Source: Bacteroidota bacterium (GTDB lineage: Bacteria; Bacteroidota; Bacteroidia; 2-12-FULL-35-15). Taken from it: DNA of 64,000 bases. Below the pieces are notes generated by a model. That model saw only the letters and a program-made list of their open reading frames with translations. It was not told where the DNA came from and ran no database searches. Made by a program: the position numbers and the translations under genes. Shown piece by piece: positions 1-64,000 of the stretch (position 1 is the stretch's first letter; every line of letters begins with the position of its first letter). Location: assembly GCA_947449315.1 (NCBI GenBank), contig CANFRC010000003.1:1-64000 (forward strand), written 5' to 3'.

Positions 1-98
1 AGTCCAATGCCCCCTTTTGCTGTTGCATCGTGTTAGGTGTTGTTGATGCACCGCTCCATAATAAATCACACAGTACTGAAGTAGGTGAGTTTTAGATG

Positions 99-138
99 AA
101 AACATTGCGCTTATCAAGCCTGATAAGCGCAATGTTTT
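99..138. terminator. Bidirectional rho-independent terminator
   Basis: An 18-bp perfect stem (AAAACATTGCGCTTATCA and its complement) with a 4-nt loop AGCC. The arms end in A and T runs, so it could act on both strands. On the minus strand it would end a transcript started at the promoter at 486-516. Confidence 0.75.
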
Positions 139-143
139 TATCG

Positions 144-381
144 CAGGATAGAATTATCTTTTTTACGGCAAGCCAAAATCGTCTGACTCCTTAAAAAATG
201 CTAAAATGTGATTTGACTTCCTTACTTCTTTCTTCGAACTTTGTCAAGTCGTTGAAACGATGAAATCGTTTGAAAGTGAACTTTCACGATTCCTATCGCA
301 ACGACTTGGGAAGGAAAATCTCCTTTGACTTTTTAAGATGTCGGACGAATAAAGGCCGTATAAAATTTCTGATCTATCCTG
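144..381 (-). ncRNA. Putative structured RNA made of nested inverted repeats
   Basis: Nested complementary segments span about 238 nt. Read on the minus strand, from outside in: CAGGATAGA with TCTATCCTG; ACGGC with GCCGT; TCGTCCGA with TCAGACGA (one mismatch); CTTAAAAA with TTTTTAAG; GATTT with AAATC; TCCTT with AAGGA; AAGTCGTTG with CAACGACTT. Two small hairpins sit in the centre (AACGAT/ATCGTT and GAAAGT/ACTTTC). A promoter lies just upstream and a terminator just downstream on the minus strand, which favours that strand. I do not recognise tmRNA, RNase P, SRP or group II intron signatures. A DNA structure such as an origin of transfer is an alternative. Function is unknown. Confidence 0.5.
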
Positions 382-485
382 AAAACAACCACTTCGTGTT
401 GTCGTGGTGGCGTCAATTGCACCTTAACTAATTTGTAGGGTTGCAAATTGCCTCTATACCATTCCGTTTTGGTTTGCTAAGGATG

Positions 486-516
486 CAAAATTACACGCTT
501 ATAAAATGTAATTCAA
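486..516 (-). promoter_or_regulatory. Bacteroidota-type promoter reading left
   Basis: On the minus strand TTG (514-516), a 20-nt spacer, then TAATTTTG (486-493) match the Bacteroidota consensus TTG-N19/20-TAnnTTTG. Transcription would start near 479 and run through the nested repeats to the hairpin at 99-138. Confidence 0.6.
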
Positions 517-676
517 TTAGCCTAAATATCCAAATCATCGAAAGGGCTTTATTGCACAGAGGGCTTTGGACTTACCATCATTAGGAGGGTTTTTGAAGCA
601 AGAATATTTTAAAATCCACTAAAAATTGGCTCTAGGTAAATCCTGCAAAGGCTAATACAGACAAACATTTTCCTTG

Positions 677-714
677 AAAAACCTTGAAACAATTCAATTT
701 GTTTCAAGGTTTTT
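677..714. terminator. Rho-independent terminator hairpin
   Basis: A 16-bp stem around CCTTGAAACAA with a 6-nt loop (TTCAAT), with A and T runs on the two sides. It separates the unit at 99-516 from the gene that starts at 799. Confidence 0.7.
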
Positions 715-798
715 TGTTTGTTTCTTTCGACAGTTTTTGGAAGCAATATTTAGAACCGAAAATTCAAAACTAATATTAATTAAAAATCTTTAAAAAAA

Positions 799-1296
799 AT
801 GGACACAGAAACAATCTTAGATGAAATCATCGAAAACGGCAGTCGTAAAGTTATGGTTGGGTTTAGATGCTACCCGGAGCTTAGGTATAAGCAAACCAAA
901 AAAGCAGAAAGTCTTGGAATCAGCCTTAGTGAGAGCATTGAAAATGATCTCTTAAATGTGGATACAATTCTTGAGGGGAAACTATCTGCTGCCAATGAAT
1001 TAACAATGGTTAAGTCGAAGCTTTTACAGCTGACCGACCTAGCGAATAATAATAATGTCGCATTTCAGGCGGAAATAGATAAATTAAAATCTGAAAACAA
1101 TGAACTAAAAAAAAATGTATCCAATTTGTTTGAGAACCAAAAATTGTTCAGTCATCCGCGTCTTTTGGAATTATTTAGCAAGCTAAAGGGCAAAAACGAT
1201 ACAATTGAGTCTGCGGACGGGGAGAGATATTCCATTACATACAATCATCCCCGTGACCTATTAATTGCTATGATTCACTCATTTAAAACAAAATAA
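799..1296 (+). CDS. Mobile-element accessory protein with N-terminal RHH-like segment and coiled coil
   Basis: A 165-residue soluble protein that I cannot assign to a named family. Residues about 18-50 (GFRCYPELRYKQTKKAESLG, then ISLSESIENDL) resemble the basic strand and helices of a ribbon-helix-helix or MobC-like DNA-binding segment. Residues about 85-115 are a heptad-like Lys/Glu/Asn-rich coiled coil, and the last 50 residues look like a small globular domain. It is first of three closely spaced plus-strand genes (gaps of 25 and 11 nt) that converge on the integrase. By position it is probably an accessory protein of the integrative element, for example in mobilisation or partition; this is inference. 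Confidence 0.65.
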   Translation: MDTETILDEIIENGSRKVMVGFRCYPELRYKQTKKAESLGISLSESIENDLLNVDTILEGKLSAANELTMVKSKLLQLTDLANNNNVAFQAEIDKLKSENNELKKNVSNLFENQKLFSHPRLLELFSKLKGKNDTIESADGERYSITYNHPRDLLIAMIHSFKTK

Positions 1297-1321
1297 AAAA
1301 CCATAAAAACTATAAAAAAAC

Positions 1322-1492
1322 ATGCTAATAGAACAAGTACATTTTCCGAAAACGGGTCCAAACTGGACCAGTATTACTTTGTGGACCATAGCGTTCATCG
1401 CTTTAAGCGCAATCGTATATAAAGTAACAAAAAAAGATCCTGCTCCGAAGGCAGGCAGTAAAAAATTTGATGAGAACAAAGGTAAGGATTAA
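1322..1492 (+). CDS. 56-residue single-span membrane peptide
   Basis: A short open frame starting at ATG 1322, placed 25 nt after one gene and 11 nt before the next. The peptide begins MLIEQVHFPKTGPNW, has one hydrophobic span at about residues 18-35 (ITLWTIAFIALSAIVYKV), and ends in a Lys/Asp-rich tail. The expected topology is a single transmembrane helix with the basic tail in the cytoplasm. The regular spacing within the operon supports it as a gene. I do not recognise the family. Confidence 0.55.
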   Translation: MLIEQVHFPKTGPNWTSITLWTIAFIALSAIVYKVTKKDPAPKAGSKKFDENKGKD

Positions 1493-1503
1493 TCCAAATT
1501 AAA

Positions 1504-1782
1504 ATGAAAATCACTGTTGACTTACCGGATTTGCAGGAGGTCGTTGCAGCATCTGTGGAAGCTGCAATGACCGACAAGCAAGCTAAACTTTTTGGGTGGA
1601 AATATTTCACCCTTAAAGAAGCTGCTGAATTGTTGCAAGTAAAAGTTTCTACTCTGCTGGATAAACGTCAACCATACTTAACCGAGTTAGAGTATTCCCA
1701 AAACGGAAAAACATTTTGGTTTAAGAAACAAAGTATCGAGGATTTTATTACAAATCGGATGATAAAAAAATACAGGAGATAA
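1504..1782 (+). CDS. Excisionase-like helix-turn-helix protein
   Basis: A 92-residue protein. Residues about 35-80 (FTLKEAAELLQVKVSTLLDK, then a basic stretch and FWFKKQSIEDFI) fit the winged helix-turn-helix of the excisionase/MerR-like DNA-binding group common in Bacteroidota mobile elements. It ends 27 nt before the convergent integrase stop, an arrangement typical of a recombination directionality factor with its recombinase. I infer that it binds near the attachment site and biases excision or regulates the element. A plain HTH repressor is the alternative. Confidence 0.7.
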   Translation: MKITVDLPDLQEVVAASVEAAMTDKQAKLFGWKYFTLKEAAELLQVKVSTLLDKRQPYLTELEYSQNGKTFWFKKQSIEDFITNRMIKKYRR

Positions 1783-1809
1783 TCGGCAACATTAAATTAG
1801 TGCTTCTAT

Positions 1810-3105
1810 TTAAAAACTTGTAGCATTCTCCATTCCCTCATCCATACTATCAATATCCAAGTCCTTCAAATATCCTTGAGTAATTTTCGGATCTGAATGC
1901 TTTAGTGCACTCTGCAAAAATTGAATATTCCCGTTAGATTTTTTTGCGGCTATGGACGCGAAGGAATGTCTGCTCACATGCGTGCTGATTTTTTTATCGA
2001 TGCAAGCGTCCTCTCCTATCTTTTTTAGATACTTGTTTACCATGGCTGTTTTACGACCAATTTCTTTTTTATAAACTTCACTTGACTCATCCTCTATCCC
2101 ATCGCTTAAAATTGGCAAAATGTATATCGATCCTGCCGCTATAGATTTGAAATAATTTAATATCTCCCTTATCTGCGGCGTTATTTTAAATGAATTACCA
2201 GCACCCGTTTTATTCATGCTATACTCTATTCTTTCTTTTCTAACATAGGTCCATCTTAAAGTTAAAACATCTTCAATGCGAACCCCAGCCATATTAAAAG
2301 CCAACAAAAAAGCTTGCTGCACCGTTTTAATCAAAGAACCCTTTTCATATTCTACTTTAGCAAACTCTTTTAACTCCTCAATATCTAACCGCTCCTTCTT
2401 CTTAGAAATTGCTTTGGGCATTTTATAATCATCAAAAATATAATCTGCCCGAGTAATGATTTTTTCCCTAATTGCATCATTAAATAATTTTCTGATTTTT
2501 TTTAGGTTAGTATAAGCTGTTGCGCTTGTAAGTTTTTTAAAACCTATTAAATAATTTTCAAAATCTTTGAGCGTATTCAAATTGATTTGCTTAAAGTCTA
2601 AATCACCCAATTTATTTTTTTCAGAAAACGCTTTCCAATTATTTAAGACCTGCTGATAACCTTTCTTTTGATTGTAATTAAGCATCTGCATCATTTTTAC
2701 CTCCCAGAAAGGAACAATTCTATTGGACAAAACAGATCTTTTTACGCTATGAATTACCAATTCCGGAGTTAGTTTAGGAGTTGTATGAACAACTTTTTTT
2801 GAAGATACTTCTCCTCCTAATTCTTTAACAACTGTCTGAAGAGCGTACCTATCATTCAAAACCGCACTAGCAAAAAGCACATCATTATAACTTTCAATCA
2901 AAGCTTTTAAATCAGAATTAATCCCATGGTGATTTGGGTGATTATGCACCCATTTCATGTTGTGATTTTTTGCCTTAAATTGATTTTGCTTGACTGCAAT
3001 ATTTGCCTTGACTCTTTTCTTCTTGTTTCCCTCTTGAATACGCACATAAATTTCAAATAACCCATTTCTGTTGGGTTTTGACGATAATTCTAAAGCAGCT
3101 TTCAT
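1810..3105 (-). CDS. Tyrosine recombinase (phage-type integrase)
   Basis: A site-specific recombinase that integrates and excises the element. All catalytic residues are visible, numbered from the ATG at 3105: Arg276 (AGVRIED), His376 and Arg379 (HVSRHSF), His403 (LKHSDP) and the nucleophile Tyr412 (TQGYLKD). The N-terminal ~90 residues resemble the arm-type DNA-binding domain of Bacteroidota integrases, followed by a SAM-like core-binding domain at about 120-220. An upstream ATG at 3156 would add 17 residues, but a TATCTTAG -7-like element at 3137-3144 lies inside that extension, so I prefer 3105. It sits next to the tRNA-Glu 3' end, the likely attachment site. Confidence 0.9.
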   Translation of the reverse strand: MKAALELSSKPNRNGLFEIYVRIQEGNKKKRVKANIAVKQNQFKAKNHNMKWVHNHPNHHGINSDLKALIESYNDVLFASAVLNDRYALQTVVKELGGEVSSKKVVHTTPKLTPELVIHSVKRSVLSNRIVPFWEVKMMQMLNYNQKKGYQQVLNNWKAFSEKNKLGDLDFKQINLNTLKDFENYLIGFKKLTSATAYTNLKKIRKLFNDAIREKIITRADYIFDDYKMPKAISKKKERLDIEELKEFAKVEYEKGSLIKTVQQAFLLAFNMAGVRIEDVLTLRWTYVRKERIEYSMNKTGAGNSFKITPQIREILNYFKSIAAGSIYILPILSDGIEDESSEVYKKEIGRKTAMVNKYLKKIGEDACIDKKISTHVSRHSFASIAAKKSNGNIQFLQSALKHSDPKITQGYLKDLDIDSMDEGMENATSF

Positions 3106-3150
3106 TTTGAGTACGGTTAAATGGTTGATTTTACAGCTAAGATAGAGAAC

Positions 3151-3171
3151 ATCCACCTATTTATCCACCTA
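3151..3171. repeat. Two 9-bp direct repeats upstream of the integrase
   Basis: ATCCACCTA occurs at 3151-3159 and again at 3163-3171, spaced 12 bp apart, just upstream of the inferred integrase promoter. They could be arm-type recombinase or excisionase sites, or an operator. Confidence 0.5.
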
Positions 3172-3213
3172 GGAAAGAAAAAATCCTTGCAATCTATTGA
3201 TTTACAAGGATTT
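3172..3213 (-). terminator. Terminator downstream of tRNA-Glu
   Basis: On the minus strand a 9-bp stem AAATCCTTG/CAAGGATTT is followed by a run of Ts. It ends the tRNA-Glu transcript before the integrase promoter. Confidence 0.6.
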
Positions 3214-3228
3214 AAAAGTTATTAACTG

Positions 3229-3300
3229 TAGCCCGTAGGGGAATCGAACCCCTCTTACCAGGATGAAAACCTGGCGTCCTAACCCCTAGACGAACGGGCC
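3229..3300 (-). tRNA. tRNA-Glu (anticodon TTC)
   Basis: A 72-nt cloverleaf on the minus strand. The acceptor pairs GGCCCGT with ACGGGCT, with a G-U pair at the terminal position. The anticodon stem CCAGG/CCTGG carries TTC in the loop, and the T arm contains GGTTCGATTCC. CCA is not encoded. The 3' end points toward the integrase, as expected for an integration site at a tRNA 3' end. Confidence 0.95.
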
Positions 3301-3317
3301 ATTTAATTTTGGGAGTG

Positions 3318-3347
3318 CAAATGTAAATGAAAAAACCTTTTCTGCAA
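3318..3347 (-). promoter_or_regulatory. Promoter of tRNA-Glu
   Basis: On the minus strand TTG (3345-3347), a 19-nt spacer and TACATTTG (3318-3325) form a full Bacteroidota-type promoter 18 nt upstream of the tRNA 5' end. Confidence 0.75.
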
Positions 3348-3373
3348 AATATTTTTCACATTTTACTGAAAAA

Positions 3374-4069
3374 TCAATCAATTTCATCACTATCTGCCTG
3401 AAAACGAAAGCCTAAACGTTTTCCTGTCTTCACTTGCATACTTTCACTCGCTGATTGCATTTCCAATACGCTTATTTCTTTGATAGCATCGAAAGGAGGA
3501 GTATAAAGATCAAAATTCAGGCAATACAGGATAGTTGACTCCAACACTGCTTTTAATGCTGCTTCATCAACTGTAGCGTGAACAAAATCATTATACAAGA
3601 AACCCAATTGCCTTTTTCCCTCTACAAAATAATGATTTTCTTTATTTATAAAAATACGGCCAATAATATAACCCAGGTCATTTACACGGCTATATTTAAA
3701 GGAGTCATTCAAAAAATTATATATATTGATCAATCCACAGAATGAACGTGAATGATCTTCCTTTAAATAGGAACTTTTCCAGATTTGATGCCCTTTGTCG
3801 AATTCAAAAATATTGGTGTGCATTGCAAAAATAAGAAGGTCACCTGCAACTCGAAGTTCAAATTCAAATTCGCCCTTTTCTTTGTATTCAATGATGATTC
3901 TTTTATCAATTGTTGCAACCACCTTCGATAACTCCGCTACCGTTTGTTTTGCAGTAATTTTCAAGGTTGTAAAAGCACGAAGCATATTTGCATACACATC
4001 TTGTTTCATACTTGATTTTTCTTGGAGCGTTTTTAGAATCAGCTCACGCGGTGTCTTCTTTTCCATCAA
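3374..4069 (-). CDS. Conserved hypothetical protein downstream of proS
   Basis: A 231-residue soluble protein with no signal peptide or transmembrane segment. Charged helices fill residues 1-65, and a mixed region around 65-190 contains FEFELRVAGDLLIFAMHTNI and an aromatic stretch HQIWKSSYL. The C-terminus is Glu/Asp-rich. It lies 21 nt after the proS stop, so it is probably co-transcribed. I recognise it only as the kind of uncharacterised gene found next to proS in Bacteroidota; no function can be given. Confidence 0.75.
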   Translation of the reverse strand: MMEKKTPRELILKTLQEKSSMKQDVYANMLRAFTTLKITAKQTVAELSKVVATIDKRIIIEYKEKGEFEFELRVAGDLLIFAMHTNIFEFDKGHQIWKSSYLKEDHSRSFCGLINIYNFLNDSFKYSRVNDLGYIIGRIFINKENHYFVEGKRQLGFLYNDFVHATVDEAALKAVLESTILYCLNFDLYTPPFDAIKEISVLEMQSASESMQVKTGKRLGFRFQADSDEID

Positions 4070-4090
4070 AAATTAGTTAGGAATAATGTA

Positions 4091-5563
4091 TTAATAAGCT
4101 CTTGCAAAAACAACACGCTGCGTTGAAGGGTTACCGCTGTAAATACATTTCCCAATCTCTTGCTTATTATCTAAAGGAATACAGCGAATTGTGGCTTTTG
4201 TTTCCTCTTTTATTTTCTGTTCTGTTTCAGACGTGCCATCCCAATGAGCCATAACAAAACCCGGAGCCTCTTCTAACACGCGCTTAAACTCTTCATATGT
4301 ATCCACATTTGTGGTTTTAGCCTCACGCATAGCCAATGCCTTTTGATATAAATTGTCTTGGATCTGTTGCAACAGATGCTCAATTTTATTTTCCAGATCT
4401 GCTTGTTGAAGTGTCTCTTTCTCCATGGTATCTCTTCTTGCCACCTCAACGGTACCATTCTCCAAATCTCTTCCACCAATAGCAATACGAACAGGTACAC
4501 CTTTTAATTCATATTCTGCGAATTTCCAACCCGGACGCTGAGAATCCCTGTTGTCATATTTCACTGTAATACCTTTTGCTTCCATTGCTCTTTTCATCTT
4601 AGCAACTACCTCGTTAATTTGTGCAAGTTGTTCATCGTTCTTATAGATAGGAACTATAACCACCTGAAAAGGGGCCAATTTTGGAGGTAACACCAACCCT
4701 TTGTCATCTGAATGTGACATTACCAATGCTCCCATCAATCTGGTGGAGACACCCCAAGAAGTTGCCCATACAAATTCCTGCTTACCTTCTTTTGAAGCAA
4801 ATTTTACATCAAATGCTTTTGCAAAATTCTGACCTAAAAAATGGGAGGTACCTGCTTGCAACGCTTTTCCATCCTGCATCATTGCCTCTATGCAATATGT
4901 TTCAATTGCTCCTGCAAAACGCTCATTCGCTGTTTTAACACCTTTTATAACCGGCATTGCCATCCAATTCTCTGCAAAATCAGCATATACATTCAACATT
5001 TTTTCTGTTTCAATCACAGCTTCTTCCGATGTAGCATGTGCTGTATGACCTTCCTGCCATAAAAATTCGGTAGTTCTCAAAAACAGGCGTGTGCGCATTT
5101 CCCAGCGCACAACATTTGCCCATTGATTCACCAATATTGGCAAATCACGATAGGATTGTATCCATCCTCTATAAGTATTCCAAATGATGGTTTCTGATGT
5201 TGGACGAACGATCAACTCTTCATCTAATTTTGCTGTTTCATCTACTACAACGGTTCCATCCGGAGCTGTTTTTAAGCGGTAATGCGTAACAACAGCGCAC
5301 TCTTTCGCAAATCCTTCCACGTGACTCGCTTCTTTACTGAAAAATGATTTTGGAATAAATAGCGGAAAATAAGCATTTACATGGTCTGTGTCTTTGAACA
5401 TTTTATCCAACGCCTGTTGCATTTTTTCCCAGATGGCATACCCATATGGCTTAATAACCATACACCCTTTAACAGCAGAATGTTCGGCCAAATCAGCCTT
5501 AACAACCAACTCATTGTACCATTCGGAATAATTTTCGTCACGGGTTGATAATTCTTTGCTCAT
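4091..5563 (-). CDS. proS: Proline--tRNA ligase (eukaryote/archaea-like type)
   Basis: Charges tRNA-Pro with proline in the cytoplasm. The 490 residues carry class II synthetase motifs: RPTSETIIW and [20 protein letters not shown] (motif 2, about 148-168) and [16 protein letters not shown] (motif 3, about 270-285), followed by an anticodon-binding domain ([11 protein letters not shown] onward). The length, lack of a bacterial editing insertion and the terminal ARAY identify the short eukaryote/archaea-like ProRS with a C-terminal Tyr. A -7-like TATTTTTG lies upstream on the minus strand at 5616-5623. Confidence 0.95.
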
Positions 5564-5702
5564 AATCTTTTATTTATGGTATAGTATTTGTAATTTTATG
5601 TAAACTTAAGAATGGCAAAAATAGAAAATTAAACCTTTTGCTGATTAATTTGTTGATTTAAAAGATTTTTAAAATCATCCCCAAAATATAAATTCATACA
5701 AA

Positions 5703-7046
5703 ATGAAAACTTATTTAACCCTTTTAACTGTTGCCTTTTTCGTACTAACATCATGTACAACACCTCAAGGTGCTCAGTCAAATGGCTACAGCGATGATAT
5801 TTATTATTCATCTAAAGATGCCGCGGCTGAAAAAGAACAAAAAAAGGCGGAGGAGGCTAAACAAAAAGCTGAAGAAGCCAGACAAAGAGCTGAAGAAGCC
5901 AATAGACAAGCTGAAGCTGCAAATCAAAGAATTATTGATGCAGGAAAAAGTGAAACACCATCCACTGACGACTATTACACGCCTTCCGACAAGAGCGCCA
6001 CAGTGATTAACAACACGACTAACAATTATTACGACCAACCATTCAACTACGATGATTATTATGATGATCAATATGCTGTTCGCATAAGGAGATTTCATAA
6101 TTATTGCCCAAGTTATGGTTATTATGATAATTACTACACAAACTCCTATTGGTATACTGGCAACCCTTATAACTATGGGACAAGCATTTATATGGGATAC
6201 AATTTCTGGGGGCCTTCCTATTATAGTTTTGCTTACAATCCCGGTTATGGTTATTATTCAAATATGGGTTGGGGATACGACGCTTGGTATAGCCCATGGG
6301 GATATAGCCCATACGGATACGGAGGGTTCGGTTATGTATACGGGTACAACCCTTATGGTTACGGATACGGATATGACCCATATGGTTACGGATACAATTC
6401 AAACAATTATTACAACAGCTATGATAACAACAGTTATTACTATGGCCCAAGAAAAACAACTGGCGGAAATGGACGCGTAAGCACCCAACCGAGCCTTGCT
6501 CACAGAATTATGGATAACCCTGAAGGACAAGCAATCTTAAGTCCTAAAGATAATAATAGAGGTGGCGGGAATGAAATCCGTAATAACGGAGAGATTAATA
6601 GCAACGGCAGTATCAACCCTGCATTTATTAACCGTCCAGAAAATAATAATAATTCAGGTAAGCCTCCTGTAAATAATAATAGCAGGCCTATTGACCCGGC
6701 AACCCCATATGAAAAACCTTCTAGTGACAATGGAAACGCTAAGCCGGTTAATCCACCTTCTGATAGAAATCAGCCGCCTGTGACTATTCCAAGTGAGAAA
6801 CCGGTAACTCCTAACCAAAATAATGATAGGACAAGACCATCGGAAACACCTCAGCCTAGATACGAGCAACCGAAATACGAACAACCAAAATCTGAACCTA
6901 GGTCTCGTCCTGAATCATCACCTAGAAGTGACAGGAGCACTAGTTCGCCGCGTAGCAGTTCGTCTTCATCTTTCAGTAGTCCAAGTGGCGGATCAACCCC
7001 TTCCAAAGGAAGTAGCAGTTCATCTCCTTCAAGAGGCAGAAGATAA
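5703..7046 (+). CDS. Low-complexity Tyr/Gly-rich surface lipoprotein
   Basis: A 447-residue predicted lipoprotein: signal peptide MKTYLTLLTVAFFVLTSC with the lipid-modified Cys in the lipobox LTSC. Residues about 45-80 are an Ala/Glu/Lys heptad coiled coil. Residues about 105-250 are extremely Tyr/Gly/Asn-rich with YGYGYDPYGYGY-type repeats. Residues 280-400 are Asn/Pro-rich, and the tail is Ser/Arg-rich. There is no enzymatic domain. The composition suggests an extended outer-membrane-anchored protein, possibly structural or peptidoglycan-interacting through the coiled coil; this is inference. A strong terminator follows. Confidence 0.8.
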   Translation: MKTYLTLLTVAFFVLTSCTTPQGAQSNGYSDDIYYSSKDAAAEKEQKKAEEAKQKAEEARQRAEEANRQAEAANQRIIDAGKSETPSTDDYYTPSDKSATVINNTTNNYYDQPFNYDDYYDDQYAVRIRRFHNYCPSYGYYDNYYTNSYWYTGNPYNYGTSIYMGYNFWGPSYYSFAYNPGYGYYSNMGWGYDAWYSPWGYSPYGYGGFGYVYGYNPYGYGYGYDPYGYGYNSNNYYNSYDNNSYYYGPRKTTGGNGRVSTQPSLAHRIMDNPEGQAILSPKDNNRGGGNEIRNNGEINSNGSINPAFINRPENNNNSGKPPVNNNSRPIDPATPYEKPSSDNGNAKPVNPPSDRNQPPVTIPSEKPVTPNQNNDRTRPSETPQPRYEQPKYEQPKSEPRSRPESSPRSDRSTSSPRSSSSSSFSSPSGGSTPSKGSSSSSPSRGRR

Positions 7047-7057
7047 AATAGTATAGG

Positions 7058-7107
7058 CGCGGTTAATTTTTATGACTAATAAATTACGAAAATTAACCGC
7101 GTTTTTT
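7058..7107 (+). terminator. Rho-independent terminator
   Basis: A 13-bp stem (CGCGGTTAATTTT at 7058-7070 with its complement at 7089-7101) followed by TTTTTT. It ends the lipoprotein transcript. Confidence 0.8.
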
Positions 7108-7159
7108 AATTCATGTTCTTGAATTGATATCTCAAAAAAAACTAAAAAGGAAACGCGTT

Positions 7160-8608
7160 ATGAAAAAATATATTTATTTAATTGGATTTGGAACACTTTT
7201 TTCATTTTCTGCTATCGCTCAAAATGATATTGATGCCATGCGATATTCACAACTTACTTTTGGTGGTACGGCACGTTTTGCATCCATGGCTGGTTCAATG
7301 GGAGCCTTAGGGGGTGACATTTCCACACTAAGCTTTAACCCTGCTGGAATTGCGATATTCAAAAAAACAGAAATATCCATTACACCTTCTTTCTTTTCTC
7401 AAACAACATCCTCAACTTACAGCGGAACAAATTCAAGTGACAATAAACTAAATTTCAACTTCGGAAATATTGGACTAGTCGCAACATTTATTTTGGATCC
7501 TGCAAAAAATAATGGTTGGGAATCCGCCAATTTTGGCTTCGGTTATAACAGAACAAATAATTTTCATAATAGAATGTCAATAGTTGGTGATAATAAAACA
7601 AGTTCACTACTTGATAGTTATGTTGCAGCAGCTAACGGAAATCCTAGTAGCAGTTTTGATCAATTTTCAACAGGACTAGCTTGGCAAACATGGCTGATAA
7701 ATCCTGTTGACACTTCAGGAAGTTTTAATTACAACCACGTGATTACTAATTATGGTGAAAGACAAAAAAAATCAAGTGTTACAAAAGGGTCAATGGGAGA
7801 AACTGTTTTAAGTTTTGGTGGAAATTACAAAAACAGAGTCTTTATTGGAGCTACGCTAGGTATAATAAAAGAACGATATGTAGACGAAACGATCTATGAG
7901 GAAACAGATGAGAAAGACACTATCAATAATTTTAAATCATTTAAATACACTCAGAACTTAACAACAACTGGAAGTGGTATTAATTTTAAACTAGGTGTTA
8001 TTGTAAAAGTTACTGATTGGCTGAGACTGGGCGGTGCGTTTCATACCCCAACAGCTCTTTCTTTAAAAGACGCATATAACAACAAAATGAGTTCCGATCT
8101 GGATCATGGAGTGCATTATGACACGATTTCTCCACTAGGGTCATATGACTATAGATTAACAACTCCTTTCAGAGCTATTGGAAGTATCGGATTTATTATT
8201 AATAAAGTTGCGCTGATAAATGTGGATTACGAGTATGTAGATTACAGCTTTGCTGAATTGCATGCGGATGCGGGTGTTTTCAATGAAGTAAATCAAACCA
8301 TACATTCAAAATATGCTCCAGCGAACAACATTCGCATTGGTGGTGAATATCGTTTAGATCCGTTTGCATTCAGAGCTGGATACGCTTTATATGGAAGTCC
8401 ATTCAATGGAGGAGAAAACGCAAATGCAAATCGTTCCAGTTACACTGCAGGGGTAGGATACAGAAAAAGTAATTACTTCATCGACTTTGCTTATGTTTTA
8501 ACTAAATACAAAGAATTCAACTATTTATATGATTCTCCAAAAGTTACAGCAGTAGAGAACAACTTCAAGAATTCGAGCTATATGGTTACTTTTGGTTTAA
8601 GATTTTAA
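7160..8608 (+). CDS. OmpP1/FadL-family outer-membrane transport protein
   Basis: A 482-residue outer-membrane beta-barrel related to OmpP1/FadL/TodX, which lets hydrophobic compounds cross the outer membrane. It starts at ATG 7160 because the signal peptide KKYIYLIGFGTLFSFSAIAQ begins there; an ATG 36 nt upstream would put a basic stretch before it. FadL-like features are the N-terminal segment with FGGTARFASMAGSMGALGGD and LSFNPAGIAIF, then alternating amphipathic strands to a C-terminal YMVTFGLRF ending in an aromatic residue. Bacteroidota genomes often carry several such porins with unknown substrates. Confidence 0.85.
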   Translation: MKKYIYLIGFGTLFSFSAIAQNDIDAMRYSQLTFGGTARFASMAGSMGALGGDISTLSFNPAGIAIFKKTEISITPSFFSQTTSSTYSGTNSSDNKLNFNFGNIGLVATFILDPAKNNGWESANFGFGYNRTNNFHNRMSIVGDNKTSSLLDSYVAAANGNPSSSFDQFSTGLAWQTWLINPVDTSGSFNYNHVITNYGERQKKSSVTKGSMGETVLSFGGNYKNRVFIGATLGIIKERYVDETIYEETDEKDTINNFKSFKYTQNLTTTGSGINFKLGVIVKVTDWLRLGGAFHTPTALSLKDAYNNKMSSDLDHGVHYDTISPLGSYDYRLTTPFRAIGSIGFIINKVALINVDYEYVDYSFAELHADAGVFNEVNQTIHSKYAPANNIRIGGEYRLDPFAFRAGYALYGSPFNGGENANANRSSYTAGVGYRKSNYFIDFAYVLTKYKEFNYLYDSPKVTAVENNFKNSSYMVTFGLRF

Positions 8609-8647
8609 TACGCAGACTTTGGTATTCGAGGCTAAACAATTCAACAT

Positions 8648-8685
8648 AAAAAAAGCCTTCACAACTAAATGTGAAGGCTTTTTTT
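8648..8685. terminator. Bidirectional terminator between convergent genes
   Basis: Stem AAAAAAAGCCTTCACA with its complement and a 6-nt loop, flanked by A and T runs. It serves the FadL-like gene and the convergent zinc-ribbon gene. Confidence 0.85.
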
Positions 8686-8701
8686 ATGGTCAATAGTTAA
8701 T

Positions 8702-9466
8702 TTATGCTTTTGCCAATTTCCCTGTAAGAATATCAGCATCTACTAAAATTCGTCCGCAATGTTCACAAACGATAACCTTTTTATGCGTTTTGATGTCCAA
8801 ATGACGTTGAGGTGGAATCTTGTTGAAACATCCACCACAAGCATCACGTTCTACTGTGACAACACCTAAACCATTCATAACATTAGAACGAAGACGGTGA
8901 TATGCATTTAATAATCTTTCTTCAATTATACTTTCAGAAGCTTTAGATTTTTTTATCAAAGCCGCTTCTTCTTTTTCAGTTTCAGCAACAATTTCATCCA
9001 ATTCTTTCTTTTTTAATTTCAAATCTTTTTGTCTGTCTTTGAAATCTTCTTCAGAAGCCGTGATTACATCGTTTTTAGAAGCAATATTTGACTTGTATTC
9101 TTTAATACGCTTTTCAGCCAATTGAATTTCCAAATTTTGAAATTCCATTTCCTTAGTAATTGCATCGTATTCACGATTGTTTCTCACTTTAGCTTGTTGT
9201 GTTTCGTATTTTTTAATTAATGCCTGAGCATCTTTTATTACGTTTTTCTTTTCTATAATAGAGTCTTCCAAAGTTTTCATTTCTTCAGAATAGTTATTGA
9301 TACGAGTCTCTAAACCAGCAACTAGATCTTCAAGATCTCTAACTTCTAAAGGCAATTCACCTCTCACAGTTCTAATTTTATCAATCTTTGAGTCGATCTG
9401 TTGTAATTCAAACAACGCTTTCAACTTTTCCTCTACTGAAATTTCGTCAGTTTTAGCTTTTGCCAT
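8702..9466 (-). CDS. Coiled-coil protein with C4 zinc ribbon
   Basis: A 254-residue protein of the C4-type zinc-ribbon family (zf-RING_7 group). Residues about 15-180 form a long helical hairpin-like coiled coil rich in Lys/Glu. The C-terminal zinc ribbon has the pairs CGGC (about 210) and CEHC (about 233). The family is thought to bind nucleic acid or act as a scaffold, but no reaction is established. It starts 2 nt after the Nif3-like gene stop, a pairing known across many bacteria, which suggests a shared role. Confidence 0.85.
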   Translation of the reverse strand: MAKAKTDEISVEEKLKALFELQQIDSKIDKIRTVRGELPLEVRDLEDLVAGLETRINNYSEEMKTLEDSIIEKKNVIKDAQALIKKYETQQAKVRNNREYDAITKEMEFQNLEIQLAEKRIKEYKSNIASKNDVITASEEDFKDRQKDLKLKKKELDEIVAETEKEEAALIKKSKASESIIEERLLNAYHRLRSNVMNGLGVVTVERDACGGCFNKIPPQRHLDIKTHKKVIVCEHCGRILVDADILTGKLAKA

Positions 9467-9468
9467 TT

Positions 9469-10563
9469 TTATAAATATTTAATTGGATTTGTATTAATTT
9501 TTGACAAATGGAGTGCAAATGTATTAAATTTTTTCTTTAAAATCTCATAAAATAATTCAGATGTATACTGTTCGGACTCATAATGACCTATATCAGCAAT
9601 AACAATGCGGTTTTCAGCATCAAAAAACTGATGGTATTTAAAGTCGGCAGATACAAAAATATCAGCTCCGGCACGAATGGCATTTTGTAAGAGAAAACTT
9701 CCCGAACCACCACAAACAGCAATCTTTTTTACTTTTTTATTGGTCAATGCAGTATACCGAACACTGTCAGCCTTCATCACTTGTTTTAAATGCTTTAGAA
9801 ATCCAAGTTCGTCCATTTCTGTGCTTATTTCACCAACCAACCCCGCTCCGATTCTGTTATTATTATTGGTAAGGGTAATTACGTCATAAGCAACCTCTTC
9901 GTAAGGATGAACAGCAAACAAAGCCTTCAGAATATCGGATTCAGCGAATGCTTCAAAAACACATTCTATTTTCACTTCTTTCCCTTGAAACTGCTTACCA
10001 ATTTCGCCCACAAAAGGATTGGCTCCTACACCGGCTCTGAAGGTTCCTGTACCAAATGTATTAAAACTGCATTCGTCATAATTTCCTATGGATCCAGCAC
10101 CAGCTGCAAACAAGGCAAGACGAATACTTTCTGCTCTATCCTCTGGGCAATAGGTAATAAGTTTCTTAATTCCGTTTTTTTGTGGTGCCAGAACTTTACA
10201 ATTTATTAAACCAAGCTTTTCAGCGATTTTGGCATTTACGCCATTATACACATTATCCAAATTTGTATGTGCCGAGTAAATGGCAATATTATTTTGGATT
10301 GCCTTAATAATAACACGCTCAATATAATTGCTACCATTGATTTTTTTTAACCCGGAAAATACGATTGGGTGATGCGCAATCACCAGATTACAACCATTTG
10401 CTATCGCTTCATCTATAACCGCTTCTGTGCTGTCAAGACAAATAAGTGCGGCATTGATTTCCATATCATGGTTTCCACAAATCAACCCTGCATTATCATA
10501 ACTTTCCTGATAAGCCAAAGGTGCAATGGATTCCAGATGATCTGTTATTGCTTTTAATTTCAT
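9469..10563 (-). CDS. Nif3-like dinuclear metal centre protein
   Basis: A 364-residue cytoplasmic protein of the Nif3/YbgI family, often named GTP cyclohydrolase I type 2 although the substrate is uncertain. Metal ligands are visible in VIAHHPIVFSG (His-His near residue 64) and YSAHTNLDN (about 97), and near the C-terminus in DIGHYESEQ. The length agrees with Bacteroidota members that carry a PII-like insert (about 130-240) in the middle. It is co-transcribed with the zinc-ribbon gene. A TAGATTTG -7 element lies upstream on the minus strand at 10589-10596. Confidence 0.9.
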   Translation of the reverse strand: MKLKAITDHLESIAPLAYQESYDNAGLICGNHDMEINAALICLDSTEAVIDEAIANGCNLVIAHHPIVFSGLKKINGSNYIERVIIKAIQNNIAIYSAHTNLDNVYNGVNAKIAEKLGLINCKVLAPQKNGIKKLITYCPEDRAESIRLALFAAGAGSIGNYDECSFNTFGTGTFRAGVGANPFVGEIGKQFQGKEVKIECVFEAFAESDILKALFAVHPYEEVAYDVITLTNNNNRIGAGLVGEISTEMDELGFLKHLKQVMKADSVRYTALTNKKVKKIAVCGGSGSFLLQNAIRAGADIFVSADFKYHQFFDAENRIVIADIGHYESEQYTSELFYEILKKKFNTFALHLSKINTNPIKYL

Positions 10564-10682
10564 TTCTTCAACAAATTAGTATTCCTCACAAATCTACTAA
10601 ATACAAATTTATACTGTGATAATAATCTGTGTAAATCTCTGTAATCTGAGTTGAAATAAACATTAATTCGTATTTTTATCAA

Positions 10683-11777
10683 GTGAAAATTTTAAGGATC
10701 ATATTATTCCCTGTTTCTTTTTTATATGGATGTATTGTGTTTTTGCGCAATAAGCTATATGATTGGGGCGTATTTTCTTCTAAGTCATTTCCTGTTCCAA
10801 TTGTCTCTGTCGGAAATTTAACTGTTGGAGGAACAGGAAAAACACCTCATATTGAGTACCTCATCCGGCTTCTGAAATCTGAGTTTTATTGTGCCACACT
10901 TAGCAGAGGCTATGGCAGAACAACAAAAGGGTATATCCTTTCGGATACACAGTCAACAGCCGAAGACATTGGTGATGAACCCTTACAGTTTAAGAAAAAA
11001 TTCAGCGGATTAAGGGTAGCTGTGGATGAAAATCGTGTCAGAGGTATTCAGAATATGTTGAAGGAATACCCTTCGCTTCAAACCATTCTATTAGATGACG
11101 CTTTTCAACATCGGGCTGTAAAACCGGGATTATCAATCGTATTAACAGATTTCAGCAAACTGTTTTTGTATGACCATATTGTGCCAACGGGTAGTCTGCG
11201 AGAATTTAAAAATGGGATTCATCGTGCCGATATTATCATTGTAACAAAATGTCCGGAAATATTGCTACCCATTGAACGCAAACGATTGCTAAACGAGATA
11301 AATCCATTACCACATCAGCACGTATTTTTCTCGTATATCAGATACGGAGATCTTATACCTGTTTCAGGGGAAGCTACAAACCTACTTTCAAAAGAATTCT
11401 ATTTTGAACGTAATTTTTCCATTGCACTTCTTACTGGAATAGCAAACACCCAGCCGCTGGAATATTACCTAAAAGATAAAGTTAAAAACATAACGCATAT
11501 TAAATATGCTGACCATCATCGTTTCTCAAAAGCTGATATTGGGTCTATTCAAAATATATTTAATAACATTGCATCTGCAAATAAAATTATTTTGACGACT
11601 GAAAAGGATGCCATGCGTTTAAAAAGCCCTGAATATGCAGAGGCTATAAAAAACATTCCTCTTTTTTATATTCCGATAGAAATTGAGTTTCATAACAATG
11701 ACAAAAGCGAATTCAACGAACTAATTTTACATTATGTTAGAACAAATAAAAAGCACAGCAGCGTACATTCAAAATAA
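10683..11777 (+). CDS. lpxK: Tetraacyldisaccharide 4'-kinase
   Basis: Phosphorylates the 4' position of the lipid A precursor at the inner membrane, the sixth step of lipid A synthesis. The N-terminal membrane-associated helix (ILFPVSFLYGCIVFLRNKLY) is followed by the P-loop region SVGNLTVGGTGKTPH at about residues 42-56. LLDDAFQHR (about 138) is the conserved acidic/His motif. The 364 residues match the Bacteroidota family. The start is GTG at 10683. The 3' end overlaps the purine phosphorylase gene by 44 nt in another frame. Confidence 0.93.
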   Translation: MKILRIILFPVSFLYGCIVFLRNKLYDWGVFSSKSFPVPIVSVGNLTVGGTGKTPHIEYLIRLLKSEFYCATLSRGYGRTTKGYILSDTQSTAEDIGDEPLQFKKKFSGLRVAVDENRVRGIQNMLKEYPSLQTILLDDAFQHRAVKPGLSIVLTDFSKLFLYDHIVPTGSLREFKNGIHRADIIIVTKCPEILLPIERKRLLNEINPLPHQHVFFSYIRYGDLIPVSGEATNLLSKEFYFERNFSIALLTGIANTQPLEYYLKDKVKNITHIKYADHHRFSKADIGSIQNIFNNIASANKIILTTEKDAMRLKSPEYAEAIKNIPLFYIPIEIEFHNNDKSEFNELILHYVRTNKKHSSVHSK

Positions 11778-12546
11778 GATTTCGTTTACTCCTGAAGTCG
11801 GAATTATTTTAGGCACAGGCTTAGGTGGTTTAGTAAAAGAAATAAACATTAAACACACTATCCCTTATGAAGAGATTCCAAACTTCCCAGTTTCAACGGT
11901 AGAAGGTCATTCAGGTAAATTAATTTTTGGTGAATTGGGTGGGAAGAATGTGATGGCAATGCAAGGCCGTTTTCATTATTACGAAGGTTATTCCATGCAA
12001 CAAGTTACTTTTCCGGTTCGTGTAATGAAATTATTGGGCATCAAAAACTTATTTGTTTCAAATGCTTCTGGGGGTGTCAATCCAAATTTTGAGATTGGAG
12101 ACCTAATGATCATCAATGACCATATCAATTTCTTTCCTGCTAATCCACTTATTGGAAAAAATATAAAGGAATTAGGACCACGTTTTCCTGATATGAGCGT
12201 TGCATATGACAAAACGATTATCACTAAAGCAAAAAATGTTGCAGCAAAAAATAACATCAAAGTTCAAGAAGGAATTTATTTAGGCCTTACAGGTCCAACA
12301 TTTGAAACACCAGCAGAATATAATATGGTTCGCGTTTTAGGAGCCGATGCAGTTGGAATGAGCACTGTACCAGAGGTAATTGTTGCCCGCCATATGAACA
12401 TTCCTTGTTTTGCAATGTCAATCATTACAGACCTTGGGGTACCTGGAAAAATTGTTGAAGTAACGCACGAAGAAGTACAACATGTTGCAGCATTAGCTGA
12501 AAAAAAGATGACCATTATTATGAAAGAGTTAATGCTGGTATTGTAA
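11734..12546 (+). CDS. punA: Purine-nucleoside phosphorylase
   Basis: Cleaves inosine and guanosine with phosphate in purine salvage. The 270 residues belong to the trimeric PNP/MTAP family: GIILGTGLGGL (phosphate loop, about 24-34), VEGHSGKL, MQGRFHYYEGY (about 77-87), NASGGVNP (about 109-116), GPTFETPAEYN (about 188) and AVGMSTVPEV (about 208). The start lies inside lpxK, so translation of the two may be coupled. The predicted substrate class, hypoxanthine/guanine nucleosides, follows from this family and not from the hexameric DeoD type. Confidence 0.93.
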   Translation: MLEQIKSTAAYIQNKISFTPEVGIILGTGLGGLVKEINIKHTIPYEEIPNFPVSTVEGHSGKLIFGELGGKNVMAMQGRFHYYEGYSMQQVTFPVRVMKLLGIKNLFVSNASGGVNPNFEIGDLMIINDHINFFPANPLIGKNIKELGPRFPDMSVAYDKTIITKAKNVAAKNNIKVQEGIYLGLTGPTFETPAEYNMVRVLGADAVGMSTVPEVIVARHMNIPCFAMSIITDLGVPGKIVEVTHEEVQHVAALAEKKMTIIMKELMLVL

Positions 12547-12637
12547 TAAGTCATGGGTCAACCAAATTTCCAGCATACAACTTTTCTTTAACCACAACAT
12601 CTAATTACCTTTTTTGGTGCAATTTTATACTGTCACT

Positions 12638-14578
12638 ATGAAAAAAATAATTTTACTTCTTGTCGTAATTATTTTTTCTGTTCGATTCAGTTCTCAAGGG
12701 CAAACAACATCGAACAGCTCTTACGATATCTCAGCAATGGAAGCCAAGGCGCAAGCTGCAAAATTTCGCTCTGTTTTAACCTTGGTAACAAACAATTATG
12801 ATATGATTTATCATCGTTGCGAGTGGCAAATTAACCCCGACACTAATTATATTAAAGGTGCTGTAACGTCCTATTTCAAACCAACAGCAGCCGCATTCAA
12901 TCAAATACAATTTGACCTGACCACTTCGCTGACTGTGGACTCTGTTAAGTATCACAACAATTCATTACTCTTTTCACAATTGGCTGGAGATCTTTTACAA
13001 ATTACGCTACCAGCTAGTTTACCAATTCATATTTTAGATTCGATAACCGTTTTTTACCAGGGCGTGCCTGCTGGTAGTGGGTTCGGCTCCTTCATCCAAA
13101 CTAATCATAGTGGAACTCCGATTATTTGGACCTTATCAGAACCATTCGGAGCAAAAGATTGGTGGCCTTGCAAACAAGACCTGCTGGACAAAATGGATTC
13201 CTTGGATATTATTGTAACAACACCGCAAGTCAACAGGGTAGCTAGTAATGGAATATTAGTATCCGAGACACTAGTAGGCACGGATAAAATATTTCATTGG
13301 AAAACGAAGCATCCAATTGCAGCTTATTTACTTGGTGTTGCAGTTACAAATTATGTATTTTACTCTAACTATGTTCCTCTTTCACCCACCGATTCAATAG
13401 AAGTATTAAATTATGTTTATCCAGAAAATCTGACAGCTGCGCAAGCACAAACTCCCGACATCATAAATGTAATCTCCTTTTATGACAGCATAACCGTTGT
13501 TTACCCTTTTGCTGATGAAAAATACGGACATGCCCAATTTGGCTGGGGAGGAGGAATGGAACACCAAACCATGAGCTTTGTAGTTGACTTTAACCACTCA
13601 CTTATTGCTCACGAATGTGCTCATCAATGGTTTGGCGACCACGTTACTTGTGGCAGCTGGCAAGACATTTGGCTGAACGAAGGATTTGCAACATACTTTG
13701 AAGGGTTGACAGAAGAACGATTTTTTCCAAGTACATGGTATGCATGGAAACAAAACAAAATAAGCCATGTCACTTCTGTTCCCAATGGCTCAGTATTGTG
13801 CACAGACACAACAAATGTAAACCGGATATTTGACTCGCGGTTAACCTACAACAAAGGAGCTTATTTATTGCATATGTTGAGATGGAAACTTGGCGACTCC
13901 ACATTTTTTTTAGGATTAAAAAACTATTTGAATGATCCTTCTTTAGCAGGAGGATATGCAAAAACACCACAACTAAAAATTCATTTGGAAAACGTAAGCG
14001 GTCAAAATCTTACAAGTTTTTTTAATGAATGGTATTATAACCAAGGGTTTCCATCCTACCAAATCTATTATTCACAAATAGGCAGCACCGTATCTGTTAC
14101 TGCAAATCAAACAACATCAGATGCATCTGTCGCATTTTTTGAGATGCCGATACCAATAAAATTTATTGGTCTAAGTCAAGATACAACAATCGTTTTCGAC
14201 CACACTTTTTCGGGGCAAACATTTACAGCAGCTGTCAACTTCCCTATTTTAGCTGCAGAATTTGACCCTGAATTATGGATTCTATCCGCAAGTAATAGTA
14301 TTACAGGAATTACAAATTATCAATTTAACGATGCAATAAGTGTTTTCCCTAACCCTACAAACGAAAATATTTCATTGTCCTTTCAATTAAAAAACCAACA
14401 AGAATTTTCTGTGGAGTTAACAGATGTAACAGGAAGAAAAGTACTGAATAAAACAGAAACCGTTTCAGCTGGCACATCAACAAAAACAATAACAACAGAG
14501 CAATTTGCAAAAGGAGTCTATCTACTAAAGGTGATTGGCGGAAACATAAATTATTCTCAGAAAATAGTAAAAAAATAA
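12638..14578 (+). CDS. Secreted M1-family metallopeptidase with T9SS sorting domain
   Basis: A zinc aminopeptidase-like enzyme of 646 residues from ATG 12638, where the signal peptide MKKIILLLVVIIFSVRFSSQG begins; a start 24 nt upstream is less likely. The M1 zinc site is H325-E-C-A-H329 followed by WLNEGFATYFE. GGGMEHQTM is the substrate-binding exopeptidase loop. The last ~80 residues (VFPNPTNENISLSF to YSQKIVKK) are a type A T9SS sorting domain, so the enzyme should be exported and attached to or released from the cell surface. One of three M1 peptidases in the window. Confidence 0.92.
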   Translation: MKKIILLLVVIIFSVRFSSQGQTTSNSSYDISAMEAKAQAAKFRSVLTLVTNNYDMIYHRCEWQINPDTNYIKGAVTSYFKPTAAAFNQIQFDLTTSLTVDSVKYHNNSLLFSQLAGDLLQITLPASLPIHILDSITVFYQGVPAGSGFGSFIQTNHSGTPIIWTLSEPFGAKDWWPCKQDLLDKMDSLDIIVTTPQVNRVASNGILVSETLVGTDKIFHWKTKHPIAAYLLGVAVTNYVFYSNYVPLSPTDSIEVLNYVYPENLTAAQAQTPDIINVISFYDSITVVYPFADEKYGHAQFGWGGGMEHQTMSFVVDFNHSLIAHECAHQWFGDHVTCGSWQDIWLNEGFATYFEGLTEERFFPSTWYAWKQNKISHVTSVPNGSVLCTDTTNVNRIFDSRLTYNKGAYLLHMLRWKLGDSTFFLGLKNYLNDPSLAGGYAKTPQLKIHLENVSGQNLTSFFNEWYYNQGFPSYQIYYSQIGSTVSVTANQTTSDASVAFFEMPIPIKFIGLSQDTTIVFDHTFSGQTFTAAVNFPILAAEFDPELWILSASNSITGITNYQFNDAISVFPNPTNENISLSFQLKNQQEFSVELTDVTGRKVLNKTETVSAGTSTKTITTEQFAKGVYLLKVIGGNINYSQKIVKK

Positions 14579-14752
14579 TTTTATTTTTTTACTATTAAAT
14601 TTCTATCGAAGAATCAGAATAAATTTCAACCATAATCGAACAATAATTTTTTAAAAATTTAACAGTTCACGCTTCATTTACCCTCCTTTTTCTGCTCCCC
14701 TGTCTTCCATTTTTTTCGTATCTTTCGTGCTTTAAAAAAGCATCCACAAAAA

Positions 14753-16201
14753 ATGAGCATTTACGATAAATACGAAGCCGTAATCGGATTGGAAATTCAC
14801 GCACAGTTGTCGACAAAAAGCAAGGCGTATTCCAGCGACTCTACTGAGTTTGGCGTATTACCAAATACAAATGTGAGCCCCATAACTTTGGGGCATCCTG
14901 GAACGTTGCCAAAATCAAACAAACGTGTAATTGAATATGCCGTGCGACTGGGTTTAGCATGCAAAAGCAATATCAGAGAATGGAATGAATATGCACGTAA
15001 AAATTATTTCTATGCAGATCTTCCAAAAGGATACCAAATAACTCAGGACAAAACACCAATATGTTCAGGAGGCTATATTACTATTAAAGATGCTAACGGG
15101 ATTGAAAAAGATATTAAAATCACAAGAATCCACATGGAGGAAGATGCAGGTAAAAGCATTCACGACATTGACCCATTTGACACACTGATTGATTTGAATC
15201 GTGCAGGAGTTGCGTTAGTAGAAATTGTTAGTGAACCCGATATTCGAAGTGCGGAAGAAGCTTATCAATATGTTACAGAAGTAAGAAAACTTCTTCGTTA
15301 TCTTGACATTTGTGACGGCAATATGGAAGAAGGAAGCATGCGTTGTGATGCAAACGTTTCTGTGCGCTTAAAAGGAACAAAGGAATTTGGAAATAGGACC
15401 GAAACAAAAAACATGAATTCAATGCGTAACGTTCAGCGTGCCATTGAATACGAAATTAAACGGCAGATAGAGGCTATCGAGCGAGGTGAAGTAATCACGC
15501 AGGACACAATGGGATTTGATGCCGTTGCCGGAATCACCTATATGATGCGTAGCAAAGAAATGGCAAACGATTACCGCTATTTCCCTGAACCAGATCTTCA
15601 ACCAGTTGTTGTTACTCAGGAATATATCGCGAAAGTAAAAAGCACATTGCCACCATTACCAAATGAATTATTTAAAAAATATGTTTCACTTGGATTATCA
15701 TCATACGATGCAGGTGTTTTAACAGATTCGAAAGAAATTGCTTTGTATTTTGAAGAAATCATTGCGAATACAAAAAATGCGAAATCCGCTTCCAACTGGT
15801 TAACTGTTCAGATAAAATCTTATTTGAATGAAACAGCATTGCATATTTCTGATTTTAAATTAACACCTAAAAAAATTGCAGAATTAGTGGACTTGATTGA
15901 TTCTGGAAAAGTTAGTCACACCATTGCTACACAAAAAATATTTCCAATGATGATGGCTGATCCGGAAGGTTCTCCTGCTAAGATTGCTGCTGATAATAAT
16001 TGGATTCAGGAAAGCGATAGTGGAGCATTAACGGAATTTGTGAAAGCTGCTATAGCAAAATTCCCAGAAAAAGTGATTGAATACAAAAACGGCAAAACAA
16101 ATTTACTCGGATTGTTCATGGGAGAGGTAATGAAACTATCAAAAGGGAAAGCAGACCCTAAAATTGCTACAGAACTTGTAAAAGAATTTTTGGAAAAATA
16201 A
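14753..16201 (+). CDS. gatB: Aspartyl/glutamyl-tRNA amidotransferase subunit B
   Basis: Subunit B of GatCAB, which converts Glu-tRNA(Gln), and in some species Asp-tRNA(Asn), to the amide form in the cytoplasm. The 482 residues show the GatB signatures YEAVIGLEIHAQL, the cradle-domain run YFYADLPKGYQITQ (about 85-98), MEEDAGKS (about 131) and MRCDANVSVR (about 202), with a YqeY-like helical tail from about 330. Subunits A and C are not in this window. A TATCTTTC -7-like element lies upstream at 14720-14727. Confidence 0.95.
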   Translation: MSIYDKYEAVIGLEIHAQLSTKSKAYSSDSTEFGVLPNTNVSPITLGHPGTLPKSNKRVIEYAVRLGLACKSNIREWNEYARKNYFYADLPKGYQITQDKTPICSGGYITIKDANGIEKDIKITRIHMEEDAGKSIHDIDPFDTLIDLNRAGVALVEIVSEPDIRSAEEAYQYVTEVRKLLRYLDICDGNMEEGSMRCDANVSVRLKGTKEFGNRTETKNMNSMRNVQRAIEYEIKRQIEAIERGEVITQDTMGFDAVAGITYMMRSKEMANDYRYFPEPDLQPVVVTQEYIAKVKSTLPPLPNELFKKYVSLGLSSYDAGVLTDSKEIALYFEEIIANTKNAKSASNWLTVQIKSYLNETALHISDFKLTPKKIAELVDLIDSGKVSHTIATQKIFPMMMADPEGSPAKIAADNNWIQESDSGALTEFVKAAIAKFPEKVIEYKNGKTNLLGLFMGEVMKLSKGKADPKIATELVKEFLEK

Positions 16202-16217
16202 TACGATATAAATTAAA

Positions 16218-17354
16218 ATGATGACCCTCAGAAACATTTTTTTTGCATTGCCAGTGATATTAATTGCTGCTTGCTCAAACACAAATTCTAATTCCTTAGG
16301 ATTCGAATTAAAAGGAAAGCTTGGCAATGCGCATGGCGACACATTATATTTGGAACAAATGGCCACTGATGGCTTAAAAAGTCTTGATACAGCTGTGTTG
16401 AACGAAAATGGTGAATTTACAATGAATCCATCCATTAAAGAAATTGGATTCTACAGATTGAAAGCATCCGACAAAAATTTCGCGACATTCATTTTTGATG
16501 CTGACCAAAAAGTAACAGTTACAGGTGATGTTGCTGACTTGGGAAATTCTTATAATGTGGAAGGATCACCGGATTCCAAATTATTCTGGGAAGTGAATCA
16601 GGCGTCGGCAAAGAATTACAAAAAAAGAGACTCATTACAAAAAACATTTCAGGCATTTGTGACTATTACAAAAATGGATTCATTAAGAATAGATTCAATG
16701 AGTAATGCACTAGAGAAACCATACACAGAATTGGTAAATGCACACAACGAATACTTGAAAAATTTTATTGCCAACAACCCCACTTCCTTCGCATCATTAG
16801 CTGCAATTCAGCAATTACAGCCAGAAGAGTTTATGGACTCCTATATCAAACTTGACGATGGTTTATTTTCGAAATACCCTAATTCGCAATATATAAAAGC
16901 ATTTCATGATGGTGTTTCAGCAACTAAAAAACTTGCTATAGGAACAATGGCTCCCGAAATTACAATGAATACTCCTGACGAACAACCGCTATCACTATCT
17001 TCATTGAAAGGAAAAATTGTGTTAATAGATTTTTGGGCATCCTGGTGTGGACCATGCAGAGCAGAAAATCCAAATGTTGTAAAAGCATACACGAAATACA
17101 AATCAAAAGGGTTTGATGTATTCAGTGTTTCATTAGACAAGGACATGGATAAATGGAAAATGGCCATTGAGGCAGATAAACTATCTTGGAAAAACCATGT
17201 ATGTGATTTCAAATATTGGCAATCACCCGTTATAGCGCTATATAATTTCAATTCTATTCCATCAAATGTTTTAATTGATAAGGATGGAAAAATACTTGCA
17301 AAGAATCTTCGCGGTGAGGATTTGGAAAAAAAATTGGAGCAACTATTCAAGTAG
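16218..17354 (+). CDS. TlpA-family thioredoxin-like lipoprotein with DUF4369
   Basis: A 378-residue envelope thiol-disulfide protein. The signal peptide ends in the lipobox IAACS, predicting a lipid anchor. Residues about 28-120 fit the DUF4369 domain common in Bacteroidota, a helical stretch follows, and residues about 235-378 are an AhpC/TSA-TlpA thioredoxin fold with the redox motif WCGPC (about 277). Such proteins reduce disulfides of periplasmic or cytochrome-assembly substrates, but the partner here is unknown. It begins 17 nt after gatB. Confidence 0.88.
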   Translation: MMTLRNIFFALPVILIAACSNTNSNSLGFELKGKLGNAHGDTLYLEQMATDGLKSLDTAVLNENGEFTMNPSIKEIGFYRLKASDKNFATFIFDADQKVTVTGDVADLGNSYNVEGSPDSKLFWEVNQASAKNYKKRDSLQKTFQAFVTITKMDSLRIDSMSNALEKPYTELVNAHNEYLKNFIANNPTSFASLAAIQQLQPEEFMDSYIKLDDGLFSKYPNSQYIKAFHDGVSATKKLAIGTMAPEITMNTPDEQPLSLSSLKGKIVLIDFWASWCGPCRAENPNVVKAYTKYKSKGFDVFSVSLDKDMDKWKMAIEADKLSWKNHVCDFKYWQSPVIALYNFNSIPSNVLIDKDGKILAKNLRGEDLEKKLEQLFK

Positions 17355-17402
17355 AAGTATTCACTCAATATGAGACCTTCGAAGATTGGTCATAAAAAAA
17401 CA

Positions 17403-20400
17403 ATGAAAAAATTATTCTACACGCTTTTTTTATCTGCTTGCTTACCCAATGCATTATTAGCACAAGCCTATTTCCAGCAAGAAGTAAATTATACCATCCA
17501 AGTTAAATTAGATGACGTTAAAAGCGAATTCACGGCTGAGGAAAAAATTGAATATATAAACAACTCCCCGACTACACTTACATTTATTTATATGCATTTG
17601 TGGCCCAATGCATATAAAGACAATTCCACACCAATGGCACAACTAATGCTAGCAAGTGGAAACACCTCCTTCTATTATTCAAAAGAAAATGATCGCGGTT
17701 TTATGGATCAAATTGATTTCAAAATCAACGATCAAACAGCTAAGTGGGAATTACTGAAAGACACCATCGACATTTGTAAACTCTATTTGAATGAACCTTT
17801 AAAGAGTGGCGATAAAATTATTATTACAACACCTTTTCATGTAAAGATCCCATCCGGAAAAATCTCCAGAATGGGACACATCGGGCAATCCTATCAGATC
17901 ACACAATGGTATCCTAAACCTGCAGTTTATGATAGAAATGGATGGAATTACATCCCATATCTAAACCAAGGTGAATTCTATTCCGAGTTCGGAAGTTTTG
18001 ACGTCAGTATAACAGTTCCAAAAAACTATGTTTTAGGTGCAACTGGCGACATGGTTGATGGTGAAAAAGAATTAGAATGGCTCGATCAAAAAGTAAAAGA
18101 AACTGAAGCCATCACTACTTTTGATTCCAAAGACCTTTCTTTTCCTTCTTCGTCGCCGGAAACAAAGACACTCCGTTTTAAACAATCCAATGTGCATGAT
18201 TTTGCATGGTTCTGCGATAAACGTTATCATGTGCTGAAAGGAGAAATTGAAACACCTCACACAAAACACAAAGTAACTACATGGGTCATGTTCACAAACG
18301 CAGAAGGTTACTTATGGAAAAACAGTATTCAATACATGAATGATGCGGTATATTATTACTCGCAATGGAACGGAGATTATCCTTATAACAATTGTACAGC
18401 TGTTGACGGAACAATTAGTGCTGGTGGAGGAATGGAATATCCCAACATAACGGTTATAGGGACAAGTGGAAATGCATTTCAATTAGATGTGGTGATCACT
18501 CATGAAGTTGGACACAATTGGTTTTATGGAATGCTTGGCTCTAACGAACGTGCGCATGCATGGATGGATGAAGGCATGAACTCTTTTAATGAAAATAGAT
18601 ATATAGAAACAAAATATCCAGAAAAAAAACTAATTGGACGATTTGCTGATGGTAAAATCGGAAAATGGTTTGACTTAAGTCAATACAAACATAAATCAGA
18701 ATACGAATTAGCGTACCTTATTTCTGCAGCTAAAAATGAAGATCAACCGATCGAATTACCAGCTTACAAGTACACCGAACTAAATTATGGTGGTGATGTA
18801 TACTCGAAAACAGCGGTTGTTTTTGATTACTTAATGGCTTATTTGGGTGAAGAAAAAATGGACAAAGCTATGCAGGCATATTTTAATGAATGGCATTTCA
18901 AACATCCGTTACCGGAGGACTTCAGAAAATCAATGGAGAAATCAACTGGAAAAGATCTCAGTTGGTTCTTTGACGGCATGATAAAATCAACGAAAAAATT
19001 AGATTATAAAATTACTTTTGCGCATCATCACCCTGATGGCACATGGGATCTGGGTATAAAAAATAAGGGACAAATAAATGGCCCACTGTTTATTCAAGGA
19101 ATAAAGAACAAACAAGTTGTGGGCGAAGTTGTGTATGACGGTTTTAATAACAAAAAAACATTGCCTTTTCCTGTTTCAGAAATCGATTTTTTTAAGATCG
19201 ATTTTGGCGAAGAAATGCCAGAGATCAACAGAAACAATAATAAAATAAAGACAAAAGGCATTTTCAAAAAAGTGGAACCAATAAAATTTCAGTTTCTTGG
19301 AAGCTTAGATAATCCCAATAAAACACAACTTTTTTGGATGCCCGTTGCGGGCTGGAACAACTACAATAAATGGATGTTCGGATTGGCTTTGTACAACAAC
19401 CTTATCCCTCAGAAAAAATTTGAGTTCGAATTAATGCCCATGTATAGCTTTGGAACAAATGACTTATCCGGCTACGGAAGGATCACTTACACTATTTCTC
19501 CCGAGCAAGGATTACAACATCTGACGTTTGGAATAACGGGGTCTCGATTCGCTTATTCAAATGCACCGTTCAATATGAATTTCAATAAAATAGCTCCTGA
19601 ATTAAATATTGAGTTTAAAAAATCTGAATTAAATAGTCCTTACCGTCTCCGCTTGAAAGTGAGAAACATAATGATTATTAAAGATTCTTACAAAGGGAAC
19701 TATGAATTCACTCCTCCGATTTATGTGAAAGAACCTTTAACAAACAACTTTAGTGATCTAACCTTTTCACTTTCTAAATACCACGCAATTCAACCTGCTG
19801 ACATCAGCCTGAATTTCCAAGGTGGTCAAAAAATGATCAAGGCATCTATTACTGCACATTATTCTTATAAATACAAAGAAAAAAACAAAGGCTTTGAAGC
19901 CCGTTTCTTTGCAGGATCATTTATAAACACAACCACTGCTGATGCAGGAGCGTATCGTTTTCGTTTGAGTGGACAAACTGGTTCACAGGACTATTTATAT
20001 GACAATATTTATTTAGGAAGATCTGAGTCGGAAGGAGTTCTTTCAAATCAATTTACGGATACAGATGGTGCATTTAAATATTATTCTCCTTTGGGTCAAT
20101 CATCCACTTGGATTACTGCACTTAATTTGAAGTCTTCGTTAGGCAATATGAAATTACCCATAAATTTATTCGCTGATTTAGGAACCACAGGCACTGGATT
20201 AACAAACGATAAATTTTTGTACGATGCAGGAATATGTATCTCTTTGAAAAAGAATTTTTTCGAGATCTATTTCCCAATTCTGTTGTCTCAGGATTTTATC
20301 GATTATAAAAAAGCAAATGATTTAAAATATGCTGAAACAATTCGTTTTACATTGAATTTAAATTTAATGAACCCTTTTGATTTAATCAGAAATTTTAAAT

Positions 20401-20405
20401 TGTAA
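17403..20405 (+). CDS. M1-family metallopeptidase fused to a probable outer-membrane barrel
   Basis: A 1000-residue exported protein. I start it at ATG 17403, where the signal peptide MKKLFYTLFLSACLPNALLA begins, not 33 nt upstream. Residues about 20-560 form an M1 peptidase with GGGMEYPNI and the zinc site H367-E-V-G-H371, then WMDEGMNSF. No T9SS domain is present. From about residue 615 to the end the sequence turns into alternating aromatic/polar strands separated by short turns (TQLFWMPVAGWNNYNKWMFG to FTLNLNLMNP), resembling a 12-16-strand outer-membrane barrel. The fusion would display the peptidase at the outer membrane; the barrel assignment is inference. Confidence 0.85.
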   Translation: MKKLFYTLFLSACLPNALLAQAYFQQEVNYTIQVKLDDVKSEFTAEEKIEYINNSPTTLTFIYMHLWPNAYKDNSTPMAQLMLASGNTSFYYSKENDRGFMDQIDFKINDQTAKWELLKDTIDICKLYLNEPLKSGDKIIITTPFHVKIPSGKISRMGHIGQSYQITQWYPKPAVYDRNGWNYIPYLNQGEFYSEFGSFDVSITVPKNYVLGATGDMVDGEKELEWLDQKVKETEAITTFDSKDLSFPSSSPETKTLRFKQSNVHDFAWFCDKRYHVLKGEIETPHTKHKVTTWVMFTNAEGYLWKNSIQYMNDAVYYYSQWNGDYPYNNCTAVDGTISAGGGMEYPNITVIGTSGNAFQLDVVITHEVGHNWFYGMLGSNERAHAWMDEGMNSFNENRYIETKYPEKKLIGRFADGKIGKWFDLSQYKHKSEYELAYLISAAKNEDQPIELPAYKYTELNYGGDVYSKTAVVFDYLMAYLGEEKMDKAMQAYFNEWHFKHPLPEDFRKSMEKSTGKDLSWFFDGMIKSTKKLDYKITFAHHHPDGTWDLGIKNKGQINGPLFIQGIKNKQVVGEVVYDGFNNKKTLPFPVSEIDFFKIDFGEEMPEINRNNNKIKTKGIFKKVEPIKFQFLGSLDNPNKTQLFWMPVAGWNNYNKWMFGLALYNNLIPQKKFEFELMPMYSFGTNDLSGYGRITYTISPEQGLQHLTFGITGSRFAYSNAPFNMNFNKIAPELNIEFKKSELNSPYRLRLKVRNIMIIKDSYKGNYEFTPPIYVKEPLTNNFSDLTFSLSKYHAIQPADISLNFQGGQKMIKASITAHYSYKYKEKNKGFEARFFAGSFINTTTADAGAYRFRLSGQTGSQDYLYDNIYLGRSESEGVLSNQFTDTDGAFKYYSPLGQSSTWITALNLKSSLGNMKLPINLFADLGTTGTGLTNDKFLYDAGICISLKKNFFEIYFPILLSQDFIDYKKANDLKYAETIRFTLNLNLMNPFDLIRNFKL

Positions 20406-20434
20406 GCTCTTGACCTTTTCTCGAGATAAATAAA

Positions 20435-21184
20435 ATGAACACAAACAAAAAAATATATTTTGCATCAGACTTTCACCTCGGGGTACCTAACTTTGAAAAA
20501 AGTTTAGTGCGAGAAAAGCTGATTGTAAAATGGTTAGATGAGATCAAACAAGATGCACAAGAAATTTATTTAATGGGTGATGTATTTGACTTCTGGTTCG
20601 AATACAAATACACAGCACCTAAAGGATATATTCGTTTGCTTGGAAAAATAGCTGAAATCGTTGATTCTGGTGTACCAGTTACTTTATTCACCGGCAACCA
20701 CGACATGTGGATGTTCGATTACCTTTCTAAGGAATTGGGGGTTACAATACACAGAAAACCAATCACGAAAGAATACAATGGCAAGAAATTTTTTCTTGGT
20801 CATGGCGATGGATTAGGGCCTGGTGACAAAGGATATAAATTTATTAAAAAAATATTTGCCAATAAATTCTGTCAGTGGCTTTTTGCAAGAATTCACCCAA
20901 ACCTTGGAATGGGAATCGGAAATTTTTGGTCTCAAAAAAGTCGCTTATCAAATGGTTCTGAAGACGAAAAATTCAATGGGGAAGAGAACGAATGGCTGGT
21001 TGTGTATGCAAAAGAAGTGTTACAAAAAGAATATTTCGATTATTTTATTTTTGGTCATCGGCATTTACCTTTAAATATAAAACTATCAGAAAATAGCCGT
21101 TATGTAAATCTAGGAGAATGGGTTCATTACAATAGCTATGCAGTATTTGATGGGACTAATCTGGAATTAAACTATTATAAATAA
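20435..21184 (+). CDS. lpxH: UDP-2,3-diacylglucosamine diphosphatase (LpxH-like)
   Basis: A calcineurin-like phosphoesterase of 249 residues. Metal-binding motifs are in order: DFHLGVP (about 11-17), GDVFDFWFEY (about 48-57), GNHDMW (about 88-93), GHGDGLGPGD (about 123-132) and FGHRHLP (about 207-213). The FWFEY and GDGLGPGD elements fit the LpxH group, which hydrolyses UDP-diacylglucosamine to lipid X in lipid A synthesis. LpxK is encoded 9 kb away in the same window. A generic phosphoesterase is the alternative. Confidence 0.85.
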   Translation: MNTNKKIYFASDFHLGVPNFEKSLVREKLIVKWLDEIKQDAQEIYLMGDVFDFWFEYKYTAPKGYIRLLGKIAEIVDSGVPVTLFTGNHDMWMFDYLSKELGVTIHRKPITKEYNGKKFFLGHGDGLGPGDKGYKFIKKIFANKFCQWLFARIHPNLGMGIGNFWSQKSRLSNGSEDEKFNGEENEWLVVYAKEVLQKEYFDYFIFGHRHLPLNIKLSENSRYVNLGEWVHYNSYAVFDGTNLELNYYK

Positions 21185-21189
21185 GGCAT

Positions 21190-21227
21190 AAAAAAATCCC
21201 GCTAAAAAATTTCAGCGGGATTTTTTT
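21190..21227. terminator. Bidirectional terminator between lpxH and gap
   Basis: Stem AAAATCCCGCT(A/G)AAA with complement and flanking A and T runs, serving the two convergent genes. It overlaps the gap stop codon region by a few bases. Confidence 0.85.
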
Positions 21228-22221
21228 ATGCAATCCTTTGAACCAAATCGGCTAACCTACTGGAATAACCATATTCATTGTCATACCACCCGATCACCTT
21301 CACCATATTCCCTACTACAGATGTAAATTCAGCATCGTAAATACACGAATGAGGATTACCCACAATATCAACAGAAACAATTGGATCTTCTGTATATTCC
21401 AAGATACCTTTCAAAGCTGTTTCACTTGCTTTTTTAAATGCAGCATTTATTTCTGCAACAGTAACTCTTTTTTTAAGAACACAGGTAATATCTGTTAGTG
21501 AACCATCAGGAACAGGCACACGCATACCACAACCACCTAATTTCCCAGTCAGATGAGGAAATATTTTTGTTATCGCTTTTGCAGCTCCGGTGGAGGTTGG
21601 AACGATAGAAAGCGCAGCAGCTCTTGCTCTGCGCAGATCTTTGTGTGGCGCATCATGTAATCGCTGATCTCCTGTGTAGGAATGAACTGTAGTAATATAT
21701 CCATCTTCCAATCCCCAATTAGCATCTAAGATCTTAATCATAGGAGCGGCGCAATTAGTTGTACACGATGCATTGGAAAGAATAACATCATCATTTTTTA
21801 TGATCTCATCATTGATCCCAAGCACAACTGTTTTAATATCATCACTCGAAGGCGGAGCTGAAATAATTACTTTTTTCGCTCCGGCAGCAATATGTTTTCC
21901 TGCTGTTTCCCTATTTAGAAAAAAACCGGTCGACTCAATCACCACATCAATTCCTAATTCATTCCAAGGAAGATTTGCCGGATCCTTTTCAGCGAATATC
22001 TTTATCCGTTTCCCGTTTATAATAATAGCTTTTTCTTCATGTTTAATATCCATATTGAATACACCATGAACTGAATCGTATTTAAATAGGTGCGCCAATG
22101 TTTTGCTATCGGTAAGATCGTTTATTGCAACAACCTCAATATTATCGCGCATTAACATTATACGAAGCGAAACTCTACCGATTCGACCAAATCCATTAAT
22201 GGCTACTTTTATTTTTTCCAT
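21226..22221 (-). CDS. gap: Glyceraldehyde-3-phosphate dehydrogenase, type I
   Basis: A glycolytic enzyme of 331 residues that oxidises glyceraldehyde-3-phosphate with NAD and phosphate. The NAD-binding GFGRIGR starts at residue 10. The catalytic Cys153 lies in ASCTTNCAAP and its partner His in TVHSYTGDQ. WYDNEYGYS is near the C-terminus. The Asp in AINDLTD supports NAD over NADP. A TATCTTTG -7 element lies upstream at 22240-22247. The lipA gene behind it has its own terminator. Confidence 0.96.
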   Translation of the reverse strand: MEKIKVAINGFGRIGRVSLRIMLMRDNIEVVAINDLTDSKTLAHLFKYDSVHGVFNMDIKHEEKAIIINGKRIKIFAEKDPANLPWNELGIDVVIESTGFFLNRETAGKHIAAGAKKVIISAPPSSDDIKTVVLGINDEIIKNDDVILSNASCTTNCAAPMIKILDANWGLEDGYITTVHSYTGDQRLHDAPHKDLRRARAAALSIVPTSTGAAKAITKIFPHLTGKLGGCGMRVPVPDGSLTDITCVLKKRVTVAEINAAFKKASETALKGILEYTEDPIVSVDIVGNPHSCIYDAEFTSVVGNMVKVIGWYDNEYGYSSRLADLVQRIA

Positions 22222-22239
22222 TTCAAAACATTATTTGCA

Positions 22240-22247
22240 CAAAGATA
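22240..22247 (-). promoter_or_regulatory. -7 element upstream of gap
   Basis: TATCTTTG on the minus strand, 19 nt before the gap start codon. It is a perfect TAnnTTTG match, but no TTG lies at the usual -33 distance. Confidence 0.5.
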
Positions 22248-22267
22248 GATTGAAAACCGATTGATTG

Positions 22268-22303
22268 TTAAAAAAAAGACCGCACAAAAAATTGTACGGT
22301 CTC
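22268..22303 (-). terminator. Terminator of lipA
   Basis: On the minus strand the hairpin GACCGTACA/TGTGCGGTC (one mismatch) is followed by a run of eight Ts. Confidence 0.7.
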
Positions 22304-22324
22304 GATGCTTTTGGTCATTTGTAA

Positions 22325-23209
22325 TTAGAAAATATGTTTCTCTGCATGATAAGAAGAACGAACAAGCGGACCACTTTCTACGAAACGAAAACCCTTATCC
22401 AAACCAATTTGTTTTAAGCGAGCAAATATTTCAGGCCTTACAAACTCTACTACCGGTAAATGTTTTGGAGTTGGCTGCAAATATTGTCCCATGGTTAATA
22501 CATCGCATCCTACAGCTCTAAGATCATCCATTGTTTCAATGATCTCTTGTTCTGTCTCGCCCAAGCCTAACATTATCCCACATTTAGTTTTTACTCCTGC
22601 ATCTTTCAATCTTTTTAAAACTTCTAGACTACGATCATACTTTGCCTGTATCCGAACTTGTTTTGTCAACCTGCGAACTGTTTCTAAATTATGGGAAACA
22701 ATGTCGGGGTTCACATCTATGATACGTTGCAGATTTTCCCATTTCCCTTGAAAATCAGGGATAAGCGTTTCGAATTTAGTTTGAGGACTCACGCTACGAA
22801 TTGCATTAATCGTTTCCACCCAAATAATAGAGCCACCATCTTTCAGATCATCACGATCTACTGATGTGATAACACAATGTTTTACATTCATCAATCGAAC
22901 TGATTCGGCCACTCTTTCAGGCTCTTGAAGATCTACAGCTTTTGGTTTCCCAGTGGCTACATTACAAAAGCCGCAAGAACGTGTGCAAATATTTCCAAGT
23001 ATCATAAATGTGGCAGTCCCTGCACCCCAGCATTCACCCATATTAGGACAATTCCCACTTTCACAAATGGTATGTAATTTATGAGTGGATACAATTTGAC
23101 GAACCTGAGCATATTCTTTTCCTGTAGGTAATTTTACTCTTAACCAATCGGGTTTACGCTGAAATCTTGGTTGTTCAAGTATATCGGATGTATCAGTTGA
23201 CATAATCAT
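22325..23209 (-). CDS. lipA: Lipoyl synthase
   Basis: A radical SAM enzyme of 294 residues that inserts two sulfurs into octanoyl groups on lipoyl domains of pyruvate and 2-oxoglutarate dehydrogenases. Both iron-sulfur cluster motifs are visible: the auxiliary cluster [12 protein letters not shown] (about 49-60) and the SAM cluster CTRSCGFC (about 75-82). The C-terminal [11 protein letters not shown] with its conserved RSSY is also present. The start could be the second Met, two codons in. A downstream terminator isolates it from gap. Confidence 0.96.
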
Positions 23210-23261
23210 TTAAATTTTTTTGAAACATTTTGTGGTCTATCATTTTGAGGAGTAGAGGATA

Positions 23262-24035
23262 TTAAAACCACTTTTTACCCCAAACCATTTTGATGTATAA
23301 AGAAACATACACTTCCTGCTTTTTTGCAAAAGCCATCATCGGTGGAGCAAATGGATAGATATCTACCAAAGCACCGGTTTCAATAGCTTTTATGACATTA
23401 TATTTTTTGCCATATTCAAAACTTAGCGCAGCTTTTGCATATCCTGCAGGATAAATGCGCATTTGATCCACTCCCTTAAAGAAAGGTCCTTTACCATAGA
23501 TCTGAGATGGGAAATGAACAGCTGGGTCATATTTCTCGGTGGAGATGGTATTGACATTTGGATCAGCGGTAGGTCGAATAATTTCAAGATAAACAGGCTT
23601 TGCAAAAGCGAACGTAGCTCCCAAAAAATATGAAAAACGAATTTCTACATTCTTTTTCTCTGTCTTCTCAAATATTAAATTTTGATAACCAACACCTGGT
23701 CGTATCAATAAAAAAGAGTTTAATTTTCCGTAAATAAAACCTTTTGAATTATCATAATATGTATTGACACTTTTTATTTCTTTTGGATGTTTGAAATTCT
23801 GCGCTTCTATCTCAAACATGCGTTTTCGATATCCGTTGACATGATACCCTCTTCTATAGGAAATACCAATACCACTTGCTGAATGCGCATAAATCCCAAA
23901 ACTGGATTCGTTACGGTACATCACTTTTAGATCTTCGCCTTTCTGAATACGTGTTTGATCATCCTTTAATTCCTGCCCGAAAGCATTAAAAGAAAAAATA
24001 GAAATTACCAGAAAAAGGAAACTATTCTTATACAT
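23262..24035 (-). CDS. Exported protein of unknown function
   Basis: A 257-residue secreted protein from the ATG at 24035, with signal peptide MYKNSFLFLVISIFSFNAFG. The start at 24035 is set by a promoter at 24071-24101, which rules out an ATG at 24092. After a Lys/Asp-rich segment (about 20-40) come alternating short strands (IGISYRRGYHVNGYRKRMFE, FLLIRPGVGYQ, IRFSYFLGATFAFAKPVYLE, ALSFEYGKKY, EVYVSLYIKMVWG) typical of small outer-membrane barrels. I do not recognise a named family; a periplasmic or outer-membrane location is likely. Confidence 0.75.
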   Translation of the reverse strand: MYKNSFLFLVISIFSFNAFGQELKDDQTRIQKGEDLKVMYRNESSFGIYAHSASGIGISYRRGYHVNGYRKRMFEIEAQNFKHPKEIKSVNTYYDNSKGFIYGKLNSFLLIRPGVGYQNLIFEKTEKKNVEIRFSYFLGATFAFAKPVYLEIIRPTADPNVNTISTEKYDPAVHFPSQIYGKGPFFKGVDQMRIYPAGYAKAALSFEYGKKYNVIKAIETGALVDIYPFAPPMMAFAKKQEVYVSLYIKMVWGKKWF

Positions 24036-24070
24036 TACCTTACATTTGTGTTGGTTGTATTTCACACATA

Positions 24071-24101
24071 CAAATATACAAAACAATGACATTTATAACA
24101 A
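24071..24101 (-). promoter_or_regulatory. Promoter of the exported protein gene
   Basis: On the minus strand TTG (24099-24101), a 20-nt spacer and TATATTTG (24071-24078). This full consensus promoter places the transcription start near 24064 and so decides the start codon at 24035. Confidence 0.7.
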
Positions 24102-24112
24102 CCTAAAAACGA

Positions 24113-24517
24113 ATGAAAACATCAAAAATTACATATTTAGGGAATCTTCGAACTGAATCTGTTCACTTGCAATCCGGAGAAACCATTATCACGGATGCTC
24201 CTATTGATAACAATGGAAAGGGCCAGGCTTTTTCTCCTACCGATTTACTATCGACTTCATTGGGGAATTGTATGATGACGATCATGGGAATTGTTGCAGA
24301 ACGACATGGTATAAATATGGAAGGAACAACAATAGAAATTACAAAAATAATGGAGTCGAATCCAAGAAGGGTAGGCGAAATAATAGTGGAATTTACAATG
24401 CCAAAAATAAATTATACCGACAAGGAAAAAGAACTACTAGAAAACGCTGCACATACTTGCCCAGTAGCAAAAAGCCTTAGTTCAGAATTAAAACAAACAG
24501 TTATCTTTCATTACTAA
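24113..24517 (+). CDS. OsmC-family protein
   Basis: A 134-residue OsmC/Ohr-fold protein. Members are thiol peroxidases that detoxify organic hydroperoxides or related stress proteins. The first conserved Cys lies in LSTSLGNCMMTIMG (about 46) and the second in HTCPVAKSLS (about 118), the pair expected for a peroxidatic/resolving couple. The length matches YhfA-like OsmC proteins. Its 3' end overlaps the convergent ytxJ-like gene by 17 nt, so the two redox genes share a terminus. Confidence 0.9.
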   Translation: MKTSKITYLGNLRTESVHLQSGETIITDAPIDNNGKGQAFSPTDLLSTSLGNCMMTIMGIVAERHGINMEGTTIEITKIMESNPRRVGEIIVEFTMPKINYTDKEKELLENAAHTCPVAKSLSSELKQTVIFHY

Positions 24518-24857
24518 AAATAGCCGCTTCAATATCCGCAACAGAAATATCCGAATGGGAGGCGCTATAAATGCACTTCCCATTTTTTATTACGATAGCT
24601 TGTGGTGATTGGTGAGGAACTGCATATTTTTCAGCTATATGATTAGAAATATTCCTGAAATTCAAAAGGTCTAAAAAATATGTTGGAACAGTATCGTTTG
24701 TCAAGTTCCAAGAACGCTCTAAACGATTCAAAGCAACAGAAGAAATAGAGCAACGGGTACTGTGTTTAAATAATACAACAGCTTTAATCTCGTTCTGTTG
24801 CGACAACAAATCGATATCGTTTAACTGCTCATCCAAATGGAGTGGTAACCAATTCAT
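24501..24857 (-). CDS. ytxJ: YtxJ-like bacillithiol-system redox protein
   Basis: A 118-residue thioredoxin-fold protein of the YtxJ (DUF2847) family, annotated elsewhere as a bacillithiol-system monothiol bacilliredoxin. The single active Cys lies in FKHSTRCSISSVAL (about 36), the family signature. Bacillithiol use is known in some Bacteroidota, but no biosynthesis gene is in this window, so the thiol partner is inferred. It is convergent with, and overlaps, the OsmC gene. Confidence 0.88.
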   Translation of the reverse strand: MNWLPLHLDEQLNDIDLLSQQNEIKAVVLFKHSTRCSISSVALNRLERSWNLTNDTVPTYFLDLLNFRNISNHIAEKYAVPHQSPQAIVIKNGKCIYSASHSDISVADIEAAIFSNER

Positions 24858-25059
24858 TTTACTTTAATATTAAATAATACTAGAAATAGATTGCAATTTT
24901 CAGGTGAGATCAGTAAGAGTAGCAAAAGAGAATGAGTTTTACAAGAATTTTATAGTGTCAGAATCAACAAAGTCGTCAGAGCAAAAATTACAATTTACCT
25001 CTCAGAAAACTGAACCATTAAAATGCGAAAATTCGGATATAAAAAAACAGAAAAATAGT
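24858..25059. other. Gap upstream of ytxJ, nothing recognised
   Basis: Between the ytxJ start and the mini-lipoprotein A stop I see no gene I trust. A 76-codon GTG-initiated plus-strand frame (24904-25134) runs antisense into mini-lipoprotein A and has ordinary low-complexity composition, so I do not call it. The region probably holds the promoter of ytxJ and the terminator of the lipoprotein pair, but neither is clear. Confidence 0.4.
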
Positions 25060-25200
25060 TTACAACGCCTTTTCCGTTTTTTCCGATTGCACTTTATTTA
25101 TTTTGGAATAGGCTTGACAATGAGTACCCGATGATTTACATGAAGTTAGCATTGAACCTAAAAACATGACTACAGAAGCAATTACAAATAACTTTTTCAT
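25060..25200 (-). CDS. Mini-lipoprotein A (46 residues)
   Basis: ATG at 25200, 46 codons. Signal peptide MKKLFVIASVVMFLGSMLTS is followed by the lipobox Cys21 (LTSC). The mature peptide is only 26 residues and carries HCQAYSKINK. The neighbouring 50-residue gene has the matching HCAAYGKINK, so the two are paralogues. This copy lies 25 nt downstream of the other with no separate promoter visible, so they probably form an operon. A membrane-anchored peptide is expected; function is unknown. Confidence 0.7.
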   Translation of the reverse strand: MKKLFVIASVVMFLGSMLTSCKSSGTHCQAYSKINKVQSEKTEKAL

Positions 25201-25225
25201 TGGCTAAAATAGTTTTTATGATCCG

Positions 25226-25378
25226 TTATATGGATTTTTCTGTTTTATCGGCAATAGTTTTACCAGAGTTGATTTTATTAATTTTTCCATACGCAGCGCA
25301 ATGTTCAGTACTTCTACATGAAGAAACAACAGCACTTAAAAAAAATACAGATACGATGATAATAAACGACTTTTTCAT
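25226..25378 (-). CDS. Mini-lipoprotein B (50 residues)
   Basis: ATG at 25378, 50 codons. Signal peptide MKKSFIIIVSVFFLSAVVSS ends at the lipobox Cys21 (VSSC). The mature part RSTEHCAAYGKINKINSGK, then TIADKTEKSI, shares the HCxAYxKINK motif and a KTEK tail with its tandem paralogue. It is first in the pair behind a full promoter at 25424-25453. The conserved His-Cys-x-Ala-Tyr may bind metal or form a disulfide; that is speculation. No known family is recognised. Confidence 0.72.
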   Translation of the reverse strand: MKKSFIIIVSVFFLSAVVSSCRSTEHCAAYGKINKINSGKTIADKTEKSI

Positions 25379-25423
25379 ATGAATCAGATAATAATTAATT
25401 TCTTATTAAACATTGATGTATTG

Positions 25424-25453
25424 CAAAATTAAAATAATTATGGAATTATACAA
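25424..25453 (-). promoter_or_regulatory. Promoter of the mini-lipoprotein pair
   Basis: On the minus strand TTG (25451-25453), a 19-nt spacer and TAATTTTG (25424-25431), 45 nt upstream of the 50-residue gene. A full consensus match. Confidence 0.7.
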
Positions 25454-25531
25454 ACCATTCAACAACTATTTTTTACACATTAACGTAAAAAAAGCCAAAT
25501 AAGTTTACATTTACTACAAAATAAAATCATT

Positions 25532-26212
25532 ATGTCTAAAACCGATATAGATATTGAAAAAGGCTGGAAAGATGTTTTGAAGAATGAATTCAATTCCTCC
25601 TATTTTCATGATTTAAAGTTTTTTTTGGAAGCTGAAAAAAAAAAACACACCATATATCCTCCTGGCAACAAGATATTTTCAGCTTTCAATCGCACTCCGT
25701 TTGATAAAGTTAAGGTAGTAATCATTGGCCAAGACCCTTATCATGGGCCTGGACAGGCAAACGGATTGAGCTTTTCTGTTAGTTCTGGCATCAGAAAACC
25801 TCCATCACTCGTAAATATTTTCAAAGAATTATACGCTGATCTAGGGATTCCTATTCCGCAGGATGGAAATTTGGAGCCATGGGCGGAACAAGGAGTATTA
25901 TTGCTTAATGCCACGCTAACAGTAAAAGCTGGCTTACCGGGAACGCATCAAAAAAAAGGATGGGAAAAATTCACCGATGCAGTTATCAAAACGATCTCCG
26001 ATAATAAAAAAGGTATCATTTTTCTATTATGGGGAAATTTTGCGCAAACGAAAGCGGCTTTGATTGACAAGGAAAAACATTTTATTTTAGCGGCAGCCCA
26101 CCCCTCCCCTTTGGCGAGAGGGGCTTTTTTCGGTTGCAAACATTTTTCAAAAACAAATAAATTGCTGGAACACCAAGGAATTATGCCAATCGACTGGCGA
26201 ATTGAAAAGTAA
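25532..26212 (+). CDS. ung: Uracil-DNA glycosylase
   Basis: Removes uracil from DNA as the first step of base-excision repair. The 226 residues show the family-1 UDG motifs: the water-activating loop GQDPYHGPGQANGLSFS with catalytic Asp68, LLLNATLTV (about 127), and the DNA-intercalating loop HPSPLARGAFFGC with its catalytic His near 189. The length agrees with E. coli Ung. Confidence 0.96.
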   Translation: MSKTDIDIEKGWKDVLKNEFNSSYFHDLKFFLEAEKKKHTIYPPGNKIFSAFNRTPFDKVKVVIIGQDPYHGPGQANGLSFSVSSGIRKPPSLVNIFKELYADLGIPIPQDGNLEPWAEQGVLLLNATLTVKAGLPGTHQKKGWEKFTDAVIKTISDNKKGIIFLLWGNFAQTKAALIDKEKHFILAAAHPSPLARGAFFGCKHFSKTNKLLEHQGIMPIDWRIEK

Positions 26213-26231
26213 GTGTATCCGGGCAATGGAT

Positions 26232-27611
26232 CTATTGTTTAATAATTTTTGTGGAATAATTGAAAGCCGAAGTACTAATTTCAACAAAATAAATTCCACC
26301 TTCTATTTTAGAAATATCAACTACCTCTGCGGCTTTTGTGCCTGGGGATGCATTCACAATCCTATCAAAAATAACTTGTCCTATAACATTTTTTATTCGG
26401 ATGTGCAGCACACCCTCCATTTTTGAGACAAAATCAATTTTAATGTTCTCATTTGATGGGTTTGGTGAAACTTTAAAGTCTTCAAAATAAGAATCTATCA
26501 AAATCCCGGTTGGAGTAAAATTGATTGTATTTGATGGATAAGGGCAAGCATTAAAATAAGTTACTTCCACGTAATAGTTGCCCGCAGCGGTTGGTGTATA
26601 GTTTTGAGATGTAGCTCCGGAGATAAGCGACCCATTCCAATACCACTGATAGGTTGAGGCAGCTGTAGAAGTCAGAATACCACCTGATAATGTAATCACG
26701 GGGTTATTGATTGAGCAAGACTGATAATGCGTTATTCTGGGTGACAAGGATAATGAATCGTTAAAGGTTGTCCAGGCACTACAACTGTCTTTTAAATAAT
26801 ATTCAAACCATAATCTTAAAAAATCGGATGTCGCATCTTGCTGTTGCGTCCTTGTTATAGTAGGAGCCGGAGAACATGTAGATTCACCAAATGCGCAATT
26901 CAAATTATAGTTTGCAAATTCACAATGAGCGGCACCTTTTATACTTATAAATGTTTTGCAAAGAGATGAAAGTGAATCATACATTTTAATTTGATTTGCT
27001 GGTGCAGGAGCAACACAGTCATTTTCACCTGAAAAAACCAATGAAGGAACCGAAACATGCTGCGCGGCTGTTATGGAAGAAGGTGTGGTAGTGGCTGCTG
27101 CGAAGGAAACCATTGTTGTAATTGCTGTGTTGTATTCTGCACCTAAAAATGAACTACCACCACCCATTGAGTGTCCCATAATTGCGGACTTAGTATTTAC
27201 GTGATTGTAGAAAAGAGAAGAGGCATTTGTTGCACTTTCGCTTTGTAATTTTGTAACAAGAAACGCGAGATCCTTTCCAAATTCAGCATGAACAGGACTA
27301 AAACTACCTTCCGTTTTTGGGAAAACAACAATATAACCTTGAGGAACAAGATCTTCCCAAAAATTCTGATAGGCATCCCAGGTCATTACAAACCCATGTC
27401 CAAAAACAATAACTGGAAAAGTACCTGCAGAAACAGGGACACTTGTGCCTGTTGTTACTGTCGGGTAATATATTTCTGTAGCTATACTTCTGCTGCTTCT
27501 GGAAGGATCAGTATAGGTAATCGTTGTATGACCAATTTGAAAGACTTGAGCACTCATGTGCTTTGAAATGAACAAGGCAAGAACCAGAAATAGGAGAAAT
27601 GATTTTTTCAT
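26232..27611 (-). CDS. Secreted alpha/beta hydrolase with T9SS sorting domain
   Basis: A 459-residue exported enzyme. I start at ATG 27611, where the signal peptide MKKSFLLFLVLALFISKHMSA begins; an upstream ATG at 27734 lies inside a terminator hairpin. Residues about 20-300 are an alpha/beta hydrolase of the dienelactone-hydrolase/chlorophyllase-like group: oxyanion region IVFGHGFVMTW, nucleophile elbow GHSMGGGSS with Ser148, SGENDCVAPA as the probable acid region and GAAHCEF as the catalytic His. An Ig-like/PKD-like segment follows, then a T9SS type A domain (VSPNPSNENIKIDF to STKIIKQ). The substrate, an ester or lipid, is not evident. Confidence 0.88.
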   Translation of the reverse strand: MKKSFLLFLVLALFISKHMSAQVFQIGHTTITYTDPSRSSRSIATEIYYPTVTTGTSVPVSAGTFPVIVFGHGFVMTWDAYQNFWEDLVPQGYIVVFPKTEGSFSPVHAEFGKDLAFLVTKLQSESATNASSLFYNHVNTKSAIMGHSMGGGSSFLGAEYNTAITTMVSFAAATTTPSSITAAQHVSVPSLVFSGENDCVAPAPANQIKMYDSLSSLCKTFISIKGAAHCEFANYNLNCAFGESTCSPAPTITRTQQQDATSDFLRLWFEYYLKDSCSAWTTFNDSLSLSPRITHYQSCSINNPVITLSGGILTSTAASTYQWYWNGSLISGATSQNYTPTAAGNYYVEVTYFNACPYPSNTINFTPTGILIDSYFEDFKVSPNPSNENIKIDFVSKMEGVLHIRIKNVIGQVIFDRIVNASPGTKAAEVVDISKIEGGIYFVEISTSAFNYSTKIIKQ

Positions 27612-27732
27612 GTTTTTATTTTTAACAAATTTAAACTTTAACTTTTTTACAAATATAAAGTCTTTTAAGGAAACTACCATCAGATGGCATGGCCGGACTC
27701 CAACCTTAATATATAAGCAAATTCTGCATAAC

Positions 27733-27766
27733 AAAAAACTCCGAAATTAATTTCGGAGTTTTTTGT
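27733..27766 (-). terminator. Terminator of alaS
   Basis: Stem AACTCCGAAA with complement, loop TTAA, flanked by A and T runs. It lies 40 nt past the alaS stop and just upstream of the hydrolase gene. Confidence 0.8.
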
Positions 27767-27806
27767 TTAATAGAAAAGACTGTTTCGCACAATGTGAAAA
27801 TCAAGA

Positions 27807-30464
27807 TTAATTCAAATATGTTCTTGCTTTTTCTAACGCTTTCGGAATTCCTAGTAAATTATTTCCTCCAGCATTTGCATAGAAAGGTTGTCCACCACCT
27901 CCACCTTGTATTTCTTTAGCAATATCTTTCATAATTGTACCTGCATTCAGATTTTTATCTTTCACTAGATTATCAGCGATAATAATTGATAAGCTAGGCT
28001 TACCTTTCACTTCCGCTCCGATTACCATAAATAAATTATCAACTTGGGACCTAACCTCATACAACAAATCTTTAATTGCATCAGCAGAATCAAGATCAAT
28101 CTTTTCAGCAATAAAATGAATACCATTTATAGTTTGTATTTTGGCAAGCAATTCTACTTTCAATCCTTTTGCTTTTTCACGAAGCATTTGATCGATTTGT
28201 TTTTGCAACTCCGAATTGAGATCCATCAAACCTTGCAAGCTCTTCAATACATCTTTTGGGTTTTTCAGTAAAACTTTTACTTCATTTACCAAATGAATTT
28301 GCTGATGAAAGAACTCTTCTGCTTTTACAGAAGTGATTGCTTCAATACGTCTGATTCCTGCTGCAACAGCTCCTTCCGAAACAATCTTAAACAAACCTAT
28401 TTGTCCGGTTGCAGGAACATGCGTTCCACCACACAACTCTATAGAATATTTATTATCGAATGTAACAACGCGAACAAGATCTCCATATTTTTCACCAAAC
28501 AAAGCCATTGCACCCGTTTTACGTGCTTCGTCAATTGGCATTTCTTTAATATCTGACGAAATATTTTCACGGATCTTCTGATTTACGATTGCTTCAATTT
28601 GCGCAATCTCTTGGTCAGTCACTTTAGAGAAATGAGAAAAGTCGAAACGAAGTTGTTCATCGTTCACTAAACTACCTTTCTGCTCTACATGTGTCCCTAA
28701 TACCTGTCGCAATGCGGCATGCATCAAGTGTGTGGTACTGTGATTATTTTCTGTCAAATTTCTTCTCTCGGCATTTACTTTTGCAATAAATGTCTGCGTA
28801 AAATTCTCGGGCAGTTTATCCGTAAAATGAATAATGATACCGTTTTCTTTTTTAGTATCTGTCACCGCTATTCTATCATTCGCTGACTCCAAAACACCTG
28901 TATCACCAACTTGTCCGCCACTCTCCGCATAAAAAGGTGTTGTATCCAATACTACTTGAAATTGTTCTTTGCCTTTTGCTTTTACTTTTCTGTACTGAAC
29001 AATTTTTGCTTCGGATTCCAATTGTTTATACCCAACAAATGTTCTCCCGCCTTCTTCGGCTTTTCTTCCATCAACTAAAATCCAGTCACCTGTATCAATT
29101 GAAGTAGCTGCACGTGAACGGTTCTTTTGTTTTTCCAATTCTTTTTGGAACTCCATTTCATCGATACTTAATCCATAACCACGAGCAATCAATGAAGTAA
29201 GGTCCAATGGAAAACCAAATGTATCATACAATTCAAAAACAGTTGGGCCATCTACTATTTTTTTCTTATCATTTACTAAAGCAATACATACATTATCGAT
29301 CCGCTTCAATCCATTTTCCAATGTTCTGAAAAAAGAGATTTCTTCTTCTTTAATTACTTTCTCTATCAATAATTTTTGTGATACCAACTCCGGAAAAGCA
29401 TGTCCCATCTGATGCGATAATACAGGCACTAAGCGATGCATGAAGGGTTCTTTTAAATTTAAAGACTGATAACCATAACGGATAGCTCGTCTCAAGATCC
29501 TTCTAATCACGTATCCAGCACCTGTATTTGAAGGCAATTGTCCATCAGCAATACTGAAAGATATAGCACGGATGTGATCTGCAATGACACGCATTGCAAT
29601 ATTAATGATCAACTGTTTTGGATGTTTCTCTTCCTCTTCAGGCTTATAAGGCAACCCACTCAACTCCTCCATTTTATGGAGCAAAGGGCTAAAAACATCA
29701 GTGTCGTAATTGGATTGCTTTTGTTGTAAAACACGCACGAGACGCTCAAACCCCATTCCTGTATCCACATGCTGAGCAGGTAATTTTTCCAAACTACCAT
29801 CGGCTTTTCTATTGAATTCCATGAACACATTGTTCCAAACTTCTATCACTTGCGGGTCATCATTATTAACACGTGAAGCCCCACTTACTTTTGCGCGCTC
29901 TTCATCAGAACGCCCGTCGTAATGTATCTCAGAACAAGGACCACAAGGACCCATGTCGCCCATTTCCCAAAAATTATCTTTTTTATTCCCGCGAAGAATT
30001 CTTTCTTCAGGAACAAACTGTTTCCATAAATCATATGCTTCCTGATCGAAGCCTAAACCATCGTCCTTACTTCCTTCAAAAACGGTAACATACAATCTAC
30101 TCTTATCAATTTTGTATACTTCAGTCAATAATTCCCAAGCCCAGGTAATGGCTTCCTTTTTAAAATAATCACCAAAACTCCAATTACCAAGCATTTCAAA
30201 CATGGTATGGTGATAGGTATCTACTCCTACTTCTTCCAAGTCATTATGTTTTCCGCTCACACGAAGACATTTTTGAGTATCGGCAACTCTGGGAAATTTG
30301 ATCGGCGCATTCCCTAAAAACAGATCTTTAAAAGGGGCCATCCCTGAGTTATTGAACATCAAAGTTGGATCGTTCTTCACAACCATTGGAGATGATGGTA
30401 CTATTTCATGCCCTTTCGACTTAAAAAAATCTAAAAATGTTTGACGTACTTTTACTGATTCCAT
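27807..30464 (-). CDS. alaS: Alanine--tRNA ligase
   Basis: An 885-residue class II synthetase charging tRNA-Ala. N-terminal [20 protein letters not shown] starts the catalytic domain, with [11 protein letters not shown] and motif 2 ([12 protein letters not shown]) following. The editing domain holds the zinc/editing motifs [14 protein letters not shown] (about 566) and [12 protein letters not shown] (about 673). The C-terminal C-Ala domain ends with the Gly-rich [14 protein letters not shown]. It is a full-length enzyme. A TAGATTTG -7 element lies upstream at 30542-30549. Confidence 0.96.
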
Positions 30465-30562
30465 TCTATTTTATTGCTAATTTCAGAAGTTCAATTTCGG
30501 AAATATTTCCTAGCGAACATTTCCCGATAGTTATACTAACACAAATCTATTTAATCGAAAAC

Positions 30563-30590
30563 ATCCATCGCTGAATTGCCGACGATGGAT
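30563..30590. promoter_or_regulatory. Inverted repeat in the alaS-M23 divergent region
   Basis: ATCCATCG (30563-30570) and CGATGGAT (30583-30590) form an 8-bp inverted repeat with a 12-nt spacer, just upstream of the alaS -7 element on one side and the peptidase promoter on the other. A possible operator. Confidence 0.35.
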
Positions 30591-30607
30591 TTCAAACAGA
30601 TAACGGA

Positions 30608-30637
30608 TTGCAAATTTAGTTTATTTGCGTAAATTCG
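30608..30637 (+). promoter_or_regulatory. Promoter of the M23 peptidase gene
   Basis: TTG (30608-30610), 19-nt spacer, TAAATTCG (30630-30637, one mismatch to TAnnTTTG), 22 nt before the start codon. Confidence 0.55.
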
Positions 30638-30658
30638 CATTAGTTCGGTCAAATAATT

Positions 30659-31630
30659 ATGAGCAAAATAAAATATAAGTTCAATACCAAATCATTAACC
30701 TATGAAAAGGTGACTATACCAATGCGTAAACGCATATGGCAAGGCCTTTCTTATTTGGCTACCGGACTTGTATTTGCAACAATAACGATTATGATTGCTT
30801 ATAAATATTTGGACTCACCAAAAGAAAAGCAATTGCAACGGGAAATTTCCGAATTGACACTTCAATATGAACTGCTTAACAACAGGATGGGTGAAGTATC
30901 ACAGGTGTTAGATGACATTTCTGATCGAGACAACAACATTTACAGAACTATTTTTGAAGCAGAGCCAATTCCTGCAAGTATCAGAAAAGCTGGGTTTGGA
31001 GGGGTAGACAGATACAAAGAACTTCAAGGATTTAGCAACTCCGAACTGATGGTAGAAACAAGCAAACGGCTAGACAGGGTAAGTAAACAATTGTATATTC
31101 AATCGAAGTCGTTTGACGAAGTAGTCAAATTGGTAAAAGGGAAAGCTCAACTTTTAGCTTCTATTCCGGCAATTCAACCTATTGCCAATGAAGATCTGAA
31201 ACATCAACCTTCCGGTTTCGGATGGAGGACGCACCCAATCTATAAAACGCCCGAATTCCATCCAGGAATGGACTTTTCAGCTCCGCAAGGAACAGAAATA
31301 CGAGCAACCGGAGATGGCGTTGTTTTAAGGGCAGATGATGGAGCTCAAGGTTATGGAAACCATGTTGTCATCAACCATGGATATGGCTACGAAACACTTT
31401 ACGGACATATGCTAAAATTTGTAGTACATATAGGCCAACAAATAAAACGAGGTCAGTTAATTGGATATGTTGGAAGCACGGGTTTATCAACTGCGCCACA
31501 TGTACATTACGAAGTTCATAAGAACGGACAAATTGTAAACCCAATCAACTTTTATTATAATGATTTAACACCGGAACAATACCAAAAGCTGATCGAATTA
31601 TCAGAACAATCATCGCAATCGTTTGACTAG
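30659..31630 (+). CDS. Membrane-anchored M23 peptidase (LytM domain)
   Basis: A 323-residue cell-wall hydrolase or activator. A transmembrane helix at about residues 30-47 follows a basic cytoplasmic start. Residues 55-160 are a coiled-coil stalk. Residues about 180-310 form a LytM/M23 domain with zinc motifs HPGMDFSAPQG (H-x3-D) and HVHYEVHKNG (H-x-H), so it should be catalytically competent. It acts on peptide cross-links of peptidoglycan in the periplasm, probably in division or growth. A MerR regulator follows. Confidence 0.9.
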   Translation: MSKIKYKFNTKSLTYEKVTIPMRKRIWQGLSYLATGLVFATITIMIAYKYLDSPKEKQLQREISELTLQYELLNNRMGEVSQVLDDISDRDNNIYRTIFEAEPIPASIRKAGFGGVDRYKELQGFSNSELMVETSKRLDRVSKQLYIQSKSFDEVVKLVKGKAQLLASIPAIQPIANEDLKHQPSGFGWRTHPIYKTPEFHPGMDFSAPQGTEIRATGDGVVLRADDGAQGYGNHVVINHGYGYETLYGHMLKFVVHIGQQIKRGQLIGYVGSTGLSTAPHVHYEVHKNGQIVNPINFYYNDLTPEQYQKLIELSEQSSQSFD

Positions 31631-31722
31631 AAAAAAACGTGTGTGAAGCAGGAAGTACTTAGATATAAAAATAATAGTAACTTAGATTCCAGAAAACAGT
31701 TATAATTTATAATTTTCTACCG

Positions 31723-32082
31723 TTGCCTTACAAAGAAACCGATACCGTTAAATTATACTACACCATAGGTGAAGTAGCTGAAATGTTTGAAGTAAACACT
31801 TCACTGATTCGTTTTTGGGAGAAAGAGTTTGACATCATCAAACCAAAGAAAAACAAAAAAGGGAATCGCTTATTTACACCTGAAGATATTGACAATTTTA
31901 AAGTGATTTACAACTTAGTTAAAGAGCAAGGATTAACTTTAGAAGGCGCAAAAAAATACTTAAAGGAAAATCGAAAAGCAGTAAAACACGAATTCAAAGC
32001 AGAAAAGACTCAATTTTCAGAAATCGAGCATAAATTAAGATCCATAAAAAGTAACTTGATAGAAATTAGAGCAGCTCTTTAA
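31723..32082 (+). CDS. MerR-family transcriptional regulator
   Basis: A 119-residue DNA-binding protein. Residues about 10-75 (YYTIGEVAEMFEVNTSLIRF, then WEKEFDIIKP and GNRLFTPEDID) are a typical MerR winged helix-turn-helix, and a short helical tail follows. There is no visible metal- or ligand-binding C-terminal domain. The start is taken as TTG at 31723 (read as MPYKE), since the first in-frame ATG falls inside the HTH. It overlaps the convergent hldD gene by 4 nt. The Bacteroidota family with this arrangement has no assigned regulon. Confidence 0.85.
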   Translation: MPYKETDTVKLYYTIGEVAEMFEVNTSLIRFWEKEFDIIKPKKNKKGNRLFTPEDIDNFKVIYNLVKEQGLTLEGAKKYLKENRKAVKHEFKAEKTQFSEIEHKLRSIKSNLIEIRAAL

Positions 32083-33065
32083 TAATACTTTTTACCTACC
32101 AAATAATTCTCAACATAATCCTTTACACCTTCTTCCAACGTATGAAAAGGTTTTGGATAACCAATAGATTCTAATTTCGTCATATTGGCCTTTGTAAAAT
32201 ATTGATACTTGTCACGGATATCTATTGGAGTATCCACAAATTCAATATTGGGCTCTTTTCCCAATGCACGATAGGTATTTTTTACAAGATCTAGAAACGA
32301 ACGGGCCTTTCCAGAACCTAAGTTATAAATGCCCGAATCTTTGCGATGGTGTAATAAAAAATAGCAAACATCTATAAGATCTTTTACATACACAAAATCA
32401 CGTAACTGTTCGCCATCTTTATAATCTGGGTTGTGTGAACGAAATAACTTGACCAAACCTGTATCCTGGATCTGATTAAAAGCATGCATAATTACAGAAG
32501 CCATTCTTCCCTTATGATATTCATTGGGCCCATAAACATTAAAGAATTTTAAACCTACCCAGAAATAAGGTTTCTTTTCTTGTTTGATTGCCCATTTGTC
32601 AAAATCATTTTTGGAATCTCCATAGGGATTCAAGGGTTTTAATTTCTCAATGATCTCATGATTATCTTCATATCCAAATTCTCCCAAGCCATAGGTTGCA
32701 GCAGATGAAGCATACACCAATGGCAACCCAAATTCAACACAGACATTCCATAGGTCTTTGGAGTAATTCAAATTTAATTTATCAAAAATTTCTTTATTGA
32801 ATTCGGTCGTATCCGTTCTAGCTCCAATATGAAAAACAAATTGAACCAACCGCTGATTCTCTTTGAGCCATTGAATAAAATCTTCACGATGAATCTTTTG
32901 GGAATATTTTTTTCCCTGCCTGTCGGGCAGGCAGGCTTCCAGATTTTTCATCTTTTCAGAATCTGAAAAATCATCCACCAAAATAAGATCTGTAAAACCT
33001 TCTTTGTTTAGCTTGCTTACCAAACAACTTCCAATAAAACCTGCTGCGCCTGTTACTATTATCAT
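32079..33065 (-). CDS. hldD: ADP-glyceromanno-heptose 6-epimerase
   Basis: Epimerises ADP-D-glycero-D-manno-heptose for LPS core synthesis. It is an extended SDR of 328 residues: GAAGFIGSCL (NADP/FAD-type Rossmann loop, about 6-15), YASSAATYG (about 117), catalytic YGDSK (about 149) and FFNVYGPNEYHKG (about 174). Residues 44-50 (ACLPDRQ) are encoded by a 21-bp palindromic unit at 32915-32935 that seems inserted between NLE and GKKYS. The gene remains open. It overlaps mqnD by 4 nt, so it is probably co-transcribed with the menaquinone genes. Confidence 0.9.
   Translation of the reverse strand: MIIVTGAAGFIGSCLVSKLNKEGFTDLILVDDFSDSEKMKNLEACLPDRQGKKYSQKIHREDFIQWLKENQRLVQFVFHIGARTDTTEFNKEIFDKLNLNYSKDLWNVCVEFGLPLVYASSAATYGLGEFGYEDNHEIIEKLKPLNPYGDSKNDFDKWAIKQEKKPYFWVGLKFFNVYGPNEYHKGRMASVIMHAFNQIQDTGLVKLFRSHNPDYKDGEQLRDFVYVKDLIDVCYFLLHHRKDSGIYNLGSGKARSFLDLVKNTYRALGKEPNIEFVDTPIDIRDKYQYFTKANMTKLESIGYPKPFHTLEEGVKDYVENYLVGKKYY
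32915..32935. repeat. 21-bp palindromic unit inside hldD
   Basis: Arms CCTGCCTG and CAGGCAGG around TCGGG. The same unit with spacer TCCGG lies inside pheT at 61354-61374. Exactly 21 bp, so seven codons are added without a frameshift. Confidence 0.8.
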
Positions 33066-33916
33066 ATTAAAAATATTTCTTCTTCTATTTTATTAATCAC
33101 TCCCACGCCCTGAGCTTTATCAAACAATATTTTCACTGCTCGTTTTCCTTCATGACCAAGATCTACAGAATAATTGTTGACATATAGTTCTATATGTTTA
33201 TACATCACCTCTTCACTCATTTCCTGAGCATGCGCTTTCACAAAGTTAAGACTAGATTTAGGGTGTGCAAATGCATATTCTACACTTTTACGTAAAACCC
33301 TATCTATCGTGCTTTTCAAGTCGGACGAATGATCTCTTTTAACAACAATACCTCCTAATGGAATAGGAGCTTGTGTCAGTTTTTCCCAATACTCACCCAG
33401 ATCAATTATTTTTTTCAACCCCTTTTGCTCATAGGTAAACCGATTTTCATGTATGATCAATCCTGCATCCACTTTCCCTGACAACACAGCATCTTCGATC
33501 TCAGAAAAAATCATTTCTATTTTATTGATAGCCGCTGGAAAAGCAAGTGACAAAAGAAAATTAGCCGTAGTGTATTTTCCGGGAATGGCAATTTTTGTTT
33601 CGCTTGTGATTGAAAAAAATGAATTAGCAATCAACAAAGGACCGCAATTATTTCCCAACGCACTACCCGCATTTAACAACTGATACTCCTTTGTTAAATG
33701 GGCATAAGCATGATAACTCAATTTTGTAATATCCAACTCGCCACGAAATGCTTTTTGATTCAAGGTTTCCACATCTTCCATGAACACCTTAAACTCCAAC
33801 CCTTCCGTATCTATTTTACCATGCATTAAGGCATCAAAAATAAAACAATCGTTCGGGCATGGACTAAAACCAATTGAAACAGTTCTAGGTGGATGAATAT
33901 ATATGGTTTCACTCAT
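33062..33916 (-). CDS. mqnD: 1,4-dihydroxy-6-naphthoate synthase
   Basis: Acts late in the futalosine route to menaquinone, converting cyclic dehypoxanthine futalosine to 1,4-dihydroxy-6-naphthoate. The 284 residues have a periplasmic-binding-protein-like fold: IGFSPCPNDCFIFDALMHGK (about 16-35), KLSYHAYAHLTKEYQLLNAG (about 65-84) and GLIIHENRFTYEQ (about 152), all MqnD hallmarks. It is cytoplasmic, with no signal peptide. It lies 7 nt after mqnB and overlaps hldD by 4 nt, so mqnB-mqnD-hldD look like one operon. Confidence 0.93.
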   Translation of the reverse strand: MSETIYIHPPRTVSIGFSPCPNDCFIFDALMHGKIDTEGLEFKVFMEDVETLNQKAFRGELDITKLSYHAYAHLTKEYQLLNAGSALGNNCGPLLIANSFFSITSETKIAIPGKYTTANFLLSLAFPAAINKIEMIFSEIEDAVLSGKVDAGLIIHENRFTYEQKGLKKIIDLGEYWEKLTQAPIPLGGIVVKRDHSSDLKSTIDRVLRKSVEYAFAHPKSSLNFVKAHAQEMSEEVMYKHIELYVNNYSVDLGHEGKRAVKILFDKAQGVGVINKIEEEIFLI

Positions 33917-33923
33917 TTAGAAA

Positions 33924-34583
33924 CTAAAAACTTTCTAGTATTTTAATAAACGTATCATTCAAATTTTTTAATGCCATCGGAATATCCCAGTTTTCTTTAT
34001 TTCTTCGTTCAACAAAATTAGACACTGCACGAATTTGAACATAGGGTATTCTTTCATTTTCACAAGCAAACATAAATGCTGCTCCTTCCATACTCTCCAC
34101 AATAGGATGAAAACGTTTTGTCACGTGTTCGATTGTCTTTTCATTCCCATGTGTTGTATTTACTGTTATTCCATTTACTTTCGGTAATTTTTCAATTTCA
34201 ACGTTTAAAGCACCAAAGTCGTTTTTTATTTTTGTAATACCTTCTAATTTCAACTCATCCAGTGATAAAAAAGTATCGCCATCCTCTGCCCCTAACTCCG
34301 AAAAACAATCCTCATACACATTCACAACTGTTCCAATTTCTAAGTTGGAATTAAAACTTCCACAAATACCTATATTAAATGCAATATCATACGATTCATT
34401 AAGCACCTTTCCAGAATAATAACTTGTTGCCACCATCCCCACGCCAGTGATCAAAAAATCAATCTCCATGTTTTTAAAAACACCACGAATAAATCTAGCA
34501 TCATCTGAAGATGTACGTTTTTCCATTTGACCTAACAAAAGGTCGATCTCATATTTTGTTGCAGCAACAACCAGTATTTTCAT
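33924..34583 (-). CDS. mqnB: Futalosine hydrolase
   Basis: Hydrolyses futalosine to dehypoxanthine futalosine plus hypoxanthine in menaquinone synthesis. The 219 residues have the MTAN/nucleoside phosphorylase fold: AATKYEIDLL (N-terminus), NIGICGSFN (about 70), VNTTHGNEKT (about 141) and VESMEGAAFMFACE (about 162) with the conserved Glu of the purine site. It starts the operon with mqnD. A perfect -7 element (TATATTTG) lies upstream at 34605-34612. Confidence 0.9.
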   Translation of the reverse strand: MKILVVAATKYEIDLLLGQMEKRTSSDDARFIRGVFKNMEIDFLITGVGMVATSYYSGKVLNESYDIAFNIGICGSFNSNLEIGTVVNVYEDCFSELGAEDGDTFLSLDELKLEGITKIKNDFGALNVEIEKLPKVNGITVNTTHGNEKTIEHVTKRFHPIVESMEGAAFMFACENERIPYVQIRAVSNFVERRNKENWDIPMALKNLNDTFIKILESF

Positions 34584-34695
34584 CTATGTCTTCCGGTATT
34601 TATGCAAATATACAAATCATTGAATTGATGGAAGGTATAGGTTATTAAACAATTCAACCATTGGTTTGTTATTTTAGCAATAAAAAGCGTATTAC

Positions 34696-34724
34696 TTGGA
34701 AATTACGAATTCGTAGTATATTTG
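34696..34724 (+). promoter_or_regulatory. Promoter of the pterin gene pair
   Basis: TTG (34696-34698), 18-nt spacer, TATATTTG (34717-34724), 20 nt before the start codon of the PTPS-like gene. Confidence 0.6.
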
Positions 34725-34743
34725 CATACTATTTAAAAACATT

Positions 34744-35157
34744 ATGATCTACATAACACGAAAAGAACATTTTAATGCCGCTCATAAACTTCACAACCCG
34801 AATTGGACGGATGAACAAAACAATGAAATTTTTGGCAAATGTGCCAATCCGAATTGGCATGGACACAATTACAATCTTTTTGTAACAGTAAAAGGAAGCG
34901 TAAATGCAGACACTGGTTATTCCGTTAATTTGAAGGAATTAAGTTTAATTATCAGAACTCACATAACCGATAAATTGGACCACAAAAATCTGAATTTAGA
35001 TGTGCCATTTTTAAAAGGAATAATGCCATCTACAGAGAATGTTGCAATTGCAATATGGAAACAATTGTTGCCGCATATAAATGGATTGGATTGTAAATTA
35101 CACTGTGTTAAACTTTTTGAAACAGAAAATAATTACGTAGAATATTTCGGAGAATAA
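34744..35157 (+). CDS. 6-pyruvoyl-tetrahydropterin synthase family protein (PTPS-like)
   Basis: A 137-residue tunnelling-fold enzyme of the COG0720 family acting on 7,8-dihydroneopterin triphosphate. Zinc ligands are His14 (HFNAAHKLH) and the HGH pair in CANPNWHGHNYN. The catalytic Cys is separated from HGH by five residues, the spacing I know from eukaryote-type PTPS, not the three of QueD. With folE 66 nt downstream, tetrahydrobiopterin synthesis is plausible. It would usually be annotated queD (6-carboxytetrahydropterin synthase, queuosine), which remains possible. Confidence 0.85.
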   Translation: MIYITRKEHFNAAHKLHNPNWTDEQNNEIFGKCANPNWHGHNYNLFVTVKGSVNADTGYSVNLKELSLIIRTHITDKLDHKNLNLDVPFLKGIMPSTENVAIAIWKQLLPHINGLDCKLHCVKLFETENNYVEYFGE

Positions 35158-35223
35158 CGCTTCCACTATGCTCAGGGTGGCAAACTTCCAATTAAATTTG
35201 AACCAATAAACACATTAACTAAA

Positions 35224-35847
35224 ATGGGACACGATGAATTTGATGATATTGAAGGATACAAAAAAATCGACAGATACAATCTGAAATCGATTGACCAGAT
35301 TGCATCAAAATATAAAACTATTTTAACGGATATGGGTGAAGATCCCAACCGTGAAGGATTATTAAAAACGCCGGAACGTGTTGCTAAAGCGATGCAATTT
35401 TTAACACATGGGTATGACCTGAATCCGGCTGAAATTTTAAAATCCGCCATGTTCAAGGAGGATTACAAACAAATGGTCATTGTGAAAGACATTGAAGTTT
35501 ACTCTATGTGTGAGCACCATTTATTACCTTTTTTCGGGAAAGCGCATGTTGCCTATATACCAAACGGATGTGTAGTCGGCTTGAGTAAAATTCCACGAGT
35601 GGTAGACGCCTTTGCACGCAGATTGCAAGTGCAGGAACGATTGACAAATGAAATCAGAGATTGTATTCAGGATACAATGAATCCGATTGGAGTGGCTGTA
35701 GTTATTGAGTGTTCTCACTTATGTATGCAGATGCGAGGAATACAAAAACAAAATTCTGTAACAACTACTTCGGCATTTACTGGTGAGTTTTTAAAAGATA
35801 CCACCCGTAAGGAATTTATCAGCCTCATAGGATCTAAACTGCATTAA
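35224..35847 (+). CDS. folE: GTP cyclohydrolase I
   Basis: Converts GTP to 7,8-dihydroneopterin triphosphate, the entry step of folate, biopterin and queuosine synthesis. The 207 residues contain the zinc motif [12 protein letters not shown] (Cys96, His98, His99) and the second zinc Cys in [12 protein letters not shown], as well as [15 protein letters not shown] and [15 protein letters not shown]. It is the zinc-dependent FolE1 type. It lies directly behind the PTPS-like gene. Confidence 0.96.
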
Positions 35848-35877
35848 GGGTCAATTTTGTTAACACATCTGACAATT

Positions 35878-35908
35878 TTGCATAAAGACTAAAAAGGTAT
35901 TATCTTTG
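35878..35908 (+). promoter_or_regulatory. Promoter of the BI-1 gene
   Basis: TTG (35878-35880), 20-nt spacer, TATCTTTG (35901-35908), a perfect consensus. It overlaps an ATG at 35906 and so favours the start at 35939. Confidence 0.75.
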
Positions 35909-35938
35909 TATTGTTATTTTAAACAAAAAATAAAAACT

Positions 35939-36661
35939 ATGGAAACAAACAATTTTAATTACGTTCAATCGGAGCAAGAAACTGGCTCGATGTCGAGAAC
36001 GTTTGTTGCAAATGTATTTTCTTGGATGTTTGCAGCTTTAGCTATTACAACTATCGTAGCTTATTATTTCGGAAACAACCTACAATTACTTTCTTTGTTG
36101 GTAAACATGGAGGTTGGAGGATTAACCGGATTGGGTTATGTTGTAATGTTCGCTCCACTCGGATTTGTCTTAGCTATGTCATTAGGGTTTAATAAATTTT
36201 CTTACCCTGTCATCTTGTTTCTTTTCCTTTTATATTCAGCAGTAATGGGAGCAAGTTTGAGTTTTATTTTTTTAATGTATACATCTGGTTCAATATTCGG
36301 AACATTTGCTGCTGCTGCAGGGATGTTTGGTATCATGGCCGTTGTTGGCTATACAACAAACACTGACCTAACAAAATTCGGATCTATTATGATGATGGGG
36401 TTAGTAGGGATAATTGTAGCTAGCATCATCAACTGGTTCTTACAAAGTGACAGCATGAGTTATATCATCAGCTTTATTGGTGTTTTGGTATTTACTGGCT
36501 TAACTGCTTATGATGTTCAAAAACTAAAACGTATTGGTGCAGGTGTTGAATTCGGAAACGAGACAACAAGTAAATTAGTAATTCTAGGTGCATTAAACTT
36601 ATACTTAGATTTCATTAACTTATTCTTATTCTTATTACGTTTATTCGGCAACCGAAAATAA
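35939..36661 (+). CDS. Bax inhibitor-1/YccA-family membrane protein
   Basis: A 240-residue inner-membrane protein with about seven hydrophobic segments (from FVANVFSWMFAALAITTIVA at about 22 to LYLDFINLFLFLLRLFG at the end). The BI-1 signature GLTAYDVQKLKRIG and the C-terminal FINLFLFLLRL identify the family, whose members form pH-sensitive calcium leak channels or interact with FtsH in other species. I start it at 35939 because the promoter overlaps the earlier ATG. Confidence 0.9.
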   Translation: METNNFNYVQSEQETGSMSRTFVANVFSWMFAALAITTIVAYYFGNNLQLLSLLVNMEVGGLTGLGYVVMFAPLGFVLAMSLGFNKFSYPVILFLFLLYSAVMGASLSFIFLMYTSGSIFGTFAAAAGMFGIMAVVGYTTNTDLTKFGSIMMMGLVGIIVASIINWFLQSDSMSYIISFIGVLVFTGLTAYDVQKLKRIGAGVEFGNETTSKLVILGALNLYLDFINLFLFLLRLFGNRK

Positions 36662-36681
36662 TCAAACAATTCATTGTGAAT

Positions 36682-36716
36682 AAAAAGAGTCTCGATAGTT
36701 ATCGGGACTTTTTTAT
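36682..36716 (+). terminator. Terminator after the BI-1 gene
   Basis: Stem AGTCTCGATA paired with TATCGGGACT (one wobble), followed by a T run. Confidence 0.7.
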
Positions 36717-36758
36717 TTTGATTAATATTGAATTTATAAACCATTAAATCTATTCAGC

Positions 36759-37643
36759 ATGAAAGCATACGTATTTCCGGGACAAGGTTCCCAATTTGTT
36801 GGAATGGGAAAAGAGTTGTACGAAACTTCGCCATTAGCAAAAGAACTTTTTGAAAAAGCGAATACATTATTAGGGTTTCGCATCACGGACATTATGTTCA
36901 GCGGTACTGATGAAGAATTGAAACAAACGAAAGTAACGCAACCGGCAATATTTTTACATTCCGTAATTTTAGCAGCAACGATGAGCGAAAATGTAAAACC
37001 TGAAATGGTTGCCGGCCACAGCTTAGGCGAATTCTCAGCATTGGTAGTAAATAAAACATTATCGTTTGAAGATGCTCTTGTTTTAGTTTCAAAACGTGCT
37101 TTAGCAATGCAAAAAGCTTGTGAGCAAAACCCTTCTACAATGGCTGCAGTTTTAAACTTAGACGATAAGATCATCGAAGACATTTGCGCAGAAATAACAG
37201 CTTCAGGAGACATTGTTGTAGCTGCAAATTATAACTGTCCCGGACAATTAGTTATTTCGGGAACGATCAATGGTGTAACTATTGCTTGCGAAAAAATGAA
37301 GGCGGCAGGAGCAAAACGTGCATTAGTATTGCCTGTAGGTGGAGCTTTTCATTCACCTCTAATGCAACCAGCAGCTTTGGAGTTAGAGGCCGCAATCAAA
37401 GCAACAACTTTTAATACCCCTATTTGCCCTGTCTATCAAAATGTAACGGCAAATGCTGTTTCAAACCCTGCTGAAATTCAAAAGAATCTGATCCTGCAAT
37501 TGACAGCTCCTGTAAAATGGACACAAACAGTTCAACAAATGATTGCTGATGGTGCTACCTCATTTACTGAAGTTGGACCTGGAAAAGTTTTACAAGGGTT
37601 AGTTAAAAAAGTGAATCCTACTATGGAAGCTGCTAGCATTTAA
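36759..37643 (+). CDS. fabD: Malonyl CoA-acyl carrier protein transacylase
   Basis: Transfers malonyl from CoA to ACP for fatty acid synthesis. The 294 residues contain the N-terminal FPGQGSQFVGMG (oxyanion loop), the nucleophile Ser88 in AGHSLGEF, and GGAFHSPLM with the catalytic His. The length is standard. It stands alone; no other fab genes are visible here. Confidence 0.95.
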   Translation: MKAYVFPGQGSQFVGMGKELYETSPLAKELFEKANTLLGFRITDIMFSGTDEELKQTKVTQPAIFLHSVILAATMSENVKPEMVAGHSLGEFSALVVNKTLSFEDALVLVSKRALAMQKACEQNPSTMAAVLNLDDKIIEDICAEITASGDIVVAANYNCPGQLVISGTINGVTIACEKMKAAGAKRALVLPVGGAFHSPLMQPAALELEAAIKATTFNTPICPVYQNVTANAVSNPAEIQKNLILQLTAPVKWTQTVQQMIADGATSFTEVGPGKVLQGLVKKVNPTMEAASI

Positions 37644-37699
37644 TAAAAAGATGTTAGCATACTTAAAAATAAAACGAATCGTTATCCTATAAATAGAAA

Positions 37700-38341
37700 A
37701 TGAAAAAAATATTTTTATTCATTATCACACTTTTCGTTGTTGTCCAGGTTAATGCTCAATTCTTCAACAGTATTGGGTTAACCGCAGGCCTGTCATTAGG
37801 AAATCAGAAATTCTTTTTTAATGACCCTTCTTCTATCGCTAGAAAAAAATACATTTTAGGATACAATGCAAGTTTCTTCGGAGAGTTTTTTAGTGATACT
37901 CATTTCCGTTGGGTCAGTGAGATTCAATACAATCAAAAAGGATCGATCGACAAGCAACCGGAAGAAAAATACCGTAACAAATTACACTACCTCTGTTGGA
38001 ATAATTATTTGAAAGTACGTTTTGAAACGTATCGTGTGATTCCCTATCTTTTAATTGGACCACGTTTAGAATATACATTAGCACAAAATACCGCTTCACC
38101 GCCCATCACAAGCAACTTTGCTACACTTCATATGAGCGGTGCAGTAGGTGCAGGAATTGAATTTGTAAGTTTTACTAATTTCAAATTTTTAGTAGAAGGA
38201 TTTTATAATCCTGATATCATGTCGGCTTATAAACGATCCGAGTTGCATGTAAGAAATAAAAATTTAGAATTACGCGTAGGTGTAAAATATGAATTTGTAG
38301 GGCGAAAGCAACATTGCAACTCCCCGACATATGTAGAATAA
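37700..38341 (+). CDS. PorT-like small outer-membrane beta-barrel protein
   Basis: A 213-residue exported protein with signal peptide MKKIFLFIITLFVVVQVNAQ. The mature part alternates amphipathic strands with turns (IGLTAGLSLGNQ, WVSEIQYNQKGS, RVIPYLLIGPRLEYTLA, MSGAVGAGIEFV, LELRVGVKYEF), matching the small 8-strand barrels of the PorT/OMP_b-brl_2 group common in Bacteroidota. The specific role is unknown; PorT itself serves T9SS, but this copy cannot be assigned that role. It follows fabD by 56 nt. Confidence 0.8.
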   Translation: MKKIFLFIITLFVVVQVNAQFFNSIGLTAGLSLGNQKFFFNDPSSIARKKYILGYNASFFGEFFSDTHFRWVSEIQYNQKGSIDKQPEEKYRNKLHYLCWNNYLKVRFETYRVIPYLLIGPRLEYTLAQNTASPPITSNFATLHMSGAVGAGIEFVSFTNFKFLVEGFYNPDIMSAYKRSELHVRNKNLELRVGVKYEFVGRKQHCNSPTYVE

Positions 38342-38354
38342 AAAATGTTAGAGA

Positions 38355-40361
38355 TTAAAACAAATTCTCCAACAAATTCTCGTCAACCAAATTAGGCAAC
38401 GTCACTCTTAATTCAGGCGTTCGAGCCATTTCCCGCTTTATTGCAAATAACGCTTCTTCATTTCGAGCCCATCCTCTTCGAGCTATCCCGTTATTCACAT
38501 CCCAGAACAACATAGACTTTAATCGTCTGTCGCTATCAGATGTGCCATCTAACACCATTCCAAATCCACCATTGATAACTTCTCCCCAACCTACTCCACC
38601 GCCATTATGCAAGGATATCCAGGTTGCACCACGAAAACCGTCTCCAACAAAATTCTGAACTGCCATATCAGCAGTAAAGCTGGAACCATCATAAATATTG
38701 GATGTTTCGCGATAGGGAGAATCTGTCCCAGAAACATCATGATGATCGCGACCCAATATTACGGGAGCACTGAGCTCACCCGATTTTATGGCATGATTAA
38801 AGGCTTCTGCAATTTTAACTCGTGCTTCTGAATCAGCATATAAAATGCGGGCTTGGGACCCTACAACCAAATTATTTTGCATCGCATCTTTGATCCATAC
38901 TATGTTATCCGACAACTGTTGTTTGATCTCTTCAGGTGCAGTTGTATACATTTCTTCTAAAACATGAAGCGCTAATTTATCGGTTGTTGCTAGATCTTTG
39001 GGGTCGCAAGAAGAGCATACCCAACGAAAAGGACCGAAACCATAATCAAAACACATCGGTCCGAGAATATCTTGCACATATGATTTGAATTTAAACGTTC
39101 CATCTTTATTTACAATATCTGCTCCGGCACGGGATGCTTCCAATAAAAAAGCATTTCCATAATCAAAGAAATACATTCCTTTTGCAGCTTGCTGGTTTAC
39201 AGCATTTGCATGACGTACCAATGTTTTCTGAACTTCCACTTTAAATTTAGCAGGATCTTTTGCCATCATTTCATTTGATTCTTCAAAGGAAATTCCGGCA
39301 GGATAATAGCCACCAGCCCAAGGATTATGCAAAGAGGTTTGATCCGTTCCTATATCCACTTTCATTTCTTCTTTTACCAATCGCTCCCACAGGTCAACGA
39401 CATTGCCTTGATAAGCCAATGATATAGGTTCTTTTAAACCTTGCGCTTTCTTGATCCGTTCCATTAATGTTGTCAGATCTTCAAATACTTCATCCACCCA
39501 ACCCTGCGAATGACGTGTTTTTACAGCCTTTGGATTAATCTCCGCTACAACAGAAACAAGACCTGATATTTTGCCTGCCTTTGGCTGAGCACCACTCATA
39601 CCACCTAATCCGCATGTAACAAACAACTTCCCTCTTCTATCATCTTCACTTTTAGAAATTTTACGTGCAGCATTCATCACTGTAATGGTTGTTCCGTGCA
39701 CAATCCCTTGCGGACCAATATACATATAGGAACCTGCAGTCATTTGGCCGTATTGAGTGACACCCAAAGCATTAAACTTCTCCCAGTCATCTGGTTTGCT
39801 ATAATTCGGGATCATCATTCCATTTGTAATAACAACACGCGGAGCATCTTTGTGAGAAGGGAATAATCCCATTGGATGTCCTGAATACATAACAAGTGTT
39901 TGCTCATCGGTCATTTCAGCCAGATATTTCATGACCAAAAGGTACTGTGCCCAATTTTGAAAAACCGCACCATTACCACCGTAAGTGATTAGTTCATGCG
40001 GATGTTGCGCAACAGCATTGTCAAGATTATTCTGAAGCATCAACATAATTGCAGCAGCCTGCTTTGATTGATGAGGGTAATCGTAAATATGACGGGAATA
40101 TATTTTATAATCAGGACGAAAGCGATACATATAGATCCTACCGTATTCCTTCAACTCAGCAGCAAATTCTTTAGATAATACTGCATGATGTTTTTTATCA
40201 AAATAACGCAACGCATTTCGGATCGCTAACTTTTTTTCTTCTTTGTTCAGAATATCTTTTCGCTTCGGAGCATGGTTCAATGAGGAATCAAAGGGCTTTT
40301 CAGCAGGCAATTCAGAAGGTATTCCTATTAATACTTGTTCTTTAAAGTCGTTTGTACTCAT
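38355..40361 (-). CDS. hutU: Urocanate hydratase (long form)
   Basis: Converts urocanate to imidazolonepropionate in histidine degradation, using NAD as a bound cofactor. The 668 residues are about 100 longer than the E. coli-type enzyme but match the long urocanase common in Bacteroidota. Signatures include LITYGGNGAVFQNWAQYLLV (about 122), YSGHPMGLFPSHKDAPRVVI, YIGPQGIVHGTTITV, the NAD-site GGLGGMSGAQP (about 250) and FRWVCSSCDPKDL. No other hut gene is nearby. The small DUF5522 gene ends 7 nt upstream. Confidence 0.94.
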   Translation of the reverse strand: MSTNDFKEQVLIGIPSELPAEKPFDSSLNHAPKRKDILNKEEKKLAIRNALRYFDKKHHAVLSKEFAAELKEYGRIYMYRFRPDYKIYSRHIYDYPHQSKQAAAIMLMLQNNLDNAVAQHPHELITYGGNGAVFQNWAQYLLVMKYLAEMTDEQTLVMYSGHPMGLFPSHKDAPRVVITNGMMIPNYSKPDDWEKFNALGVTQYGQMTAGSYMYIGPQGIVHGTTITVMNAARKISKSEDDRRGKLFVTCGLGGMSGAQPKAGKISGLVSVVAEINPKAVKTRHSQGWVDEVFEDLTTLMERIKKAQGLKEPISLAYQGNVVDLWERLVKEEMKVDIGTDQTSLHNPWAGGYYPAGISFEESNEMMAKDPAKFKVEVQKTLVRHANAVNQQAAKGMYFFDYGNAFLLEASRAGADIVNKDGTFKFKSYVQDILGPMCFDYGFGPFRWVCSSCDPKDLATTDKLALHVLEEMYTTAPEEIKQQLSDNIVWIKDAMQNNLVVGSQARILYADSEARVKIAEAFNHAIKSGELSAPVILGRDHHDVSGTDSPYRETSNIYDGSSFTADMAVQNFVGDGFRGATWISLHNGGGVGWGEVINGGFGMVLDGTSDSDRRLKSMLFWDVNNGIARRGWARNEEALFAIKREMARTPELRVTLPNLVDENLLENLF

Positions 40362-40368
40362 AATTAAT

Positions 40369-40548
40369 TTATTTTTTAGGAATTATTCTTCCTTTTTCTT
40401 TACTAAATCCATAAGGACAATGCTTACATCCATTCTGACAACAATAGCCACGTTTCAAAAGATATTTCTCAGTGAATATAATATATCCTTGTTCGCTGTA
40501 ATAGTAATCGTCCGGCTCTAATTCTTTATGCTTTGAAAACTCATCCAT
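40369..40548 (-). CDS. Small DUF5522-type Cys-rich protein (59 residues)
   Basis: ATG at 40548, 59 codons. The peptide begins MDEFSKHKELEPDDYYYSEQ and carries the Cys cluster GYCCQNGCKHCPYGF at about residues 34-48, the signature of DUF5522-type proteins. The Cys-Cys-x3-Cys-x2-Cys pattern suggests metal or iron-sulfur binding, but no function is established. It ends 7 nt before hutU and is probably co-transcribed. Confidence 0.8.
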   Translation of the reverse strand: MDEFSKHKELEPDDYYYSEQGYIIFTEKYLLKRGYCCQNGCKHCPYGFSKEKGRIIPKK

Positions 40549-40576
40549 TCATTACAAATTTAACTATTTTTACGGT

Positions 40577-41476
40577 ATGCAAAATGATTCTGTAATCATT
40601 CCTTTACAAGCTATTATTGATGACATTACAACTAAACACAGAATTCGTTTGTTTGTTTTACGACTCGATCAAAATCACCCACATATTAGTGGCAACAAGC
40701 TTTTTAAACTTAAATACAATATTGAAGAAGCAAAGAAAGAGAAAAAAAAAACACTCTTAACTTTCGGTGGTGCATTCTCCAACCACATTGCTGCTTGTGC
40801 TGCTGCAGGTAAAGAATTTAATTTTGAAACCATCGGAATCATTCGGGGAGAAGAACACACTGACTTAAACCCAACCTTAAAATTTGCAATGGAATGTGGA
40901 ATGAAATTGCACTATGTTTCAAGAACTCTTTATCAAAATAAGAAAGAACTCTATCAACATATTGAACAACAATTTCCTAACGATAGCTTTTATCTGATAC
41001 CGGAAGGAGGCTCCAATATTCTTGGAGTAAAAGGCTGCAAGGAAATTACAGATACTATCACAATTGATTTCGATTATATCTGTTGCCCTTGCGGAACGGG
41101 AGCAACGTTTTCTGGTATTGCACTTTCATTAAAAGAAAATGAAAAAGGAATCGGATTTCAAGTTTTAAAAGCCGAGAATTACATAAAAGAGGAAGTGAAT
41201 AATTGGTTATCCGAATTCCATTCTTTTTCACAAAACAACTTTTCAATAAATGAAGAATTTCATTTTGGGGGATACGCGAAAGTGAAACCTGAACTGATAG
41301 ACTTTGTCAAAAATTTTAATACACAACATTCGATTCCGCTTGACTATATTTATACAGGCAAAATGATGTACGGCATCTATGAATTAATAAAAAGGGGGCA
41401 TTTCGATGCCAATCAAACCATTATTGCTATTCATACAGGTGGACTTCAAGGAAACAAAGGGATCAAATTAACATAG
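40577..41476 (+). CDS. PLP enzyme of the ACC deaminase/D-cysteine desulfhydrase family
   Basis: A 299-residue fold-type II PLP enzyme. The lysine region SGNKLFKLKYN (the Schiff-base Lys is probably Lys44), GGAFSNHIAACAAAG (about 69-83) and the phosphate loop CCPCGTGATFSGIA (about 173) fit the family that includes 1-aminocyclopropane-1-carboxylate deaminase and D-cysteine desulfhydrase. The specificity cannot be read from the sequence. The divergent DUF5522 gene starts 28 nt upstream. Confidence 0.85.
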   Translation: MQNDSVIIPLQAIIDDITTKHRIRLFVLRLDQNHPHISGNKLFKLKYNIEEAKKEKKKTLLTFGGAFSNHIAACAAAGKEFNFETIGIIRGEEHTDLNPTLKFAMECGMKLHYVSRTLYQNKKELYQHIEQQFPNDSFYLIPEGGSNILGVKGCKEITDTITIDFDYICCPCGTGATFSGIALSLKENEKGIGFQVLKAENYIKEEVNNWLSEFHSFSQNNFSINEEFHFGGYAKVKPELIDFVKNFNTQHSIPLDYIYTGKMMYGIYELIKRGHFDANQTIIAIHTGGLQGNKGIKLT

Positions 41477-41539
41477 CAATGTTAGAAAATAGGCCACGCT
41501 ATAAAAGAAATAAAATTATTTTTCGGTAGTTTTGAAAGA

Positions 41540-42457
41540 ATGCAAAAACGATTAACAATATTCATCTCCGCTGTTTTTTCAGTGTCAATGATTGCTCAAC
41601 CAAACGAGCATAAAATGACGCCCAATCAATATATCGACAATTATAAAGACGAAGCAATTAAAGAGATGCTTATGTTTAATATCCCCGCAAGTATCACCTT
41701 AGCGCAGGGAATGCTGGAAAGTGGAAATGGAAATAGTGACCTGGCAGTTTATGCAAACAATCATTTTGGAATTAAATGTCATTTAGAATGGAATGGTGCG
41801 ACATTCAATAAAGATGATGATGCTAAAGATGAATGTTTCAGAAAATACCCTTCTGTTTTAGAATCTTACACTGACCATTCCAATTTTTTAAAGTCTCGCG
41901 AAAGATATTCACCGCTGTTTGAACTCAAACGCACAGATTACAAAAACTGGGCAAAAGGACTAAAAGACTTAGGGTATGCAACAGACCCAAAATATACACA
42001 ACGGCTACTGGAATTAATTAACACCTATGAATTATTTCAGTATGACCAAATTGATGCAATGCCAAACATTACAGCTTCTGTCACTAAAACAAGTGTGCCG
42101 CCATCAATGGAGCCAAGAGAAATTTTAAGCTTCCGGTTCATAAAATACATCCTAGTGAAACCAGGTGATAGCTTTTATAAAATTGCGCATGACACAGACA
42201 AAGATCTATGGCAATTATATAAATTCAATGACTTGTCGCCCGATTCAAAATTGATTGCGGGACAAAAATTATATTTACAACCCAAGCGAAATAAGGCAAA
42301 AGAACCATTCCATATAGTGAAGAAAGGAGAAACAATGAATTCTATCTCACAACTCCATGGCATAAAATTAAGATCATTGTACAAAAAAAATCTCATGAAG
42401 CCAGGTGATGCGCCAGTCGTTGGGCAGCAACTATACCTTAGAAAGCGAAAGAAATAA
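41540..42457 (+). CDS. Glucosaminidase with two LysM domains
   Basis: A 305-residue peptidoglycan hydrolase. The signal peptide MQKRLTIFISAVFSVSMIAQ is followed by a GH73-type glucosaminidase domain (about 30-175) with the catalytic Glu in LAQGMLESGNGNSDLAVYAN and HFGIKCH. Two LysM modules lie at about 200-245 (YILVKPGDSFYKIAHDTDKD) and 258-303 (FHIVKKGETMNSISQLHGIK). It should cleave glycan strands in the periplasm. A TAGTTTTG -7-like element at 41527-41534 lies only 5 nt before the start. Confidence 0.9.
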   Translation: MQKRLTIFISAVFSVSMIAQPNEHKMTPNQYIDNYKDEAIKEMLMFNIPASITLAQGMLESGNGNSDLAVYANNHFGIKCHLEWNGATFNKDDDAKDECFRKYPSVLESYTDHSNFLKSRERYSPLFELKRTDYKNWAKGLKDLGYATDPKYTQRLLELINTYELFQYDQIDAMPNITASVTKTSVPPSMEPREILSFRFIKYILVKPGDSFYKIAHDTDKDLWQLYKFNDLSPDSKLIAGQKLYLQPKRNKAKEPFHIVKKGETMNSISQLHGIKLRSLYKKNLMKPGDAPVVGQQLYLRKRKK

Positions 42458-42650
42458 GCGACTTTTTTATTTTAACAAAATACATTTTATTGTTTCATTA
42501 TTTTTTTAAGACTAACATTGATGTTAGCTATAAAAAATACTAATCCGAATGGAATAACTGTTCCAGATTACAACGCCTGAAGGAACATTCATGTCAATTA
42601 TACTCGCCAACAGTAGTTTCTAACGAAAGGAAAAGATTGCGTAAAGACGA

Positions 42651-43886
42651 TCAATGAAAAAATAAATAGGAAATATAAATTGCCGCAAATACACCGGCGA
42701 GGTCTGCTATCAATCCTGCTGTAATTGCATAACGAGTATTTTTTATGCCTACTGATCCGAAATACAATGCAACAATATAAAAGGTAGTATCTGCAGCACC
42801 CTGAAATACGCACGACAAATGTCCGACAAAAGAATCCGCTCCATGTGTTTTCATCATATCGATCATCATTCCTTGTGATCCGCTTCCACTAAGCGGCTTC
42901 ATAAAAGCTACCGGAAGAGCAGCAACGAAGTCCGCATTTAGTCCAAGGCAAGCTAATATAAAACCGATACCATCCGTTAAATAATTCATTGCGCCTGAAG
43001 CACGAAACACAGCAATGCCAACTAGCATAGCAACTAAGTAGGGTATTATTTTAATGGTTATTTCAAATCCGTTTTTTGCACCATCAATAAAAGCACTGTA
43101 CACATTTATTTTTTTTCGAACTGCCCCTAAAATAAAAGAGGTTATTATTGAAAACAAAATAACATTAGCTCCCACTTTCGAAACAATGGAAATCTGTGCT
43201 TGAGGCAAGGTACTAAAATACCAAACCAAGCCAACAACAATAGCAGTTACTCCTAACAACCAAGACATGACCACCTTATTGAAAATATTTATTTTCTGCC
43301 ATATCGCTACTGTTAATATTCCTATTAAGGTGGAACAGTAGGTTGCAATTAAAATGGGAATAAAAACATCGGATGGATTCACTGCTCCATTAATGGCACG
43401 CATGGCAATTATAGAAACCGGTATAATAGTAAACCCACCGGTATTCAATACTAAAAACATAATCTGCGCATTGGATGCTGTTTCTTTTTCAGTATTCAAC
43501 TCTTGTAAACTACCCATCGCCTTTAAACCTATTGGTGTTGCAGCATTTCCAAGGCCAAGCATGTTTGCTGAAAAATTCATTACGATATGTCCATTTGCAG
43601 GATGACCTTTGGGGACACCTGGAAATAATTTATTAAAAAACGGACCAACAATTCGGGACAAAAAATTGATTGCTCCCGCTTTTTCACCAATATTCATAAG
43701 ACCTAACCAGAAAGTCATAACACCAGCCAATGGCAGCGAGATATCCATCACCGCCATTTTTGATGAACTAAATGTTGCGTCCACAAGTGTTTTAAAAATC
43801 TCTGTATTGCCTCTAACGATGAGTTCAAATAGCGCAACTACAAATGCAATCAAAAAAAATGCTATCCAGATATAATTTAGTACCAC
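42651..43886 (-). CDS. Fused SpmA-SpmB-like membrane protein (nucleoside recognition domains)
   Basis: A 411-residue multi-pass inner-membrane protein that fuses the two spore maturation protein families. The N-terminal half (about 45-200) carries the SpmA-like Gate domain with ANMLGLGNAATPIGLKAMGS; the C-terminal half (about 240-405) is SpmB-like with MKPLSGSGSQGMMIDMM and FVGHLSCVFQGAADTTFYIV. About ten hydrophobic segments are present. No sporulation genes are nearby; in Bacteroidota this fusion is a presumed transporter of unknown substrate. Confidence 0.88.
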   Translation of the reverse strand: MVLNYIWIAFFLIAFVVALFELIVRGNTEIFKTLVDATFSSSKMAVMDISLPLAGVMTFWLGLMNIGEKAGAINFLSRIVGPFFNKLFPGVPKGHPANGHIVMNFSANMLGLGNAATPIGLKAMGSLQELNTEKETASNAQIMFLVLNTGGFTIIPVSIIAMRAINGAVNPSDVFIPILIATYCSTLIGILTVAIWQKINIFNKVVMSWLLGVTAIVVGLVWYFSTLPQAQISIVSKVGANVILFSIITSFILGAVRKKINVYSAFIDGAKNGFEITIKIIPYLVAMLVGIAVFRASGAMNYLTDGIGFILACLGLNADFVAALPVAFMKPLSGSGSQGMMIDMMKTHGADSFVGHLSCVFQGAADTTFYIVALYFGSVGIKNTRYAITAGLIADLAGVFAAIYISYLFFH

Positions 43887-44123
43887 TTGCGTTTTTAGTT
43901 TTAGTTATTAATTTTCAAAAAATGGAAGTGAAATTCACACTAAAAATCAAAACTGATTTTGAACGAATGTAATGAATAAACAGATTTAAGGGCGCTTAAA
44001 ATCGCATAAAATATTAACCAAAATGATTGAGAATGTTAATAAAAAGGAATCTTGCTATTGGTTTTATTTCTACTTTTGACGTGCAATATTTAGTACTCAT
44101 TTTCAATTCAAAAATCAAAATAA

Positions 44124-45422
<1,299 letters not shown>

Positions 45423-45506
45423 TTTTTTTCATTATTGTTTTTATTATGATAAAAACCTTTTATCTTTCGGGAATCAAGGTTAAAACTAGTTTCATTCATC
45501 AATATT

Positions 45507-46838
45507 ATGGATACATTAAAAGATAAATTCGCTGCAAAAGCAGGTCCTGTGGCAGCAGAAGTAAAAGCGATCATTAAAGAAAAAGGCGATGTAAAACTTG
45601 GCGAATACACTGTAGCTCAAGTCTATCAAGGAATGAAAGGTATTGTAGGTTTGGTAACAGAAACCTCTAAACTAGATCCTGAAGAAGGAATCCGCTTCAG
45701 AGGATACACGATTCCTGAACTTCGAGAAAAACTTCCTAAAGCACCAGGTGGCACAGAGCCATTGCCTGAAGGAATCTTCTACTTAATGTTATTGGGTGAA
45801 CTTCCAACTCAGGAAGATGTTTTAAACTTGGGTAACGTTTGGGCAAGAAGAGCAATTGTACCAAAGCATGTGTTTGATGTATTAGATAAAATGCCTGCAT
45901 CTACTCATCCGATGACTCAATTTGTGATGGCAATTATGGCAATGCAAACTGAATCACTATTTGCTGCTGCTTATAAAAAAGGAGTAAACAAAAAAGATTA
46001 TTGGGATTATGTCTATGAAGATTCTATGAATCTGATTGCACGATTACCACGTGTTGCAGCATACATCTACCGCAGAAAATATAAAAATGGAGTTCACATT
46101 GAACCAGATCCAAAATTGGATTGGGCGGCAAACCTTGCACACATGCTTGGTTACGAAGAATTTGACATGAAACGTTTGATGCGCATGTACATGACCATCC
46201 ACGTTGACCACGAAGGCGGAAACGTATCAGCACATACAACTCATTTAGTAGGTTCTGCTTTAAGCGACCCTTATTTGGCTTTTGCTGCAGGTATGAACGG
46301 ATTAGCGGGCCCTTTGCATGGATTAGCAAATCAAGAAGTATTAAGTTGGATATTGGAATTACGTGAAGAATTAGGTGGAGGTCTGCCAACTGAAAAACAA
46401 ATTGAAGATTATATCAAAAAAACATTAGCTGACGGAAAAGTTGTACCAGGATATGGGCATGCTGTATTGCGTAAAACAGACCCTCGTTTTTCTGCTCAAC
46501 AAGATTTTTATGAGCGTTACATTAAACCACAAGGGAAAGATGATCTATGCGAAATAGTTCAGATGGTTTATAAAGTTGCTCCTCCTATTTTAGAGGGCAC
46601 GGGAAAAATAAAAAATCCTTGGCCAAATGTTGATGCACATTCAGGAGTATTGTTAACGCACTACGGAATGGTTGAACACGAATTCTACACTGTATTATTT
46701 GGTGTATCACGTGCACTTGGAGTTTTATCTTCACTGATCTGGGACAGAGCATTGGGTCACCCAATCGAACGTCCAGGGTCCATTACAACCGAAGGTATTA
46801 AAAAGAAAATTGCTGCAGCTGAAGCTGCAAAAGCATAA
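45507..46838 (+). CDS. gltA: Citrate synthase, eukaryote-like type
   Basis: Condenses acetyl-CoA and oxaloacetate in the TCA cycle. The 443 residues lack the N-terminal NADH-binding extension of the hexameric Gram-negative type and resemble the mitochondrial form: GIRFRGYTIPEL, THPMTQFV, DHEGGNVSAHTTHLVGSALS with active-site His, GLAGPLHGLANQEVL, and PGYGHAVLRKTDPRF with the second His. A TATCTTTC -7-like element lies at 45461-45468. A terminator follows the stop by a few bases. Confidence 0.94.
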   Translation: MDTLKDKFAAKAGPVAAEVKAIIKEKGDVKLGEYTVAQVYQGMKGIVGLVTETSKLDPEEGIRFRGYTIPELREKLPKAPGGTEPLPEGIFYLMLLGELPTQEDVLNLGNVWARRAIVPKHVFDVLDKMPASTHPMTQFVMAIMAMQTESLFAAAYKKGVNKKDYWDYVYEDSMNLIARLPRVAAYIYRRKYKNGVHIEPDPKLDWAANLAHMLGYEEFDMKRLMRMYMTIHVDHEGGNVSAHTTHLVGSALSDPYLAFAAGMNGLAGPLHGLANQEVLSWILELREELGGGLPTEKQIEDYIKKTLADGKVVPGYGHAVLRKTDPRFSAQQDFYERYIKPQGKDDLCEIVQMVYKVAPPILEGTGKIKNPWPNVDAHSGVLLTHYGMVEHEFYTVLFGVSRALGVLSSLIWDRALGHPIERPGSITTEGIKKKIAAAEAAKA

Positions 46839-46839
46839 G

Positions 46840-46868
46840 GAAAAGGCTACCACACGGTAGCCTTTTTT
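46840..46868 (+). terminator. Terminator of citrate synthase
   Basis: Stem AAAAGGCTACC/GGTAGCCTTTT with loop around ACAC, followed by a T run, immediately behind the stop codon. Confidence 0.85.
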
Positions 46869-46915
46869 TATTTCGTATCTTTTTAACGTATTAGCGTTAT
46901 GATATAAAGTCTTCT

Positions 46916-47773
46916 ATGAAAAAAAATATTCTTTTTCTTCTCTTACTCTTTTCATGGTCAGCAACGTCTGGTCAAACGAAATCAATTCTATATTTTGATT
47001 CTAATAAATATGAACTGAAATACAACTCGATTCATATGCTCGATTCTTTAATTAATTACCTCAGCCAGACAAAATATTCTATAATTTCTATCAAGGGATA
47101 TTGCGATAATTTTGGCGACAATACAACCAATCAGATACTTTCTGAAAAACGCGCATATGCTGTCTCGTCCTACTTTAAAAATAAAAATATTCCTTCACAA
47201 TTGATTACTTCAAACGGTTTTAGTTCAACTGAGCCAATTGCAGATAACAAATTAAAAGAAGGCCGTGCTAAGAACAGAAGAGTTGAAATTCGTATTACAA
47301 TTGATACGCCTGTCATTATTGGAAACCCTATCGATCAGGAAATAAAACAAGTTCAAAAAAAAGTTGTTTCTGCTGATGGGATTGTGGAAAAGAAAGAATC
47401 CTTCAACAGCGAAAGTTCTATTGATGATCTCGCCGTAGGAAAAACACTTGTTTTAAAAAACTTAAATTTCGAAGGTGGCACGGCTATACTTCTTTCTGAA
47501 GCAAAACCTACATTAGAACTATTAGTAAAAATATTGAAAGATAATCCTACTCTTGAAATTGAAGTCGGAGGACATGTTTGTTGTGCAGACGACATGCCTT
47601 TATCCATTTTAAGAGCGAAATCGGTTTGTAAATATCTGGTCAAAAAGGGAATTGATGCCACTCGTTTAACGTCAAAAGGATACAGCCGAAGCAGGCCTAT
47701 TTACGAAGATGACAGAGCCCCTGAAGCAGCGAAAGCGAACAGGAGAGTAGAGATAACAATCCTTAAAAAGTAA
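46916..47773 (+). CDS. Periplasmic protein with two tandem OmpA domains
   Basis: A 285-residue exported protein: signal peptide MKKNILFLLLLFSWSATSGQ, then one OmpA-like peptidoglycan-binding domain (about 22-125; ILYFDSNKYELKY, GYCDNFGDNTTNQILSEKRA, NRRVEIRI), a linker, and a second (about 175-283; LNFEGGTAILLSEAKPTLEL, GGHVCCADDMPLSILRAKSV, NRRVEITIL). No barrel or lipobox is visible, so it is a soluble periplasmic double-OmpA protein. In the second domain Cys-Cys replaces the usual Thr-Asp after Gly-His, where the first has Cys-Asp. Confidence 0.87.
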   Translation: MKKNILFLLLLFSWSATSGQTKSILYFDSNKYELKYNSIHMLDSLINYLSQTKYSIISIKGYCDNFGDNTTNQILSEKRAYAVSSYFKNKNIPSQLITSNGFSSTEPIADNKLKEGRAKNRRVEIRITIDTPVIIGNPIDQEIKQVQKKVVSADGIVEKKESFNSESSIDDLAVGKTLVLKNLNFEGGTAILLSEAKPTLELLVKILKDNPTLEIEVGGHVCCADDMPLSILRAKSVCKYLVKKGIDATRLTSKGYSRSRPIYEDDRAPEAAKANRRVEITILKK

Positions 47774-47856
47774 TTTTTTTTACATTATCACTTTCTAGAT
47801 AGCCCATCTGATTAATACAGAAAGTCAGGATCTTATTTACATTTTCGAAAAAAAAT

Positions 47857-49692
47857 CTAAATTATTCCGTACAACGATTTTCCTTTTGCTCCCAAAGCGT
47901 CAACACGTTTTTCTACAACAGGATCTTTTATTAATGGTGGTGCATGATGTGGCTTTATTCGTGCATCAATGATCAATGATCCCTTACAGCCCCAATGTTT
48001 ATTTTCAGTAAAACTATCAACACCATAAATATCATGTGAAGGATTACTTCTGGTGAAAGTTGCCCAAAGAAAATTATTTAAATTCTTAGAAACAAAATCA
48101 GAATCATCACACAAAATAATTAATGGAAAATTTTGCAATAGGTCTTTATTTGAATGTTGTTGGGTAAATTGGGATATCCATTTTAAGGTTACACTTTGAT
48201 CAACATACTTATCCGCCTGAAATGCAAGTACACCAGGCATCACAATTTTCGGGTTTCTGAAACCATCAGGTAAATTTAACACTGTCAACTCAGTACCTAA
48301 TTCTCTTTTTTTCTCTCCTGCCGCAGCAATCACAACTTTACTTCCACTATTTAATCCATCACCACTATAATCTAACGTATCGATTGAAGTACGTGTATAA
48401 AAATGCAGGTCTCGGGACCAGTCGACACGCTCCAACACATGTTTGAAATAATCAGCAACATCATGTGTGGTGAGTTTGGGGTTATCTTCTCCGGCAATGA
48501 TGAATAGATATTTAGCTAAACTTAATTGTCCTTTTCCTAAAATATGATTGGCAATAGTTAAAATTTCCTGCGGCTTGCGTTCATTCGAATAGGGCGTGTA
48601 ACGTTCACTTCCAATCGCTAACAAAAGAGGGTGAACACCCGAAGCATCGACAGCATGAACATCTTTTAGTCCTGGAATCTCATTGGGTATGGCATCACCT
48701 GTAATTTCATGAATCAAAGCACCAAAACTCGTATCTTCTTGTGGAGGACGCCCCACAACAGTGAAAGGCCAGATTGCATTGTTGCGATGATACACTTTAT
48801 GAATTCGCATCAATGGGAAATTATGCTTCAAACTATAATAACCCAAATGATCCCCGAATGGGCCTTCGGGTTTATTTTCATTTGGGTATACTTCACCTGT
48901 TATTACAAAATCTGCATCTGATGCGATGCAAAAACCATCATCATACGTATATCGAATTCTTCTTTTCCCTAATGCACCTGCAAATGTAAGCTCACTCATC
49001 CCTTCCGGTAATGGCATCACTGCACCCAATGTCAATGAAGGAGGACCTCCCACAAAAACGCTTACCTTGAGTGGTTGATTTTTCGCATTTGATTTTGTCT
49101 GATGCACTCCAATCCCTCGGTGCAATTGGTAATGCAATCCTGCTTCTTTGTCCTGTATATATTCATTACCGCTCATCTGAATACGATACATTCCCAAATT
49201 AGAATTCATCACACCTGGTTTATCTATATCTTCAGAATATACCAAGGGCAATGTTATAAATGCTCCACCATCATTTGGCCAACATTTTATTTGCGGCAAA
49301 TTAGATAATGATGTTTGATTTTGCATAACAGGATTTAAAAATCGTGATCTCTTTGGAAGAGCTGAAAAAGCTGTCAACCCCACATGAGCATATTTAAGGG
49401 GATGCTTAATCGCTTCTAACGGATCATTCTTTAAAGTAATGAGTGTTTTGATGATGTCGATAGTATCTCTAAAAATAAATTTACTTCGTTCAACAGAACC
49501 ATATAAATTTGAAACTGCTCTAAATTTACAATCTTTAATATTCTCGAATAAAATTGCCGGCCCCTGATGCTCAAAGACGCGCAAATGAATTGCAGCCATT
49601 TCCAGCTCGGAGCTGATTTCTTCTCTAATTCGAATTAAATGTCCGTGTTTCTCAAGATCTGTGATACAATCCTGTGTGTTTTTATATCCCAT
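47857..49692 (-). CDS. UbiD-family decarboxylase (probable menaquinone branch)
   Basis: A 611-residue prenylated-flavin-dependent decarboxylase. UbiD hallmarks: N-terminal GPAILFENIKDCKFRAVSNL, HRGIGVHQTKS (about 192), SVFVGGPPSLTLGAVMPLPE, NENKPEGPFGDHLGYYS with the catalytic Glu pair (about 270-285) and WATFTRSNPSHDIY near the C-terminus. With mqnB and mqnD present in this window, a role as the decarboxylase of the futalosine menaquinone route (MqnL-like) is likely, but ubiquinone-type or aromatic-acid decarboxylation cannot be excluded. Confidence 0.88.
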   Translation of the reverse strand: MGYKNTQDCITDLEKHGHLIRIREEISSELEMAAIHLRVFEHQGPAILFENIKDCKFRAVSNLYGSVERSKFIFRDTIDIIKTLITLKNDPLEAIKHPLKYAHVGLTAFSALPKRSRFLNPVMQNQTSLSNLPQIKCWPNDGGAFITLPLVYSEDIDKPGVMNSNLGMYRIQMSGNEYIQDKEAGLHYQLHRGIGVHQTKSNAKNQPLKVSVFVGGPPSLTLGAVMPLPEGMSELTFAGALGKRRIRYTYDDGFCIASDADFVITGEVYPNENKPEGPFGDHLGYYSLKHNFPLMRIHKVYHRNNAIWPFTVVGRPPQEDTSFGALIHEITGDAIPNEIPGLKDVHAVDASGVHPLLLAIGSERYTPYSNERKPQEILTIANHILGKGQLSLAKYLFIIAGEDNPKLTTHDVADYFKHVLERVDWSRDLHFYTRTSIDTLDYSGDGLNSGSKVVIAAAGEKKRELGTELTVLNLPDGFRNPKIVMPGVLAFQADKYVDQSVTLKWISQFTQQHSNKDLLQNFPLIILCDDSDFVSKNLNNFLWATFTRSNPSHDIYGVDSFTENKHWGCKGSLIIDARIKPHHAPPLIKDPVVEKRVDALGAKGKSLYGII

Positions 49693-49729
49693 AATGCATG
49701 ACAGGCAAAATACCTGTCTGGTCTTTCAA

Positions 49730-52183
49730 TTAATGTGTAACCGCAAATTTACTTCTAGCAAGCAGTTCATCGTTCGATCTGATACTTATCAAATATACGC
49801 CACTCGAAAATCCAGTAGTGTTTATGTTCAACATGTTTTGCTGTTGTAATTTTTCTTTAAAAACGACATTACCATTTATGTCAACAATTGAAATGACTCC
49901 ATTGTTCACGCTTTTACCGAGAGAAGCATAAATATCTACAGTAATAACCTCTTTTGCAGGATTAGGAAAAACCTTCAGTGTTGCGAAATCAGAAATTGTT
50001 GGTTGATCTTTTATAGCCAAAGCATAGTCCATCATCGCAAAAACGTATTCCCCTAACACTAAGGTATCAATGGTGATCATCCCTTTTTTATCATTATTAT
50101 TACCTAACATATTTTTAGTGTAATTTGGATATACTTTCCAATCATCCGCAGCATTTCTACGATACATCAATACCAGACTATCTTCATATGTGTTGATCAA
50201 ATTATTGTCTTGATAATAATTTCCAGAAAATGCTAATACTCGACCTTCGTAGTTGATAGTGGCTTTTGCTTTGAAGTTGGCTGGCAAAATACCATCCACT
50301 TTCCAGTAATGATTGGGAGATAAGCGATAAGGCATCGAATACGTTTTGAATGGATCAGGAGCCGTATAATTATGCTCTACTCTTACAAAAGCCGAATCGG
50401 AAATACTTGAAACAACCATCGTCATTTTTGCATTTGCAAAATTATTAGAGGATGTCGTCTTCAATGTTTTATATTCAGGAGCTACAGCATGGCTAATTTT
50501 TTCGCCCATATTAATAGCAACAAAAGCAGGATCAAAAGGAATAGTAAAAGTAAAAGAAGCGTTTGCTCCAGACATGATAATTTTTTTTGTCTGTTCTACA
50601 AAATTGGCAGCTTTAAAAGTCAGTTCCAATGGAACATTGGAATAATAAGTAGGCGCGCCTGTCAATTTTTGTTTCACATACACAGTAACAGAATAGTTGG
50701 AACCGCTGGGAACAACTACAGATGAATCTATTGAAAAATGGGGCCAACCAGGATTAAATACCCAATCATTAAAAAAATCAGACATATTCAATCCGCTCGC
50801 GGCTGAAAGCGCATTTTGAAAATCAGTACTGGAAACATCTTTATAATTATTATCAGCTAAATATGTTTTGACTGAATAAAAAAACAGACTATCGCCCATA
50901 TATCCACGCATGGTGTGAGCAATGTCAGCACCTTTATTATATACATGATCACCGTATGTATATGTTTGAGGGATGTTAGAAAGCGTTAAATTCCCTTCTT
51001 TCGCTGTATTGAATTGTAAATTATCTAAATGGTTAGCTCTTACATACGATAAATAACTTGCAGGACCATTCAAAGTTTCCCAGAATAAAAATTCACAGTA
51101 ATGGGCCCAACCTTCGTTCAACCACATATCTTCTGCGGTTCTGCAAGTAGCTAAATCTCCAAACCAATGATGTGACAATTCATGCGCGTATAGATATTGA
51201 TAGGTGGTACTTCCTGTTGCTGTTGCTTTCGGATACGAAATATTTGTAGCATGCTCCATAGCCCCCGAATTAAATGGCACCATACTATAGCCAACCTTAT
51301 TCCATTTATAGGCTCCGAAATGGTTTTCGAATGTTGACAAAGCAACAGGCAAATTAATAAATGAACTTTTTACAGCAGCTGTATCTGTTGCAACAGCCTG
51401 GAGTTCTATTGGCAGAGGGCCAGATATACCAGTATAACTTTGATGAACAGTTGCATAACTTGCCACAGAAACACATGCTAAATAGCTTGGAATTGTTTTA
51501 TCCAATATCCATTTCCTTGTTCTGTTTCCAGCAAGGTCAGTGGTGTCGTGAGCAAGATAACCATTGCAAGCGGAAATCTTACCTCCATTTGTAGTGATAT
51601 TAAATTCATAGGTTGCACGTTCTACAAAATTATCGAAACAGGGATACCACACTCTTCCATAATTGTGAGGGAGTGAAGCAAAACCAACACCTAAATTATA
51701 AGCATAACCGCTTTGAAAGTAAAAGCCTCCCCAACCGGAAGCGTCACCCTGGGGCGTTCCATGATAATACACAATTACAACACCTGTATCATTCACATTA
51801 TATGTAGTTGGCAAATTAACACGCAATAAGGTGTCGTTATATGAGGATGTAAGGGTAAAGGCTCCAAGCTTAATAGAATCGATTGTTAATAATAGCAGAT
51901 CCAAATTAATAAAATTCACGCCATTTATTTTAGGTGTAAATTTTACGTGTGTGTTGCCTTTTATACTACTGGTCGTGAAATCTGTAATATCAAGATTAAT
52001 TGTATAATTCAAAATATCAAGCGTATCACTTCTTAAATTAGAAGCATAATTTTGTTGGATTCCATTTGAAACTATTTTATCCTGATGAGGATGATTTTTA
52101 TTTTGCTGACACGTTTGCGCCCTTGCATTCATATTCAAAAATGAAATTAATACAATTAAAATCGAGTAAAAAAATGTTTTCAT
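49730..52183 (-). CDS. Secreted M1-family metallopeptidase with T9SS sorting domain
   Basis: An 817-residue exported zinc peptidase. Signal peptide MKTFFYSILIVLISFLNMNARA. The M1 core (about 50-480) has the site H334-E-L-S-H338 and WLNEGWAHYCEF; the exopeptidase loop is NSGAMEHATN. A beta-rich region with LTGAPTYYSNVPLELTF follows, and the last ~85 residues (VFPNPAKEVITVDI to RSKFAVTH) are a T9SS type A domain. It should be surface-exposed or released. It shares architecture with the 12638-14578 gene but is longer. Confidence 0.92.
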   Translation of the reverse strand: MKTFFYSILIVLISFLNMNARAQTCQQNKNHPHQDKIVSNGIQQNYASNLRSDTLDILNYTINLDITDFTTSSIKGNTHVKFTPKINGVNFINLDLLLLTIDSIKLGAFTLTSSYNDTLLRVNLPTTYNVNDTGVVIVYYHGTPQGDASGWGGFYFQSGYAYNLGVGFASLPHNYGRVWYPCFDNFVERATYEFNITTNGGKISACNGYLAHDTTDLAGNRTRKWILDKTIPSYLACVSVASYATVHQSYTGISGPLPIELQAVATDTAAVKSSFINLPVALSTFENHFGAYKWNKVGYSMVPFNSGAMEHATNISYPKATATGSTTYQYLYAHELSHHWFGDLATCRTAEDMWLNEGWAHYCEFLFWETLNGPASYLSYVRANHLDNLQFNTAKEGNLTLSNIPQTYTYGDHVYNKGADIAHTMRGYMGDSLFFYSVKTYLADNNYKDVSSTDFQNALSAASGLNMSDFFNDWVFNPGWPHFSIDSSVVVPSGSNYSVTVYVKQKLTGAPTYYSNVPLELTFKAANFVEQTKKIIMSGANASFTFTIPFDPAFVAINMGEKISHAVAPEYKTLKTTSSNNFANAKMTMVVSSISDSAFVRVEHNYTAPDPFKTYSMPYRLSPNHYWKVDGILPANFKAKATINYEGRVLAFSGNYYQDNNLINTYEDSLVLMYRRNAADDWKVYPNYTKNMLGNNNDKKGMITIDTLVLGEYVFAMMDYALAIKDQPTISDFATLKVFPNPAKEVITVDIYASLGKSVNNGVISIVDINGNVVFKEKLQQQNMLNINTTGFSSGVYLISIRSNDELLARSKFAVTH

Positions 52184-52311
52184 GCAGCTATAATTAGGAG
52201 TATAAATTTATGAAAATACCGGATAATAACCTAATCCTGCAATTGCACTAATGCTGATGCGTGCACCTATTTTCATTATAAAAAAAATCTTTTCAAAAAA
52301 AAGGCATAAAA

Positions 52312-52337
52312 TAAAAAGTCCCGAATAAATCGGGACA
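52312..52337 (-). terminator. Terminator of the SRPBCC gene
   Basis: Stem GTCCCGA/TCGGGAC on the minus strand followed by a T run, directly behind the stop codon at 52342. Confidence 0.75.
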
Positions 52338-52341
52338 ATTA

Positions 52342-52728
52342 TTATTTTGCTTCTTCAAACATGTCTTGCATTGCACCAAGATAATATGCACCCCATCCAT
52401 CTGCAATGCTATTGATTGACTTTTCAGGAACATCTTCATGTAACAGATCTACAACACACCCTTTCCCTTTTGACTTAATAGTAAGCGTTACTTTTGAAGG
52501 AGCTTCCCATTGATCATAACACCATTCCTGTACCAACTTTTTATTTTTAACAATCTCCAAGTTAATTCCAAACATCTGTCCACCCCATAAAGAAAATTTG
52601 CCTCCAACCTCTGCAGTCATTTTGGCTTCATCACCACTCCAATCTTGAATTATATTTGGATTTACCAAAGCTTCAAAGACCTCTTCCGGTGTCGCATTCA
52701 TTTCATACGTCTGTTTAATCGTTGGCAT
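52342..52728 (-). CDS. SRPBCC (AHSA1-type) domain protein
   Basis: A 128-residue single-domain START-like protein. TYEMNATPEEVFEALVNPNI and the tail WGAYYLGAMQDMFEEAK with conserved aromatic/Gly positions fit the Activator of Hsp90 ATPase homologue 1-like (AHSA1/YndB) group, which has a hydrophobic ligand cavity. It may bind a small lipophilic ligand or act in stress response; no partner is encoded nearby. Confidence 0.88.
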   Translation of the reverse strand: MPTIKQTYEMNATPEEVFEALVNPNIIQDWSGDEAKMTAEVGGKFSLWGGQMFGINLEIVKNKKLVQEWCYDQWEAPSKVTLTIKSKGKGCVVDLLHEDVPEKSINSIADGWGAYYLGAMQDMFEEAK

Positions 52729-52807
52729 GTTTCAATTATTTAATTTATATGCGAAAATTAGTTAAAAAAATCCTATTACTCCTTTTTGAAATATAAAACT
52801 TATCAAC

Positions 52808-54214
52808 CTAAAATTTTGTAGAATAGGAATTGGTGATGTCCATTTTAAACATCTCGTCGTTGTAAGTATTTTGCTCAGGTAAATATTTTATACTGTATCC
52901 TTGCGAACTATATTTTTTGATTTTTTCAGCATTGATATACGGTTCTAAAATGACATGTTCATTCTTCTTTAAAGGAATCATGGTAACCATCAATTCATTG
53001 TACCACCACCCAGCGATAACCACCGTTTTAAATGAAATACTATCCATCTTCTGAATTACCTCTCCAGTATATTTTGCTTTCTGCTTACGTTTTGAAACAT
53101 CTGAGAATATGGGTCCAGAAACTGGATCAAAAAATAATTCTTGGCCTGACACTTTAAATGTTATTGCGTATCGAGAATAGGATGCTCCTCTTAATTTATC
53201 GGTAAGGTTAATGCTGCAGACGAATGATGACACTATAAATGCAAAACTTAAAAACTGGAACAGTTTACTGTTCAAATAATATCCAAAAATAATAATCACA
53301 AATGGGAGAACAGAAATCATGTATCCAGATTTTTGTGGCAATCTGAAATAAGAGATAAGAAATAAGAGAACTACCATGTAACAGGCCACGATTATTTTTT
53401 TATTGATATTACTATTAAACAGTGCTCCGTAAGTCTCTTTCTTTTTAACAAATATGATCCATAGGGTGCATGTAACAATAGCAAGCAATCCGATCAAGCC
53501 AAATACACCAATACTCATTTTGTATCCCACTTTTGCTAAAGGAGGGTATGGAAACTGATCATAATACATAAAAAAAGAAGTTCCGAACTGAATCATAAGA
53601 GGGAGAAAGACCAAAAACACAACAAGCATCGAAGCAGCAAACATCTTCAGAAATGAAAACGCATTTTTTTTAAAATTGCCACGTTGCCAAATAATAATCA
53701 TAAATGGCAAAATCATTGCTCCGCTTGTTATTCTGCAGCCAATAGCGAGTCCAAGAAATAATCCGACCAAAAGAACATTGTTTTTCAAAAGAAAATAAAA
53801 GCTGATGAGTATAAAGGCTGAAGTCCAAACAAAATCGATGGTATAGGTGCTGCTGATGTAATAAACAGGAATAAATGCAAAAGAAATAGCAGCTAGAAAA
53901 AAATGTCTGAAATTTAATTCCTTTAAGATCAGGGCAAAGAATACAGTTGCTACAGAACTAAAAAAAGCGCTAAGCGCATTGAACACAATTGGGCCTAAGC
54001 CCCATAAAGCAGAATAAACAAGCTCCTGCACAGGATGACCCGGAAAACGAGATGGTTCATAAACACCGCTCATCTTCGTATGAAATGCAGCGAGCGCAAT
54101 TCCCCATGAATCTTCTTCAATGCCATAGCCGGCAGATACGAAAGGGATACGGGAAATGAAAACAATAAAAAAAAGTGTACTAAAAGGAAGATATTTTTTA
54201 TTAAAAAAATCCAT
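52808..54214 (-). CDS. Multi-pass membrane glycosyltransferase-like protein (GT39/ArnT-like)
   Basis: A 468-residue membrane protein with about ten hydrophobic segments up to about residue 340 and a periplasmic C-terminal domain. The start has the acidic first loop AGYGIEEDSWGIALAA followed by RFPGHPVQELVYSALWG, resembling the Asp/Glu-containing first loop of GT-C enzymes that use a polyprenyl-phosphate sugar. The acceptor, such as lipid A or a glycan, is not evident. It lies 1 nt after rlmB, so it may be co-transcribed with it. Confidence 0.75.
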   Translation of the reverse strand: MDFFNKKYLPFSTLFFIVFISRIPFVSAGYGIEEDSWGIALAAFHTKMSGVYEPSRFPGHPVQELVYSALWGLGPIVFNALSAFFSSVATVFFALILKELNFRHFFLAAISFAFIPVYYISSTYTIDFVWTSAFILISFYFLLKNNVLLVGLFLGLAIGCRITSGAMILPFMIIIWQRGNFKKNAFSFLKMFAASMLVVFLVFLPLMIQFGTSFFMYYDQFPYPPLAKVGYKMSIGVFGLIGLLAIVTCTLWIIFVKKKETYGALFNSNINKKIIVACYMVVLLFLISYFRLPQKSGYMISVLPFVIIIFGYYLNSKLFQFLSFAFIVSSFVCSINLTDKLRGASYSRYAITFKVSGQELFFDPVSGPIFSDVSKRKQKAKYTGEVIQKMDSISFKTVVIAGWWYNELMVTMIPLKKNEHVILEPYINAEKIKKYSSQGYSIKYLPEQNTYNDEMFKMDITNSYSTKF

Positions 54215-54215
54215 C

Positions 54216-54983
54216 TTAACTGATTAAACGCTGACTAACTGCCTCGTATAAAATGATCCCACAAGCAACGGAAACATTCAATGAACCTATTTCACCCAGT
54301 AAAGGAATCTTGGCTTTCCCATCTGATTTCTGCAAATATTCATTCAAAATACCATCTTCTTCAGAACCCATGATGATTGCTGTAGGAAGCGTGAAGTCAA
54401 TTTGAAAATAATAATCGGAAGTTTTTTCTGTACAAGCAATGATCTGAACACCACACTCCTTTAAATAATCGATAACTACTTTTAAATTCTCTTCCCTACA
54501 CACCGGAATTTTCTGTAAAGCACCTGTGGACGTCTTTATAGCATCCGCATTAATCTGAGCACTTCCACGGGTAGGAATAATAATTGCATCAACTCCAGAA
54601 CATTCCGCTGTTCTGGCAATTGCTCCAAAGTTACGCACATCCGTAATCCTGTCTAATATCAAAAGTAAAGGCACTTTACCTTTTTCAAATATTCCCGGAA
54701 GAACGTCTGCAATTTTATGATAGCTGATGGAAGAAATATAACCTACAACACCTTGATGGTTTTTTAATGTTAGCCTGTTCAGTTTTTCTAAGGGTACATA
54801 TTGAAAAGCGATATTGTGTTGCTTGACAAGGCTCATCAGTTGACTTACCAATTCACCTTTCAATCCACTTTGAACACAAAGCTTATCAATTTCTTTTCCT
54901 GCTAATATCGATTCGATAATTGGTCGTAAACCAAAAATTAAACTCTCTTCTTCTTTTTTTTGTTGTTTTGTTTGCATAATCAA
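54216..54983 (-). CDS. rlmB: 23S rRNA (guanosine-2'-O)-methyltransferase
   Basis: Methylates the 2'-hydroxyl of a 23S rRNA guanosine (G2251 in E. coli). The 255 residues contain an N-terminal substrate-binding domain (about 12-80; IFGLRPIIESILAGKEIDKL) and the SPOUT knot: DRITDVRNFGAIARTAECSG (about 113), IIMGSEEDG (about 208) and LGEIGSLNVSVACGIILYE (about 228). The start may be the third residue Met. rlmB, the GWxTD gene and rmuC lie in one closely packed run on the minus strand. Confidence 0.93.
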   Translation of the reverse strand: MIMQTKQQKKEEESLIFGLRPIIESILAGKEIDKLCVQSGLKGELVSQLMSLVKQHNIAFQYVPLEKLNRLTLKNHQGVVGYISSISYHKIADVLPGIFEKGKVPLLLILDRITDVRNFGAIARTAECSGVDAIIIPTRGSAQINADAIKTSTGALQKIPVCREENLKVVIDYLKECGVQIIACTEKTSDYYFQIDFTLPTAIIMGSEEDGILNEYLQKSDGKAKIPLLGEIGSLNVSVACGIILYEAVSQRLIS

Positions 54984-54991
54984 TTAATAAT

Positions 54992-56257
54992 TTAGTCTTG
55001 TAAATACGTACGTCCTTGTCGCCAAATATCAACTGAAGTAGTCCATTTTTGCTGATAGAGCGTTGACCGTTCTAAGGTTAAATCGTTATCAGAAAAGGGA
55101 TTAGTCACTTTCAAAAATGAAAACCTCAATGAATTAAAAGCATTACTTTCTTCCCCATAGATCCATGTTTCTGAATTCTCTGTTCTGTAAATTACATTGG
55201 GCGCTCCAAATATAAGGTAAATCATTCCTCTGTCGGTTTTCCATCCTTCCAAATAAGAGGTGAAAAATAAATTAGCATCTTTTACGCGATTGTAATATTT
55301 CCGAATTATTTCTTTCGCACGCTCCTGACTACCTGAACAATTCAACCAGAATTTTTCAATCGCAGCCTTTGGGTTTGCACTTAAACTAATTTCTTCGAAT
55401 TCCTGTTTAGATGTAATAAATCTTATGGGAGGAACCATCTCATCTGCTCTTTTGATGTCGGGGAAATTCTCCGAAAAATTAAAAAGTGTTAAACCGTCAC
55501 GCTTAGTGGTGTCTATTTGAAAATGGTAAAACCCTTTTTTTGTAGGAATAAAATCTGCAATTCCTTGATTAGATAACTGTATGGCAAAAACACTATCGGG
55601 TGCGTATTGAAAGGGTTTTGGATCCGTAATGGAAAATGGTGGAGCAGCCAAAGGAAATTCACGATTGTAATATCTGACAAAAACTGTTGCAGCCATTTTT
55701 ATTCTATAATTAAGAACTAGCGCTTCCTCTGCCTTAATATAATTATGAAAAATAGGGACATTCAATGCTTTCGATGTAACCAAAAAATTTTGTCTAGTAA
55801 GATTATTTTCTTTGTCTACCGACAGAACACTAGCTACCTTGATATTACGATTTATATCAAAAACCGTTACACGCAAAAAATATTTAAGCGTAGAAATTGC
55901 TTTTACATTTATTTTTCCAATCAGCTCTTTAATTGAATTATCGTTGTTGATATCTACCAAACGAACCGATGCGCTATCTATCACTTCCTTTGAATCATAG
56001 GAAGGGATAAGAAGATAAGAGATCAATACATTGGAAGAAAAATTAATTCCATCGGCGCGCATATACAAAAGCTCTTTACTGTTTATCTTGAAATGCAACT
56101 CGGATATCGAATCACTTGAATGAAAAACAGTGAACTCTGGATGGATGGTATTTGTTTCATGCTTATAGGATACAGCCGGCGCTTTTGAATTCTTACGCGC
56201 TGTATCGCATGAAAAGATCACAACGAAAAAACACAGGTATATTAAAATTTTTTTCAT
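54992..56257 (-). CDS. GWxTD-domain lipoprotein
   Basis: A 421-residue predicted lipoprotein (MKKILIYLCFFVVIFSCDTA, lipobox Cys17). The family signature GWKTDRGMIYLIFGAPNVIY is at about residue 345, preceded by a helical segment (IEKFWLNCSGSQERAKEIIR). Residues about 40-290 are beta-rich. Its function is uncharacterised; the domain is found in Bacteroidota and relatives. It overlaps rmuC by 4 nt and precedes rlmB by 8 nt. Confidence 0.9.
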   Translation of the reverse strand: MKKILIYLCFFVVIFSCDTARKNSKAPAVSYKHETNTIHPEFTVFHSSDSISELHFKINSKELLYMRADGINFSSNVLISYLLIPSYDSKEVIDSASVRLVDINNDNSIKELIGKINVKAISTLKYFLRVTVFDINRNIKVASVLSVDKENNLTRQNFLVTSKALNVPIFHNYIKAEEALVLNYRIKMAATVFVRYYNREFPLAAPPFSITDPKPFQYAPDSVFAIQLSNQGIADFIPTKKGFYHFQIDTTKRDGLTLFNFSENFPDIKRADEMVPPIRFITSKQEFEEISLSANPKAAIEKFWLNCSGSQERAKEIIRKYYNRVKDANLFFTSYLEGWKTDRGMIYLIFGAPNVIYRTENSETWIYGEESNAFNSLRFSFLKVTNPFSDNDLTLERSTLYQQKWTTSVDIWRQGRTYLQD

Positions 56258-57645
56258 TCCTTTTCAGGGTCTTCGGATAATAGCGATTGTCCATCATTGT
56301 CAATAAATTTGGAAGAAATCTGTTTTGTTGTTTTTGCTCCTAGCTTTTCAATATCCTGAGCACGCTTCACCAAATTACCGCTTCCCTTATGTAATTTATT
56401 AATTGCATTTTCATAGGTGGCACGAGACACCTCAATACTTTTTCCGATCTTATCCATATCTTCTATAAAACCAACAAACTTATCGTAAAGCGCACCACTT
56501 TGTTTTGCAATTTCAATGGCATTTTTTGTCTGACGTTCTTGCTTCCAAACAGAAGCAATTGTTCTTAAGGTCGCTAACAATGTAGATGGACTTACAATCA
56601 CAATTTTTTTATCCCATGCAAAATTAAATAATTCCTGATCGGCTTGAACAGCAATGCTGAAGGACGATTCAATTGGGATGAACAATAAAACAAAATCCGG
56701 CGTATTAAAATCAGCTGAGGATTGATAATTTTTTTCGCTCAACGATTTGATATGTGTGCGGACAGATATAATATGTTCTTTCACCAATTTTAATCTCTCC
56801 TCTTCATCCGATGAATTAACAAATGCTTCGTAGGCCACTAATGAAACCTTGGAATCGACTACAATGTGTTTGTTATCAGGCAACATAATAACCGCATCGG
56901 GCTGAATACGCTTTCCTTCGTCGTTGTTTGTGCTGAACTGCAAACGATATTCCTGATCTTTCACTAATCCCGAACGCTCCAATACTTTTTCAAGAATAAG
57001 CTCGCCCCAATTACCCTGTGTTTTATTCTCGCCCTTTAGCGCATTTGCAAGATTGTTTGCATCTTCACTGATTTGTTTGTTCAGATCAATAAGATGCTTT
57101 ATTTCTGTTTTCAATGTAATCCGCTCTGCCGACTCGTCCTTATACGCTTTATCCACTTTCGCTTCAAAATCCTTGATCTTTTCCTTTAATGGATTTAAAA
57201 TGATATCGAGATTGGTTTTGTTCTGATCAGTGAATTTTTGGGATTTCTCATCCAATATTTTATTGGCGATCAATTCAAATTCATTGCTGTATTTTTTGTG
57301 AACAGTTTCAAGTTCCTCTTTTAAAGTCTTGTATTTTTCATCCTGCGCCTTAAATTTTTCAATAGAACCTTCTATACGATTATTCGCAGCATTTAATTCC
57401 GTTCTGTATTTTTCAACATCAACCATTAAACGTTCTTTTTCCAATCTGAATTCCAAAACTATTTTTTGATTTTCGTTTGAAGCTGCATCGATTTGAGTTT
57501 TCAAAACTGCATTTTGTTTATCCAGCTCATTTATTTTAGAATCCAGCAAAGAAGTATCTGCACCGGAATTTTGTTTTCCTTTAAAAAACAAAAATGCGAT
57601 CACAACACCTAAAGCTAAACCCACTATTAAAAACAAAATCTCCAT
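56254..57645 (-). CDS. rmuC: DNA recombination protein RmuC
   Basis: A 463-residue membrane-anchored coiled-coil protein. A transmembrane helix at about residues 2-20 (ILFLIVGLALGVVIAFLFF) is followed by a long coiled coil (about 30-200) and the RmuC nuclease-like domain (about 205-420): GNWGELILEKVLERSGL, QPDAVIMLPDNKHIVVDSK with its PD-(D/E)xK-like Asp/Lys pair, and VLLFIPIESSFSIA. The family limits inversions at inverted repeats in E. coli. It overlaps the GWxTD gene. Confidence 0.9.
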   Translation of the reverse strand: MEILFLIVGLALGVVIAFLFFKGKQNSGADTSLLDSKINELDKQNAVLKTQIDAASNENQKIVLEFRLEKERLMVDVEKYRTELNAANNRIEGSIEKFKAQDEKYKTLKEELETVHKKYSNEFELIANKILDEKSQKFTDQNKTNLDIILNPLKEKIKDFEAKVDKAYKDESAERITLKTEIKHLIDLNKQISEDANNLANALKGENKTQGNWGELILEKVLERSGLVKDQEYRLQFSTNNDEGKRIQPDAVIMLPDNKHIVVDSKVSLVAYEAFVNSSDEEERLKLVKEHIISVRTHIKSLSEKNYQSSADFNTPDFVLLFIPIESSFSIAVQADQELFNFAWDKKIVIVSPSTLLATLRTIASVWKQERQTKNAIEIAKQSGALYDKFVGFIEDMDKIGKSIEVSRATYENAINKLHKGSGNLVKRAQDIEKLGAKTTKQISSKFIDNDGQSLLSEDPEKE

Positions 57646-57766
57646 AACTATTCTTCAAAATTGAATCGCTAATTTACGGATAAATTTGCTTAGTTGGATG
57701 AGTAATTTTTGACAAAAAAAAGCTCCTGAAAAGCAAGCTATTTGAGGGAATAAGAATAAAAAAACA

Positions 57767-59542
57767 TTAGAAATAGTTAACAATACCAAAATGAATTTTA
57801 CCTGCTCTTAACTCGATGGGATTATCGAACTGTTTCCCTAATGCATAATTGATGGAAAAAATACCAGCTTTTGTTTCAAAACTGATTCCTGCTCCAAAAC
57901 CTATTGGTGTATCGTTGATATAGTTAGTCGCTTGATTATTTTCATACCAAGCACCATCGCCAAACAGATACAAGTAAGAATTTTGTTCTAAAATAAAACG
58001 ATACTCCAATGACATGATTGTAAAAGAGGACACATAAATAGATTCTTCATCAAAACCTCTTATTGTTTTCAATCCTCCTATCCGGAATAATTCATTTTGG
58101 AAAGTCGTTTCGCCATAGAGAAAGGCAGATTGCACACCAACCTTAACAGTACTTCGTTCACGTATAGGAATAAATACACTTGCCTCCAGATCTCCATTAT
58201 ACAAAGCTGATTTTAATTTCAAATTGTCATACACAACAGGATTAAGATTCGCATTCTTCTTTATGTTTTTTGTTCCAGCACTCGCATTTATCAATAATGT
58301 CAATCCTTTTCGAGGATTCAAACGGTAATCTAACTTTTCATATTTATAACCAATTCCATACATATTTGTTCTTACATCTGCATTCGTTGGCAATACCGTG
58401 TAATTCTCGAGCCCTTTTGTAGATAGCAAAGTAGAAGATTTATTCGTGTAAAAAATCTTCAGGTAATTCCCTCCTATCAATAAATATTGCAAACCAACAT
58501 TTTGATTGACATCAAGAAATGTTGTATCCTTCTTGTATAATTTGAAATTATAATCAACTCCAAAAGGACTTCTAAAAATGAATGGGTAAACCACTCTCAG
58601 CTTCAAATCCTGTGTTTGAGTTTGAAGCCTGCGCCAGTTCATATCAATCAATTCGCCGCGTCCTAAGCCATTCTGAAGTTTCAACCGCACATCACCTGTA
58701 AATAAGACCTTACCCGTTTTATTATCTGGAAGGATCCCTACAATACCATCGAATTGACTGGCACGTCTTTTTTCAAGATTCAAAATAAGTTTATTAAATT
58801 TATTGGAGAAGGTAACTTGCGCAGGTTTTACAGATCGTACAAATGGTAACTCTGCCAGTCGTGTATTTATTTTTTGCAATTGACTCTCATTATAAAGATC
58901 ACCAGGTTTTATTCCCAAATAATTATAAATATAAACCGTTGCTATTTTCGCATTGCCCTTCATAACAACACTATCAATAATTTCTTTCTCATTTTTAGTG
59001 ATCCGAAGCTGCGCTTCCAAACTCTCACCGGAAATAACTACACTATCAAGCTTAACAGAAGCAAAGGGGTAACCATTATTTTCATAGTAGGTGATGAGCT
59101 TTTCCTGAACACTTTTTACACTTTTGAAATAAACAGGTTTATTGCTGTATATTTTTTCCCGAAAGCCAATTTCACTCAAAACACCTTCGTCAACATTGCC
59201 TCTTTTTAAATGCGCCCATTTATATTGTGCACCAAAATTCAGATACGCTTTTGCTGATAATGAATCAAGAAAGACACTATCATAATATGCGGTTAAATAA
59301 GCATTTTCATAACATGCAAACAGAACATTTTGCAATTCCTTATCGCGTTCCATTTTTGAGGAAAAAGACTTTTTAAAAGGAATTTTTTTCAGCAAGGATG
59401 GATCTTTCACCGATTGAATATCCAATGAATAAAATCCTCCCTTGTCAGGATTTCCAGATGGGGCCTGTGCGCAAATACTTGCAGGTATAAAAACACCTGA
59501 AAATGCAAAAAAGAAAAAGCGCAGAAGTACTTGTAAACGCAT
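57767..59542 (-). CDS. BamA/TamA-family outer-membrane protein
   Basis: A 591-residue outer-membrane protein of the Omp85 superfamily. I start it at 59542, where the signal peptide MRLQVLLRFFFFAFSGVFIP begins; the ATG at 59599 would add 19 residues. Residues about 130-260 hold two POTRA-like domains (EAQLRITKNEKEIIDSVVMK and LNLEKRRASQFDGIVGILPD mark the transition). The remainder is a 16-strand barrel with the conserved lid-loop RGFDEESI (a variant of VRGF) and C-terminal KIHFGIVNYF ending in Phe. It may insert or translocate outer-membrane or lipid substrates; BamA proper is likely elsewhere. Confidence 0.85.
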   Translation of the reverse strand: MRLQVLLRFFFFAFSGVFIPASICAQAPSGNPDKGGFYSLDIQSVKDPSLLKKIPFKKSFSSKMERDKELQNVLFACYENAYLTAYYDSVFLDSLSAKAYLNFGAQYKWAHLKRGNVDEGVLSEIGFREKIYSNKPVYFKSVKSVQEKLITYYENNGYPFASVKLDSVVISGESLEAQLRITKNEKEIIDSVVMKGNAKIATVYIYNYLGIKPGDLYNESQLQKINTRLAELPFVRSVKPAQVTFSNKFNKLILNLEKRRASQFDGIVGILPDNKTGKVLFTGDVRLKLQNGLGRGELIDMNWRRLQTQTQDLKLRVVYPFIFRSPFGVDYNFKLYKKDTTFLDVNQNVGLQYLLIGGNYLKIFYTNKSSTLLSTKGLENYTVLPTNADVRTNMYGIGYKYEKLDYRLNPRKGLTLLINASAGTKNIKKNANLNPVVYDNLKLKSALYNGDLEASVFIPIRERSTVKVGVQSAFLYGETTFQNELFRIGGLKTIRGFDEESIYVSSFTIMSLEYRFILEQNSYLYLFGDGAWYENNQATNYINDTPIGFGAGISFETKAGIFSINYALGKQFDNPIELRAGKIHFGIVNYF

Positions 59543-59728
59543 ACTATAAAGGTAAACAATTAGAACAAACGAAAAATAAGTCTCTTTTATTGAGAACAAA
59601 AACGAATTTAATTGAAATTAATGGACATTACAATAACATCCGTTATTTTGAAAGGCTCCATTCGACGAATCCTACGCAATAAAATTTCGTTTTAATATGA
59701 AATAGAACAATAAAACAATTTTTCTATA

Positions 59729-59765
59729 AAAAAGCCCTCGTATAAATTACACGAGGGCTTTTTTG
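59729..59765 (-). terminator. Terminator of pheT
   Basis: Stem AAAAAAGCCCTCGT with complement, flanked by A and T runs, just behind the pheT stop at 59781. Confidence 0.85.
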
Positions 59766-59780
59766 TAGTCACGAAAAAAA

Positions 59781-62261
59781 TTACCGGATCTCCGCTCCTA
59801 CCTTCTCCTGATAGGTTTTCATCAACTTCTCCATGATTTTTTCTATTTGTTTATCTGTTAGTGTTGCTGCTTCATCTTGCAATATAAAACTCAAAGCATA
59901 AGACTTTTTACCCGCTGGTAATTTATCTCCTTCATACACATCAAACAGATTTACATTTTTCAAAATATTTTTTTCAGATTGAAATGCCAATTGCTCCAAC
60001 TGTTCAAATTGAATCGCTTTGTCGATCAATAAGGCCAGATCTCTTCTTACTTCTGGAAATTTAGGAACTTCCGTATACATCACATGTGTTTTCTTCACCG
60101 CTTCAATGATCAGGTCCCAATTAAAGTCCGCATAAAAAACTTCTTGTTTGATATCCATCGATTTTAAAACTGATTTAGAAACAGCTCCAAATTCTACAAG
60201 TGATTTTTTATTCCAGTTAACAGTAGCACTTTGCGAATACACATCATTATTCAACTCTGCTAATTTCACATCAGTAATTCCTAATCGGCCTAACACTGCA
60301 GTCACAAACCCTTTCAACGTATATAAATTTACCTGCTCAGATTTTCCATTCCAGCTTTCTTCCTGTTTACGTCCGGTGATAAAAATGGACAAATGTTTAC
60401 TTTCAATGTATTTGGTCGTTTCTCCTTTAATAGCGATATATGTTTTACCGAATTCATACAATTTCAAATCGGCATTTTTACGATTCTGATTGTATGCGAT
60501 CGTTTCCAAACCGCTGAACAAAAGTGTTTGGCGCAATACATTTAAGTCGCTGCTCAAAGGATTCATCATCGCAACGCTTCTGTCTTCACTCAATGATTTT
60601 AGTTTGCCTGCATATTCACCTTTCGTTAATGAAAGGCACATCATTTCAGAAAAGCCATTATTTGTCAATAGTTCAGAAACAACATTTTGAATCTTTTCTT
60701 TATCAGGCTTTTCAGCGAACGACAAGGATGAATTTAACACCGTTGGAATCTCTATGTTGTTATAGCCGTAAATCCTCAACACTTCTTCAATCACATCCTG
60801 CTCGCGTGTTACATCCACTTTAAAGGGAGGAACGGAAAGTAATAATGCATCATGACCTTCATGCTCTATTTCAATTCCCAAAGAAGTAATGATATTTTTT
60901 ATAATTTCCAGATCAATGTGTTTACCGATCAATTGATCGCATTTCTCAAAAGAAAAAGGCACTTTAAAATTTTCAATCTTCTTCGGATAGATATCAATAA
61001 CATCTGAAGAGATCTCCCCACCAGCAATTTCTTTGATCAATAATGCAGCCCGCTTTAATGCAAATACAGTAATGTTCGGATCAGCACCTCTTTCATAACG
61101 GAAGGAAGCATCTGTTTTTAAACCATGACGTTTCGATGATTTTCGAACAGAGGTAGAATTAAAATATGCACTTTCCAAGAAAATGTTTTTTGTTTCTGCT
61201 GTCACACCCGATTCAATTCCGCCAAATACGCCAGCTATACACATCCCGCCATTTGCATCACATATCATCAAATCTTCAGAAGACAATTCTCGCTCTACTT
61301 CATCCAACGTTTTGAATTTGGTTTTATCGACCAACTTCTTGACAATCACTTTTCCTGCCTGTCCGGCAGGCAGGCCACCTTGTATTTTATCGGCATCAAA
61401 AGCATGCATGGGTTGTCCTAATTCATGTAACACATAATTGGTGGCATCCACGATATTGTTGATGGAACGAATCCCTATGGCTTTCAATCTGTTTTTCAAC
61501 CAATCAGGAGAATCCCCTACACGAATATTATTGATTGAAAGTCCGGAATAACGCGGACAAGCAATTGAATCTTCCACAACGACTTCAATTTTAGAATCGT
61601 TGGTATCAACAGCGAACGAATTCACATTCGGAAGAAGCAGTGACTTTAAATCAGGAGATTCAGAACCTTGCATGGCTGAAACACAATTCATCACAGCAAC
61701 CAGATCACGTGCAACACCAACATGTGAAGTAGCATCGGCACGATTAGGTGTCAATCCGATCTCTAACGTAAAATCTTCATCCAATTTAAAATATTCATTG
61801 GCAGGAGTTCCAATTTTTGCAGAAGGCTCCAACACCATGATACCTGCATGAGAATAACCTAAACCAATTTCATCTTCTGCACAAATCATCCCCTCGGAAA
61901 CAGCACCACGAATCTTCGATTTTTTAATTTCAAATGGTTCTCCAGTTGTAGGATATAACATCGCTCCAATAGTAGCGACAACAACTTTTTGTCCTGCTTC
62001 TACATTTGCAGCACCACAAACAATATTCAATAATGTTCCTGTTCCTATGTCAACAGTTGTGATATTTAAACGATCAGCATCCGGATGTTTTTCTTTTGTT
62101 TTGACTTCGCCGATAACCATTCCCACTAATCCGCCTTTCACAGTTTCAAACTTTTCTATACTCTCCACTTCCAATCCGCAATCTGTTAATAATATGCCAA
62201 CCTGTTCAACAGAAAGATCTGTTTGAACATACTCTTTAAGCCAATTATATGATATTTTCAT
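59781..62261 (-). CDS. pheT: Phenylalanine--tRNA ligase beta subunit
   Basis: The 826-residue beta subunit of the alpha2-beta2 synthetase, starting at ATG 62261 (MKISYNWLKEYVQ). Upstream ATGs would put the start before the -7 element TATTTTTG at 62290-62297. Domains in order: EMAP-like tRNA-binding domain (about 40-150), B1/B3/B4 editing domain, B5 domain, catalytic-like core, and the C-terminal FDX-ACB domain (PKFPEVRRDLALLID). Residues 297-303 (LPAGQAG) are encoded by the 21-bp palindromic unit at 61354-61374 and look like an insertion between KIQGG and KVIV. pheS is outside the window. Confidence 0.94.
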   Translation of the reverse strand: MKISYNWLKEYVQTDLSVEQVGILLTDCGLEVESIEKFETVKGGLVGMVIGEVKTKEKHPDADRLNITTVDIGTGTLLNIVCGAANVEAGQKVVVATIGAMLYPTTGEPFEIKKSKIRGAVSEGMICAEDEIGLGYSHAGIMVLEPSAKIGTPANEYFKLDEDFTLEIGLTPNRADATSHVGVARDLVAVMNCVSAMQGSESPDLKSLLLPNVNSFAVDTNDSKIEVVVEDSIACPRYSGLSINNIRVGDSPDWLKNRLKAIGIRSINNIVDATNYVLHELGQPMHAFDADKIQGGLPAGQAGKVIVKKLVDKTKFKTLDEVERELSSEDLMICDANGGMCIAGVFGGIESGVTAETKNIFLESAYFNSTSVRKSSKRHGLKTDASFRYERGADPNITVFALKRAALLIKEIAGGEISSDVIDIYPKKIENFKVPFSFEKCDQLIGKHIDLEIIKNIITSLGIEIEHEGHDALLLSVPPFKVDVTREQDVIEEVLRIYGYNNIEIPTVLNSSLSFAEKPDKEKIQNVVSELLTNNGFSEMMCLSLTKGEYAGKLKSLSEDRSVAMMNPLSSDLNVLRQTLLFSGLETIAYNQNRKNADLKLYEFGKTYIAIKGETTKYIESKHLSIFITGRKQEESWNGKSEQVNLYTLKGFVTAVLGRLGITDVKLAELNNDVYSQSATVNWNKKSLVEFGAVSKSVLKSMDIKQEVFYADFNWDLIIEAVKKTHVMYTEVPKFPEVRRDLALLIDKAIQFEQLEQLAFQSEKNILKNVNLFDVYEGDKLPAGKKSYALSFILQDEAATLTDKQIEKIMEKLMKTYQEKVGAEIR
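61354..61374. repeat. 21-bp palindromic unit inside pheT
   Basis: Arms CCTGCCTG and CAGGCAGG around TCCGG; a near-identical copy sits in hldD. Adds seven codons without breaking the frame, but is read in a different frame than the hldD copy. Confidence 0.8.
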
Positions 62262-62357
62262 TTTTAATAAATTATCTTTTGAATAACTACAAAAATAGGA
62301 AATAAATCGGAGCAAAACCAGTGAAAAAGTAGAGTATTTGATGCTTCCGAACAAACA

Positions 62358-62563
62358 AAATTTAACCACATAGATTCATAGTTAAGCTGTGTTTTCAGGC
62401 TATACAATCGAAAGTAAATCTGCCTATCGGCAGACAGGGAAAAATAAAATTTCTCAGATAGCGTTCGCTCCTATTTGAAGCTTTAGCTTCAAACCTATGT
62501 GAAACTATCCAAACTCTAACAAACAACTCCTATTTAAAGCTATGTTTCTATGTGGTTAAATTT
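62358..62563. mobile_element. 206-bp MITE-like element with terminal inverted repeats
   Basis: A 23-bp terminal inverted repeat (62358-62380 and 62541-62563) with 2 mismatches; core TTTAACCACATAG at the left and CTATGTGGTTAAA at the right. Inside are an 8-bp hairpin TTTGAAGC/GCTTCAAA (62474-62493), a degraded relative of the palindromic unit (62420-62438), and a direct subrepeat (CTCCTATTTGAAGC at about 62468 and CTCCTATTTAAAGC at about 62527). There is no coding potential, so it is a non-autonomous element. It lies between pheT and the MutS-like gene. No clear target duplication is seen. Confidence 0.7.
62420..62438. repeat. Decayed copy of the palindromic unit
   Basis: CTGCCTATCGGCAGACAGG aligns to the 21-bp unit of hldD and pheT with substitutions and a deletion. 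It lies inside the MITE-like element. Confidence 0.45.
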
Positions 62564-62610
62564 CAACAAGCAAACTACTCGAATTACAATATTACGTAGC
62601 TTTGCTTTCT

Positions 62611-64000
62611 ATGAACGACTTATCAGCATATTATTCCAATAAGATTTCCGAGTATAACATTCAGATCTCAGAACAAAATAAAAAATTCAACACCATTTTT
62701 TATTCGCGTTCCTTTTTATTCATCTTAACCATCGTTCTTGCTCTTTTCTTCTACAAAACAAATCCAACTATTTCTCTTGCAGTAATTCCCATTACCGTCA
62801 TTATTTTTCTGTATTTATTACATCTGGAGATCCGTTTAAAACGCAAAACGGAATTTCTTAAGAACCTGATCTTTGTGAATCAAATAGAAATACAATTATT
62901 AAATAAGAATTTTCAAAATATAAATGAAGGAAATGAATTTATTGACAAGCAACATAACTTCCTGTCGGACTTAGATATTTTTGGAAGAAGATCAATCTTC
63001 CAACTATTAAACAGGACAGCAACATTTACTGGCAGAACAAAACTGGCGCAATGGCTCACCTACCCATTTCTGGAGAAGGAACAAATAAATAAACGCCAGA
63101 CTGCAATTAAAGACCTGGAAAAGAAAACAGAATGGAATCTCCATTTTATTGCACTGGGAATAGAAAACAAAGAAAAGCCAAACGACAAAGAGATCATCAA
63201 TAATTGGTTACAAGAAGAAAACAATTTTACTTCAACTCCACTAAAAATAGCTGGAATAGTACTTCCGACTATTACTATTACTGCATTAGCATTCTATAGC
63301 TTCGGAATAATAGGTATCTCCTATTTCAATTATCTTTTTCTTTTTCAATTAATAATCATTGGCAGTCAAACCAAAAAGATCAATAAGATTCATGATAGCT
63401 TAAGCAGGAGATTTGATTCTATTGAAAAATACAGACTTTTGATAACAGCAATTGAATCAGAAAAATTCAGTTCTACCGAACTAATTGAATTGCAGAACGG
63501 TCTGAAAAGCTTAGAAACGAACGCTAGCAGCCACATCAAAAACTTGAAGGGCTATACCGATAAACTGGATGCAAGAATGAATATTGTTATTGCTGTTTTG
63601 TTAAACGGGATTTTTCTTTGGGATATCAACATCATGCAACGGATCGAGAAATGGAGAAGTAACCATAAGAATGATTTTATTAAATGGATAGATGTGATTG
63701 GTGAATTTGATGCATACATCAGTTTAGCGCTCTATGCGCATAATAATCCGAATTACGCATATCCAGAAGTGGAGACAAATACATTCACCATTGAAGCCAA
63801 CAATATTGGTCATCCGTTAATCAATGAATCTAATCTTGTAAAAAACAACTATCATATTTCCGGTTTACTGAAAGTAGATCTGTTGACAGGAGCAAACATG
63901 GCTGGCAAAAGCACCTTTTTAAGAACGATTGGAGTCAACCTCACCCTCGCAATGATAGGCGCACCTGTATGTGCGAGCAAATTCAAATTCTCTCCAATAC
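62611..64000 (+). CDS. MutS-related ATPase, membrane-anchored (cut by the window edge)
   Basis: An open frame from ATG 62611 to the right edge (463 codons seen). It belongs to the DNA mismatch-repair MutS family but is a short, membrane-associated version: two hydrophobic segments at about residues 30-48 and 52-72 (FLFILTIVLALFFYKTNPT, VIPITVIIFLYLLH), then a helical lever-like region, another hydrophobic stretch at about 212-250, and the ATPase Walker A GANMAGKSTF from residue 427. The mismatch-recognition domain is absent, so it is not canonical MutS. The function of this group is unknown. The C-terminal Walker B and HTH lie beyond the window. Confidence 0.88.
   Translation, partial: MNDLSAYYSNKISEYNIQISEQNKKFNTIFYSRSFLFILTIVLALFFYKTNPTISLAVIPITVIIFLYLLHLEIRLKRKTEFLKNLIFVNQIEIQLLNKNFQNINEGNEFIDKQHNFLSDLDIFGRRSIFQLLNRTATFTGRTKLAQWLTYPFLEKEQINKRQTAIKDLEKKTEWNLHFIALGIENKEKPNDKEIINNWLQEENNFTSTPLKIAGIVLPTITITALAFYSFGIIGISYFNYLFLFQLIIIGSQTKKINKIHDSLSRRFDSIEKYRLLITAIESEKFSSTELIELQNGLKSLETNASSHIKNLKGYTDKLDARMNIVIAVLLNGIFLWDINIMQRIEKWRSNHKNDFIKWIDVIGEFDAYISLALYAHNNPNYAYPEVETNTFTIEANNIGHPLINESNLVKNNYHISGLLKVDLLTGANMAGKSTFLRTIGVNLTLAMIGAPVCASKFKFSPI

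Follow-up and report, generated by a model that had tools for sequence, protein, structure and literature searches.

An integron cassette is generally taken to carry a protein gene, and one without a gene to carry a promoter. Cassettes without an ORF are treated as a recognised exception in the available text of two papers (PMC8876359, PMC11014356). Those of Vibrio and of oral metagenomes have attC, no ORF and possible promoters on either strand (PMC11014356, PMC6557892); the available portions of these sources do not present them as homologues sharing one conserved, covarying structure, as the members of the present family do. A non-coding RNA borne by an integron cassette, sRNA-Xcc1 of Xanthomonas, has spread between species, and excerpts of its sources describe its position as opposite to the array (PMC12444791, PMC8876359). 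Like sRNA-Xcc1, the element reported here is an ncRNA, in our case a predicted one, carried by a cassette. Judged from partial descriptions rather than from direct sequence comparison, sRNA-Xcc1 is small and accompanied by symE in a widespread cassette, whereas here a multi-helix fold of ~400 nt fills an ORF-less cassette of Bacteroidota. As a large multi-helix ncRNA the predicted product resembles 6S, RNase P, tmRNA, GOLLD and ROOL, and it has no Rfam match. The novelty is a cassette family of the structured-RNA type; integron-borne RNA and gene-less promoter cassettes are already known.

The host system shares with canonical integrons a recombinase heading same-strand attC arrays, an attI site, a Pc-like promoter, the GTT crossover and cassette duplication. 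It differs from them in a recombinase without the IntI-specific insertion. Complete integrons are rare in Bacteroidetes according to the available text on IntegronFinder 2.0 (PMC9024848).

We analyzed a stretch of 64,000 nucleotides (the window) that forms the start of contig C3 (230,914 bp). The features of the locus, in window coordinates, are as follows.

1..41, minus strand: attC start of the cassette (CCTAACACGATGCA..., R'' box), truncated by the contig start; from the sequence
36..427, minus strand: body of the integron gene cassette (392 nt, no ORF), with attI to the right and the attC start to the left; from homologous flanked cassettes elsewhere
78..93, minus strand: 3' arm of helix P2, with a conserved end of TAAAAC type; pairs with 382-395
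95..142, minus strand: hairpin P7, the terminator of the earlier note; present in relatives too, T run not conserved
145..152, minus strand: 3' arm of helix P3; pairs with 373-380
210..220, minus strand: motif AAGTCAA in the loop region that follows P5, conserved; from the alignment
212..243, plus strand: Bacteroidota-type promoter TTTG-N20-GAACTTTG directed into P5; same position and spacing in relatives
245..308, minus strand: core hairpin P5 (CAAGTCGTT.../AACGACTTG, GAAAG...CTTTC, AA bulge); models R1 and R2 were built on it
373..380, minus strand: 5' arm of P3; pairs with 145-152
382..395, minus strand: 5' arm of P2; pairs with 78-93, conserved in relatives
428..521, minus strand: attI-like site; matches the sequence after the intact recombinase at C3:230682
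486..516, minus strand: Pc-like promoter TTG-N20-TAATTTTG, within the attI leader
522..550, minus strand: remnant of an integron-type recombinase, final 29 nt including the stop; from blastn to C3:230657-230914

Read 5' to 3' in the direction of the array, the cassette body (TTAAGG...) begins immediately 3' of the crossover G in GTT, and the crossover G of the attI-like site lies at 428 (...AAATTA G^TTAAGG). The R'' box at 1..41 matches in position the attC R'' boxes of loci L014 and L084. The opposite end of C3 breaks off inside the same hairpin; it carries an intact recombinase gene, then attI and one half of this cassette, and window positions 293-550 correspond to C3:230657-230914 at 96% identity (blastn). 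The earlier note had regarded a protein gene over the region as evidence against an RNA gene; none covers the hairpin-rich stretch, and no conserved ORF within the cassette exists across the relatives. The single promoterless ORF that is the usual content of a cassette is absent from this one. The hairpin-rich element is almost certainly a mobile integron cassette.

These boundaries revise the placement first given to the element. The earlier note had delimited a unit of ~350-380 nt; the unit is larger (36-427) and includes the outer helices P1 and P2, which are conserved in relatives. Its assignment to the integrative element at tRNA-Glu gives way to an integron cassette, and the neighbouring integrase at 1810-3156 is replaced as the relevant enzyme by the recombinase at C3:229570-230682, whose remnant lies at 522-550.

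The surroundings have features of their own. A small block resembling an integrative element occupies 799-3300 beside tRNA-Glu (3228-3300) and comprises a 165-aa ORF, an excisionase-like HTH ORF and the tyrosine recombinase at 1810-3156; no direct repeat of the tRNA-Glu end was found within 540-3400. Positions 589-660 match G000:C18:820-891, a stretch resembling a tRNA gene end, at 82%, and are possibly an old attachment site. A strong hairpin at 678-713 (AAAACCTTGAAACAA...) has T runs on each strand and is probably a bidirectional terminator.

The intact integron-type tyrosine recombinase (371 aa) is directly followed by the hairpin element. It matches models of XerA/integron integrase and of integron integrase, below the cut-offs of TIGR02249 and NF040815. 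The arginines of box I and box II are 92 residues apart, versus 135 in IntI4 (2a3v), so that ~43 residues are missing. On sequence grounds the recombinase is XerA-like and integron-like and not a canonical IntI, because the IntI-specific insertion is absent and the domain around patch III is given as a defining feature of IntI in the available text of PMC9668308. Relatives of the recombinase (E <1e-60) are present in 93 of 198 related genomes. Downstream of the gene, the 36 loci with enough sequence contain 36 attC-like sites on the same strand and none on the opposite one, versus 0.3 in shuffled sequence; the upstream counts in these loci are 0 and 4. The final attC rule was fitted to sites already seen (a first rule had been too strict, and a second gave moderate enrichment), so the strand and shuffle controls outweigh the raw counts.

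Several observations accompany the recombinase family. The 3' ends of its genes often lie <=250 nt from the end of a contig, which would be expected if assemblies break at arrays. In L060 and L071 (genomes G159 and G128 of one genus) a cassette with a nucleotidyltransferase-like ORF stands directly at attI, and the sequence common to both begins at GTT. A second C-terminal remnant of the 371-aa recombinase, at 75% identity, was seen at G000:C8:152624-152794; next to it come a sequence resembling attI/attC and an ORF for a secreted esterase-like protein.

Relatives of the cassette, ~390-435 nt long, were identified in eight other genomes; counting its own, the element is present in nine genomes from six families. 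The element lies between two attC sites in G008 and G018, and between attC sites in G016. In G206, which belongs to another family, the recombinase is followed by attI, the element, attC and an ORF cassette, the layout also seen at the window locus, and in G297 the element heads an array without an integrase, with attC downstream. G274 possesses two copies 11 kb apart that are identical over 461 nt and have attC-like flanks; their right flanks diverge exactly after AACGTT, that is, at the GTT crossover. The matches in G229, G135 and G016 are weak (E 1e-5 to 9e-4), the attC flanks are indistinct in the first two, and the copy in G025 is decayed. Scanning of the element-bearing arrays gave 17 attC sites on the same strand and none on the opposite strand, with 1.4 in shuffled sequence. 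The cassette starts have a common GTTnnnnnnAATTG-like pattern, and members left out of model building were recovered by the models and carry AGTCAA.

Two decayed solitary copies are also present in the element's own genome outside recognisable attC arrays, at C3:212110-212314 (74%) and C9:57268-57395 (69%); they are possibly insertions at non-classical sites. Between the identical RNA cassettes of L128 (G274:C21), at ~1960-6530 in array orientation, lie a DNA methyltransferase-like ORF and large ORFs resembling a restriction-modification system.

The nested complementary segments that the earlier note had described on the minus strand at 144-381 are real. For positions 95-480 the minimum free energy (MFE) reaches -128.6 kcal/mol (z -8.6) with the minus strand and -135.8 kcal/mol (z -9.9) with the plus strand, and on either strand 0 of 100 shuffles are as stable. 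Across the window, L014, L015, L084 and L114, z ranges from -4.7 to -10.5 on the array strand and from -6.6 to -14.6 on the other. Independent MFE structures of the window, L014, L015 and L084 share one layout: outer P1, then P2, then a junction from which rise a long arm and hairpin P7. The arm has P3 at its base and bears core hairpin P5 and a further hairpin whose loop holds AGTCAA. L114 follows the same plan. P2 pairs GAAGT..GTTTT with AAAAC..ACTTC. The hairpin proposed as a terminator is strong; its role changes, since the T run is absent after it in the relatives L014 and L015, and P7 is thus part of the fold.

Covariation in homologues, on which the RNA reading had been made to depend, was found: in P1, P2, P3, P5 (P5a) and P7 both arms vary between members and pairing is kept by compensatory changes, in few sequences and for helices derived from MFE structures. 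The sequence of P3 differs in all five relatives, with full pairing in every one. Pairing per base pair within sequences versus across them was 1.00 versus -0.73 for P3, 0.95 versus -0.32 for P1, 0.97 versus -0.06 for outer P7, and 1.00 versus 0.55 for P5a; helix arms were taken from the MFE of each sequence, which biases the values towards pairing, with the use of homologous places beside conserved anchors as a safeguard. Members were aligned with a structure-aware aligner that we wrote, and the end-to-end alignment is good for five sequences only. Conservation in it is highest in P5, the AGTCAA region and P7. AGTCAA is identical in 6 of 6 aligned members and lies outside models R1 and R2.

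Two promoter sequences lie at the locus. The sequence TTG-N20-TAATTTTG at 486-516 is present as the earlier note had reported; it sits in the attI leader of an integron. It is probably the Pc of the integron, because similar sequences (TTG-N20-TAnnTTTG-like) flank the stop codon of the recombinase family in 18 of 55 loci, versus 0.9 expected. The second promoter, inside the cassette, has the form TTG-N19/20-TAnnTTTG on the strand opposite to the array; at the homologous place L015, L084 and L114 have the perfect form, whereas the window, L014 and L113 deviate from it by one mismatch. Its predicted start is the P5 stem. Transcription from it would cover only half of the structure, which leaves P1-P3 and P7 unexplained by this promoter, and no conserved promoter was found at the 5' end of the full-length fold on the array-opposite strand.

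Fold statistics were compared between the strands as well. The array-opposite strand (the window plus strand) has the better z in the window, L014, L015, L084, L114, L123 and L121, and the array strand in L113 and L124. Read on the array strand, mismatches in conserved helices are 7 A-C and 0 G-U, with 5 of the 7 A-C in one helix and hence possibly few events. These mismatch counts argue that the full-length fold, if RNA, belongs to the array-opposite strand. The choice of strand thus leans away from the minus strand proposed earlier: the window plus strand is favoured by fold energies, G·U counts and the conserved internal promoter. The product may be a single full-length RNA or a pair of overlapping RNAs, or the fold may act at the DNA level.

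Known elements do not account for the locus. The Rfam search that the earlier note had suggested was run on the window and extended to the relatives; with E-values allowed up to 5 for the window and up to 1 for the relatives, Rfam 15 gave no relevant match and no gathering-score match, in agreement with the earlier statement that known large RNAs are not evident. BLASTN against phage and plasmid records gave no match, and a pattern scan of viral contigs returned 26 contigs, none genuine by the model. Retron, group II intron, tmRNA, omega RNA and transfer origin were rejected, there being no partner gene and no matching model, and the integron context fits better; the transfer origin considered in the earlier note is thus unsupported. 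A Frpo-like single-stranded DNA promoter was discarded because the -33 box lies in a loop and not in a stem. Model matches in G115 (inside an efflux-pump gene) and G364 (other repeats) were judged to be chance, and a blast match in G056 falls within a protein-coding region. In a search limited to open-licence papers, we found this RNA family unreported.

Taken together, what survives of the dedicated ncRNA gene on mobile DNA is its substance (homologues, covarying helices, no ORF, no Rfam match), with its boundaries misjudged. We consider it reasonably probable that the element is a horizontally mobile ORF-less cassette that carries a single structured RNA and nothing else, most likely an RNA that regulates in trans. 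That the cassette product is a functional RNA is, from the sequence comparisons, somewhat better than an even bet. The cassette has attI/attC sites at its borders, moves as a discrete unit with breaks at GTT and is found in distantly related Bacteroidia, and its common fold (P1, P2, the long arm P3-P5 and hairpin P7) is kept as the sequence drifts. Cassettes next to attI may be transcribed from the Pc-like promoter; from the promoter on the opposite strand a second transcript, perhaps the main one, may start at the P5 stem, as an RNA that would begin with a hairpin. The product may act via base-pairing or protein binding. A fuller proposal, to which we give slightly less than even weight, is that a new large structured RNA family spreads as integron cassettes of Bacteroidia under a XerA-like recombinase without the IntI-specific domain, and that two overlapping transcripts, the full-length fold and the hairpin-starting RNA of the opposite strand, may be encoded.

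Other readings explain parts of these data. The conserved Bacteroidota-type promoter inside the cassette could mean that this is a gene-less promoter cassette, in which promoters and hairpins start or insulate transcription of neighbouring cassettes; the long fold would then be incidental or serve as an insulator. Gene-less Vibrio cassettes are a precedent for such a role, and ORF-less cassettes are known (PMC6557892, in the available text). We consider this unlikely, for a promoter role has no need of ~400 nt of compensated helices and the conserved internal promoter is directed against the array, so that it would not drive the downstream cassettes. It is similarly improbable that the fold acts as single-stranded DNA, with the bottom strand aiding cassette excision or integration or protecting the ssDNA cassette. 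The bottom (array-opposite) strand does fold better in most members, its helix mismatches are G-T on that strand, and integron recombination uses the attC bottom strand (PMC2727003, as excerpted); however, most cassettes of the same arrays carry ORFs instead, complete attC sites adjoin the fold, and a DNA role leaves the conserved promoter and the AGTCAA motif unexplained.

The two decayed copies outside recognisable arrays would suit a decayed palindromic transposable element (a MITE-like repeat) that chances to sit in arrays. Complete copies elsewhere, however, start and end at cassette boundaries, the compensatory changes require selection on pairing, and the copies showed neither a terminal repeat nor a target duplication. 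This reading is very improbable, and the duplicate junctions in G274 largely refute it.

If the structured-RNA cassette is what it appears to be, integrons would trade RNA genes too, in the form of cassettes that hold nothing but a conserved mobile RNA, and the intact copies in several genomes would provide a defined locus for studying such an RNA. In many Bacteroidia there are integron-like systems whose leading recombinase is without the domain by which IntI is usually recognised, and standard searches would therefore tend to miss them.
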